In this document: one piece after another, positions 1 through 36,985 of the stretch
Numbering within the stretch: the first letter of the stretch is position 1
Layout: the number at the start of each line of letters is the position of its first letter
Program-made: the position numbers and the translations under genes
Assembly (NCBI RefSeq): GCF_022760955.1
Contig: NZ_JAKTNU010000017.1
Location: forward strand, 1-36,985
DNA length: 36,985 nucleotides
Direction of reading: 5' to 3'
Origin: Thermus neutrinimicus
GTDB lineage: Bacteria > Deinococcota > Deinococci > Deinococcales > Thermaceae
Notes under the pieces: generated by a model
What the model saw: the letters and a program-made list of their open reading frames with translations, nothing else
Told to the model about the DNA's origin: nothing
Database searches by the model: none

Positions 1-61
1 CACGTGGGCGCAGGTCCATCCTAAAGGGGTGGTCCCACGTTTTGACGTGTACTGAGGCCAC

Positions 62-277
62 ATGCTAAGAAGGCTTGAGGAAAAGGGTTTTTTGGAGCGT
101 TCCTTGGACAGCAAAGACCTTCGCCGCTTCAGCTTCCGTCTAACGGAAAAGGGAAAAAGCGGCTTGCGCCAGGCGGAGGCGCTTATGGAAAAGGCGCTAA
201 GGCGGCGCTTGGCTCGGCTTCAACCGGAGGAAACAACGCACCTGTTGGAGTTGTTGGGCAGGCTGGAGGAAGCATGA
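62..277 (+). pseudogene. MarR-family regulator, 3' remnant
   Basis: The 71 residues match the second half of a MarR winged-helix repressor: the end of the recognition helix (LRRLEEKGF), the wing (ERSLDSKDLRRFSFRLTEKG) and the start of the C-terminal dimerisation helix. The N-terminal half, including most of the helix-turn-helix, is missing. The frame has a stop at 53-55. Another frame just upstream reads L-T-C-T-E-A-T, which resembles the residues that normally precede this point, so a frameshift or small deletion near position 58 is likely. The stop overlaps the start of the exporter gene (ATGA at 274-277), the usual marR-exporter operon arrangement, so this was probably its local repressor. 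A short protein starting at 62 could still be made but should not bind DNA normally. The window begins only 61 nt upstream, so the rest of the gene cannot be judged. Confidence 0.6.
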
Positions 278-2307
278 ATCCCACACCGCAAGAGGTTCGT
301 TTCACCATGATAGGGGTCCTACTCGGGGTTTTGTTGGCGGCCCTGGACCAGACCATCGTGTCCACCGCCATGCCCCGCATCGTGGGGGAGCTTAGGGGAG
401 CCGAGTACTACGCCTGGGTCACCACCAGCTACCTTCTCACCTCCACGGTTTCCGCCCCCATCTTTGGGAGGCTGACCGAGCTCTTCTCCCGTAAGGCGGT
501 TTTGCTTTGGGCGGTAAGCCTTTTCCTTCTGGGTTCGGCCCTTTCCGGCCTTTCCCAGAACATGGCCCAGCTCATCCTCTTCCGGGGGCTCCAGGGGGTG
601 GGGGGTGGGGCCCTTTTCGCCCTGGCCCTCACCACCATCGCCGTGCTCTTTCCCCCAAGGGAGCGGGGGAAGCTTTCCGGGGCCTTCGGGGCCATCTTCG
701 GCCTTTCCTCCGCGGTGGGACCCTGGCTGGGGGGCCTCCTCACCGACCACCTTTCCTGGAGGTGGGTGTTTTACATCAACATGCCTGTGGGCGCGGTGGC
801 CCTTTGGTTCATCCTGCGCTACATGCCGCGGCTTCGTCCTGGCGGGCGGGAACCCTTTGACTTTCTCGGAGCCCTCCTCCTCATCCTTTGGACGGTACCC
901 CTTATGCTGGCCTTTTCCTGGGGCGGAAGTACCTATCCTTGGGGGAGCCCGGAGATCCTGGGACTTTTCGCCTTGGCCTTCCTGGGGCTTATCCTTTGGA
1001 TCTGGACGGAGAACCGGCTTCCTTACCCGCTTTTTGACCTGTCAGTTTTTCGGGAACGGGTCTTCAGCCTTTCGGCAGCGGCGGCCTTCTTTTATGGCCC
1101 GGCCTTTCTGGGCGCCGTGGCCTTCCTGCCCCTCTACCTGCAGGTGGTGAAGGGGGTTTCTGCCAGCCAAAGCGGGGTTACCGTTTTGCCCCTCACCCTT
1201 GGCGTGGTGGTGGGGAGCCTGGGTGGAGGCCAGCTCCTGGCTCGCTTCGGACGGTATAAGGTCCTTCTCCTGGTGAGCGCCGGGTTTTTATTGGCTATTT
1301 TCCTGTTCCTCCACTTCACCCTTACGGTGGGAACCCCTCTGGTGGAGGTGGTGGGCCTCTTCTTCCTCTTGGGCCTTGGCCTGGGTCCGGCCCAGAGCGT
1401 CCTCAACATCGTGGCCCAAAGCGGCCTACCCAAGGAGCGCGTGGGAAGCGGAACCAGCATGGTGCAGTTCATGCGCCAGATCGGGTCCACCATGGGCATC
1501 GCCTTGCTGGGAACCATTCTGGCGCAAAGCCTCACCCAGCACCTCAAGGATGCTTTTCCCTCCGGGGCCTCCACCCCTGCCCTAAGCCGCGCGGGTGAGG
1601 GAATGGCCCTGGACCTGGACCGGGAGTTTGTCCGCCTCGAGGACCTTCTGGAGAAGGCCCTCAAGGGAGACCAGGGAGCTTACCAGGCCTTGAAGGCGGA
1701 TCCCTTTCTACCCGAGGATCTCAAGAAAACCCTGAGGCCTGGGGGCATTCCCGCCCAGTTTGCCGAGGTTCGGACTCTGGTTACCCAGGCCCTGCGGGGA
1801 GATGAGGAGGCGCGAAAGGCGCTTTTGGCGGATTCCACCTTGTCACCCGAGGTGAAGGCCCTTCTCCTTCCTGGCGGGGTGGCTCAGGGCACGTTTTCCC
1901 TGTTGGAACGGGCTTGGTCCGGGGATGGGGTGGCCAAGGAGGCCCTCCTCGGCTTGCCCTGGGGCCAGGGCCTGGAGGGGCTGTTGGGCGCACCTTCCTC
2001 TCCTGCCATGAGGGCTCGGGTTACGTCCTTTCTCAAGGCCCTGGAGGACAGGGTGGTGGCCGAGACGCAGGCTTCCTTGAAAAGGGCTGAGGCCCAGGCC
2101 CTGAGCCAGGTGCCCGCCCAGGTGGTGGCCCGCCTCGAGGGAGTTCGGCTCAAGCTCAAGGAAGCCTTGCAGGTGGGCATCGTGGAGGCTCTTCGGGGGA
2201 TTTTTCTCCTCAGCACCTTTTTTATAGGCCTTTCCCTGGTGGCCTTGGTGTTCCTGCCCGACCGGGAGCTTTCGGGGGGCCTCGGGCCCCGCCCTTCGCT
2301 AGAGTGA
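274..2307 (+). CDS. DHA2-family (EmrB/QacA-like, 14-TM) MFS multidrug exporter with periplasmic repeat insert
   Basis: Proton-coupled drug exporter of the major facilitator superfamily, inner membrane. Visible signatures are LDQTIVSTAMPRIVGEL in TM1 (residues 24-40), motif A GRLTELFSRK (65-74), RGLQGVGGGALFA in TM4 (104-116) and the motif C region GLSSAVGPWLGG in TM5 (143-154), followed by WRWVFYINMPVG. TM13 ends near residue 420 (MRQIGSTMGIALLGTILAQ) and TM14 is at about 640-661. Between them lies a hydrophilic segment of about 210 residues (425-635) where relatives usually have a short loop. It contains two clear and one weaker copy of a roughly 45-residue unit and ends in a long charged helix. 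With an N-in topology this loop faces outside. At 677 aa the protein is longer than typical 450-550 aa DHA2 members. The substrate is unknown. It is 4 nt upstream of the 5-oxoprolinase gene. Confidence 0.9.
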   Translation: MNPTPQEVRFTMIGVLLGVLLAALDQTIVSTAMPRIVGELRGAEYYAWVTTSYLLTSTVSAPIFGRLTELFSRKAVLLWAVSLFLLGSALSGLSQNMAQLILFRGLQGVGGGALFALALTTIAVLFPPRERGKLSGAFGAIFGLSSAVGPWLGGLLTDHLSWRWVFYINMPVGAVALWFILRYMPRLRPGGREPFDFLGALLLILWTVPLMLAFSWGGSTYPWGSPEILGLFALAFLGLILWIWTENRLPYPLFDLSVFRERVFSLSAAAAFFYGPAFLGAVAFLPLYLQVVKGVSASQSGVTVLPLTLGVVVGSLGGGQLLARFGRYKVLLLVSAGFLLAIFLFLHFTLTVGTPLVEVVGLFFLLGLGLGPAQSVLNIVAQSGLPKERVGSGTSMVQFMRQIGSTMGIALLGTILAQSLTQHLKDAFPSGASTPALSRAGEGMALDLDREFVRLEDLLEKALKGDQGAYQALKADPFLPEDLKKTLRPGGIPAQFAEVRTLVTQALRGDEEARKALLADSTLSPEVKALLLPGGVAQGTFSLLERAWSGDGVAKEALLGLPWGQGLEGLLGAPSSPAMRARVTSFLKALEDRVVAETQASLKRAEAQALSQVPAQVVARLEGVRLKLKEALQVGIVEALRGIFLLSTFFIGLSLVALVFLPDRELSGGLGPRPSLE

Positions 2308-2311
2308 GGGG

Positions 2312-3850
2312 GTGGACGGCTTTTACCTGGCCTTTGGCGAGGGGCTCTCCCAGGAGGCTAACCGCCTGGCCCAGGCTCTGGCTCGCCTTCTTCTAGAGGA
2401 TCCCCCCGAAGGGCTTTGGGAGGCGGTTCCCGCTTACGGCACCCTGTACCTAGAGTACGATCCCAGAAGGCTTTCCCGGAAAGGGCTCCTGGGGCTTGTC
2501 TCCCGCCTCGAGGCCACCCTGGCCGGGGGTGGGGAAGAGGGCAGGCGGGTAGAGATCCCCGTGCGCTACGATGGGGAGGACCTCTTGGAGGTGGCCGGGC
2601 GCACGGGGCTTTCCCTGGAGGAGGTGAAACAGCTACACCAGGCGCCTCTTTACCGGGTCTACGCCTTGGGGTTTACCCCCGGCTTCCCCTTTTTGGCCCC
2701 GGTGGAGCCGGCCCTACGCCTGCCCCGCCGCCCCCACCCGAGGCCCCGGGTGCCGGCCCACGCGGTGGCCATGGCCGGGGCCCAGACGGGCATCTACCCC
2801 CTGCCCTCCCCTGGAGGGTGGCACCTTTTGGGCACCGCCTTGGTGGCCGTCTACGACCCGCACCGGGAGGAACCCTTTCTCCTTAGGCCAGGGGACCGGG
2901 TGCGTTTCCGGGAAGCCGAGGGTGCCCCTCCTCCGGAGCCTCTTCCCTTGGCCCTTCTTCCTGAGGAACCCAGGATTCCTGCCCTACGGGTGGAGGAGCC
3001 AGGCCTTCTGGACCTGGTGGTGGATGGGGGAAGGTTCCGGGCGGGGCACCTGGGGTTGGCCCGTTCCGGGCCATTGGATCCCTACTCCGCCTCCCTGGCC
3101 AACCGCCTGGTGGGGAATCCCCCGGGCGCACCCCTTTTGGAGGTGGCCTACCGCGGCCCGGTCCTCACTGCCCTTAGGGACCTGGTGGCGGCGGTGGCGG
3201 GGTATGGGCTTGCCGCCCTCCTGGATAGGGAGGAGATCCCGCCGGGCCGGAGCTTCTTCTGGCCCAGGGGCAAACCCCTCTCCTTTCGGCCCCAGGGCCG
3301 GGGGGCCAGGGTTTACCTGGCGGTGGCGGGGGGCCTCGAGGGCCGTCCCTTTATGGGTTCCGTGTCCCCGGATCTCCGGGGCAGGATCGGTCGCCCGTTG
3401 CAGGCGGGGGATACCCTGGGCCTGGGGGAGAAGAGGGCGGTGCGGCCAGGACTGGCCTTCCAGCAAAGGCCCTTGCCGGAAGCCCTTCGCCTCCGTCTCC
3501 TTCCCGGGCCCCAGTTTTCCTGGGAAGCCTTTAGGGCGTTGCTTTCCCGCCCCTTCCGGGTGGTGCGGGCGGACCGGATGGGCGTGGAGCTCCTGGGACC
3601 AGAGGTGCCCGGGGGGGAGGGGCTTTCCGAGGCCACGCCCTTAGGGAGTATCCAGGTGCCCCCCTCCGGGCGCCCCCTGGTGCTCTTAGCGGACAAGGGA
3701 AGCCTGGGGGGCTACGCGAAGCCTGCCAGGGTTCACCCGAAGGACCTTTGGCTTCTCGGCCAGGCATGGCCCGGAGCGGAGCTTGTCTTCACGAGCGATT
3801 TATATCGTGACAAGTGGCACATATCCCCAGTCCTACCAGGGGAAGACTAG
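2312..3850 (+). CDS. pxpBC: 5-oxoprolinase subunits PxpB-PxpC fusion (KipI-KipA type)
   Basis: ATP-dependent opening of 5-oxoproline to glutamate by the Pxp complex, cytoplasmic. Residues 1 to about 210 form the PxpB/KipI (allophanate hydrolase subunit 1) domain, with the signature GFTPGFPFL and the later AGAQTGIYPLPSPGGWHLLG. Residues about 225-512 form the PxpC/KipA (subunit 2) domain, with GLLDLVVDGGRFRAGHLGLARSG, LDPYSASLANRLVGNP and a C-terminal GGYAKPARVHPKDLWLLGQ. In many bacteria these are two genes; here they are one 512-aa chain. The GTG start at 2312 is preceded by GAGGGG and lies 4 nt after the exporter stop, so the two are probably co-transcribed. The third subunit, PxpA (LamB/YcsF family), is not in the window and must be encoded elsewhere if the enzyme is complete. 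It converges on the thiolase gene with only 8 nt between stops. Confidence 0.9.
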   Translation: MDGFYLAFGEGLSQEANRLAQALARLLLEDPPEGLWEAVPAYGTLYLEYDPRRLSRKGLLGLVSRLEATLAGGGEEGRRVEIPVRYDGEDLLEVAGRTGLSLEEVKQLHQAPLYRVYALGFTPGFPFLAPVEPALRLPRRPHPRPRVPAHAVAMAGAQTGIYPLPSPGGWHLLGTALVAVYDPHREEPFLLRPGDRVRFREAEGAPPPEPLPLALLPEEPRIPALRVEEPGLLDLVVDGGRFRAGHLGLARSGPLDPYSASLANRLVGNPPGAPLLEVAYRGPVLTALRDLVAAVAGYGLAALLDREEIPPGRSFFWPRGKPLSFRPQGRGARVYLAVAGGLEGRPFMGSVSPDLRGRIGRPLQAGDTLGLGEKRAVRPGLAFQQRPLPEALRLRLLPGPQFSWEAFRALLSRPFRVVRADRMGVELLGPEVPGGEGLSEATPLGSIQVPPSGRPLVLLADKGSLGGYAKPARVHPKDLWLLGQAWPGAELVFTSDLYRDKWHISPVLPGED

Positions 3851-3858
3851 GGGAGCCC

Positions 3859-5061
3859 TCACACCGCCTCCACCACCATGGCGATTCCCTGACCCACGCC
3901 GATGCACATGGTGGCCAGCCCGAACTGGACGTTTCTGCGACGCATCTCGTGGAGCAAGGTGGTGAGGATCCTGGCCCCGGAGGCGCCCAGGGGGTGGCCG
4001 ATGGCGATGGCCCCGCCGTTGGGATTCAGGCGGGGGTCCTCCATGTCCAGGCCCCACTCCCTGAGCACCGCCAGGCTTTGGGCGGCGAAGGCCTCGTTGA
4101 GCTCGATGAGGCCGATATCCTTCAGGGTAAGCCCCGCCCGTTCCAGGGCCTTCTTGGTGGCGGGCACCGGGCCGATACCCATGATCCTGGGCGGAACCCC
4201 GGCCACGGCCACGCTCCGCACCCGGGCCAGGGGGGTGAGGCCATGGGCCCTGGCATAGGCATCGGAGACCAGGAGAAGGGCGGCGGCCCCATCGTTCAGG
4301 GGACTGGAATTCCCCGCGGTGACCGTGCCCCCTTCCCGGAACACCGGCTTAAGCTGGGCCAGTTTCTCCAAGGAGGTATCCCTCCTGGGCCCCTCGTCCA
4401 CCTCCACCTGGACCTCCTCCTTCCCCCGCTTCACCGGCACGGGGACCACCTCCTGGGCGAACCGGCCCTCGTCCCAGGCCCGGATGGCCTTTTGATGGGA
4501 GAGGAGGGCGAAGCGGTCCTGCTCGTCCCGGGGGATCCTGTACATCTCCGCCAGGTTCTCAGCGGTCTCCCCCATGCTTTCCGTGCCGTAGAGGGCCTGC
4601 ATCCTGGGGTTAACCAGGCGCCAGCCCAGGGTGGTGTCGTACATCACCTGGTTGCCGGTAGGGAAGGGCCGTTCCGCCTTGGGCACCACGAAGGGGGCCC
4701 GGGACATGGACTCAACCCCGCTCCCGATGTACACCTGGCCCTCTCCTGCCCAGATGGCCCGGACGGCCTGGGCCACGGCTTCTAGGCCGGACCCGCAGAG
4801 GCGGTTGACCGTACACCCCGCCACCTCCACGGGGAAGCCGGCCAGGAGGAGGGCCATGCGGGCCACGTTGCGGTTATCCTCCCCTGCCTGGTTGGCGCAG
4901 CCGGCGTAGACGTCCTCTACCTCTTCCTTGGGGATGCCGCTTCGCTCCATGAGGGCGGAAAGGGCAAGGGCCAGGAGGTCGTCGGGGCGGACGCTGGCCA
5001 GGGCTCCCCCGTGCTTGCCGATGGGGGTTCTTAGGGCTTCCACGATCCAGGCTTCGGGCAT
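3859..5061 (-). CDS. Acetyl-CoA acyltransferase (thiolase), PaaJ/PcaF-like
   Basis: Thiolase that cleaves 3-oxoacyl-CoA to acetyl-CoA and a shortened acyl-CoA, cytoplasmic. Active-site residues are visible: nucleophile Cys89 in VNRLCGSGLEAV, His356 in GGAIAIGHPLGASGAR and the second Cys386 in ATMCIGVGQG. The length (400 aa) is normal. The N-terminal half (EALRTPIGKHGGALASVRPDD, GCANQAGEDNRNVARM, YDTTLGWR) looks most like the 3-oxoadipyl-CoA thiolases PaaJ and PcaF, which fits the last step of phenylacetate degradation. A general fatty-acid thiolase is also possible. The ATG at 5061 has a strong AAGGAGG site. It stands alone, away from the paa operon, but its promoter carries the same operator as the TetR gene at 19714, linking it to that regulator. 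Confidence 0.9.
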   Translation of the reverse strand: MPEAWIVEALRTPIGKHGGALASVRPDDLLALALSALMERSGIPKEEVEDVYAGCANQAGEDNRNVARMALLLAGFPVEVAGCTVNRLCGSGLEAVAQAVRAIWAGEGQVYIGSGVESMSRAPFVVPKAERPFPTGNQVMYDTTLGWRLVNPRMQALYGTESMGETAENLAEMYRIPRDEQDRFALLSHQKAIRAWDEGRFAQEVVPVPVKRGKEEVQVEVDEGPRRDTSLEKLAQLKPVFREGGTVTAGNSSPLNDGAAALLLVSDAYARAHGLTPLARVRSVAVAGVPPRIMGIGPVPATKKALERAGLTLKDIGLIELNEAFAAQSLAVLREWGLDMEDPRLNPNGGAIAIGHPLGASGARILTTLLHEMRRRNVQFGLATMCIGVGQGIAMVVEAV

Positions 5062-5071
5062 AGGACCTCCT

Positions 5072-5087
5072 TACCGACCGTTCGGTA
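5072..5087. promoter_or_regulatory. PfmR-type TetR operator in front of the thiolase gene
   Basis: The 16-bp sequence TACCGACCGTTCGGTA has perfect 6-bp outer arms (TACCGA/TCGGTA). It lies between the thiolase -10 box and its ribosome-binding site, over the expected transcription start. It differs at only two positions from the site at 19694-19709. As I recall, the Thermus thermophilus regulator PfmR was reported to bind TACCGACCGNTNGGTN, which this site fits. Confidence 0.8.
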
Positions 5088-5089
5088 GC

Positions 5090-5118
5090 AGTGTAGTGGA
5101 GTTGGGGGTGGAAGTCAA
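5090..5118 (-). promoter_or_regulatory. Promoter of the thiolase gene
   Basis: On the minus strand, -35 TTGACT (5113-5118), a 17-bp spacer and -10 TACACT (5090-5095). The predicted start falls inside the operator at 5072-5087, so a bound repressor would block initiation. Confidence 0.75.
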
Positions 5119-5155
5119 CGATCTGTGGAGAAGAGGAGCACAAGCTAACTAAATC

Positions 5156-5449
5156 GTGAACCGTTACACAAAACCACCTCACCACCGGTTGATACCCGCA
5201 GACTTTAGCACAAGTACAGGTACAGGCACCTGGACCCACGTGGCGGTAACGCTGGACGGTCCCTTTAGCTCATTCAAGATCAACGGGAATCCAGCGGGAA
5301 CCTTCACGGCACCCTTCGGAATGACTAGCAATTCCCTAGACCTATTGCTAGGAGCTCCGCACACTACCATCCCTAGCTCAGTTCCTTGCGGACTCTTACT
5401 AGACGACGTAAAAATTGGCCGGCTTAACCCAGCCAACAGTCAGCAGTAG
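5156..5449 (+). pseudogene. LamG/concanavalin-like domain remnant
   Basis: The 97-residue reading frame (GTG at 5156, in-frame stop just upstream at 5150) contains part of a LamG-type jelly-roll domain: GTWTHVAVTLDGPFSSFKINGN, then NSLDLLLGA and GLLLDDVKIGRL, the usual 'W-x-HVAVT-x-DG ... xxNG ... DDVxI' pattern. Such domains belong to large secreted or surface proteins. This piece has no signal peptide, no complete domain and no neighbours of that kind, so it looks like the 3' end of a lost gene. The stretch is visibly poorer in G+C than its surroundings (many ACA, TTT and AAA codons), which suggests foreign origin. It is followed by 50 nt and the nadC promoter. Expression is doubtful because no good ribosome-binding site is seen. 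Confidence 0.5.
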
Positions 5450-5487
5450 GATCAAAGGCAAAGCTGGGCTCCAGCTGAGGAGCCGGA

Positions 5488-5495
5488 TATACAAT
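5488..5495 (+). promoter_or_regulatory. -10 element of nadC (leaderless)
   Basis: TATACAAT ends 7 nt before the nadC ATG (5503), so transcription should start at or next to the A of the ATG. No Shine-Dalgarno sequence is present. A convincing -35 box is not visible. Confidence 0.6.
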
Positions 5496-5502
5496 AGGGG
5501 CC

Positions 5503-6330
5503 ATGGTGCCCTGGGAGACCCTAAAGGCTTGGCTCCAGGAGGACCTCGGCCACGGGGACCTCACCACGGCCCTTACGGTGCCGGAGAACCTCTTGGGCCA
5601 GGCGGTGATCGTGGCCAAGGAGGAGGGGGTCTTGGCCGGGCTTCCCGTGGCCAGGGAGGTGTTTGCCCTGGCAGACCCTCGCATTGCCTTCACACCCCTG
5701 GTGGAAGAGGGGGCAAGGGTGGAGGTGGGTCAGGAAATCGCCCGCCTCGAGGGTCCCCTAAGGGGCATCCTGGCGGGGGAGAGGCTGGCCCTCAACCTCC
5801 TCCAACGCCTCTCCGGCATCGCTACCCTGACCCGGGCCTATGTGGAGGCCCTGAGGGGCACCAAGGCCCAGGTCCTGGATACCCGCAAGACCGCCCCGGG
5901 CCTGAGGGCCCTGGAGAAGTACGCGGTGCGGGTAGGCAGGGGGAGGAACCACCGCTTTGGGCTTTTTGACGGCATCCTCATCAAGGAAAACCACATCCGC
6001 GCGGCCGGAGGCGTGGCCGAGGCGGTGAAAAGGGCCAGGGCCAAGGCCCCCCACTACCTCAAGGTGGAGGTGGAGGTGGGAAACCTGGCCGAGCTGGAGG
6101 AGGCCTTGGAGGCGGGGGCGGATCTCATCCTCCTGGATAACTTCTCCCCAGAGGAAATCCGCGAGGCCGTGCGCCGGGTGGGGGGGCGGGTGCCCCTGGA
6201 GGCCAGCGGCAACATGACCCTGGAAAGAGCCCGGCTGGCGGCGGAGGCGGGGGTGGACTTTGTGAGCGTGGGGGCCCTGACCCATTCCGCCAAGGCCTTG
6301 GACCTTTCCCTGCTGGTGGTACACCCCTGA
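5503..6330 (+). CDS. nadC: Nicotinate-nucleotide pyrophosphorylase (quinolinate phosphoribosyltransferase)
   Basis: Converts quinolinate and PRPP to nicotinate mononucleotide, CO2 and PPi, the last of the three de novo steps encoded in this cluster. The 275-aa protein has the family's landmarks: [10 protein letters not shown] near the N-terminus, QRLSGIAT with Arg102, [10 protein letters not shown] (Arg128, Lys129), [19 protein letters not shown] (His150, Arg151, Lys161), then VEVEV, LLDNF and LEASGNM, which line the PRPP and quinolinate sites. The ATG at 5503 directly follows a -10 box and is probably leaderless. It is followed by nadA and nadB on the same strand, so the cluster can make quinolinate from aspartate and convert it onward. 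Between nadC and nadA there are 241 nt with a possible small gene. Confidence 0.95.
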
Positions 6331-6355
6331 TGCCATGGGGTGCTACCATAGGGGC

Positions 6356-6514
6356 ATGGCGCGGGCCCGGGTTCGGCTCCCTGAGGATCAGGCCCACGGC
6401 CTCAAGGTCCCGGCCCAGGGGGAAGGGGTGTCCCTGGCAGGCCGGGTGCGCTGGGCGGTAGGGGGTAAGCCCGTCACCTGGCCATGGGGATTCCCTGGGG
6501 AGGTGAGGCCCTAA
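6356..6514 (+). CDS. Possible small protein (52 aa) between nadC and nadA
   Basis: An open frame of 53 codons starts at ATG 6356, 6 nt after a TACCAT box (6344-6349). This is the same spacing seen for the leaderless nadC and HxlR-type genes in this window. The predicted protein is basic and soluble, with no Cys and no membrane segment (it includes VRLPEDQAHGLKVPAQGEG and VGGKPVTWPWGFPG). I do not recognise a family. Support is only the frame, the promoter-like box and a codon composition like that of its neighbours. It may be chance in such GC-rich DNA. Confidence 0.35.
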   Translation: MARARVRLPEDQAHGLKVPAQGEGVSLAGRVRWAVGGKPVTWPWGFPGEVRP

Positions 6515-6524
6515 AGGACTAGAA

Positions 6525-6549
6525 AAGCCTGGGCCGCGTCCCAGGGCTT
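6525..6549 (+). other. Hairpin in the nadA leader
   Basis: AAGCCTGGG and CCCAGGGCTT pair over 9 bp with one bulged base and a CCGCGT loop, 23 nt before the nadA ATG. No T-run follows on the plus strand, so it is not a standard terminator there. On the minus strand it is followed by TTTTC. It may be a leader structure or a weak attenuator. Confidence 0.35.
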
Positions 6550-6571
6550 CAACCCAGCGAAAGCGCAAAGC

Positions 6572-7495
6572 ATGGAAAGGGATCTTCTCATCCAAGAGGT
6601 TCTCCGGCTGAAGGCAGAGCGGCAGGCGGTCATCCTGGCCCACTCCTACCAGCTCCCTGAGGTGCAGGAGGTGGCGGACTTCGTGGGGGACTCCCTGGGC
6701 CTAGCCCGGGAGGCCCAGAGGACCCGGGCCAAGGTCATCGTCTTCGCCGGGGTGCACTTTATGGCGGAGACCGCCGCCATTTTGAACCCGGAGAAGACCG
6801 TCCTCCTTCCGGATCTGGAGGCGGGTTGCTCCCTGGCGGATAGCATCCGGCCTGAGGACATCCTGGCGTGGAAAAAGGACCATCCCGAGGGGATCGTGGT
6901 GGCCTACGTGAACACCAAAGCCGAGGTAAAGGCCCTGGCGGACGTGTGCGTCACCAGCGCCAACGCCGTGGAGGTGGTCTCCCGCCTGCCGGAGGATAGG
7001 CCCATCTTCTTCGTGCCCGACATGTTCCTGGGCGCCCACGTGGCCAGGGTGACGGGGAGAAGGCTGGACCTTTTCCCCGGGGAGTGCCATGTGCATGCGG
7101 GGATCCGCGAGGAGCACCTGAAGGCCCTGTTGCAGAACCACCCGGGGGCGGAGTTCATGATCCACCCCGAGTGCGGGTGCGGCAGCAGCTGCCTTTTCCT
7201 CAAACCCGACGCCAAGATGCTCTCCACGGAAGGCATGGTGCGCTACGCCAAGAGGGCGGAGGCCAAGGAGTTCGTGGTGGCCACGGAGGTGGGGATCCTC
7301 CACCGCCTGGCCAAGGAGGCCCCGGAAAAGACCTTTATCCCGGTGAAGCCGGATGCCATCTGCGAGTACATGAAGCGGATCACCCTAGAGAAGGTTTACC
7401 TGTCCCTTAAGGAGATGCGCCACGTGATCCGGGTGGACGAGGAGGTGGCAAGGAAGGCCCGGCGGGCCCTCGAGGCCATGGTGGCCGTGGGCTAG
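6572..7495 (+). CDS. nadA: Quinolinate synthase (4Fe-4S)
   Basis: Condenses iminoaspartate with dihydroxyacetone phosphate to quinolinate. The 307-aa protein shows the pseudo-threefold NadA pattern with the three expected [4Fe-4S] ligands: Cys86 in LEAGCSLAD, Cys172 in FPGECHVHAG and Cys264 in AICEYMKRIT. Other landmarks are ILAHSYQLPEVQEVADFVGDS (residues 21-41), VYVNT-like AYVNTKAEVKA (111-121), VTSANA (127-132), FFVPDMFLG (146-154) and MIHPECGCG (196-204). Its product is the substrate of NadC, and its own substrate is made by NadB just downstream (20-nt gap). No clear Shine-Dalgarno sequence precedes the ATG at 6572, but the N-terminus aligns well with the family. The cluster is an oxygen-sensitive target. 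Confidence 0.95.
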   Translation: MERDLLIQEVLRLKAERQAVILAHSYQLPEVQEVADFVGDSLGLAREAQRTRAKVIVFAGVHFMAETAAILNPEKTVLLPDLEAGCSLADSIRPEDILAWKKDHPEGIVVAYVNTKAEVKALADVCVTSANAVEVVSRLPEDRPIFFVPDMFLGAHVARVTGRRLDLFPGECHVHAGIREEHLKALLQNHPGAEFMIHPECGCGSSCLFLKPDAKMLSTEGMVRYAKRAEAKEFVVATEVGILHRLAKEAPEKTFIPVKPDAICEYMKRITLEKVYLSLKEMRHVIRVDEEVARKARRALEAMVAVG

Positions 7496-7515
7496 ACCCT
7501 AGGGCGGAAGGACCC

Positions 7516-9066
7516 ATGGCCACCTTAACCGCCGACCTCCTCATCCTGGGTGCGGGCATCGCGGGGGTCTACGCCGCCTTGGCGGCGGAGGAAAGGGGGG
7601 CTAGGGTCCTCCTCCTCAGCAAGGATCCCCTTCCCTCGGGTTCCACCCCCTGGGCCCAGGGAGGGGTAGCCTTCCCCTTGGATGAAGCCGACCTGGAGGC
7701 CCACCTCCAGGACACCCTTAGGGCGGGTCGGGGTTTGGTGGAGGAGGGCGTGGCCCGGTCTATCCTGGAGGAAGCCCCTAGGCATTGGGAAAGGCTTCTT
7801 ACCCTGGGGTTTCCCTTCCACCCCGAACCCACCCGGGAGGGGGGCCACTCCCGGGCGCGGGTACGGCACCTGGGGGGAGACCGCAGCGGCCTCTTCCTCC
7901 TCCAGGGGCTCCTGAGCCGGCTCAAAAGCCCGGTCCTCGAGGGGCACATGGCGGTAAGCCTCCTCCTGGGGGAGGACCGGGTGGCGGGGGCTTTGGTCCT
8001 GGGGCCTGAAGGGCTTAAGGAGGTGCGGGCCGGGGCGGTGCTGCTGGCCACGGGGGGTTTGGGAAGGCTTTTCCCCGTGACCACCAACCCCGAAGGGGCC
8101 ACGGGGGACGGGATGGCCCTGGCCTACCTGGCGGGAGCCACCCTAAGGGACCTGGAGTTCGTGCAGTTCCATCCCACCGCCCTTCCCGATGGAAGCCTGG
8201 TGAGCGAGGCTTGCCGAGGGGAAGGGGCCATCCTGCTCAACGCCCAGGGGGAGCGCTTCATGGCCCGTTACGATCCCTTGGGGGAGCTGGCCCCCCGGGA
8301 CGTGGTGGCCCGGGCGGTGCACCGGGAGAGGGAGGGGACGGGGGCAGTTTACCTGGACCTGAGGCCCATTCCCCACCTGGAGTCCCGTTTCCCCACGGTG
8401 GTGGCCGCGGCGCGGGCCCTGGGCTTTGACCCCTTCCGGAAGCCTCTTCCTGTGGCTCCCGCGGCCCACTACGCCATGGGGGGGGTCAAGACGGATCTTG
8501 CAGGCCACACAGGCCTCCCCGGTCTCTACGCCGCCGGGGAGGTGGCTTCCACGGGCTTCCACGGGGCCAACCGCCTGGCTTCCAATAGCCTCCTGGAGGG
8601 GTTGGTGATGGGAGAGCGGGCCGCCAAGGCCGCCCTTCAGGACCTGGTCTATCCCCGGACGGTGGAGCCTTTACCCCTCTTCCTCCTGGATCCGAAGCAC
8701 CTAAAGCCCTTACGGGAAAGGATGGGGCGGGCGGCCGGGGTGGTGCGACGGGGAGAGGACCTTGCCCGGGCTTTGGCCTGGTGCAAAGGCCTTCCCCTCG
8801 AGGAAGCCCTTCCCGAGGACCTCCCCGCCTTCAGGGATCCCCGTGTCCTGCGCGCCTTCGTGGAAGCAGGCCATCTGGCCCTTTTGGCCCGGCTCCTGGT
8901 GCGCATGGCCCTCTGGCGGGAGGAAAGCCGGGGGGCCCACTACCGGGAGGACTTTCCCCAGGAGGCTGAGGAGGCCTACCACCTCGAGGTGCACCGTGCA
9001 CCCGGGGGCGGGATCCGGTGGCCAGACCCAGTCCGGGTACCCCTTAGCTCCCCTCCCAAGGGGTAG
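7516..9066 (+). CDS. nadB: L-aspartate oxidase
   Basis: FAD enzyme oxidising L-aspartate to iminoaspartate, which passes to quinolinate synthase. The 516-aa protein begins with the dinucleotide-binding LILGAGIAGVYAALAAEERG (residues 10-29). It continues with STPWAQGGVAF, GGLGRLFPVTTNPEGATGDG, EFVQFHPTAL, the capping-domain HYAMGGVKTD and the FAD-binding GLYAAGEVASTGFHGANRLASNSLLEG, as in the succinate dehydrogenase/fumarate reductase flavoprotein family. The C-terminal helical domain is present. The ATG at 7516 follows GGAAGGACC. nadA ends 20 nt upstream, so the two are surely one transcript. The gene ends just before the bacterioferritin promoter. Confidence 0.95.
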   Translation: MATLTADLLILGAGIAGVYAALAAEERGARVLLLSKDPLPSGSTPWAQGGVAFPLDEADLEAHLQDTLRAGRGLVEEGVARSILEEAPRHWERLLTLGFPFHPEPTREGGHSRARVRHLGGDRSGLFLLQGLLSRLKSPVLEGHMAVSLLLGEDRVAGALVLGPEGLKEVRAGAVLLATGGLGRLFPVTTNPEGATGDGMALAYLAGATLRDLEFVQFHPTALPDGSLVSEACRGEGAILLNAQGERFMARYDPLGELAPRDVVARAVHREREGTGAVYLDLRPIPHLESRFPTVVAAARALGFDPFRKPLPVAPAAHYAMGGVKTDLAGHTGLPGLYAAGEVASTGFHGANRLASNSLLEGLVMGERAAKAALQDLVYPRTVEPLPLFLLDPKHLKPLRERMGRAAGVVRRGEDLARALAWCKGLPLEEALPEDLPAFRDPRVLRAFVEAGHLALLARLLVRMALWREESRGAHYREDFPQEAEEAYHLEVHRAPGGGIRWPDPVRVPLSSPPKG

Positions 9067-9096
9067 CCCTTCCCGGATGGTGGGGGCCAACCGGGG

Positions 9097-9113
9097 TATA
9101 ATGCCCCTGGAGG
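9097..9113 (+). promoter_or_regulatory. Promoter -10 and ribosome-binding site of bfr
   Basis: A perfect TATAAT lies at 9097-9102, and GGAGG (9109-9113) precedes the ATG at 9120 by 6 nt. No good -35 hexamer is visible, so an activator or extended contacts may be needed. Confidence 0.6.
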
Positions 9114-9119
9114 TTCCCT

Positions 9120-9596
9120 ATGAAAGGTCACCCAGATGTGATCCAGAGCCTACAGGAAAGACTTTCCGAAGAGCTTGCTGCCATTTTGCAGTACATGGTC
9201 CATGCGGAGATGGCGGAGAATTGGGGCTTCAAGGCCCTGGCCCGCCACCTTAAAGCCCACGCCATCACCGAGATGCGCCATGCGGAGAAGCACATCGAGC
9301 GCATCCTTTTCCTGGAGGGTTTCCCTGAGGTGAACCGGATCGGGGAGATCCGGATTGGCAAAACGGTGGAGGAAATCCTCTTCAGGGACTACGAGGGGGA
9401 ATTGCAGGCGGTTAGGGGCTACAACGAGACCATGAACCTGGCGCAAAGCCTGGGGGATAACGGCACCCGGGACATGGTGGCGGAGATCCTCAAAGACGAG
9501 GAGGGCCATGTGGACTGGCTGGAGGCCCAGCGGGAACTTTTAAGCCAGATGGGCCTGGCCAACTACCTGCAGTACCTGGCCGGGGAAGCGGAATAG
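9120..9596 (+). CDS. bfr: Bacterioferritin
   Basis: Iron-storage protein that oxidises Fe(II) at a di-iron centre and stores the mineral in a 24-mer shell. The 158-aa sequence matches the classical bacterioferritin length and even its numbering. The ferroxidase ligands Glu18, Glu51, His54, Glu94, Glu127 and His130 are all present, in EELAAILQY, ITEMRHAEKHIERILFLEG and LKDEEGHVDWLE. Met52, the axial ligand of the inter-subunit haem, is also present, so it should bind haem, unlike ferritins. It has its own promoter and stands between the NAD genes and a convergent HxlR-type regulator. Iron control cannot be read from the upstream sequence; I see no clear Fur or DtxR box. Confidence 0.93.
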   Translation: MKGHPDVIQSLQERLSEELAAILQYMVHAEMAENWGFKALARHLKAHAITEMRHAEKHIERILFLEGFPEVNRIGEIRIGKTVEEILFRDYEGELQAVRGYNETMNLAQSLGDNGTRDMVAEILKDEEGHVDWLEAQRELLSQMGLANYLQYLAGEAE

Positions 9597-9602
9597 GCTC
9601 TT

Positions 9603-9622
9603 AAGGGGTCCCGGGACCCCTT
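9603..9622. terminator. Perfect 20-nt palindrome between convergent genes
   Basis: AAGGGGTCCC is followed directly by its reverse complement. It can form an 8-bp stem with a CCGG loop. It lies 6 nt after the bfr stop and 9 nt before the end of the HxlR-type gene. No T-run follows on either strand, so it may be a bidirectional terminator of the GC-rich type or an mRNA-end stabiliser. Confidence 0.55.
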
Positions 9623-9631
9623 CGTGGGGCC

Positions 9632-9958
9632 TTAGCCCACGGGGGCCTTGAGGTTCCTGCGGGCCCAGCGGTCTATGGCGGCGATGACCGTCTCCAGCTC
9701 CCGCCCGGCCTCGGTGAGGCTGTAGCGGGTGCGGGGGGGCATGAGGGATTCCACTTTCTTCTCCACCACTCCCAGCTCCACCAGATGCTCCAGGCGCTGG
9801 GAGAGGGTGGCGGGGTTCACCCCCCCGATGGCCCGGGAGAGCTCGTTGAACCCCTTAGGACCTTCCAGGAGGGCCCTGATGATGTGCAGGGTCCACTTCT
9901 CCTGGAGGAGGTTCAAGGCAGCATAAACGGGGCAAAAGGCCGGTTCGTGCTCGGCCAT
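9632..9958 (-). CDS. HxlR-family transcriptional regulator
   Basis: A 108-aa winged-helix DNA-binding protein. The order is: N-terminal FCPVYAALNLLQEKWTLHIIRALLEGP (the HxlR 'Cys-Pro ... KW-x-x-x-I-L-x-x-L' start), the recognition region GFNELSRAIGGVNPATLSQRLEHLVELG and the wing VVEKKVESLMPPRTRYSLTEAGREL. The single conserved Cys9 is the residue used for redox or electrophile sensing in some family members (for example HypR or YodB), so a stress-sensing role is possible but unproven. The gene begins only 19 nt after the paaZ stop on the same strand, so it may be co-transcribed with the phenylacetate operon as well as from its own promoter (TACCAT 6 nt before the ATG, no Shine-Dalgarno sequence). 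The target is unknown. Confidence 0.88.
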   Translation of the reverse strand: MAEHEPAFCPVYAALNLLQEKWTLHIIRALLEGPKGFNELSRAIGGVNPATLSQRLEHLVELGVVEKKVESLMPPRTRYSLTEAGRELETVIAAIDRWARRNLKAPVG

Positions 9959-9964
9959 ACCCCC

Positions 9965-9970
9965 ATGGTA
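9965..9970 (-). promoter_or_regulatory. -10 element of the HxlR-type gene (leaderless)
   Basis: TACCAT on the minus strand lies 6 nt before the ATG at 9958, matching the leaderless pattern of nadC and the small frame at 6356. No clear -35 box is seen. Confidence 0.45.
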
Positions 9971-9977
9971 GCACGGG

Positions 9978-11981
9978 TCAGGAAGAGGCTTCCGTGGGCT
10001 TCCGGGCCACCAGGGTGAGGATGGTATAGGCGGCCACGGTTTTCCCCTCCTGGTTCACCACCTCCACCGCCCATTCCACCACCCCGGACTTCTCGTCCCT
10101 GGGCCGCTTGGCCTTCACCGTGAGCCGGGCCTGCAAGGTATCCCCGATGCCCACGGGTTCGGTGAAGCGCAGGCCCTCGAGGCCGTAGTTGGCCAGGACG
10201 GGGCCCGGAGCCGGATCCACGAAGAGCCCGGCGGCGGCGGAGAGGACGAAGTATCCGTGGGCCACCCGCTTCCCAAAGAGGCTCTTCTGGGCCGCGATCT
10301 CGTCGGTGTGGGCGTAGAAGTGGTCCCAGGAAAGGTGGGCGAAGAGGGCGAGGTCCGCCTCTGTGACCGTGCGGCGATGGGTGGAGAGGGTCTCCCCGAT
10401 CTCCAGCTCCTCGTAATACTTGCGGAAGGGGTGGATGCCGGCGGGCTTTTCCGCTCCTTTGGCATACTCCCCGGTGAGGGCTTGCAGGGTGTGGGGGTCG
10501 GCCTGTATCGCCAGGCGGGCCAGGTGCCGCTTGACGGAGAGGAGCCCTCCCAGCTCCTCCCCGCCCCCTGCCCGCCCGGGTCCCCCGTGGAGGAGGCGGG
10601 GCAAGGGGGAGCCGTGGCCCGTGGAGCTATGGGCGTTGCGGCGGTTCAAAATATGGAGCCGGCCCACCTCCCTGGAAAGCCCAAGGAGGTAGAAGCGGGC
10701 CTCCTCGGGATCCGGGGTGGCCAGGGTGGCCGCCAGCATTCCCCCTCCCATGCGGGCCAGGCGCAGGGCTTCCTCCCGGTCCCGGTAGGGGAAGAAGGTG
10801 GCTACGGGGCCAAACGGCTCCCCCTGGTGGAGGGTCTGTGCCCAGGGATCCTCCGCCAGGAGGAGGGTAGGGGGGAAAAAGGCGCCATCCCGCCTCCCCG
10901 GGTGCTGCCAATACACCCTGGCTCCACCGGCCAGGAGGGCCTCCACGGCCCCTTCCACCTCCTCCTTTTGCCCTAGGGAGGCCAGGGGGCCTAGGTCCAC
11001 GCCTTCCTCCCTGGGGTCGCCCAGCCTAAGGCCCTCCAGGTGCTTGCGGGTGCCCTCCAAAAGGGCCTCGAGGCGGCCCTGGGGCACCATGACCCGGCGG
11101 ATGGCCGTGCACCGTTGCCCGGTTTTGATGGAAAGCTCCTGGGCGATCTCCCGGGCCAGCCTCTCCATCTCCTCCTCCCCGGCCTTTTCCCCCAGGATGG
11201 CGGCGTTTAGGGAGTCGGTTTCCGCGTTGAAGAGGACACCCCCTTCCAAAAAGGCGGGATGGCGCCTTAAGCGGTCCGCGGTGGCCTTGGAGCCCGTGAA
11301 GTAGACGCTATCCCGGTGGTCCAGGGCCTCGAGGGCATCCCCCAGGCCTCCCGCCACGAACTGGAGGCTCCCCTCCGGCAGAAGCCCGGACTCCACCATG
11401 AGGCGCACCAATCCCTCGGCCACGTGGGCGGTGGGGGTAGCAGCCTTGGCTAGGGTGGGCACCCCCGCCAAGAAGGCGGGGGCGAACTTCTCCAGGAGGC
11501 CCCAGACCGGGAAGTTAAAGGCGTTGATCTGGACCGTGATCCCGCCCTTGGGGCCCAGGAGGTGCCTTCCCTGGAAGGAAAAGTCCTTGCTCAGGGGGAG
11601 GTTTTCCTCCTCGGGTAGGAGGTTTCCCTGGGGAAGCGTCCGGGCCAAGGAGCTATAGGTGAAGAGCACCCCGATGCCCCCGTCCACGTCGTACCAGGCA
11701 TCCCGGCGGGTTCCCCCGGTGGTGGCGTAGAGGCGGTAAAGCTCCTCCTTGCGCTCGGATAGGTATTGCGCCAGGGCCCGAAGCCTTCGCCCCCGCTCCT
11801 GAAAGCCCAGGGCAAGGAGGGCCTTCCCACCCACCTCCTTTCCCCAGGCCACCGCCTCCTTGAGGGGCAGGCCCTCCGAGGTCACGTGGGCCAGCACCTC
11901 GAGGGTGGCGGCATCCCGCACCGGTACCCCTTCCCCTGCGCCCGTTACCCACTGGCCCATAAGGTAGGTACTCACCTTCAA
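9978..11981 (-). CDS. paaZ: Bifunctional oxepin-CoA hydrolase / 3-oxo-5,6-dehydrosuberyl-CoA semialdehyde dehydrogenase
   Basis: Opens oxepin-CoA and oxidises the resulting aldehyde in aerobic phenylacetate degradation. The N-terminal aldehyde dehydrogenase domain (to about residue 510) has the NADP-fold stretch GPKGGITVQINAFNFPVWG, YFTGSK, the catalytic Glu254 in FNAETDSLNA and Cys291 in KTGQRCTAIRRV. The C-terminal MaoC-type hydratase domain has the Asp/His pair in LSWDHFYAHTDE and GKRVAHGYF. I chose TTG at 11981: AAGGAGG lies 5 nt upstream and the resulting start (KVSTYLMGQW) fits the family, giving 667 aa against about 680 in E. coli. GTG at 11975 is an alternative. A longer frame runs upstream into paaD but lacks similarity. 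There are 61 nt between paaD and paaZ. Confidence 0.92.
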   Translation of the reverse strand: MKVSTYLMGQWVTGAGEGVPVRDAATLEVLAHVTSEGLPLKEAVAWGKEVGGKALLALGFQERGRRLRALAQYLSERKEELYRLYATTGGTRRDAWYDVDGGIGVLFTYSSLARTLPQGNLLPEEENLPLSKDFSFQGRHLLGPKGGITVQINAFNFPVWGLLEKFAPAFLAGVPTLAKAATPTAHVAEGLVRLMVESGLLPEGSLQFVAGGLGDALEALDHRDSVYFTGSKATADRLRRHPAFLEGGVLFNAETDSLNAAILGEKAGEEEMERLAREIAQELSIKTGQRCTAIRRVMVPQGRLEALLEGTRKHLEGLRLGDPREEGVDLGPLASLGQKEEVEGAVEALLAGGARVYWQHPGRRDGAFFPPTLLLAEDPWAQTLHQGEPFGPVATFFPYRDREEALRLARMGGGMLAATLATPDPEEARFYLLGLSREVGRLHILNRRNAHSSTGHGSPLPRLLHGGPGRAGGGEELGGLLSVKRHLARLAIQADPHTLQALTGEYAKGAEKPAGIHPFRKYYEELEIGETLSTHRRTVTEADLALFAHLSWDHFYAHTDEIAAQKSLFGKRVAHGYFVLSAAAGLFVDPAPGPVLANYGLEGLRFTEPVGIGDTLQARLTVKAKRPRDEKSGVVEWAVEVVNQEGKTVAAYTILTLVARKPTEASS

Positions 11982-12042
11982 GGTCGCCTCCTTTAAACCG
12001 GATCCTCTGAGTTTCCCACTTTCCAGGACGGATGCTTCCCCT

Positions 12043-12498
12043 TCAGACCGTCTTGAAGGCCTCAAAAACCTCCCCGCAGGCGGTGCACTGGTAGAGCATC
12101 TTGCACAAGGTGGCTCCAAAGGCGTTTCTGAGGACCACCTCCTGGCTGCCGCACCGGGGGCAGGGGGGATCCTTCCCCGCTAGGGGAAGGGGAAGGGGTG
12201 GGGCTACCCCGTAACCCAGGAGCTTCTCCCTCGCCTCCTCCGCCATGTCCTCGGTGCTCCAGGGGGCCTTGGCCTCCACCACCTCCACCTCCTTGGCGCC
12301 CGCCTCCCGCAGGGCCCTTTCCATCTCCTGGCGGATGAGCTGTATGGCAGGGCAGCCGGAAAAGGTGGGGCGGAAGCGGACCCTCACCCTTTCCCCTTCC
12401 GCCTCCACCCCCAGGACCATCCCCATCTCCACGATGTTGAGGACGGGGATCTCCGGGTCCTTAACCCCTTTTAAGGCCTCCCAGTACCGCTCTACCAT
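12043..12498 (-). CDS. paaD: Phenylacetyl-CoA epoxidase accessory subunit PaaD
   Basis: Member of the MIP18/DUF59 family needed for maturation of the PaaABCE epoxidase, probably in metal or Fe-S handling. The DUF59 core is at residues 1-95 (LKGVKDPEIPVLNIVEMGMV, then FRPTFSGCPAIQLIRQEME). The C-terminus carries a zinc-ribbon-like pair of Cys motifs, CPRCGS and CTACGE, with the extra conserved stretch FGATLCKMLYQC. Length is 151 aa, close to E. coli PaaD. The ATG at 12498 overlaps the end of paaC by 7 nt, so translation is coupled. It is followed by paaZ. Confidence 0.92.
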   Translation of the reverse strand: MVERYWEALKGVKDPEIPVLNIVEMGMVLGVEAEGERVRVRFRPTFSGCPAIQLIRQEMERALREAGAKEVEVVEAKAPWSTEDMAEEAREKLLGYGVAPPLPLPLAGKDPPCPRCGSQEVVLRNAFGATLCKMLYQCTACGEVFEAFKTV

Positions 12499-13250
12499 GC
12501 CTTGGCCTCCGGGTCCCAGCGGGCCACGGACTGCATCTCCGCCAGGAGGGACCAGAGGTACTCCGTGTGCTCCTGGCGGCTTTTGGGCACGTACCCTCCC
12601 TCGGGCGGCCGGAGGCCCGAGCGCACCAGGTGGGCGGTCACCTCCTCCAGGTAGGGGGCCTCGAGGGCCTGGAGATCCGGCACCACCCCTGCCTCCACCA
12701 GGGCCTCGTCCCCCGGGAGGGGCCGGAAGAGCTGGCGAACGTAGGGGAACAGGGTCTCCAGGGCCTCCTGCGCCCGGCGGTGGGATTCCTCCGTGCCTTG
12801 GCCCAGGCGCTCCACCCAGAGGGAGGAGTGCCTCAGGTGGAACCTTTCCTCCTTTAGGATGCGGCTTGCCGCCTCGGCCAAGGGGCCATAGGTGCTCCTA
12901 GTCGCCTCCTTGAGCCAGAGGTTCTCGTAGGCGTCAAAGAGGTACTGCCGCACCAGGGTGAAGGCCCAGTCCCCCTTGGGAAGCTCCACCATGATGGCGT
13001 TTTGGAACTCCAGGGGATCCCGGAAGTAGACCAGGTGGTCGGGGTCGGAGCCGTCCAGCCCCTGCCTGAGCTCCAACCAGACCTTGGCGTGGCCCAACTC
13101 GTCCTGGGCCAGGTTGGCGATGGCGATGTCCTCCTCGAGGATGGGGGCATGCCCCACCCACTCGGAAAGCCGCTGGGCCAGGACCACCTCGTCGTCGGCC
13201 CAGGCGGTGAGCCGGGCCACCAGGGCGTCCTTCAGGTAGGCATCAAGCAT
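12492..13250 (-). CDS. paaC: Phenylacetyl-CoA epoxidase structural subunit PaaC
   Basis: Ferritin-like subunit that pairs with PaaA in the PaaA2C2 core and supports the di-iron site without being the catalytic chain. The helical sequence has the PaaC marks LADDE-like AWADDEVVLAQRLSEW, EEDIAIANLAQDELGHAK, YENLWLKEATRSTYGPLAEAASRILKEERFHLRH and the C-terminal HTEYLWSLLAEMQSVAR. I chose ATG 13250 (252 aa). It lies inside the last codons of paaB (8-nt overlap) and gives the family N-terminus [13 protein letters not shown]. The longer frame starting at 13322 adds 24 residues of low-quality sequence. Confidence 0.92.
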   Translation of the reverse strand: MLDAYLKDALVARLTAWADDEVVLAQRLSEWVGHAPILEEDIAIANLAQDELGHAKVWLELRQGLDGSDPDHLVYFRDPLEFQNAIMVELPKGDWAFTLVRQYLFDAYENLWLKEATRSTYGPLAEAASRILKEERFHLRHSSLWVERLGQGTEESHRRAQEALETLFPYVRQLFRPLPGDEALVEAGVVPDLQALEAPYLEEVTAHLVRSGLRPPEGGYVPKSRQEHTEYLWSLLAEMQSVARWDPEAKAW

Positions 13251-13764
13251 CCTCCACCCCCTTGGCGGTGATGAGCCCGTAGTAGCTTTGCAGGCGGTAG
13301 GTCTTCTCCTTGGCCGGGGCAAACCAGCTTTCCACCACTTCCTCCGTGGGTTCGGTTCCCACCAGCAACCGCTCGGGAACTGCCCAGAAGGCCACCCCTT
13401 GGGCCTGCAGGAGGGCTTGGGCTATGGCATCCTCCGGACCTTGGGCCAGGAAGCGGCCCACCAGGTCCCCGTAAACCATGCTCCGGCGGTGGCTCCTCTT
13501 GGCACAGACCCAGTAGGGCTCTTCGCTCCCACCCTCCATGCGGCCCGGCCTCAACTCCTTTAGGCCCTCCTGGGAGACGTGGAAGAAGGCCTCGGCAGGC
13601 GCCACGAAGAGGGCGTAGGCGGCAGGGCGCCGCACGAACACGTGCCGGGCCACCAGGAGGGCGTGCTCCGGGTCGGCGGCGTGCACCGAACCCACCATCT
13701 GCGGAGGGCCATGCTTGGTGTCCTGCTTGATCACCTCAAACCGGGGCCACTCGGTTCCCCACAT
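13243..13764 (-). CDS. paaB: Phenylacetyl-CoA epoxidase subunit PaaB, tandem two-domain form
   Basis: Small subunit thought to bridge PaaAC units. Usual PaaB is about 95 aa; this one is 173 aa and reads as two copies. Copy one (residues about 5-72) has [26 protein letters not shown] and [16 protein letters not shown]. Copy two (about 83-170) has [42 protein letters not shown] and the terminal [18 protein letters not shown], which matches the end of ordinary PaaB. The C-terminal motif is absent after copy one, so the fusion lost it there. The start at 13764 ([11 protein letters not shown]) is 9 nt after paaA, and the stop overlaps the paaC start. Confidence 0.9.
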
Positions 13765-13773
13765 GGCATCCTC

Positions 13774-14737
<964 letters not shown>

Positions 14738-14745
<8 letters not shown>

Positions 14746-15325
14746 CCTCGCCTCCTTTCTCCCCACTAGCCTCCACGCCCAGCGCCCTGAGGATGAGGGT
14801 GGCGTAGGCTTCCGAAAGCTCTTCCAAGGAAAGGGGTCCTTCAGGCCGGTACCACTGGTAGGTCCAGTTGAGGGCGGAAAGGACAAAAAGGGTGGCCAGG
14901 CGCAGGTTTTCCACCCGAAAGACCCCCTTTTCCCTTCCCTCCTGGATCACCGCCTGGACGCCTTCCTCGTAGCGGCGCCTTAAGGCCTTGGCCTCTTCCA
15001 GAAGGGGAGGGGAGAGGTGTTTCCACTCGTGGAAGAAGACCGTGGCCCGGGGAAGCTCCTGGGCGATGACCTCGAGGTGGCCCCGCACCAGGCCCTTCAC
15101 CTTGGACACGGGATCGCCCTCGAGTCCCTCCAAGACCCCAAGGAACCGCTTTGCCGCCTGGCGGACCACCTCCAGAAGGAGTTCCTCCTTGGAGGCGATG
15201 TGGGCGTATAGGCTTCCCCCCTGGAGGTTTAGGTGCTTGGCCAGCTCCCGCATGCTGGTGGCGTGGTAACCCCGCTGGCTGAAGAGGTGGCCTGCTACGG
15301 TGAGGATCTGCTCGCGCCGCTCCAT
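14738..15325 (-). CDS. paaR: TetR-family repressor of phenylacetate degradation (PaaR)
   Basis: A 195-aa TetR protein. The N-terminal helix-turn-helix is [29 protein letters not shown] followed by [18 protein letters not shown]. The rest is the ligand-binding and dimer domain. In Thermus thermophilus the PaaR repressor of the paa genes responds to phenylacetyl-CoA. Here the gene is first in the paa operon and overlaps paaA by 8 nt, so it would repress itself and the pathway together. A site matching the PaaR consensus, as I recall it, sits 2 nt before its ATG. The ligand assignment rests on context and family, not on visible residues. Confidence 0.9.
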
Positions 15326-15327
15326 GG

Positions 15328-15341
15328 CTAACGGTCGTTTG
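15328..15341. promoter_or_regulatory. PaaR operator
   Basis: CTAACGGTCGTTTG fits the form CNAACGNNCGTTNG, which I recall as the consensus of T. thermophilus PaaR. It is immediately upstream of the paaR start and downstream of the -10 box, in the early transcribed region. Confidence 0.75.
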
Positions 15342-15343
15342 TT

Positions 15344-15372
15344 AGGTTAGCACACCCAAGGCGAAGGGACAA
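15344..15372 (-). promoter_or_regulatory. Probable promoter of the paa operon
   Basis: Minus strand: -35 TTGTCC (15367-15372), 17-bp spacer, -10 TAACCT (15344-15349). The -10 match is weak (3 of 6), but position and spacing are right and the operator follows directly. The -35 overlaps the small inverted repeat GGGACA-AG-TGTCCC (15366-15379). Confidence 0.5.
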
Positions 15373-15494
15373 GTGTCCCGCATCACCTTTTTCGGGTCCC
15401 GGCGGATGGGTAGGGGCCTAGACGGCCTTCCTAGCCTGCGGAGGAAGGGCCAGGTTCCGGCTGAAGCCCGGCCTGCGGTCTAGAGCGGGGAGGC

Positions 15495-16409
15495 TTAAAG
15501 CTCGGGTAGCCTCGAGGCCGCCTCCCTAAGCCGTTCCCGAGAAGCGTGCAGGTAGATCTGGGTGGTGGCAATGGACTCGTGGCCTAGGAGGTCCTTCACC
15601 GCGTCCAGCTCCACGCCGTTTTCCACCAGCAAGGTGGCGTAGGCGTGGCGGAGCTTGTGCGGGGTGAAGCGCCTGGCGTCCAAGCCCGCCCTTAGGGCGG
15701 CCTCCCGGAACCGGGCCTCCACGTACCGGGCGGAGGGCACCCGGCCCCGGTGCCGCCCTTGGGAGAAGGTGAAAAGAGGCACATTACCTTGGGGCGGACC
15801 CAGCTCCAGAAGCACTTCCCGGGCGGTCTTGGAAAGGGGTACCAGCCTTTCCTTGTTCCCCTTGCCCACCACCCGGATGGCCGCGGGAACCGAGCCCTCG
15901 AGGATCACGTTCCGGCCCTTCAGGGAAAGGGCCTCGGAGATACGAAGCCCCGTGCCGTAGAGGAACCGGGCTAGGTGGCTGAGGAGCTTGGCCTCCCTTT
16001 CGGCCCCCAGGGCCTCGAGGAAGCGCTTGAGCTCCTCAGGGCCCGGGTGCAAGGGAAGCCTGCGCCCGGCCTTGGGACGACCAATGCCCTCCGTGGGATC
16101 GGACACCGCCTCGCCCCTGACCTGGGCCAGGTAGCGGTAATAGCTGCGGAGGGCTGCCAGAAACCCCTGCACCCTCCTGGGGGCCCAACGCTCCTTGAGG
16201 AGGAGGGCCCGCACCGCCTCGGGGCCCGGGGTGAAACCTCCCTCCTCGAGGAAGCGGAGCCAAAAGGCCAGGTCCTGCAGGTAGCGGCGCACCCCCCGGG
16301 GGGAGTAACCCCTTTCCAGGAGGAGGTATTCCGCATAGGGGGCTAGGCCGTGAAGGGCCTTATCGGGCTTTTTAACACCGATGGTTTTCCATATAAGCGC
16401 CTGCTCCAC
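15495..16409 (-). CDS. Xer-type tyrosine recombinase
   Basis: Site-specific recombinase of the XerC/XerD family, normally resolving chromosome dimers at dif near the replication terminus. It has the N-terminal SAM-like core-binding domain (residues about 20-105: YAEYLLLERGYSPRGVRRYLQDL) and the catalytic domain with Arg156 in GTGLRISEAL, Lys183 in VVGKGNKERLVPL, His251 and Arg254 in HKLRHAYATLL, His277 in LLGHESIATTQ and nucleophile Tyr286. The full catalytic set is intact. At 304 aa it is the usual size. The GTG at 16409 follows a TATAAT box by 6 nt with no Shine-Dalgarno sequence. A dif-like site overlaps the promoter. A prophage or integrative-element integrase is less likely because no such genes surround it. 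Confidence 0.9.
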   Translation of the reverse strand: MEQALIWKTIGVKKPDKALHGLAPYAEYLLLERGYSPRGVRRYLQDLAFWLRFLEEGGFTPGPEAVRALLLKERWAPRRVQGFLAALRSYYRYLAQVRGEAVSDPTEGIGRPKAGRRLPLHPGPEELKRFLEALGAEREAKLLSHLARFLYGTGLRISEALSLKGRNVILEGSVPAAIRVVGKGNKERLVPLSKTAREVLLELGPPQGNVPLFTFSQGRHRGRVPSARYVEARFREAALRAGLDARRFTPHKLRHAYATLLVENGVELDAVKDLLGHESIATTQIYLHASRERLREAASRLPEL

Positions 16410-16415
16410 AGGGGG

Positions 16416-16421
16416 ATTATA
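16416..16421 (-). promoter_or_regulatory. -10 element of the recombinase gene (leaderless)
   Basis: Perfect TATAAT on the minus strand, 6 nt before the GTG start. The expected -35 region falls within the dif-like site at 16425-16452, so recombinase binding there would affect its own transcription. Confidence 0.6.
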
Positions 16422-16424
16422 TCA

Positions 16425-16452
16425 TATACGCGAAATGTACCTTTCGCGAACA
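16425..16452. other. Candidate dif / Xer recombination site
   Basis: The 28 bp have the dif layout of 11-6-11: left arm TATACGCGAAA, spacer TGTACC, right arm TTTCGCGAACA. The inner 7 bp of the arms are perfect inverted repeats (CGCGAAA/TTTCGCG) and 9 of 11 positions match overall. The spacer resembles the TGTATA of E. coli dif. It lies in a locally AT-rich gap immediately upstream of the Xer-type gene, as reported for single-recombinase XerS and XerH systems. Function is inferred from structure and position only. Confidence 0.6.
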
Positions 16453-16792
16453 TAACAACTACCCAGCCAACCTGCAATAAGGGAGTTTGGGTAAAGCAAA
16501 GGCTCACTCCGCCCGGATTTCCTGGGCCCAGGAAACAACCCAAAAGCGCTTTGCAAAAGCCCCGCCCCCTTGTCTGTCTCTAACCGCTACAGCCAGAGGG
16601 CCGAAGCCGCCTCGAGGCTAAACCCTTACTCCTACCCGCGCCCCCTCGGGCCGGGTGCAGACAGCATCCCGGCAGGCCTCTTCAGCGAGAACCTGATGCT
16701 CAAGTCCCAGGCCTTAAGCCTCTTGGGGCACAGCTGGGGGAGTAAGCTTGTGTTATATTTCACGATTAAAACTGCTCGTGCTCTTTCTCTCC
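16453..16792. other. Intergenic stretch without a recognisable gene
   Basis: These 340 bp lie between the dif-like site and the end of the gamma-glutamyltransferase gene. The left part and the last 50 bp (around GTGTTATATTTCACGATT) are AT-rich; the middle is GC-rich. One plus-strand frame starting at TTG 16570 runs into the neighbouring gene. Its first 70 residues (with RLNPYSYPRPLGPGADSIP and LFSENLMLKSQALSLLG) match nothing I recognise, and no ribosome-binding site or promoter fits it. It could be the relic of a lost gene or simply a 3' region. Confidence 0.4.
16518..16535. repeat. Perfect 18-bp palindrome
   Basis: TTTCCTGGG is followed directly by its reverse complement. It sits in the gap between the recombinase and transferase genes, about 260 bp after the end of the transferase gene on its strand. 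It could be a terminator hairpin without a U-tract or a protein-binding site. Confidence 0.4.
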
Positions 16793-18382
16793 TCACCAGA
16801 CCAACGCCAACCCCTCCGCTCGTGGATCCGAAGCCCCCAAAAACGCCTCCCCACGGCGCAAGACCACCTGACCCCGCCCAAAAACCCCAGGCTCCACCTC
16901 ATAGGCCACCCGGTGCCCCAGGTCCTTGAGCACTAGGGCCGTAGCCTGGGGTATACCCGGCTCCAGCACCACCCAGTCCTCCCCTCCCCTACCCGGCACC
17001 ACCTGCCACCGCGGCCGGTCCAGCGCCGCTTGGGGGTTAAGCTGCAAGTCCGCCAGGGCCACCACCACCTGCACGTGCCCCTGGGGTTGCATGTAGCCCC
17101 CCATCACCCCAAAGGGACCCAAGGGTTTGCCCTCCCGCGTGAGAAACCCGGGGATGATGGTGTGGTAAGGCCGCTTGCCCGGTCCCACCCGGTTGGGGTG
17201 TCCCTCCTCCAAGGAAAACCCCAGTCCCCGGTTTTGCAGGGCGATCCCCGTGCCAGGCACAAGGATGCCCGAGCCAAAGCCCTGGTAGTTGGACTGGATG
17301 AGGGAGACCATCAGCTCCCCGTCCGCCGCCGCCAGGTAGACCGTTCCCCCAGGTCTCACCCCCGGCAGGGCCTGGGGAAGGGCCCTTTCCCCGATAAGTC
17401 CGCGCCGGGACGCCACGTGTTCGGGGGACAGCAGGGCCTGGGGAGGCTTCTCCAGGTAGCGGGGGTCGGCCACGTACTGGAAGGCGTCCGCCAAGGCCAG
17501 GCGCATGGCCTCGATCTGCAGGTGGTAGCTGAAGGGGTCTTCCGGTTTAAGCTCGAAGCCCTCCAGGATCGCCAGGGCCAAAAGGGCGGCGATCCCCTGG
17601 CCGTTAGGGGGGAGCTCGTGCACGGTGAGGCCCCGGTACTCCAGGGAGAGGGGCTCCACCCACTCCGGCTCATGGGCCCTGAGGTCCTCGAGGGTGAGAA
17701 GGCCCCCGGTAGCCTCGCTAAATCCCGCTATGGCCTCGGCCAACCTCCCCCGGTAAACGCTTTCCCCATAGCTCTCCCCGATCTCCCTCAACGTCTGGGC
17801 GTGCCCAGGGCTTCGCCACACCTCCCCGGCCCTCGGGGCCCGACCCTGGGGAAAGAAGGTCTCCTGGAAGGGCCGGAATTCCGGACCCTTAAGGGGAAGG
17901 TAGATCCCCTCCGCCCTGCGCCAGGTCCTGGCCGTCTCCGGTCCCACCGGGAACCCCTCCTCCGCGTAGCGGATGCCGGGGGCAAGGATCTCGGGGAAAG
18001 GGAGCCTGCCAAAGCGCTGGTGCAAAGCCCGCCACCCCGAGACCCCTCCGGGCACCGTCACCGGGAGCCAGCCCCTTTCCGGCATCCCCCCCTCGGGAAT
18101 CCGGTCAGGGGTCAGGCGCAAGGGGCTTTTCCCAGAGGCGTTCAGCCCGTGGAGCCGTCCATCCCACACCATGGCGAAAAGGTCGCCCCCGATCCCGTTG
18201 CTGGTGGGCTCCACCACCGTGAGGGTGGCCGCCATGGCGATGGCCGCATCCACCGCGTTTCCCCCCTTAAGCAGCATCTCCATCCCCGCCAAAGCCGCCA
18301 GGGGCTGGCTGGTGGCCACCGCACCCCGTCGGCCAAGAACCACGTGCCGGCGGGAAGGGTAAGGATAGTGGGTGAGGTCCAT
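16793..18382 (-). CDS. ggt: Gamma-glutamyltransferase family protein (cytoplasmic, YwrD-like)
   Basis: N-terminal-nucleophile hydrolase that cleaves or transfers gamma-glutamyl groups. The self-processing nucleophile is Thr347 in RPGGTVYLAAADGELMVSLIQ. Other family landmarks are GRRGAVATSQPLAALAGMEML, KGGNAVDAAIAMAATLTVVEP, SNGIGGDLFAMVW, the VPGGVSGW stretch, LPPNGQGIAALLAL, QSNYQGFGSGILVPGTG and VMGGYMQPQGHVQV. Length is 529 aa. There is no signal peptide, so unlike the secreted GGT of E. coli it should act in the cytoplasm, perhaps on peptides or glutathione-like thiols. The true substrate is not known. The ATG at 18382 has GGGGAGGA upstream. It lies 75 nt after fbp on the same strand. Confidence 0.9.
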   Translation of the reverse strand: MDLTHYPYPSRRHVVLGRRGAVATSQPLAALAGMEMLLKGGNAVDAAIAMAATLTVVEPTSNGIGGDLFAMVWDGRLHGLNASGKSPLRLTPDRIPEGGMPERGWLPVTVPGGVSGWRALHQRFGRLPFPEILAPGIRYAEEGFPVGPETARTWRRAEGIYLPLKGPEFRPFQETFFPQGRAPRAGEVWRSPGHAQTLREIGESYGESVYRGRLAEAIAGFSEATGGLLTLEDLRAHEPEWVEPLSLEYRGLTVHELPPNGQGIAALLALAILEGFELKPEDPFSYHLQIEAMRLALADAFQYVADPRYLEKPPQALLSPEHVASRRGLIGERALPQALPGVRPGGTVYLAAADGELMVSLIQSNYQGFGSGILVPGTGIALQNRGLGFSLEEGHPNRVGPGKRPYHTIIPGFLTREGKPLGPFGVMGGYMQPQGHVQVVVALADLQLNPQAALDRPRWQVVPGRGGEDWVVLEPGIPQATALVLKDLGHRVAYEVEPGVFGRGQVVLRRGEAFLGASDPRAEGLALVW

Positions 18383-18436
18383 GCGCTCCTCCCCGGCAAG
18401 TCTAATCCCTACCCTAGGGGAGACCTCTTGGCTTTT

Positions 18437-18455
18437 CCCCCAGGGTTTATGGGGG
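18437..18455. repeat. CCCCC/GGGGG hairpin between fbp and ggt
   Basis: CCCCC and GGGGG pair across a 9-nt loop just after the fbp stop. No T-run follows on the minus strand, so termination would be partial at best; the structure may separate fbp and ggt expression. Confidence 0.3.
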
Positions 18456-18457
18456 CG

Positions 18458-19549
18458 CTAGGAGAACTCCCGCTCCAGTTCCCTAAGCCGCTCCGCGATA
18501 CCCGTGTACTCCAGCTCTTCCATGGGTAGCATGGCTGGACCGTAAAATCCTTGGCGGCGCATCTCTTGGGCCTTCTCCACCACCTTGGCCCGCACCGCAT
18601 CCCAGACGGGATCCGCAAAGAGGTCCACCGGCTCGGAAAACCGGCCCTCCTTCAGGGAAAAAGCCAGCCCGCAAACCATGGGCACGCAGAAGAAGGTGGA
18701 GGCGGGGGTATTGGCCCTCACCGGCATCAAGGGCAGGTGGTGGCTTCCCCGGGTATCCCCGGCCACGAAGGGAGCCAGGGCCAAGGGGGGACCAAACTCC
18801 TCCGTGGCGGGGAAAATCTTCTGGGTGCGAATGAGGGCTACCGGATCGTCCTTGCCCACATAGCGGCCGGCAATATTCCGCAGGCGGGTGGTGCTCACCA
18901 CCGCAGCGATCTCCCCGTACCTCCTAGACCAGATGGACTCTATCCCAAACCGGTGGGAGTCCCTAAGCAAGGCGGCGATGTCGTATAGCCGCTCAGGGGC
19001 ATCCAAAACGATGTAGCTATCCCTTTCCGTTTGGGCAAGGTCCATGATGCGGAAGCGGAAGCCAGGGCGCAACTCCGATGAGAGCAAGAGGCCAGAGGAG
19101 TACATGGGGTCGGCGAAGGCCAGGTAGAGGGGCAGGTTGAACGCCCCAGGTTCGGTCTTATCGGCGGCCAGCACCATAAAGGGCTCCGCAGGGCGTTCTT
19201 CAAACTCCATCTCCGCCACCTGGGGCCCCAGGCCATGGAGGTTGCCGGAGAAGGCATCCTTCAATAGATCCTGCCCGGCCCCGTAAAGACCCTCCTCCTT
19301 GGCCACCTCGGTGCCCTCCCGGAAGGCTTTCCAGGCCAGCTCGTGGACGGCTGGGTTCCGAACGCCATGGGTATGCGAGAGGAGCAGGACGATGTCGTCC
19401 CCAATGTGGAACACATGGGCATCCAGGAGCAAACCGCCCACCTCCCCCCGTACCACCTCCTCCACCCGGGCCAGCACCCTGCGGCTGGGTAAGGTGTGCC
19501 CTCCGACGGAGCCGATGTCGGCCTTGAGGACGCTAAGGGTCACCTTCAT
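18458..19549 (-). CDS. fbp: Fructose-1,6-bisphosphate aldolase/phosphatase (archaeal type)
   Basis: Bifunctional gluconeogenic enzyme (FBPase class V) that joins triose phosphates to fructose-1,6-bisphosphate and then dephosphorylates it. The 363-aa protein has the Mg-binding start VLKADIGSVGGH (Asp11, His18), HIGDDIVLLLSHTHG, the GAGQDLLKDAFSGNLHGLGP stretch, MVLAADKTEPGAFN, and the loop RNIAGRYVGKDDPVALIRTQK with Tyr230 and the Schiff-base Lys233. This family is typical of Archaea and deep-branching thermophilic bacteria and suits heat-labile triose phosphates. The ATG at 19549 follows TAGGAGGA. It is divergent from the PfmR-like gene, with 164 nt between. Confidence 0.95.
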   Translation of the reverse strand: MKVTLSVLKADIGSVGGHTLPSRRVLARVEEVVRGEVGGLLLDAHVFHIGDDIVLLLSHTHGVRNPAVHELAWKAFREGTEVAKEEGLYGAGQDLLKDAFSGNLHGLGPQVAEMEFEERPAEPFMVLAADKTEPGAFNLPLYLAFADPMYSSGLLLSSELRPGFRFRIMDLAQTERDSYIVLDAPERLYDIAALLRDSHRFGIESIWSRRYGEIAAVVSTTRLRNIAGRYVGKDDPVALIRTQKIFPATEEFGPPLALAPFVAGDTRGSHHLPLMPVRANTPASTFFCVPMVCGLAFSLKEGRFSEPVDLFADPVWDAVRAKVVEKAQEMRRQGFYGPAMLPMEELEYTGIAERLRELEREFS

Positions 19550-19583
19550 AAGCTCCTCCTACCCTTTCCATACTTCCACACTT

Positions 19584-19605
19584 ATAGGGGCTTGGCAACC
19601 CCTAT
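19584..19605. repeat. Inverted repeat in the fbp-pfmR divergent region
   Basis: ATAGGGG and CCCCTAT are perfect 7-bp arms around an 8-nt centre, 35 bp upstream of the fbp start. The location suits an operator for a regulator of fbp, but no known site matches. Confidence 0.4.
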
Positions 19606-19659
19606 CCTTCCGCGTAGCACCAACAGCTTTGGAAACGTGGAAGGCAGGGGGAGGCTCCC

Positions 19660-19688
19660 TTGACTATGCCCTCCTCGAGGGGTAGAGT
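19660..19688 (+). promoter_or_regulatory. Promoter of the PfmR-like operon
   Basis: -35 TTGACT (19660-19665), 17-bp spacer, -10 TAGAGT (19683-19688). The layout equals that of the thiolase promoter: same -35 sequence, same spacing, operator starting 4-6 nt after the -10 box. A CCTCGAGG octamer lies in the spacer. Confidence 0.75.
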
Positions 19689-19693
19689 GTACT

Positions 19694-19709
19694 TACCGAC
19701 CGGTCGGTG
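19694..19709. promoter_or_regulatory. PfmR-type TetR operator (autoregulatory)
   Basis: TACCGACCGGTCGGTG. The inner 14 bp (19695-19708) are a perfect palindrome. It covers the expected transcription start and ends 4 nt before the ATG, overlapping the ribosome-binding site. It is nearly identical to the site at 5072-5087. Confidence 0.8.
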
Positions 19710-19713
19710 GGGT

Positions 19714-20289
19714 ATGGGAACTGCCACACGCAACCGCATCCTGGAAGAGGCCGCCCGGCTTTTTACGGAAAAGGGCTACGAGGCCACCAGTGTTCAGGAC
19801 CTGGCCGAGGCTCTGGGCCTTTCCAAGGCGGCGCTCTACCACCACTTCCGGAGCAAGGAGGAGGTTCTCTACGAGATCAGCCTTCAGGCCCTAGAGGGCC
19901 TTCGCCGCCAAGGAGAAAAAGCCCTATCCGAACCCGACCCCAAGGCAGCCCTGCTGCGCTTCATGGAAGGCCATGCCCGCTTCCTGGAGGAGAACCGGCC
20001 CTTTTTCGTGGCCATGCTGCAAGGGTTGCAAAGCCTCTCTCCCGAAAAAAGGGCCCTTACCATCGCCTTGCGCGACCGGTACGAGGGCCTGCTCCGAGCC
20101 ATCCTCGAGCGGGGCATGGCGTTGGGTGTCTTCCGTCCCCTGGATGTGGGACTCACGGCCCGGGCCATCCTCTCCCTCCTCAACTGGATGATCCGTTGGT
20201 TCCGCCCGGGCGGGCCCTTGCGGGCGGAAGAGGTAGCCAGGTTCTACTTTGATCTTATCCTTAGGGGGTTAGGAAATGGGGATTCCTGA
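19714..20289 (+). CDS. pfmR: TetR-family repressor, PfmR-like
   Basis: A 191-aa TetR regulator. The helix-turn-helix is in RNRILEEAARLFTEKGYEATSVQDLAEALGL plus SKAALYHHFRSKEEVLYEI (residues about 6-53); the remainder is the helical ligand and dimer domain. I chose ATG 19714 because the frame's upstream TTG at 19660 lies inside the -35 box. The gene overlaps the acyl-CoA dehydrogenase by 14 nt, so it heads a fatty-acid-type operon. A matching operator is present at its own promoter and at the thiolase promoter. PfmR of T. thermophilus controls phenylacetate and fatty-acid genes; this identity rests on operator sequence and context. A FadR-like role is the alternative. Confidence 0.8.
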   Translation: MGTATRNRILEEAARLFTEKGYEATSVQDLAEALGLSKAALYHHFRSKEEVLYEISLQALEGLRRQGEKALSEPDPKAALLRFMEGHARFLEENRPFFVAMLQGLQSLSPEKRALTIALRDRYEGLLRAILERGMALGVFRPLDVGLTARAILSLLNWMIRWFRPGGPLRAEEVARFYFDLILRGLGNGDS

Positions 20290-21418
20290 ACACAAGGAGA
20301 TTCGACAATTGGCTAGGCGCTTGCTAGAGGAAGCGGGGCCCACCCTGGCGGAGTATGAGGCCCGGGAAGCTTTTCCCTGGCCCCTGGTAAGGCGGATGGG
20401 AGAGCTGGGCTTCCTCGGGGTTTTCGTGCCTGAGGAGCTGGGAGGCGCTGGCCTGGACTTTTGGGCCTACATCGCCCTTCTGGAGGAGCTTGGAGGATAC
20501 GCTTCCTTACGCTCTATCCTTTCCGTACAGCAAAGCTTGGTCCTCACCCCCATCCTCACCTACGGCACCCCTGAGCAGAAGAAGCGCTACATCCCCCGTC
20601 TGGCCCGGGGGGAGATTCTGGGAGCCTATGGCCTAACTGAACCCGAAGCGGGCTCGGATGCAGGGAGCCTCCGCTCCCGGGCTTACCAGGACGGCGATCA
20701 CTATGTGCTAGAAGGACAGAAGACCTTCGTCTCCCATGCCAACGTGGCCCAGGTGTTCCTTATTTTTGCCAAAACCAACCCAGAGAAGGGCAGCAAGGGC
20801 ATTACCGCCTTCCTAGTGGAACGGGAAGATGGCCTACGCACTATGCCATTGAAGGGGAAACTAGGGCTTAGGGCTGCGGACACGGGGATCGTCTTCCTAG
20901 AGGGGGTGCGCATACCCAAGGACAGGGTTTTGGGAGAGGAGGGACAAGGCTTCAAGGTCGCCCTTTCCACCCTGGATACCGGACGGGTTTCCCTGGCGGC
21001 GGGAGCGGTAGGGCTGATGCAACGGGCCTTGGACCTATCCGTCCGGTACGCCAAGGAAAGGCACCAGTTCGGACGGCCCATCGCCAGTTTTCAGCTGGTG
21101 CAGGCGCATCTGGCCCAGATGAAGCTGGACCTCGAAGCGAGCCGCCTCCTCACCTACCAGGCGGTAGCCAAGAAGCTCAGGGGGGAAAGGTATACCCTCG
21201 AGGCCAGCATGGCCAAGCTCTTCGCCTCAGAAGCTGCCAACCGCGTGGCCTATCGGGCTATCCAGGTCCACGGGGGCTACGGCTTTTTCGAGGAGTACGA
21301 GGTGGCCCGGCTTTACCGGGACGCCCGTATCCTCACCCTTTACGAGGGAACCAGCGAGGTGCAGACCCTGGTGATCGGGGCCCACCTCACCGGGATCAAG
21401 GCCCTTGGAGAAGGCTAG
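20276..21418 (+). CDS. Acyl-CoA dehydrogenase
   Basis: FAD enzyme that introduces the trans-2 double bond into acyl-CoA, first step of beta-oxidation. The 380-aa protein has the family signatures GAYGLTEPEAGSDAGSLRS, KTFVSHANVAQVFLIFAK, RHQFGRPIASFQLVQ and GGYGFFEEYEVARLYRDARI. The catalytic base is Glu357 in LYEGTSEVQ, the position used by short- and medium-chain (butyryl-CoA type) enzymes. Chain length cannot be read from sequence. The ATG at 20276 overlaps the TetR gene by 14 nt. It is followed by the MaoC gene, so oxidation and hydration of an enoyl-CoA are coupled here. Confidence 0.93.
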   Translation: MGIPEHKEIRQLARRLLEEAGPTLAEYEAREAFPWPLVRRMGELGFLGVFVPEELGGAGLDFWAYIALLEELGGYASLRSILSVQQSLVLTPILTYGTPEQKKRYIPRLARGEILGAYGLTEPEAGSDAGSLRSRAYQDGDHYVLEGQKTFVSHANVAQVFLIFAKTNPEKGSKGITAFLVEREDGLRTMPLKGKLGLRAADTGIVFLEGVRIPKDRVLGEEGQGFKVALSTLDTGRVSLAAGAVGLMQRALDLSVRYAKERHQFGRPIASFQLVQAHLAQMKLDLEASRLLTYQAVAKKLRGERYTLEASMAKLFASEAANRVAYRAIQVHGGYGFFEEYEVARLYRDARILTLYEGTSEVQTLVIGAHLTGIKALGEG

Positions 21419-21431
21419 GGAGGTGATAAGG

Positions 21432-21881
21432 ATGCCCATGTACTTTGAGGACTTCCAGGTAGGCCAGCGCTTTACCACCCCCGCCCGTACGGTGACCGAA
21501 GCCGACGTGGTGAACTTCGCTGGGATCTCCGGGGACTTTAACCCCATCCACACCGATGCCGAGTTCGCCAAGGAGACCCCCTTTGGCCAGCGCATCGCCC
21601 ATGGGCTTCTGGTCCTTTCCATGCTCACCGGCCTTCGGCAACGAGGCGGACACTTTGAGGGAACCATTATCGCCTGGATGGAGATCCGCAACTACAAGTT
21701 CTTGAAACCCGTATTCATAGGGGACACCGTGAGGGGGGAAAGCGAGATCCTGGAGAAGCATGAAACCAGCAAGCCCGACCGAGGGGTGGTGGTACAGCGG
21801 GTACGGGTCCTGAACCAGAGGGGTGAGGTGGTTCAGGAAGGGGAGTTCGTCACCCTGGTGCGCAGGAAAGCCCAGGAATAG
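21432..21881 (+). CDS. MaoC-family enoyl-CoA hydratase
   Basis: Hot-dog-fold hydratase adding water to 2-enoyl-CoA. The 149-aa protein carries the hydratase-2 motif with Asp35 and His40 in GISGDFNPIHTDAEFAKETPFG, then IAHGLLVLSMLTGL. I chose ATG 21432 because GGAGGTG lies 6-7 nt upstream; a start at 21405 would overlap the dehydrogenase by 14 nt and add nine residues without similarity, and ATG 21438 is also possible. It is last in the PfmR-like operon. The stereochemistry (R-specific in characterised relatives) and chain length are inferred from family only. Confidence 0.9.
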   Translation: MPMYFEDFQVGQRFTTPARTVTEADVVNFAGISGDFNPIHTDAEFAKETPFGQRIAHGLLVLSMLTGLRQRGGHFEGTIIAWMEIRNYKFLKPVFIGDTVRGESEILEKHETSKPDRGVVVQRVRVLNQRGEVVQEGEFVTLVRRKAQE

Positions 21882-21906
21882 CGTCTGGGAGATGGGCGTT
21901 CCCCGG

Positions 21907-21927
21907 AAAAAAGGGGGGTAGACCCCC
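21907..21927 (-). terminator. Intrinsic terminator of the alkaline phosphatase gene
   Basis: On the minus strand GGGGG-TCTA-CCCCC is followed by CTTTTTT, a standard stem-loop with U-run, 37 nt after the phosphatase stop. It separates the gene from the convergent PfmR-like operon. Confidence 0.75.
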
Positions 21928-21963
21928 AAGTGGCCTACCCCAGGAAGGAGGAGCCAAACCCCT

Positions 21964-23469
21964 CTAGCCCCAGATGTCCCCCGGGTGCCTCATCCCCACG
22001 GGGCGGGATTTCAGGATCTCCAGGGCCTCCTCCTCGCTCATCACCGGGTTCTGGTAGCGGATCCCCAAGGCCTCCCCCATCAGGCGGAAGACATGGGTGT
22101 TGTCCACAAGGCCCAGGCTCAGGTGGCGGAGGCCCTGGCCGTAAAGGGCCAGCACCACGGGGCTTGCGGTATGCTGGCCGGAGCTCCAGCCGATGTTGGG
22201 TCGGTCGGGTCTGCTGGCGTTCCGCTGCACCATGGCCCAGGACAGGGTGTTGCTGGGCTGCACCCCGTACCGTACCCCATCGGGCCGATAGGTCTTCTTG
22301 GCGATGGCCTCCACCACCATCTGGGCTTCGGCATCCTCCAAGGTGACCCCTTTCATGGCCCGGTAGGCCTCCTTCACCTGCCCGGGGTCGGGATTACCCC
22401 CCAGCAACCGCAGCATGTGCTCGAAGCTGGCCTTTTGCCCCTCGAGGAGGTCCAGGCCCACGGAGCTTTCCAAATAGCTCCTGCCCGCACCGTACAAGGC
22501 CCCAACCCCGGTGGCGTGGTCGGACACCAGGATAAACAGGGTGTCCGGGTTACGGTCCACGAAGGCGGTAAGGGCCTCCAGGGCCTCATCTGCGGCCAGG
22601 ACATCCCAGAGGGTGGCGGCGGGGTCGTTGAGGTGGTTGGCGTGGTCAATCCGCCCCGCCTCCACCTGGAGCACGAAGCCATTGCGGTAGGCGGCCAGCC
22701 TGGGTAGGGCCGCCTGGACCATCTCCTTCAGGCTTAGGACCTTAACCCCTTGGAAGCGGCGGTCCACCTCGTAGGGGACGTGGCTATCGGAGAAGACCCC
22801 GAGGAGCCGGCTGGCGTTGGAACGGGCCAGCTCTTCCGGGGTGCGCACCACCCCGTAGCCCGCCTGGGTGAAGGCGCTGTACATGTCCCTCTTGTCCTTC
22901 CGCTTTTCGGGGTTGAAGAACCGGTCCCCGCCCCCCAGGTACACCTCGGCCCCAAAGGCCAGGTATTGCTCGGCGATCCTCTCCTCGGCGTTGCGGTCGG
23001 GGTTGGAAATCACGAAGCTGGCCGGGGTGGCATGGGTCACCGTGGTGGAGGTCACCAGGCCCACCGCCTTACCCAACTCCTTAGCGGCGGCGAAAAAGGG
23101 CTTCAAGGGGGTGCCGTCCGCATGTACGGCCAGCCCCCCGTTGACCGTCTTCACCCCACAGGAGAGGGCGTTGCCCGCGGCGCTGGACTCGGCGACGTAG
23201 CTGGTGAGGCTGTAGGTGTTTACCAAGCCGTTGGGGTACCGGGAAAGGAGCCTCTCCAGGGCTAAAACCCGGCCAAGCCGCCTCCGGGCGTAGGCCTGGG
23301 CGATGGCGTAGTCCTCCCAGGAGAAGCCGTCGTACACAAAAACGATCAGATTCCGGTACCGCCGGCCCAGGCTAGGGGTGTTTTGGAAAGCTCCCTGGGC
23401 TGCCCCCTTGGGAAGAAGGGCCAAAGCTCCTGCCGCCAAGCCGCCTTTGAGGATATCCCTACGCTTCAT
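21964..23469 (-). CDS. phoA: Alkaline phosphatase, Tat-exported
   Basis: Zn/Mg phosphomonoesterase acting outside the cytoplasmic membrane. The N-terminus is a twin-arginine signal: MKRRDILKGG, a hydrophobic stretch LAAGALALLP and a probable cut after AQG-A near residue 26. Active-site parts are Asp47 in FVYDGFSWED, the nucleophile Ser96 in VAESSAAGNALSCGVKT, HATPASF, the Zn-binding EAGRIDHANHLNDPA, VSDHATG and the late SGQHTASPVVLALYG. Length (501 aa) fits Thermus alkaline phosphatases. GGAGGTGGGG precedes the ATG at 23469. It lies 54 nt after thiD on the same strand; a weak TTGACC-containing promoter may lie in the gap, but no Pho box is recognisable. Confidence 0.93.
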   Translation of the reverse strand: MKRRDILKGGLAAGALALLPKGAAQGAFQNTPSLGRRYRNLIVFVYDGFSWEDYAIAQAYARRRLGRVLALERLLSRYPNGLVNTYSLTSYVAESSAAGNALSCGVKTVNGGLAVHADGTPLKPFFAAAKELGKAVGLVTSTTVTHATPASFVISNPDRNAEERIAEQYLAFGAEVYLGGGDRFFNPEKRKDKRDMYSAFTQAGYGVVRTPEELARSNASRLLGVFSDSHVPYEVDRRFQGVKVLSLKEMVQAALPRLAAYRNGFVLQVEAGRIDHANHLNDPAATLWDVLAADEALEALTAFVDRNPDTLFILVSDHATGVGALYGAGRSYLESSVGLDLLEGQKASFEHMLRLLGGNPDPGQVKEAYRAMKGVTLEDAEAQMVVEAIAKKTYRPDGVRYGVQPSNTLSWAMVQRNASRPDRPNIGWSSGQHTASPVVLALYGQGLRHLSLGLVDNTHVFRLMGEALGIRYQNPVMSEEEALEILKSRPVGMRHPGDIWG

Positions 23470-23523
23470 CCCCCACCTCCAAGGGCAGAGTAGCTGCCCC
23501 TTGTCAGGAGCGGGTCAAGCTCC

Positions 23524-24300
23524 CTAGGCGAAGTGGTTCAGGGGGCCGTGGCCGCCCCCCAGACCGGGAGCGGTCTCCAAGGCCCGGGTGAGGTAGGCCT
23601 TAGCCTCCCCCACGGCTTCCTCCAGGGGTTTTCCCAAGGCCAAGAGGGCGGCGATGGCTGCGGAAAGGGTGCACCCCGTGCCGTGGGTGTTTCGGGTCCG
23701 GATGCGGGGGGCGCGGAAGGCAAGGATTCTCCGCCGGGTGGCCAGGAGGTCCACGGCCTCTTCCCCCGCAAAATGGCCCCCCTTGAGGAGAACCGCCTGG
23801 GGGCCCAGGGCGAGGAGCTCCTCTGCCCTTTCCTCGGCCTCCGCCAAGGTGCGGATGGGCTTCTGAAGGAGGGCTTCCGCCTCGAGGCGGTTGGGGGTGA
23901 TGAGGGTGGCCAGGGGAAAAAGCCTCTCCTTAAGGGCCCGGACGGCCCCGGGGGCGAGAAGGGGATTGCCGCCCTTGGCCACCATCACCGGGTCCACCAC
24001 CAGGGGGTGGATCCCGTGGCGCTCCACCCCTTCGGCCACCGCTTTCACAATCTCCTCCCCTCCCAAGGCCCCCGTCTTGGCGGCGTGGATGGGAAAGTCC
24101 TCAGCCACGCTTTGCATCTGCTGGTACACCAGCCCGGGGGGCAGGAGTTCCACCCTTTGCACCCCCAGGGTGTTTTGGGCGGTGACCAGGGTGAGGACGC
24201 TGGTACCATAGACCCCGAAGCGGAAGAAGGTCTTGAGGTCCGCCTGCACCCCGGCCCCGCCTCCCGAGTCGGAGCCGGCGATGGTGAGGGCTACCCGCAT
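23524..24300 (-). CDS. thiD: Hydroxymethylpyrimidine/phosphomethylpyrimidine kinase
   Basis: Phosphorylates HMP and then HMP-P to HMP-PP for thiamin synthesis. The 258-aa ribokinase-fold protein shows [20 protein letters not shown] at the N-terminus, TALVTAQNT-like [50 protein letters not shown] and the anion-hole motif [15 protein letters not shown] with the catalytic Cys/Asp region near residue 214. It follows thiC by 8 nt and is the last biosynthetic gene of the riboswitch-controlled operon. Confidence 0.95.
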
Positions 24301-24308
24301 GCCGCCCC

Positions 24309-25616
24309 CTAACCTACGGGAAGCTCCATGCGGCCCTTACCCCTAAGGACCGCCTCCACCAGGCTCATGGGGCAGAAGGGGCCGCACATGCTACAGGCCT
24401 TGGTCTTGGAGCCCCGCTCCTCCTTGAGGCGGCGGGCCTCCTCGGGAAAGAGGCAGAGGGCAAACTGGCCTTCCCAGTCCAGGCGGTAGCGGGCCTCGGA
24501 CATGCGGCGGTTTTGCTCCAGGGCCCTGGGGTTCCCCCGGGCCACGTCGGCGGCATGGGCGGCGATCCTGAAGGCGATCACCCCCTCCTTCACGTGCTCC
24601 GGGGTGGGGAGGCCCAGGTGCTCCGCCGGGGTCAGGTAGCAGAGCATATCCGCCCCCATCCAGCCCGCCAAGGCCCCGCCGATGGCCCCGGCGATGTGGT
24701 CAAAGCCAGCGGCGGTATCCACGGGAAGCATGCCCAGGATGTAGAAGGGGGCATGGCCCGTGAGCTTCTTCTGGATTTGCACGTTGGCGGCCACCTCGTT
24801 AAGAGAGATGTGCCCCGGGCCCTCCACCATGGCCTGCACCCCCGCCCGGCGGGCCCTTTCCACCAGTTCCCCGATGGTGAGGAGCTCGGCGATCTGGGCC
24901 CGGTCGGTGCTGTCCGCCAGGGAACCGGGCCTGAGGCCATCTCCTAAGGAGAGGGTCACGTCGTAGGTACGGGCGATGTCCAAGAGGTCATCAAAGCGGG
25001 CATAAAGGGGGTTCTCCTCTCCCCGGTGGAGCATCCAGGCGGCGAGAAGCCCTCCGCCTCGGCTCACGATCCCCGTGGTCCGGGGGGTGTTCCGGTAGAC
25101 CTCCAGGTTCCTCAGGGTAACCCCCGCGTGCACGGTGATGTAGTCCACCCCCTGCCGCCCGTGCTCCTCTATGACCCCAAAAAGGTCGTCCGCGGACATG
25201 TCGAAGAAGCTTTTCCTCTTGGCGGCGCGGAACTCCGCCTCGTAGATGGGCACGGTGCCCAAGGGGACCGTGGCCACCTCGAGGATCCGCTCCCTTATGG
25301 CCCTCAGGTCTCCCCCGGTGGAGAGGTCCATGATGGTGTCCGCCCCGTACTGGATGGCCACCCGGGCCTTTTCCACCTCCTCCTCGGGGTTTACGTAGTC
25401 GTAGGAGGTGCCCAGGTTGGCGTTCACCTTCACGCTAAGCCCCTCCCCAATCCCCTTGAAGTCCTTAAGGGTGCGGTGGTTGGGGTTCCGGGGAATCACG
25501 ATCCGCCCCGCGGCCACCCCCTCCCGCACCACTTCTGGGGAAACCCCCTCCTTTTCCGCCACGTAGGCCATCTCCTCGGTGACGATGCCTTTTCTTGCCG
25601 CTTCCAGCTGGGTCAT
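24309..25616 (-). CDS. thiC: Phosphomethylpyrimidine synthase (radical SAM ThiC)
   Basis: Converts aminoimidazole ribotide to HMP-P by a radical SAM reaction. This is the short ThiC type (435 aa) without the long N-terminal extension of E. coli ThiC. Visible marks include [72 protein letters not shown] and [17 protein letters not shown]. The C-terminal cluster motif is Cys408, Cys411 and Cys415 in [11 protein letters not shown], spaced CX2CX3C rather than the CX2CX4C of the long form. The ATG at 25616 overlaps the thiO stop (ATGA); an apparent extension to 25856 lies within thiO and is spurious. Confidence 0.95.
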
Positions 25617-26563
25617 GGTTCTACCCCCATAAGTTCCAGAATCCTCTTCGCTGTCCACGGAGCCAGGAGGACCCCGTTCCTCCCGTGGCCCACCGCCGCA
25701 TAGATTCCTTCCTGTACCTCCCCCACAAAAAGCTCCCCCGCGGGCCGAAGGCCCCAAAGGGCCTCCCGCAACCGGGCCCCTTCCAGGAGGGGAAAGCGCT
25801 CGTGGGCGTAATCGGCAAGCCACCTGAGCCCAAAGAGGTCCACCCCAGGAGCCCACCCCTCGCGCCCCGTGGCCCCCACGTACACCCCGCCCTCCCGCGG
25901 AAGGAGGTAACCCTCCCCGGCAAAAAGGGGCTGGGGGGGCTGGGCCTCAGGAGGTCCCACCAGGACCAGGGCCTCCCCCTTTAGGGGGCGCACCCTAAGA
26001 CCGAACCGCCCTCCCCACGCCCCCACGGCCAGGAGGATGCGGGGGGCCTCGAGGGAAAAGGCTCCCTCCTCCCCCCGCCCATGGACCCGTCCCGGCTCCA
26101 CCCGTTCCACCTCGGCCAGGACCAAGGGGGTGTCCATGGCGGCCAAGGCCCTTAACAGGGCCTCCCTTAGCCTTCCGGGATGCACATAACCCCCGGGGAA
26201 GGTGCGTGCGCCCCTTGCCCCCCGCACCGGATAGGAGAGGGGTTCTCCCGCTCCCCAGGCTTCCTGTTCCCCATGGGATAGGGCCACCACCTGGGTACCG
26301 GAAAAGCCTGCTTCCACCTCCAGGTCCAGGCCCCTAAGCTCAGCAAGAAGCCCCGGGTAGGACTCCAGGCCCAAGAGGGCCGCCTCCAGCACCTCCCCGG
26401 AAAGCCCCTCGGGGTAGGGGGCCAGCATCCCTGCGCTGGCCAGGGTGGCCGCCCCCTCCTTGCCGGCATCCAGCAGGAGGACGTTCAGGCCCCGCTTCCT
26501 CAGCTCGTAGGCAGCCAGGGCCCCGATGATCCCTGCCCCCACCACGATGGCGTCCGCCTTCAC
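25613..26563 (-). CDS. thiO: Glycine oxidase ThiO
   Basis: FAD oxidase that turns glycine into dehydroglycine for assembly of the thiamin thiazole ring. The 316-aa D-amino-acid-oxidase-type protein starts with the FAD-binding [30 protein letters not shown], then [57 protein letters not shown] and the terminal [11 protein letters not shown] and [18 protein letters not shown]. It overlaps thiG by 4 nt and thiC by 4 nt. An oxygen-dependent ThiO instead of the anaerobic ThiH fits an aerobe. Confidence 0.93.
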
Positions 26564-27345
26564 CGCTTTTGCCCTCCCAAAGGCACGCCCTCGGTGGGGC
26601 TCGAGGGGCTTGCCCCCTCCCTGGGGCGCATGGGCCCCGCCAGGTACGCCCTCCTTCCCGCCTCCACCGCCAAGCGGAAGGCCTCGGCCATGGCCACGGG
26701 GTCTTCCGCCTCGGCGATAGCGGTGTTCACCAAAACCGCTTCCAGGCCCATCTCCATCACCTCTGCCGCATGGGAGGGCAGGCCAAGCCCCGCATCCACC
26801 ACCACCGGGGGCAGGGAAGCCTTTTCCCGGGCAAAGAGCTCCAAAAGGGCCCGGGTCTTAACCCCCCAGCCCGAACCGATGGGGGCCGCCAGGGGCATGA
26901 CCGTGGCCGTGCCCAGCGCCGCCAGCCTTTTGGCCAGGACCAGGTCGGGCCCGATGTAGGGAAGAACCACAAAACCCTCTTCCAACAGCCTCTCCGCCGC
27001 CCTCAGGGTCTCCACGGGGTCGGGAAGGAGGTAGGTAGGGTCGGGGATCGCCTCCAGCTTCACCCACCGTTCCCCGGTGAGGACCCGGCCCAGGCGGGCA
27101 ATCCTTAGGGCCTCCTCCGCGGTCTTGGCCCCGGCGGTGTTGGGCAGAAGCCTGACCCCCTCCAAGGCCTCCAAAAGCCCCACGTGCCCGGGCATCTTGG
27201 CCTCCACCCGGCGGATGGCCACGGTGACCACCTCCGCCCCTGAAGCCCTTACGGCCTCCCGCATCACCCCAAAGTCCTTGAACTTACCCGAACCCAGGAT
27301 GAGGCGGCTTTTCAGCTCGGTATCCCCTACCTTCCAGGTGTCCAT
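26560..27345 (-). CDS. thiG: Thiazole synthase
   Basis: TIM-barrel enzyme that builds the thiazole phosphate from deoxyxylulose-5-phosphate, dehydroglycine and ThiS thiocarboxylate. The 261-aa protein has [12 protein letters not shown] at the N-terminus, [29 protein letters not shown], the Schiff-base lysine in [42 protein letters not shown] and [20 protein letters not shown]. It is directly preceded by thiS (no gap) and overlaps thiO. The C-terminal tail ([15 protein letters not shown]) is variable. Confidence 0.95.
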
Positions 27346-27540
27346 CTAGCCTCCTTGCATCAGAGCCACCACCTCCACCACATCCCCTTCCTCTAGGACG
27401 TGGTGGGGAAGCTCCCACACCGGATAGGCCTCCTCGTTGAGGAGGACCGCCACCCGGGATAGCTCCACGCCCAGTTCCTCCAAGACCTCCTTAAGCGTCT
27501 TCCCCTCCAAAGGCTTGGCCTCGCCGTTAAGCCACACCAT
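27346..27540 (-). CDS. thiS: Sulfur carrier protein ThiS
   Basis: A 64-aa ubiquitin-like carrier whose C-terminal Gly-Gly is adenylated and thiocarboxylated to deliver sulfur to ThiG. Visible are VWLNGEAKPLEGKTLKEVLEELG, AVLLNEEAYP and the end EEGDVVEVVALMQGG. The ATG at 27540 lies inside the last codons of thiE (14-nt overlap), so translation is coupled. No thiF-like activating enzyme is in the window. Confidence 0.93.
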   Translation of the reverse strand: MVWLNGEAKPLEGKTLKEVLEELGVELSRVAVLLNEEAYPVWELPHHVLEEGDVVEVVALMQGG

Positions 27541-28168
27541 AGAGCTTCTCCCGAAAGGCCTGGGCCGCCTTCTCGGGGTCCTCGGCGTCCAAAATGGCCC
27601 GCACCACCACGATGCGGCGCGCCCCAGCCTCCAAGACCTCCCCCAGGTTCTCCAGGGTGATGCCGCCGATGGCGTACCAGGGCTTCTCCCCCAAATTTTC
27701 CCTGGCCCATCGCACATAGGCCAAGCCCGCTGCCGGCCTACCCGGCTTGGTGGGGGTTTCCCACACCGGGCCTATGGAGAGGTAGTCCACGCCTTCCTCG
27801 AGGGCCTTTAGAGCCTGCTCGGCGGCGTGGGTGGAGCGGCCCACCATCCCCTGGAAGAAGCGCCGGGCCTCCCCGGGGGTGAGGTCCCCCTGGCCCAGGT
27901 GCACCCCGTCCGCCCCCAGAAGGGCCGCCAGATCAGGCCGGTCGTTGAGGAAGAAGGGAACCCCGTACCGCCGGGCCAGGGACAACATCCTCTCCCCCAG
28001 GTCCAGGGTGGGCCTGGCCTCCCAGTCCTTTGCCCGAAGTTGCAAAACCTCCACCCCCCCTGCCAAGGCCCTTTCCGTGCGGTCCAAGGTCACCTCCAGG
28101 GACCAGCCGGGCCTGGGGGTCACCACCAGATAGAGCCTTCCCAGCAAGCTTTCACCTCCCCGCCGCAT
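27527..28168 (-). CDS. thiE: Thiamin-phosphate synthase
   Basis: Joins HMP-PP and thiazole phosphate into thiamin phosphate. The 213-aa TIM barrel has GVEVLQLRAKDW, PFFLNDRPDLAALLGADGVHLGQGDL, GRSTHAAEQALKALEEGVDYLSIGPVWETPTK and WYAIGGITLEN. I chose ATG 28168 with GGAGGG 4 nt upstream, because a hairpin of the riboswitch expression platform covers that Shine-Dalgarno sequence. A TTG at 28147 with a stronger GGAGGTGA is an alternative start seven codons later. It is first in the operon thiE-thiS-thiG-thiO-thiC-thiD. Confidence 0.93.
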   Translation of the reverse strand: MRRGGESLLGRLYLVVTPRPGWSLEVTLDRTERALAGGVEVLQLRAKDWEARPTLDLGERMLSLARRYGVPFFLNDRPDLAALLGADGVHLGQGDLTPGEARRFFQGMVGRSTHAAEQALKALEEGVDYLSIGPVWETPTKPGRPAAGLAYVRWARENLGEKPWYAIGGITLENLGEVLEAGARRIVVVRAILDAEDPEKAAQAFREKLYGVA

Positions 28169-28248
28169 GCGCCCTCCGGGTAAGGCCCGGGGTCCAGGGC
28201 CCACGCGGCCTGGGGAGAGATTCGGTTTGTAGGGGGATTCCTCCGCAT

Positions 28249-28341
28249 AGGCTTCCCTCCGCCGGCATTACCCGGATCAGGTTCTAAGGGTTGCTGGGAG
28301 AAACCCAGCTCTCAGCCCCTCCATTGGGGCACCCCTAGCCT
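28249..28341 (-). promoter_or_regulatory. TPP (THI-box) riboswitch
   Basis: On the minus strand the leader holds all conserved aptamer parts in order: AGGGGTGCC, GGGGCTGAGAG, ACCCTTAGAACCTGATC, GGGTAATGCC and GGAGGGAA. P1 forms from AGGCT (28337-28341) and AGCCT (28249-28253). Downstream, two hairpins that exclude each other are possible: 28184-28201 (GGCCC/GGGCC) and 28176-28190 (CCGGG/CCCGG), the latter touching the thiE Shine-Dalgarno sequence. No U-tract is present, so control is probably at translation. Confidence 0.92.
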
Positions 28342-28350
28342 GTCCCTTCC

Positions 28351-28356
28351 ACTATA
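28351..28356 (-). promoter_or_regulatory. -10 element of the thi operon
   Basis: TATAGT on the minus strand; the start would be 7-9 nt downstream, a few nucleotides before riboswitch helix P1. No good -35 hexamer is seen. Confidence 0.55.
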
Positions 28357-28404
28357 GCATGCGGGGCTCTCGGAAACCCAGCCTGAGGAGAGGGGCATAT
28401 ACCC

Positions 28405-28434
28405 TTGACTTTCACACACTCAATGGTATATTAT
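28405..28434 (+). promoter_or_regulatory. Promoter of the sulfate-assimilation operon
   Basis: -35 TTGACT (28405-28410), then -10 TATATT (28427-28432, 16-bp spacer) or TATTAT (28429-28434, 18-bp spacer). The AT-rich box stands out in the divergent thi-sir region. The transcript would have a leader of about 35 nt before sir. Confidence 0.75.
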
Positions 28435-28472
28435 GCCGGACAACCCCCCGGGGAGGGGGAAAAGGAGGCAGG

Positions 28473-30209
28473 ATGGCAGGACTCAGCACGGAGGTCGAGG
28501 CCGAAGTCCAGTATTTGGAGGCCATGATCGCCCGCCTCGAGGCGGGGGAGGAAGACCCCGAGGACTTCCGGCTCTATCGCCTGAAAAACGGTATCTACGG
28601 TATTCGGGGAAGGCCTGAACACCATATGGTGCGCATCAAACTCCCCGTAGGCCGGGTAAGCCCGGAAGCCCTAAGGGTTCTAGCAGAGGTGGCGGAGCGG
28701 TATACGGAAAACCGCCTGGCCCACGTAACTACCCGGCAAGCGGTGCAGCTTCACCACGTGCACCGAAGGAACGTACCCCACGTCCTCCGGGCCGTAAACG
28801 GGGTGGGCCTCACTACCCGGGAAGCCTGCGGCCACTCCATCCGGGCCATCACCTGCTGCCCGTACGCCGGGGTTTCCCCCGAGGAACCCTTTGACGTGAC
28901 CCCTTACGCCGAGGCCACCTACCGCTACTTCCTCCGCCACCCCGTGGGGCAGAACCTGCCCCGCAAGTTCAAGATCGCCTTTGAGGGATGCGCCACCGAC
29001 CACGCCCGCACCCCTATCCACGACATCGGAGCGGTGGCGGCGGTGGAAGGGGGCCAAAGGGGCTTTCGCCTCTACGTGGGCGGGGGCTTGGGGGCGGTTC
29101 CCATGAGCGCCGAACTTCTGGAACCCTTTACCCCGGAAGAGGACCTCCTGCCCACCCTCCTGGCCATCCTTCGCCTCTTTGACCGCCATGGCAACCGCAA
29201 GGTCCTGACCCAGGCCCGGCTTAAGTTCCTGGTGAGGAAGTGGGGCATCGCCGCCTTCCGGGAAGCGGTGCGGGAGGAAAGGCGGATCGTGAAGCTCACC
29301 GCCAGCGGGGAGGACCTCGAGGCCTGGAACCCCGCCGCCTGGAGCCAGGAGCCAGCTCCCCAACCACCCTCCCCCCCCAGGAAGCCCTTCTCCTTCACTC
29401 CGGGGTTTGACGAGTGGCGCCGCAACAACCTCTTCCGCCAGAAGCAGGCAGGTTTCTACACGGTAACCGTCCGCCTACCCCTGGGGGATATCACGCCCGA
29501 GGGCCTCAGGGCCCTGGCGAAGATCGCCGAAACCTATGCTGGGGAGGTAAGAAGCGCCATCAGCCAGAATTTCCTCCTCCGCTTCGTGCCGGAAGAGGCT
29601 TTGGGAGGGCTTTATGAGGCCCTTCTGGAAGCGGGCCTCGCCCATCCCCAGGCCCACACCATCCTGGACATCACCCGTTGCCCGGGGGCGGATACCTGCA
29701 ACCTGGCCATCACCCACTCCCGGGGCCTGGCCCAGGCCCTGGAATCCCATCTCCTGGACCTTCCCTTAATCCAGGACCCGGGGGTGCGGCCCATCAGCCT
29801 TAAGATCTCCGGCTGCCCCAACTCCTGCGGCCAGCATCCTATCGCCGACATCGGTTTCTACGGCTCAAGCCGCAAGGTGGGGGAAAGGGAGGTACCCCAT
29901 TACACCCTCCTCCTGGGCGGGCGCACCCGGGAAGGCGAGGCCCGCTTCGGCCAGGTAGTGGCCCGCATCCCCGCCCGGCGCGCACCCGAGGCGGTGGAAC
30001 GGATCCTGAGGCGCTACCAGGAGGAGCGACTGCAGAACGAAAGCTTCCAGGCCTTTTTGGACCGGGTAGGGGCTGCTTCCTTCAAGCCCCTCCTGGAGGA
30101 CCTCCAGGGTATTCCCCCTTACGAGGAGGCCCCGGAGTTCTACCAGGATCTAGGAGCCGATGGGCAGGATTTCCGGGTCCAGCTAGGCCACGGGGAATGC
30201 GCAGTCTGA
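28473..30209 (+). CDS. sir: Ferredoxin-type sulfite reductase (siroheme, 4Fe-4S)
   Basis: Six-electron reduction of sulfite to sulfide. The 578-aa protein has the two-fold repeat of the nitrite/sulfite reductase family: parasite-like N-terminal half with VRIKLPVG, HVTTRQAVQLHHV and GVGLTTREACGHSIRAITCCPYAG, and C-terminal half with the coupled siroheme/[4Fe-4S] ligands Cys403 and Cys409 (TRCPGADTCNLAITHS) and Cys448 and Cys452 (SGCPNSCGQHPIADIGFYG). Nitrite reductase is the alternative in the same family; the neighbours cysH and sat make sulfite reductase far more likely. No flavoprotein subunit is present, so ferredoxin is the likely donor. The ATG at 28473 follows AAAGGAGG. Confidence 0.9.
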   Translation: MAGLSTEVEAEVQYLEAMIARLEAGEEDPEDFRLYRLKNGIYGIRGRPEHHMVRIKLPVGRVSPEALRVLAEVAERYTENRLAHVTTRQAVQLHHVHRRNVPHVLRAVNGVGLTTREACGHSIRAITCCPYAGVSPEEPFDVTPYAEATYRYFLRHPVGQNLPRKFKIAFEGCATDHARTPIHDIGAVAAVEGGQRGFRLYVGGGLGAVPMSAELLEPFTPEEDLLPTLLAILRLFDRHGNRKVLTQARLKFLVRKWGIAAFREAVREERRIVKLTASGEDLEAWNPAAWSQEPAPQPPSPPRKPFSFTPGFDEWRRNNLFRQKQAGFYTVTVRLPLGDITPEGLRALAKIAETYAGEVRSAISQNFLLRFVPEEALGGLYEALLEAGLAHPQAHTILDITRCPGADTCNLAITHSRGLAQALESHLLDLPLIQDPGVRPISLKISGCPNSCGQHPIADIGFYGSSRKVGEREVPHYTLLLGGRTREGEARFGQVVARIPARRAPEAVERILRRYQEERLQNESFQAFLDRVGAASFKPLLEDLQGIPPYEEAPEFYQDLGADGQDFRVQLGHGECAV

Positions 30210-30226
30210 GAACCTTGGGAGGGAGG

Positions 30227-30985
30227 ATGCGGATCGCTTACGCCGGTCTGCGTAGGAAGGAGGAGTTCCGGATTTTGGCGGAGAAACTGGGGCTTACCCC
30301 CCTACTTTTTCCCGTACAGACCACGGAGAAGGTGCCGGTGCCCGAATACCGGGATCACCTCCGGCGCCTGGCGGAAGGGGTAGACCTCCTGGTGGCCACC
30401 ACCGGGGTGGGGGTGAAGGACCTCCTGGAGGGCGGCCGGGCCTTAGAGCTCACCCTACAGGAGCCCCTGAAAAGGGCCCACCGCCTGGCTCGAGGAACCA
30501 AGGCCGCCCGGACCCTGAGGGAACTTGGCCTCCCTCCCCATGGAGTAGGGGACGGGACCAGCGCAAGCCTCCTTCCCCTGCTTCCCCAGGGACAGGGGAT
30601 AGCCGCCCTTCAGCTCTACGGCAAGCCCCTGCCCCTGCTGGAAAAAGCCCTGGAGGAGAGGGGCTACCTGGTTCTTCCCCTCATGTCCTACCGCCATCTC
30701 CCGGACCCCGAGGGCATCCGCCGCTTGGAAAACGCCATCCTCGCGGGCGAGGTGGATGCGGTGGCCTTCGTGGCCGCCATCCAGGTGGAGTTCCTGTTTG
30801 AGGGAGCCGCGGATCCTTATGCCTTAGGGCAGGCCTTGAACGGGAAAGTAAAGGCTCTGGCCGTGGGCCGGGTCACCGCAGATGCCTTAAAGGAGTGGGG
30901 AGTCCCACCCTTTTACGTGGACGAGCAGGAACGGCTAGGAAGCATGCTCCAGGGTTTCTTACGCCTGTGCCGGGAGGTGGTATGA
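30227..30985 (+). CDS. hemD: Uroporphyrinogen-III synthase
   Basis: Cyclises hydroxymethylbilane to uroporphyrinogen III, the branch point to haem and siroheme. HemD is poorly conserved; recognisable parts are the start RIAYAGLRRKEEFRILAEKLG, LLVATTGVGVKDLLEGG, the hinge region GTKAARTLRELGLPPHGVGDGTS, LYGKPLPLLEKALEERGYLVLPLMSYRH, VDAVAFVAAIQVEFLFEGA and KALAVGRVTADALKEWGV. Length 252 aa is normal. I chose ATG 30227, preceded by GGGAGG. It lies 17 nt after sir and its stop overlaps the next start (ATGA at 30982-30985). Its place inside the sulfur operon suggests supply of siroheme precursor. Confidence 0.88.
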   Translation: MRIAYAGLRRKEEFRILAEKLGLTPLLFPVQTTEKVPVPEYRDHLRRLAEGVDLLVATTGVGVKDLLEGGRALELTLQEPLKRAHRLARGTKAARTLRELGLPPHGVGDGTSASLLPLLPQGQGIAALQLYGKPLPLLEKALEERGYLVLPLMSYRHLPDPEGIRRLENAILAGEVDAVAFVAAIQVEFLFEGAADPYALGQALNGKVKALAVGRVTADALKEWGVPPFYVDEQERLGSMLQGFLRLCREVV

Positions 30986-31632
30986 CCTACTTTCCCCTCA
31001 TGCTGGACCTGCGGGATAGGCCCGTCCTCTTCATCGCCGGCGGGCCGGAAACAGAGGTCAAGCTCAAGGCTCTCCTCGAGGCCCAAGCCCGGATCACCGT
31101 CCTTGCCGAGGAGGACCATTGGAACCTGGCGGACCTGGCCAAGGAGGGGAGGGTCCGCTGGCTTCCCCGAGGCTACCGGGAAGGGGACCTCGAGGGCTTC
31201 TTCCTGGTGGTAAGCCATCCCCGGGACAAGGGGATCCACCCCCAGGTCAAGGCGGAAGCGGAAAGGCGAAGGGTATTCCTGGTGGCGGTGGACGACCCGG
31301 AAAACGCCTCCGCCATCCTCCCCGCCGTGGTGCGAAGGGGAGAGTTGGTGGTGGCCCTCTCCACCTCCGGCGCGGCCCCTGCCCTGGCGGTGCGCCTGAA
31401 GGAGCGCCTCCTCCGGCTTTTGGACCCGGAGTACGGGGAACTCGTAGCCTACCTGCGCCGCCTTAGGCCCAGGATAGCGGCAGTCCCCTCCTTTGCAGAG
31501 CGCAGACGGCTTTGGTACCGAATCGTGGACCTGGCTTTAGGGGAACTGGACCGGGATCCGGAGGCAGGTCTGGCCCGGGCCGAGGAAAAGGTGGAGGAAG
31601 TGCTTGCGGAGGTCCAGCCATGGACAAGGTGA
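30982..31632 (+). CDS. sirC: Precorrin-2 dehydrogenase (siroheme synthesis)
   Basis: NAD-dependent oxidation of precorrin-2 to sirohydrochlorin. The 216-aa protein has the short Rossmann start FPLMLDLRDRPVLFIAGGPETEVKLKALLEA, in which the usual GGGxVA-x-RK is changed to AGGPETEVKLK, then FFLVVSHPRD, VAVDDPENASAILPAVVRRGELVVALSTSGAAPALAVRLKERL and a C-terminal helical dimer region. It matches CysG-B/Met8/SirC-type proteins without a methyltransferase domain. It may also insert iron; no separate ferrochelatase (SirB/CbiX) is in the window. The ATG at 30982 overlaps the hemD stop by 4 nt, and its own end overlaps cysH by 13 nt. Confidence 0.88.
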   Translation: MTYFPLMLDLRDRPVLFIAGGPETEVKLKALLEAQARITVLAEEDHWNLADLAKEGRVRWLPRGYREGDLEGFFLVVSHPRDKGIHPQVKAEAERRRVFLVAVDDPENASAILPAVVRRGELVVALSTSGAAPALAVRLKERLLRLLDPEYGELVAYLRRLRPRIAAVPSFAERRRLWYRIVDLALGELDRDPEAGLARAEEKVEEVLAEVQPWTR

Positions 31633-32288
31633 AAAGTGCCAAGACCTTCATCCAGGAAGCATTAGCGGAAGGCCAGAAGCCCTGCTTCACGTGCAGTTTT
31701 CAAGCAGAGGACTTGGTGGTCCTCCATCTCCTTTTGGAAGAGAAACCCGACGTCCCCGTCGTCTTCCTGGACACCGGCTACCACTTCCCGGAGGTCTACG
31801 CCTACCGGGATGCCCTAAAGGAAAGGCTTGGCTTTCGGCTCGTAAACCTCACCCCAAGCCTTTCCAGGGAGGAGCAGGAGCGCCTTTACGGGAGGCTCTA
31901 CGAGACCGACCCCAGCCGCTGCTGCCAGATCCGCAAGGTGGAGCCCCTCTTTCAGGCCCTCGAGGGCTACGATACCTGGTTCACGGGACTCAGGCGGGAG
32001 CAGTCCCCCACCCGGGCCCACCTCAAGCCCGTGGAAGAAGCAATTCTCCATAGCGGCCACCGCCTGAAAAAGGTAAGCCCCCTTTACGACTGGACCCTTA
32101 AAGAGGTCTTCGCCTACCTGGCCGTGGCCGGTCTTCCCTACCTTCCCCTTTACGACCAGGGTTACCTCTCCATCGGCTGCGCTCCCTGCACGGCCAAGCC
32201 CCTGGACCCTCAGGACCCTCGCTCTGGTCGCTGGACAGGCAAGGGCAAGCTGGAGTGCGGCATCCATCTTCACGGCAAGGAGGGGTAG
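31620..32288 (+). CDS. cysH: Assimilatory adenylylsulfate (APS) reductase
   Basis: Thioredoxin-dependent reduction of APS to sulfite. The 222-aa protein has FSFQAEDLVV-like CSFQAEDLVVLHLL, VFLDTGYHFPEVYAYRD, and the four [4Fe-4S] cysteines Cys101-Cys102 (RCCQIRKVEPL) and Cys187/Cys190 (GCAPCTAKP). Their presence marks APS rather than PAPS specificity, which agrees with the absence of APS kinase here. The catalytic Cys213 is in LECGIHLHG. The ATG at 31620 overlaps the previous gene by 13 nt. Confidence 0.93.
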   Translation: MDKVKSAKTFIQEALAEGQKPCFTCSFQAEDLVVLHLLLEEKPDVPVVFLDTGYHFPEVYAYRDALKERLGFRLVNLTPSLSREEQERLYGRLYETDPSRCCQIRKVEPLFQALEGYDTWFTGLRREQSPTRAHLKPVEEAILHSGHRLKKVSPLYDWTLKEVFAYLAVAGLPYLPLYDQGYLSIGCAPCTAKPLDPQDPRSGRWTGKGKLECGIHLHGKEG

Positions 32289-32291
32289 GGG

Positions 32292-33038
32292 ATGGCCTTC
32301 CTCTTGGGCTTCCTCATCGCCTTCGCCATCGGGGTCACCGGGGTAGGGGCTGGCACGGTAACCACCCCCCTGCTCATCCTGGCCCTGGGCCTACCCCCCG
32401 AGGTGGCGGTGGGCACGGCCCTCCTCTTTGGTTTTTTGGTAAAGATTCCCGCCGGAACCGTTTACCTCCTGCGGGACCAGGTGGCGGGGAGGGCCTTGGG
32501 GCTTTTGCTCCTGGGGGGCCTGCCGGGCGTTTTTCTGGGCAGCCTCCTTCTGTCCCACCTCAGGGGGGCAAGGGATCTGGTCCTCCTCCTGGTGGGGTTT
32601 ACCTTGCTTCTATCCGCTGGGTTAGGGCTTTACCGTAGCCTCACCAACCGCCAGCCTGGGAGTAGGAGGGAGAGGCTTTGGCTCCTGCCGCTTGGGGGGT
32701 TTGGCATTGGCCTCGAGGTGGGCTTTTCCTCCGCAGGAGGTGGGGCCTTGGGCACCCTTCTCCTCCTCTACGCCACCCGGCTTTCCCCGCAGCAGGTGGT
32801 GGGCACGGACATCCTCTATGGTCTAACCCTGGCCCTGGTGGGGGGAGGGGTTCACCTGCACTTCGGCCAGGTGGCCCCAGGGATCCTCCTGCCCCTAAGC
32901 ATGGGTGGGATGCTGGGGGCCGCTTTGGGAGCTCTCCTGGCCACCAAGGTGCCCAAGGAACCCTTCCGGGTGGCCCTCCTCCTCTGGCTCCTCTTCATCG
33001 GGGCCCAGCTGGTCTGGCGGGGGGCGGCCCATGGCTAA
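32292..33038 (+). CDS. TSUP-family (TauE/SafE) membrane transporter
   Basis: Integral membrane protein of 248 aa with about eight hydrophobic segments and the two-fold TSUP repeat: GVTGVGAGTVTTPLLILALGLPPEVAVGTALLFG in the first half and VGFSSAGGGALGTLLLLYATRLSPQQVVGTDILYG in the second. TSUP proteins move sulfite, sulfonates or other sulfur anions, often outward. Its place between cysH and cobA in a sulfate-assimilation operon suggests transport of sulfate, sulfite or sulfide; direction cannot be decided. The ATG at 32292 follows GGGGTAGGGG; the stop overlaps the cobA start by 8 nt. Confidence 0.9.
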   Translation: MAFLLGFLIAFAIGVTGVGAGTVTTPLLILALGLPPEVAVGTALLFGFLVKIPAGTVYLLRDQVAGRALGLLLLGGLPGVFLGSLLLSHLRGARDLVLLLVGFTLLLSAGLGLYRSLTNRQPGSRRERLWLLPLGGFGIGLEVGFSSAGGGALGTLLLLYATRLSPQQVVGTDILYGLTLALVGGGVHLHFGQVAPGILLPLSMGGMLGAALGALLATKVPKEPFRVALLLWLLFIGAQLVWRGAAHG

Positions 33039-33759
33039 GGTCTACCTGGTGGGGGCAGGCCCAGGGGATCCGGAACTCCTCACCCTGAAGGCCTACCGGC
33101 TTCTAAAGGAGGCCCCCGTGGTCCTCCACGACCGGCTGGTGGGTAAGGGCATCCTCGCCTTGGCCCGGGGGCAGAGGGTGGACGTGGGTAAATCGGAGGG
33201 GGAAAGCGGCAAGCAAGAGGTGATCCACCGCCTACTGCTTCGCTATGCCCAGGCCTATCCCTTCGTGGTCCGGCTTAAGGGAGGGGACCCCTTCGTGTTG
33301 GGCAGAGGAGGTGAGGAAGCCCTTTTCCTGGCCGCCCACGGGATAGAGGTGGAGGTGGTGCCTGGGGTGAGCAGTTTCTTGGCCACGGGGCTACCCCTCA
33401 CCCACCGTGGCCTTAGCTCAGGGTTTGCCGTGGTTTCCGGGGTCCTGGAAGGCGGAGGATATCCGGACCTTGCGCCCTTTGCCCGGGCACCCACCCTAGT
33501 GGTCCTCATGGGGGTGAAAAGGCGGGTATGGATCGCCCAGGAACTCCTCCGGCTGGGAAGGAGGCCAGATGAACCCACCCTCTTCGTTGCGGAGGCCACC
33601 ACCTCTAGGGAAGAGAGGGTGCAGGCGGCCTTGCACGAGGTAGCGGCGGGAAAGGTGGCGGTTTCTTCCCCGGCGGTTTGGGTGCTGGGGGAGGTGGTAA
33701 GGGTCTTCGGTGCCAGGGCAAAGGAGGTCTCGTTAGCCTCGGCGACAGTGGAGGTCTAG
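33031..33759 (+). CDS. cobA: Uroporphyrinogen-III C-methyltransferase
   Basis: SAM-dependent double methylation of uroporphyrinogen III to precorrin-2, feeding siroheme and perhaps cobalamin. The 242-aa protein has the tetrapyrrole methylase signatures VYLVGAGPGDPELLTLKAYRLL, VVLHDRLV, VRLKGGDPFVLGRGGEE, VVPGVSSFLA, GLPLTHRGL and VVLMGVKR. It is a stand-alone SUMT, not the fused CysG. It overlaps the TSUP gene by 8 nt and is followed 3 nt later by sat. Together with HemD and SirC it gives most of the siroheme path. Confidence 0.93.
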   Translation: MAKVYLVGAGPGDPELLTLKAYRLLKEAPVVLHDRLVGKGILALARGQRVDVGKSEGESGKQEVIHRLLLRYAQAYPFVVRLKGGDPFVLGRGGEEALFLAAHGIEVEVVPGVSSFLATGLPLTHRGLSSGFAVVSGVLEGGGYPDLAPFARAPTLVVLMGVKRRVWIAQELLRLGRRPDEPTLFVAEATTSREERVQAALHEVAAGKVAVSSPAVWVLGEVVRVFGARAKEVSLASATVEV

Positions 33760-33762
33760 AAA

Positions 33763-34815
33763 GTGCGGGAAACCCTGCCCCAGGTGGAAATCGGTGAGGA
33801 CGAGAGGCTGGATTTGGAAAACCTGGCCACGGGGGCCTTCCACCCCGTGCGCGGCTTCATGACCCGGGAGGAAACCCTTTCCGTAGCTCAGGAAATGCGC
33901 CTCCCTTCGGGAGAGGTTTGGACAATCCCCATCCTCCTCCAGCTCCAGGAGAAACCCCGGGTGGGCAGAGGGGACCGGGTGGTCTTGGTGTATGGGAAAG
34001 AGCCCGTGGCCCTTCTCCAGGTAGATGACGCCTACGAGCTGGACCTTAAGGCCCTGGCCCACCAGGTCTTCGGTACGGAAAGCGAAGCGCATCCCGGGGT
34101 AAGGAAGTTCCTGGAAAAGGGTCCCTATGCCCTGGGAGGACGGGTGGAGGTTCTGGCCTGGAGGCCTAGGTCCAAGGACCTGGAGAAAACACCTGCGGAG
34201 GTCCAGGCCTTTTTCCGAAAGCGGGGCTGGCGCAAGGTGGTGGCTTTCCAGACCCGCAACGCCCCCCACCGGGCCCACGAGTACCTGATCCGGCTGGGGC
34301 TGGAGCTGGCCGACGGCGTCCTGATCCACCCCATCCTGGGAGCCAAGAAGGAGGACGATTTCCCCACGGAGGTCATCCTGAAGGCCTACCAAGCCCTGAA
34401 GGAGGGCTTCCTTCCCCCCGAGCGGGTGGCCCTGTTTGGCCTCGCAACCCCCATGCGCTACGCCGGACCCAAGGAGGCGGTCTTCCACGCCCTGGTGCGC
34501 AAGAACTTCGGGGCCACCCACTTCCTGGTGGGCCGCGACCATGCGGGGGTGGGGAACTTTTACGACCCCTACGCCGCTCACCGCATCTTTGACCAGCTTC
34601 CTCCGCTTGGCATTGAAATCCTGAGGGTGGGGGCGGTTTTCCACTGCTCCTTTTGCGGTGGGATTGCCTCGGAAAAAACCTGCCCTGATCATCACCGAGA
34701 AGGGCGGATCTCCATCAGCATGACCAAGGTACGTTCCCTTCTCCGGGAGGGCAAAGTCCCACCTGCCGAGCTGGTGCGGCCGGAACTACTCCCCATCCTC
34801 AGGGAAGGGGTCTAG
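33763..34815 (+). CDS. sat: Sulfate adenylyltransferase (ATP sulfurylase)
   Basis: Activates sulfate to APS, the substrate of CysH. The 350-aa homo-oligomeric type has [32 protein letters not shown] with Gln163-Thr-Arg-Asn166 and the His169/His172 pair, LLIHPILG-like [15 protein letters not shown], and [17 protein letters not shown]-terminal Cys/His group ([17 protein letters not shown]) looks like a zinc site, as seen in thermophilic bacterial and archaeal enzymes. The GTG at 33763 has GGAGGT upstream across the cobA stop. It is the last gene of the operon and converges on cobB. Confidence 0.95.
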
Positions 34816-34822
34816 GGAACTG

Positions 34823-34837
34823 GGTGGCTTCGCCACC
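34823..34837. terminator. Hairpin between convergent sat and cobB
   Basis: GGTGGC-TTC-GCCACC, a 6-bp GC-rich stem with a small loop, 8 nt after the sat stop. No T-run follows; probably a bidirectional terminator or end stabiliser. Confidence 0.5.
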
Positions 34838-34852
34838 GACACCGAACCGCCT

Positions 34853-36190
34853 TCAAGAACCCGAAGGAGAAGGGGGAAGCCCTTTTGCCCCAGCAAGAAG
34901 CCTCCGGGCCCCCTCCGGCCGGGCGGGCAGGTAGAGGTGAACAAAGCTCGCCAGGACACGGCCATCCGTGTAGCCCTCCATCTCCTGGCCTCCCACCCGC
35001 CGCCAGGCGGGGCTTGGGGACTGTTCCATCCGGGCGTAGTGGAACTCGTGCCCCTTGAACCGCTCCCCCTTTTTGGCCACGGGGTTATCCCTCAAGGCCT
35101 CCACCTCCCGGTAGCCCAGGATGGGGCTTTGGGCCATGTGGGCCTCCCCCGGAACCAGGCCCACCATGGGGAAGAACCCCTCCCCCACCCAAAGCCCTTG
35201 GGAGAGGTACATGTACCCTCCGCACTCCGCCACGATGGGGCCTGGGAAATGGTGGATGGCCTCCCGCATGGCCCAGTTTCGCGAAAGCCCCTCGGCAAAA
35301 AGCTCGGGGTAGCCCCCGCCCAGGAGAAGGGCCTGGGCCTGGGGCAGGCGGGTGTCCTTTAGGGGGCTAAAGGGGATGAGCTCGGCCCCCAAGGCCTGCA
35401 AAAGCTCCAGGGCCTCGGGGTAGTAGAAGCGAAAGGCCTGGTCCCAAGCGTAGGCCACCGCCACCTGGGAGGGGCGCCTTTCCGGCAGGAAGGCTGGGGC
35501 CTCAGGAAGCGGTTCGGCATCCCTCGCCAGGCGGAGTAGAGCCTCGAGGTCCACCTGGGCCGCTTGGGCCAAGGCCCTAAGGGGAGGCGCCACCTCCCCC
35601 GCCAACACCAGGCCCAGGTGGCGCTCGGGGATCTCCAAGGTGGGGTCCTGGGGAAGCCAGCCCAAAAGGGGCAGGCCCACGTGGGCCAGGGCCTCCCGTA
35701 GAAGCTCGGCGTGCCGGGCCGAACCGACCCGGTTGGCAAAAACCCCCACCACCCGCACCCCGGGGTCAAACCGCCGGAACCCCTCGGCCAAGGGGGCAAT
35801 GGACCCCGCCATGGCGGAGGCGTCCACCACCAGGACCACGGGGATTCGCAAAAGCCTGGCCACCTGGGCGGTGGAACCCTCCCTTCCCAGGGGGTCCTTC
35901 CCGTCAAAGAGGCCCATCACCCCTTCCACCAGGGCCAGGTCGGCCCCCTTAGCCCCGTGCTGGAAAAGGGAGAGGAGGCCCGCCTCGCCGAGAAAAAACC
36001 CATCCAGGTTGTAGACCCTTCGCCCAGAGGTCGCCTCGAGGTGGGTGGGATCCATATAGTCGGGCCCCACCTTGAAGGCCTGGACCTTTAGGCTCTTCCC
36101 CTGCAAGGCTTGGACCAGGGCCAGGGCCACCGTGGTCTTCCCCGCCCCCGAGTGGGGGGCGGCCAGGACCAGCCGGGGAATCCTCATCAT
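34853..36190 (-). CDS. cobB: Cobyrinate a,c-diamide synthase
   Basis: ATP-dependent glutamine amidotransferase of cobalamin synthesis (CobB/CbiA). The N-terminal dethiobiotin-synthetase-like domain has a P-loop APHSGAGKTTVALAL, FKVGPDYMDPTHL, NLDGFF and LVEGVMGLFDG. The C-terminal class-I-like amidotransferase domain has AVAYAWDQAFRFYYPEALELL, LLLGGGYPELFAEGLSRN, the nucleophilic Cys in VAECGGYMYLS and FKGHEFHYARME. Length is 445 aa. Two ATGs (36190, 36187) are possible. It starts 4 nt after the protoglobin stop, so the two share a transcript. Cobyrinate versus hydrogenobyrinate as substrate cannot be told from sequence. Confidence 0.93.
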   Translation of the reverse strand: MMRIPRLVLAAPHSGAGKTTVALALVQALQGKSLKVQAFKVGPDYMDPTHLEATSGRRVYNLDGFFLGEAGLLSLFQHGAKGADLALVEGVMGLFDGKDPLGREGSTAQVARLLRIPVVLVVDASAMAGSIAPLAEGFRRFDPGVRVVGVFANRVGSARHAELLREALAHVGLPLLGWLPQDPTLEIPERHLGLVLAGEVAPPLRALAQAAQVDLEALLRLARDAEPLPEAPAFLPERRPSQVAVAYAWDQAFRFYYPEALELLQALGAELIPFSPLKDTRLPQAQALLLGGGYPELFAEGLSRNWAMREAIHHFPGPIVAECGGYMYLSQGLWVGEGFFPMVGLVPGEAHMAQSPILGYREVEALRDNPVAKKGERFKGHEFHYARMEQSPSPAWRRVGGQEMEGYTDGRVLASFVHLYLPARPEGARRLLAGAKGLPPSPSGS

Positions 36191-36194
36191 GATC

Positions 36195-36794
36195 TTAGCC
36201 TGGGGAGAGGCTTCTGAGGAGGCGGGCCGCTTCCTCCTGGGCCCGCCTGAGGAAGGCCCCCACCTCCACCCCTTCCGCCTGGGCCAGGGCCTCCAGGTAG
36301 GCGTGGAGGTAGCTTTCCGAGATCAAGGCCATGACGGTGAAGCCTAGCCTCCGCCAAGCATCCGCCAGGGCCTCGGCCTCCTCCTTGGGGAGGTGTTCCC
36401 GGGCCAGGCGGCATGTGGTTTCCACCACCCAGTTCCACATGGCGGCCATCATGGCGTTGGTAACCCCCCGGCGCACGTGCACCAGGCCCACCAGGGTCTG
36501 CCAGGCAAAGTACTGGCCGTTGAAGGGACCCTCCACCGTGCGCAGGTACCAGTCCCTAAGGGTCTTTTCCCGGGCGGGCCTCTCCCCTTCGCGGAAGACG
36601 GCCCGGGTGGCGGGGTGGGCGAAGAGGGTGTCGTAGAAGCCCTGCACCACCTGGTCCACCCAGCCCTTCATGGTTTCCTTATGGCGGGCGAAAACCTTGG
36701 CGTCCTCAAGGGGCCGGAAACGGGCCTGTGGGGGAAGCTGGGACCAAAACTCCTGGGCCAGGAGGTAGAAGCGGCCGAGGCTTTTATCGGTCAT
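36195..36794 (-). CDS. Protoglobin-like haem protein
   Basis: A 199-aa single-domain globin of the protoglobin/globin-coupled-sensor type. The family helix pattern is clear: VVQGFYDTLFAHPATRAVF (residues 49-67), DWYLRTVEGPFNGQYF, then the proximal-histidine motif VGLVHVRRGVTNAMM with His106, and NWVVETTCRLAREHL. No signalling domain follows, and length matches stand-alone protoglobin. It should bind haem and a gas ligand (O2, CO or NO); the role is unknown. I chose ATG 36794 because a -10 box ends 7 nt upstream; ATG 36803 overlaps that box. It heads an operon with cobB. Confidence 0.82.
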   Translation of the reverse strand: MTDKSLGRFYLLAQEFWSQLPPQARFRPLEDAKVFARHKETMKGWVDQVVQGFYDTLFAHPATRAVFREGERPAREKTLRDWYLRTVEGPFNGQYFAWQTLVGLVHVRRGVTNAMMAAMWNWVVETTCRLAREHLPKEEAEALADAWRRLGFTVMALISESYLHAYLEALAQAEGVEVGAFLRRAQEEAARLLRSLSPG

Positions 36795-36801
36795 GGGAAC
36801 C

Positions 36802-36831
36802 ATTTTAGCCGTTCCCCTAGACTCCTGTGAA
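36802..36831 (-). promoter_or_regulatory. Promoter of the protoglobin-cobB operon (leaderless)
   Basis: Minus strand: -35 TTCACA (36826-36831), 18-bp spacer, -10 TAAAAT (36802-36807), then 7 nt to the ATG at 36794. No Shine-Dalgarno sequence lies between. Confidence 0.65.
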
Positions 36832-36985
36832 CTTCCCCCTGAGGCGTACCCCTCGGGCCTGACCCAGCCATGACACCGGGCACCTAGTCTACCCTTGGGG
36901 GTGCGCGATGAAGCGAAGGGATGTGCTAAGTGCCCTCCCACTAAAAAACCACCTCTACTCCCCCTAACGCCCGCAAGGCCAACCG

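Follow-up and report, generated by a model that had tools for sequence, protein, structure and literature searches.

A Probable Chromosomal dif Site in the Promoter of a Single Xer Recombinase Gene of Thermus

We have analyzed a 36,985-nucleotide stretch of DNA from Thermus neutrinimicus (contig NZ_JAKTNU010000017.1, here called the window), a member of a genus of hot-spring bacteria, in which a 28-bp site directly precedes a gene for a tyrosine recombinase of 304 amino acids. The two are very probably, at a rough probability of 0.9, the chromosomal dif of Thermus and its single recombinase, Xer. This reading, in the style of XerS/difSL, rests on arms that are ~98% identical between species against ~28% for the flank, on a position opposite dnaA, and on the change in GC skew at the site. 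The site would almost certainly serve to separate joined chromosome copies.

Results and Discussion

The dif Site and the xer Gene

The first-pass annotation of the window had claimed an 11-6-11 Xer-like site, and both the arms and the spacer can be read directly from the forward strand, which is TATACGCGAAA TGTACC TTTCGCGAACA at positions 16425–16452. As in Xer/dif sites generally, two inverted 11-bp arms surround 6 bp, and the inner arms, CGCGAAA/TTTCGCG, pair perfectly. When as many as three mismatches were allowed, the 28-mer was found once in the 2.06-Mb genome, and the reversed control gave no match. No element integrated at this dif was seen, since a second GGTACA site was not found. 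The coordinates of the features are presented in Table 1.

Table 1. Features of the xer-dif region in the window and related loci in other Thermus genomes
Feature	Position	Strand	Remarks
xer, complete gene for the 304-aa Xer-type tyrosine recombinase	15495..16409	(-)	GTG start at 16409
-10 element TATAAT of xer	16416..16421	(-)	3 nt from the dif site
dif site, 11-6-11	16425..16452	(-)	gene strand TGTTCGCGAAA-GGTACA-TTTCGCGTATA
promoter-proximal recombinase-binding arm (predicted), TTTCGCGTATA	16425..16435	(-)	inner 9 bases, 97.5% mean pairwise identity
6-bp spacer GGTACA, presumed strand-exchange region	16436..16441	(-)	common to 23/26 chromosomal sites
gene-distal recombinase-binding arm (predicted), TGTTCGCGAAA	16442..16452	(-)	inner 9 bases, ~98% mean pairwise identity in Thermus
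chromosomal elements with a phage-type integrase and a dif-like site	L084, L085, L086, L092, L096, L099, L103; G008:C1:1275534; G026:C1:1089277; G003:C3:579632

The adjacent gene had been described as encoding a complete tyrosine recombinase with all of the catalytic residues, and this was confirmed. The protein has the Pfam domains Phage_integrase and SAM-like N-domain, and alignment to XerD places the catalytic set at R156, K183, H251, R254, H277, and Y286, an intact R-K-HxxR-H-Y series that is invariant among 11 homologues. It is the sole match at E ≤ 0.001 in the genome to which the window belongs, where the proposed single-recombinase, gene-linked arrangement therefore holds. The protein falls below every curated Xer cutoff with which it was compared. 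The scores with the NCBIfam models for XerC, XerD, XerA, and XerS were determined to be 171, 159, 134, and 66.5, against cutoffs of 335, 330, 220, and 267, respectively, and the 6-bp center of the site also sets the pair apart from XerS. With XerH, only residues 112–299 could be aligned by phmmer, and the similarity is thus confined to the catalytic half. Relatives outside the phylum were sought broadly in genome collections, and all that were returned are canonical XerC/XerD-like proteins of ~27–37% identity. FtsK with a gamma domain was found in all 10 of the Thermus examined.

Since the GTG start lies only 6 nt past the -10 element, the xer mRNA is probably leaderless, and the same would apply to the orthologues, nearly all of which have 5–6 nt at this place. 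TATAAT or TATACT adjoins the 28-mer or lies no more than 3 nt away in 24 of 26 orthologues; the -10 element overlaps the end of the site in G019 and is detached from it in G013. The proposal that the site overlaps the -35 region stands in part: the site lies in the -35 zone, but nothing resembling TTGACA can be recognized upstream of the -10 element at a spacing of 16–18 bp. Because the site abuts the -10 element, the binding of Xer and of RNA polymerase should be mutually exclusive. Bound Xer would then block transcription of xer, and autorepression is likely. In the plasmid-borne paralogue of xer (L028–L031), a GC-rich, hairpin-like stretch lies between the -10 element and the ribosome-binding site, whereas the chromosomal gene appears to be leaderless.

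Conservation in Thermus

Three findings had been named that would count against a dif. The first two are a site missing or degenerate upstream of the xer orthologues, and a site present many times; neither was obtained with 27 Thermus genomes and the upstream regions of their 26 xer orthologues. The site lies 5′ of xer in 26 of the 27 genomes, which are all of those that have the gene, and a single copy per genome has a spacer of the chromosomal type. It is embedded in the promoter in 25 of the 26; in the other (G013:C52, L023) a site with the spacer GGTAGC is kept at a distance of ~200 bp from that promoter. Among the 26 orthologues, the mean identities are 98.4 and 97.5% for the inner nine bases of the two arms, 87.6% for the spacer, 51% for the 30 bases downstream, and 28–29%, equal to random, for the 40–80 bases upstream. 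The spacer GGTACA is found in 23 of the 26 sites, and G007, G013, and G023 have others between intact arms. A search of the 27 genomes for TTCGCGAAA-N6-TTTCGCGAA with at most one mismatch gave one to four sites in 25 of them and none in any with the reversed control. The pattern also matched viral contigs 18 times; these contigs are of mixed GC content, none matches Thermus DNA, and the matches were treated as chance.

Position at the Terminus

The distance from dnaA was measured in eight chromosomes whose assemblies have a single main contig. In these, the site was found at 0.528, 0.546, 0.484, 0.476, 0.516, 0.507, 0.516, and 0.517 of the circle, values that are not independent because gene order is partly common to these species. 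In the same eight chromosomes, ftsK, used as a control for gene order, has a folded distance of 0.28–0.45 from dnaA. The GC skew of neighboring 20-kb samples was +0.036, −0.007, and −0.042 in G008 and +0.031, −0.006, and −0.027 in G007, with the change of sign in the stretch that holds the site. G026 has the expected trend in sign, but it is weak and noisy. In the window, the skew is +0.023 to the left of the site and −0.038 to the right; the genome is a 42-contig draft, and its own terminus is therefore placed from relatives and from this local skew.

The suggestion that the site marks the replication terminus is borne out by its location opposite dnaA in 8/8 chromosomes and at the skew change in the two clearest cases, G008 and G007; the third finding named against a dif, a site far from the terminus defined by skew, was not obtained. 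Each chromosome has one such site, at the terminus or skew switch, and in some there are also integrated elements whose sites have other spacers. Conservation, position, and copy number together support its identification as dif. The octamers GAGGTTTT (71:15) and GGTTTTGG (103:37) are skewed toward the leading strand (L104–L163) and are candidate FtsK-orienting sequences, although they are confounded by the overall skew.

Plasmids and Integrated Elements

Nineteen named Thermus plasmids were searched over their full length, with no match in the reversed control. Arms of the chromosomal type are carried by 16 of the 19, in some small plasmids with three mismatches; pL4C has only a site of the paralogue type, and no recognizable site was found at the search threshold in pTHEOS01 and pTA16, both searched in full. 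The spacer GCTACG/CGTAGC is present in all eight of the pTT27-type megaplasmids searched (HB8, HB27, SG0.5JP17-16, JL-18, TTHNAR1, SNM6-6, TF19, and HC11). No recombinase is found among the 14 annotated CDS of pTT8, and its site would therefore need one that acts in trans. The 40 sites that we catalogued apart from the chromosomal dif have 24 different spacers, and GGTACA is not among them (0/40 sites); the same spacer occurs on two plasmids of one genome only in G003.

Two small pTT8-like plasmids, L102 (G000:C28, positions 139 and 3885) and pTF62 (positions 3340 and 7034), have two dif-like sites ~3.7 kb apart with different spacers. Some megaplasmid sites (L091, at G007:C2:180200; L089; L094) are followed by apparent remnants of the start of xer, which suggests former site-xer modules from which the gene was lost. 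Chromosomal mobile elements with phage-type integrases of 391–460 aa (Table 1) have an intact dif-like site with a nonchromosomal spacer, close to the integrase gene or as much as ~350 bp 5′ of it; these sites possibly resolve multimers of the excised circle.

In Vibrio and other Proteobacteria, nonhomologous chromosomes have divergent central regions that were proposed to prevent fusion (PMC2533119). To judge from the sequences collected here, Thermus extends such replicon-specific centers to plasmids and integrated elements.

Proposed Mechanism

Homologous recombination between replicated chromosomes would join them in a dimer, and the two copies of dif would be brought together at the terminus, probably by FtsK. 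Four Xer monomers would bind the near-identical arms and cut at the borders between arms and spacer, and strand exchange across the 6 bp would restore the monomers. Because both arms are nearly the same, one Xer protein could fill all four positions and replace XerC and XerD. The same enzyme could resolve multimers of plasmids and mobile elements, the arms being alike, and spacer mismatch would keep these from fusing with the chromosome; spacers would have to match between partners, and thus each replicon would recombine with its own copy. Thermus is polyploid, and the need for dimer resolution is for this reason less obvious.

Alternative Explanations

The palindrome could instead be an operator only, at which Xer or another dimeric regulator controls xer with no recombination. 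This would account for a site that adjoins the -10 element in nearly all orthologues, and for the palindromes found in the same place with homologous Xers (see below), but it leaves unexplained why the site should lie opposite dnaA and where the skew changes, why copies occur on plasmids that have no recombinase, and why the spacing is fixed at 6 bp when spacers vary freely. The site of G013, moreover, persists ~200 bp from the promoter. We regard an operator without recombination as very unlikely, and slightly less credit still is due to an attachment site of a mobile element, with Xer as its integrase. Related sites do occur near the phage-type integrases of chromosomal elements, and related Xers are found on plasmids; however, all eight of the chromosomes measured have the gene at the terminus, the upstream flanks of different species are unrelated, and the genome has no second matching site. 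A single copy per genome has the GGTACA-type spacer.

Chance or composition has almost no probability as the source of the match. A relative of the core pattern with one mismatch is present elsewhere in the window (1811–1830), and for the length of the window the expected number of matches with three or fewer mismatches is about one, but the reversed control gave none in 27 genomes at one mismatch, and the orthologous conservation next to a random flank has already refuted this explanation.

Comparison with Known Systems

The dif with its single recombinase in Thermus is most readily compared with XerS/difSL of streptococci and lactococci, where one recombinase also has its site immediately beside its gene and at the terminus (PMC5357621). 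XerS is longer, at 356 aa, and the 31 bp of difSL include a center of 11 bp (PMC5357621), whereas the Thermus protein has 304 aa and its site has near-symmetric arms and a 6-bp center. XerH/difH of Helicobacter and Campylobacter is alike in its single recombinase, often gene-linked site, and variable 6-bp center (PMC2731167), but the difH arms are of the TTGAAAA type (table in PMC2731167) and are unrelated to CGCGAAA. Archaeal XerA/dif likewise uses a single recombinase on a 28-bp dif (PMC5357621, PMC2958812); the Thermus enzyme falls well short of the XerA cutoff, as noted above. Vibrio cholerae uses the two recombinases XerCD for dif1 and dif2, whereas in Thermus one enzyme would suffice and the principle reaches megaplasmids, small plasmids, and integrated elements. 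With ColE1 cer and the host XerCD, the recombinase that resolves the plasmid site is encoded by the chromosome (PMC5357621), as is predicted for Thermus; cer is, however, a 280-bp region that requires accessory proteins, whereas the Thermus plasmid sites resemble bare dif sites.

A literature search for Thermus together with dif or Xer, whose coverage took in few subscription papers, returned no description of the system, and Thermus is not mentioned in a review of single recombinases, a survey of Proteobacteria, and the main text of a dif prediction survey. The recombination assays in a 2022 study of FtsK from Deinococcus radiodurans used XerCD and dif of E. coli (PMC9764985). The phylum now has a dif and a recombinase that can be tested, and this in a model thermophile that is polyploid, takes up DNA by natural transformation, and has megaplasmids. 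The many natural sites in which the arms are constant and the spacer varies can be used to test whether spacer mismatch separates replicons, and a heat-stable, one-protein recombination system may be useful for tools.

Other Recombinases and a Possible Exchange of the Module

The xer paralogue carried by plasmids of Thermus and by some megaplasmids of the pTT27 type is 47–48% identical and has its own site, TTCGCCAAA-N6-TTTTGCGAA, beside a TATACT box. Homologues from Meiothermus (57%), G066 (46%), and G061 (36%) likewise have 11-6-11 sites at this place in the promoter, with the sequences TTTTATGGAAA-TCGGCA-TTTCCATAAAC, CTTCGTAAAGG-AAGTAT-CCTTTACGAAG, and TATTCGCCAAA-TAGTTA-TTTTGCGAACT, respectively. 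The arms change with the recombinase, as would be expected of sites that are recognized by the protein encoded beside them.

No XerD above the cutoff was found in the 111 genomes of the phylum sample. Many genomes of the phylum do have a second Xer, of ~347 aa (L335–L354), which is 25–35% identical to the 304-aa protein of Thermus; each of the two forms a clade of its own with a support of 100. At 15 of 19 readable loci, an 11-6-11 repeat lies directly 5′ of the -10 element of the second xer, with the start codon a few bases further on, as with ATTTCCCTTAA-GGTAAA-TTAAGGGAAAT in G052 and ATGCGCACTTA-TTTTCC-TAAGTGCGCAT in G065. The gene is at 0.51, 0.53, 0.50, and 0.52 of the circle from dnaA in G057, G035, G037, and G067, respectively; the exception is G051, at 0.68. 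Two non-orthologous recombinases are thus predicted to hold one role with the same promoter-embedded layout of the site, and in the genus Thermus the whole xer-dif pair, a chromosome dimer-resolution module, appears to have been exchanged as one unit. Outside Thermus, plasmid genes from Meiothermus and Deinococcus are among the identifiable members of the 304-aa clade, which suggests that the 304-aa Xer came from a plasmid.

A joint reading, to which we assign somewhat less than even odds, is that a plasmid-type Xer with its site took over the Thermus terminus and replaced an older Xer of ~350 aa with its dif, which many Deinococcota have kept. In both modules dif would be part of the promoter and xer would probably be leaderless, so that occupancy, recombination, and enzyme supply would form one feedback unit. 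Shared arms with replicon-specific spacers would act as address codes, by which one enzyme would avoid fusing the chromosome, megaplasmid, small plasmids, and integrated elements that it serves.

G015 is the sole genome of the 27 that lacks both the 304-aa xer and its site. It has instead a second Xer of ~355 aa (G015:C23:63184, L355) with its own site in the promoter region, ATCCTCACTAA-GATTGC-TTAGTGAGCAT. In the tree this gene groups with that of G043 and not with Meiothermus, and G015 may therefore have either retained the older module or re-acquired it.
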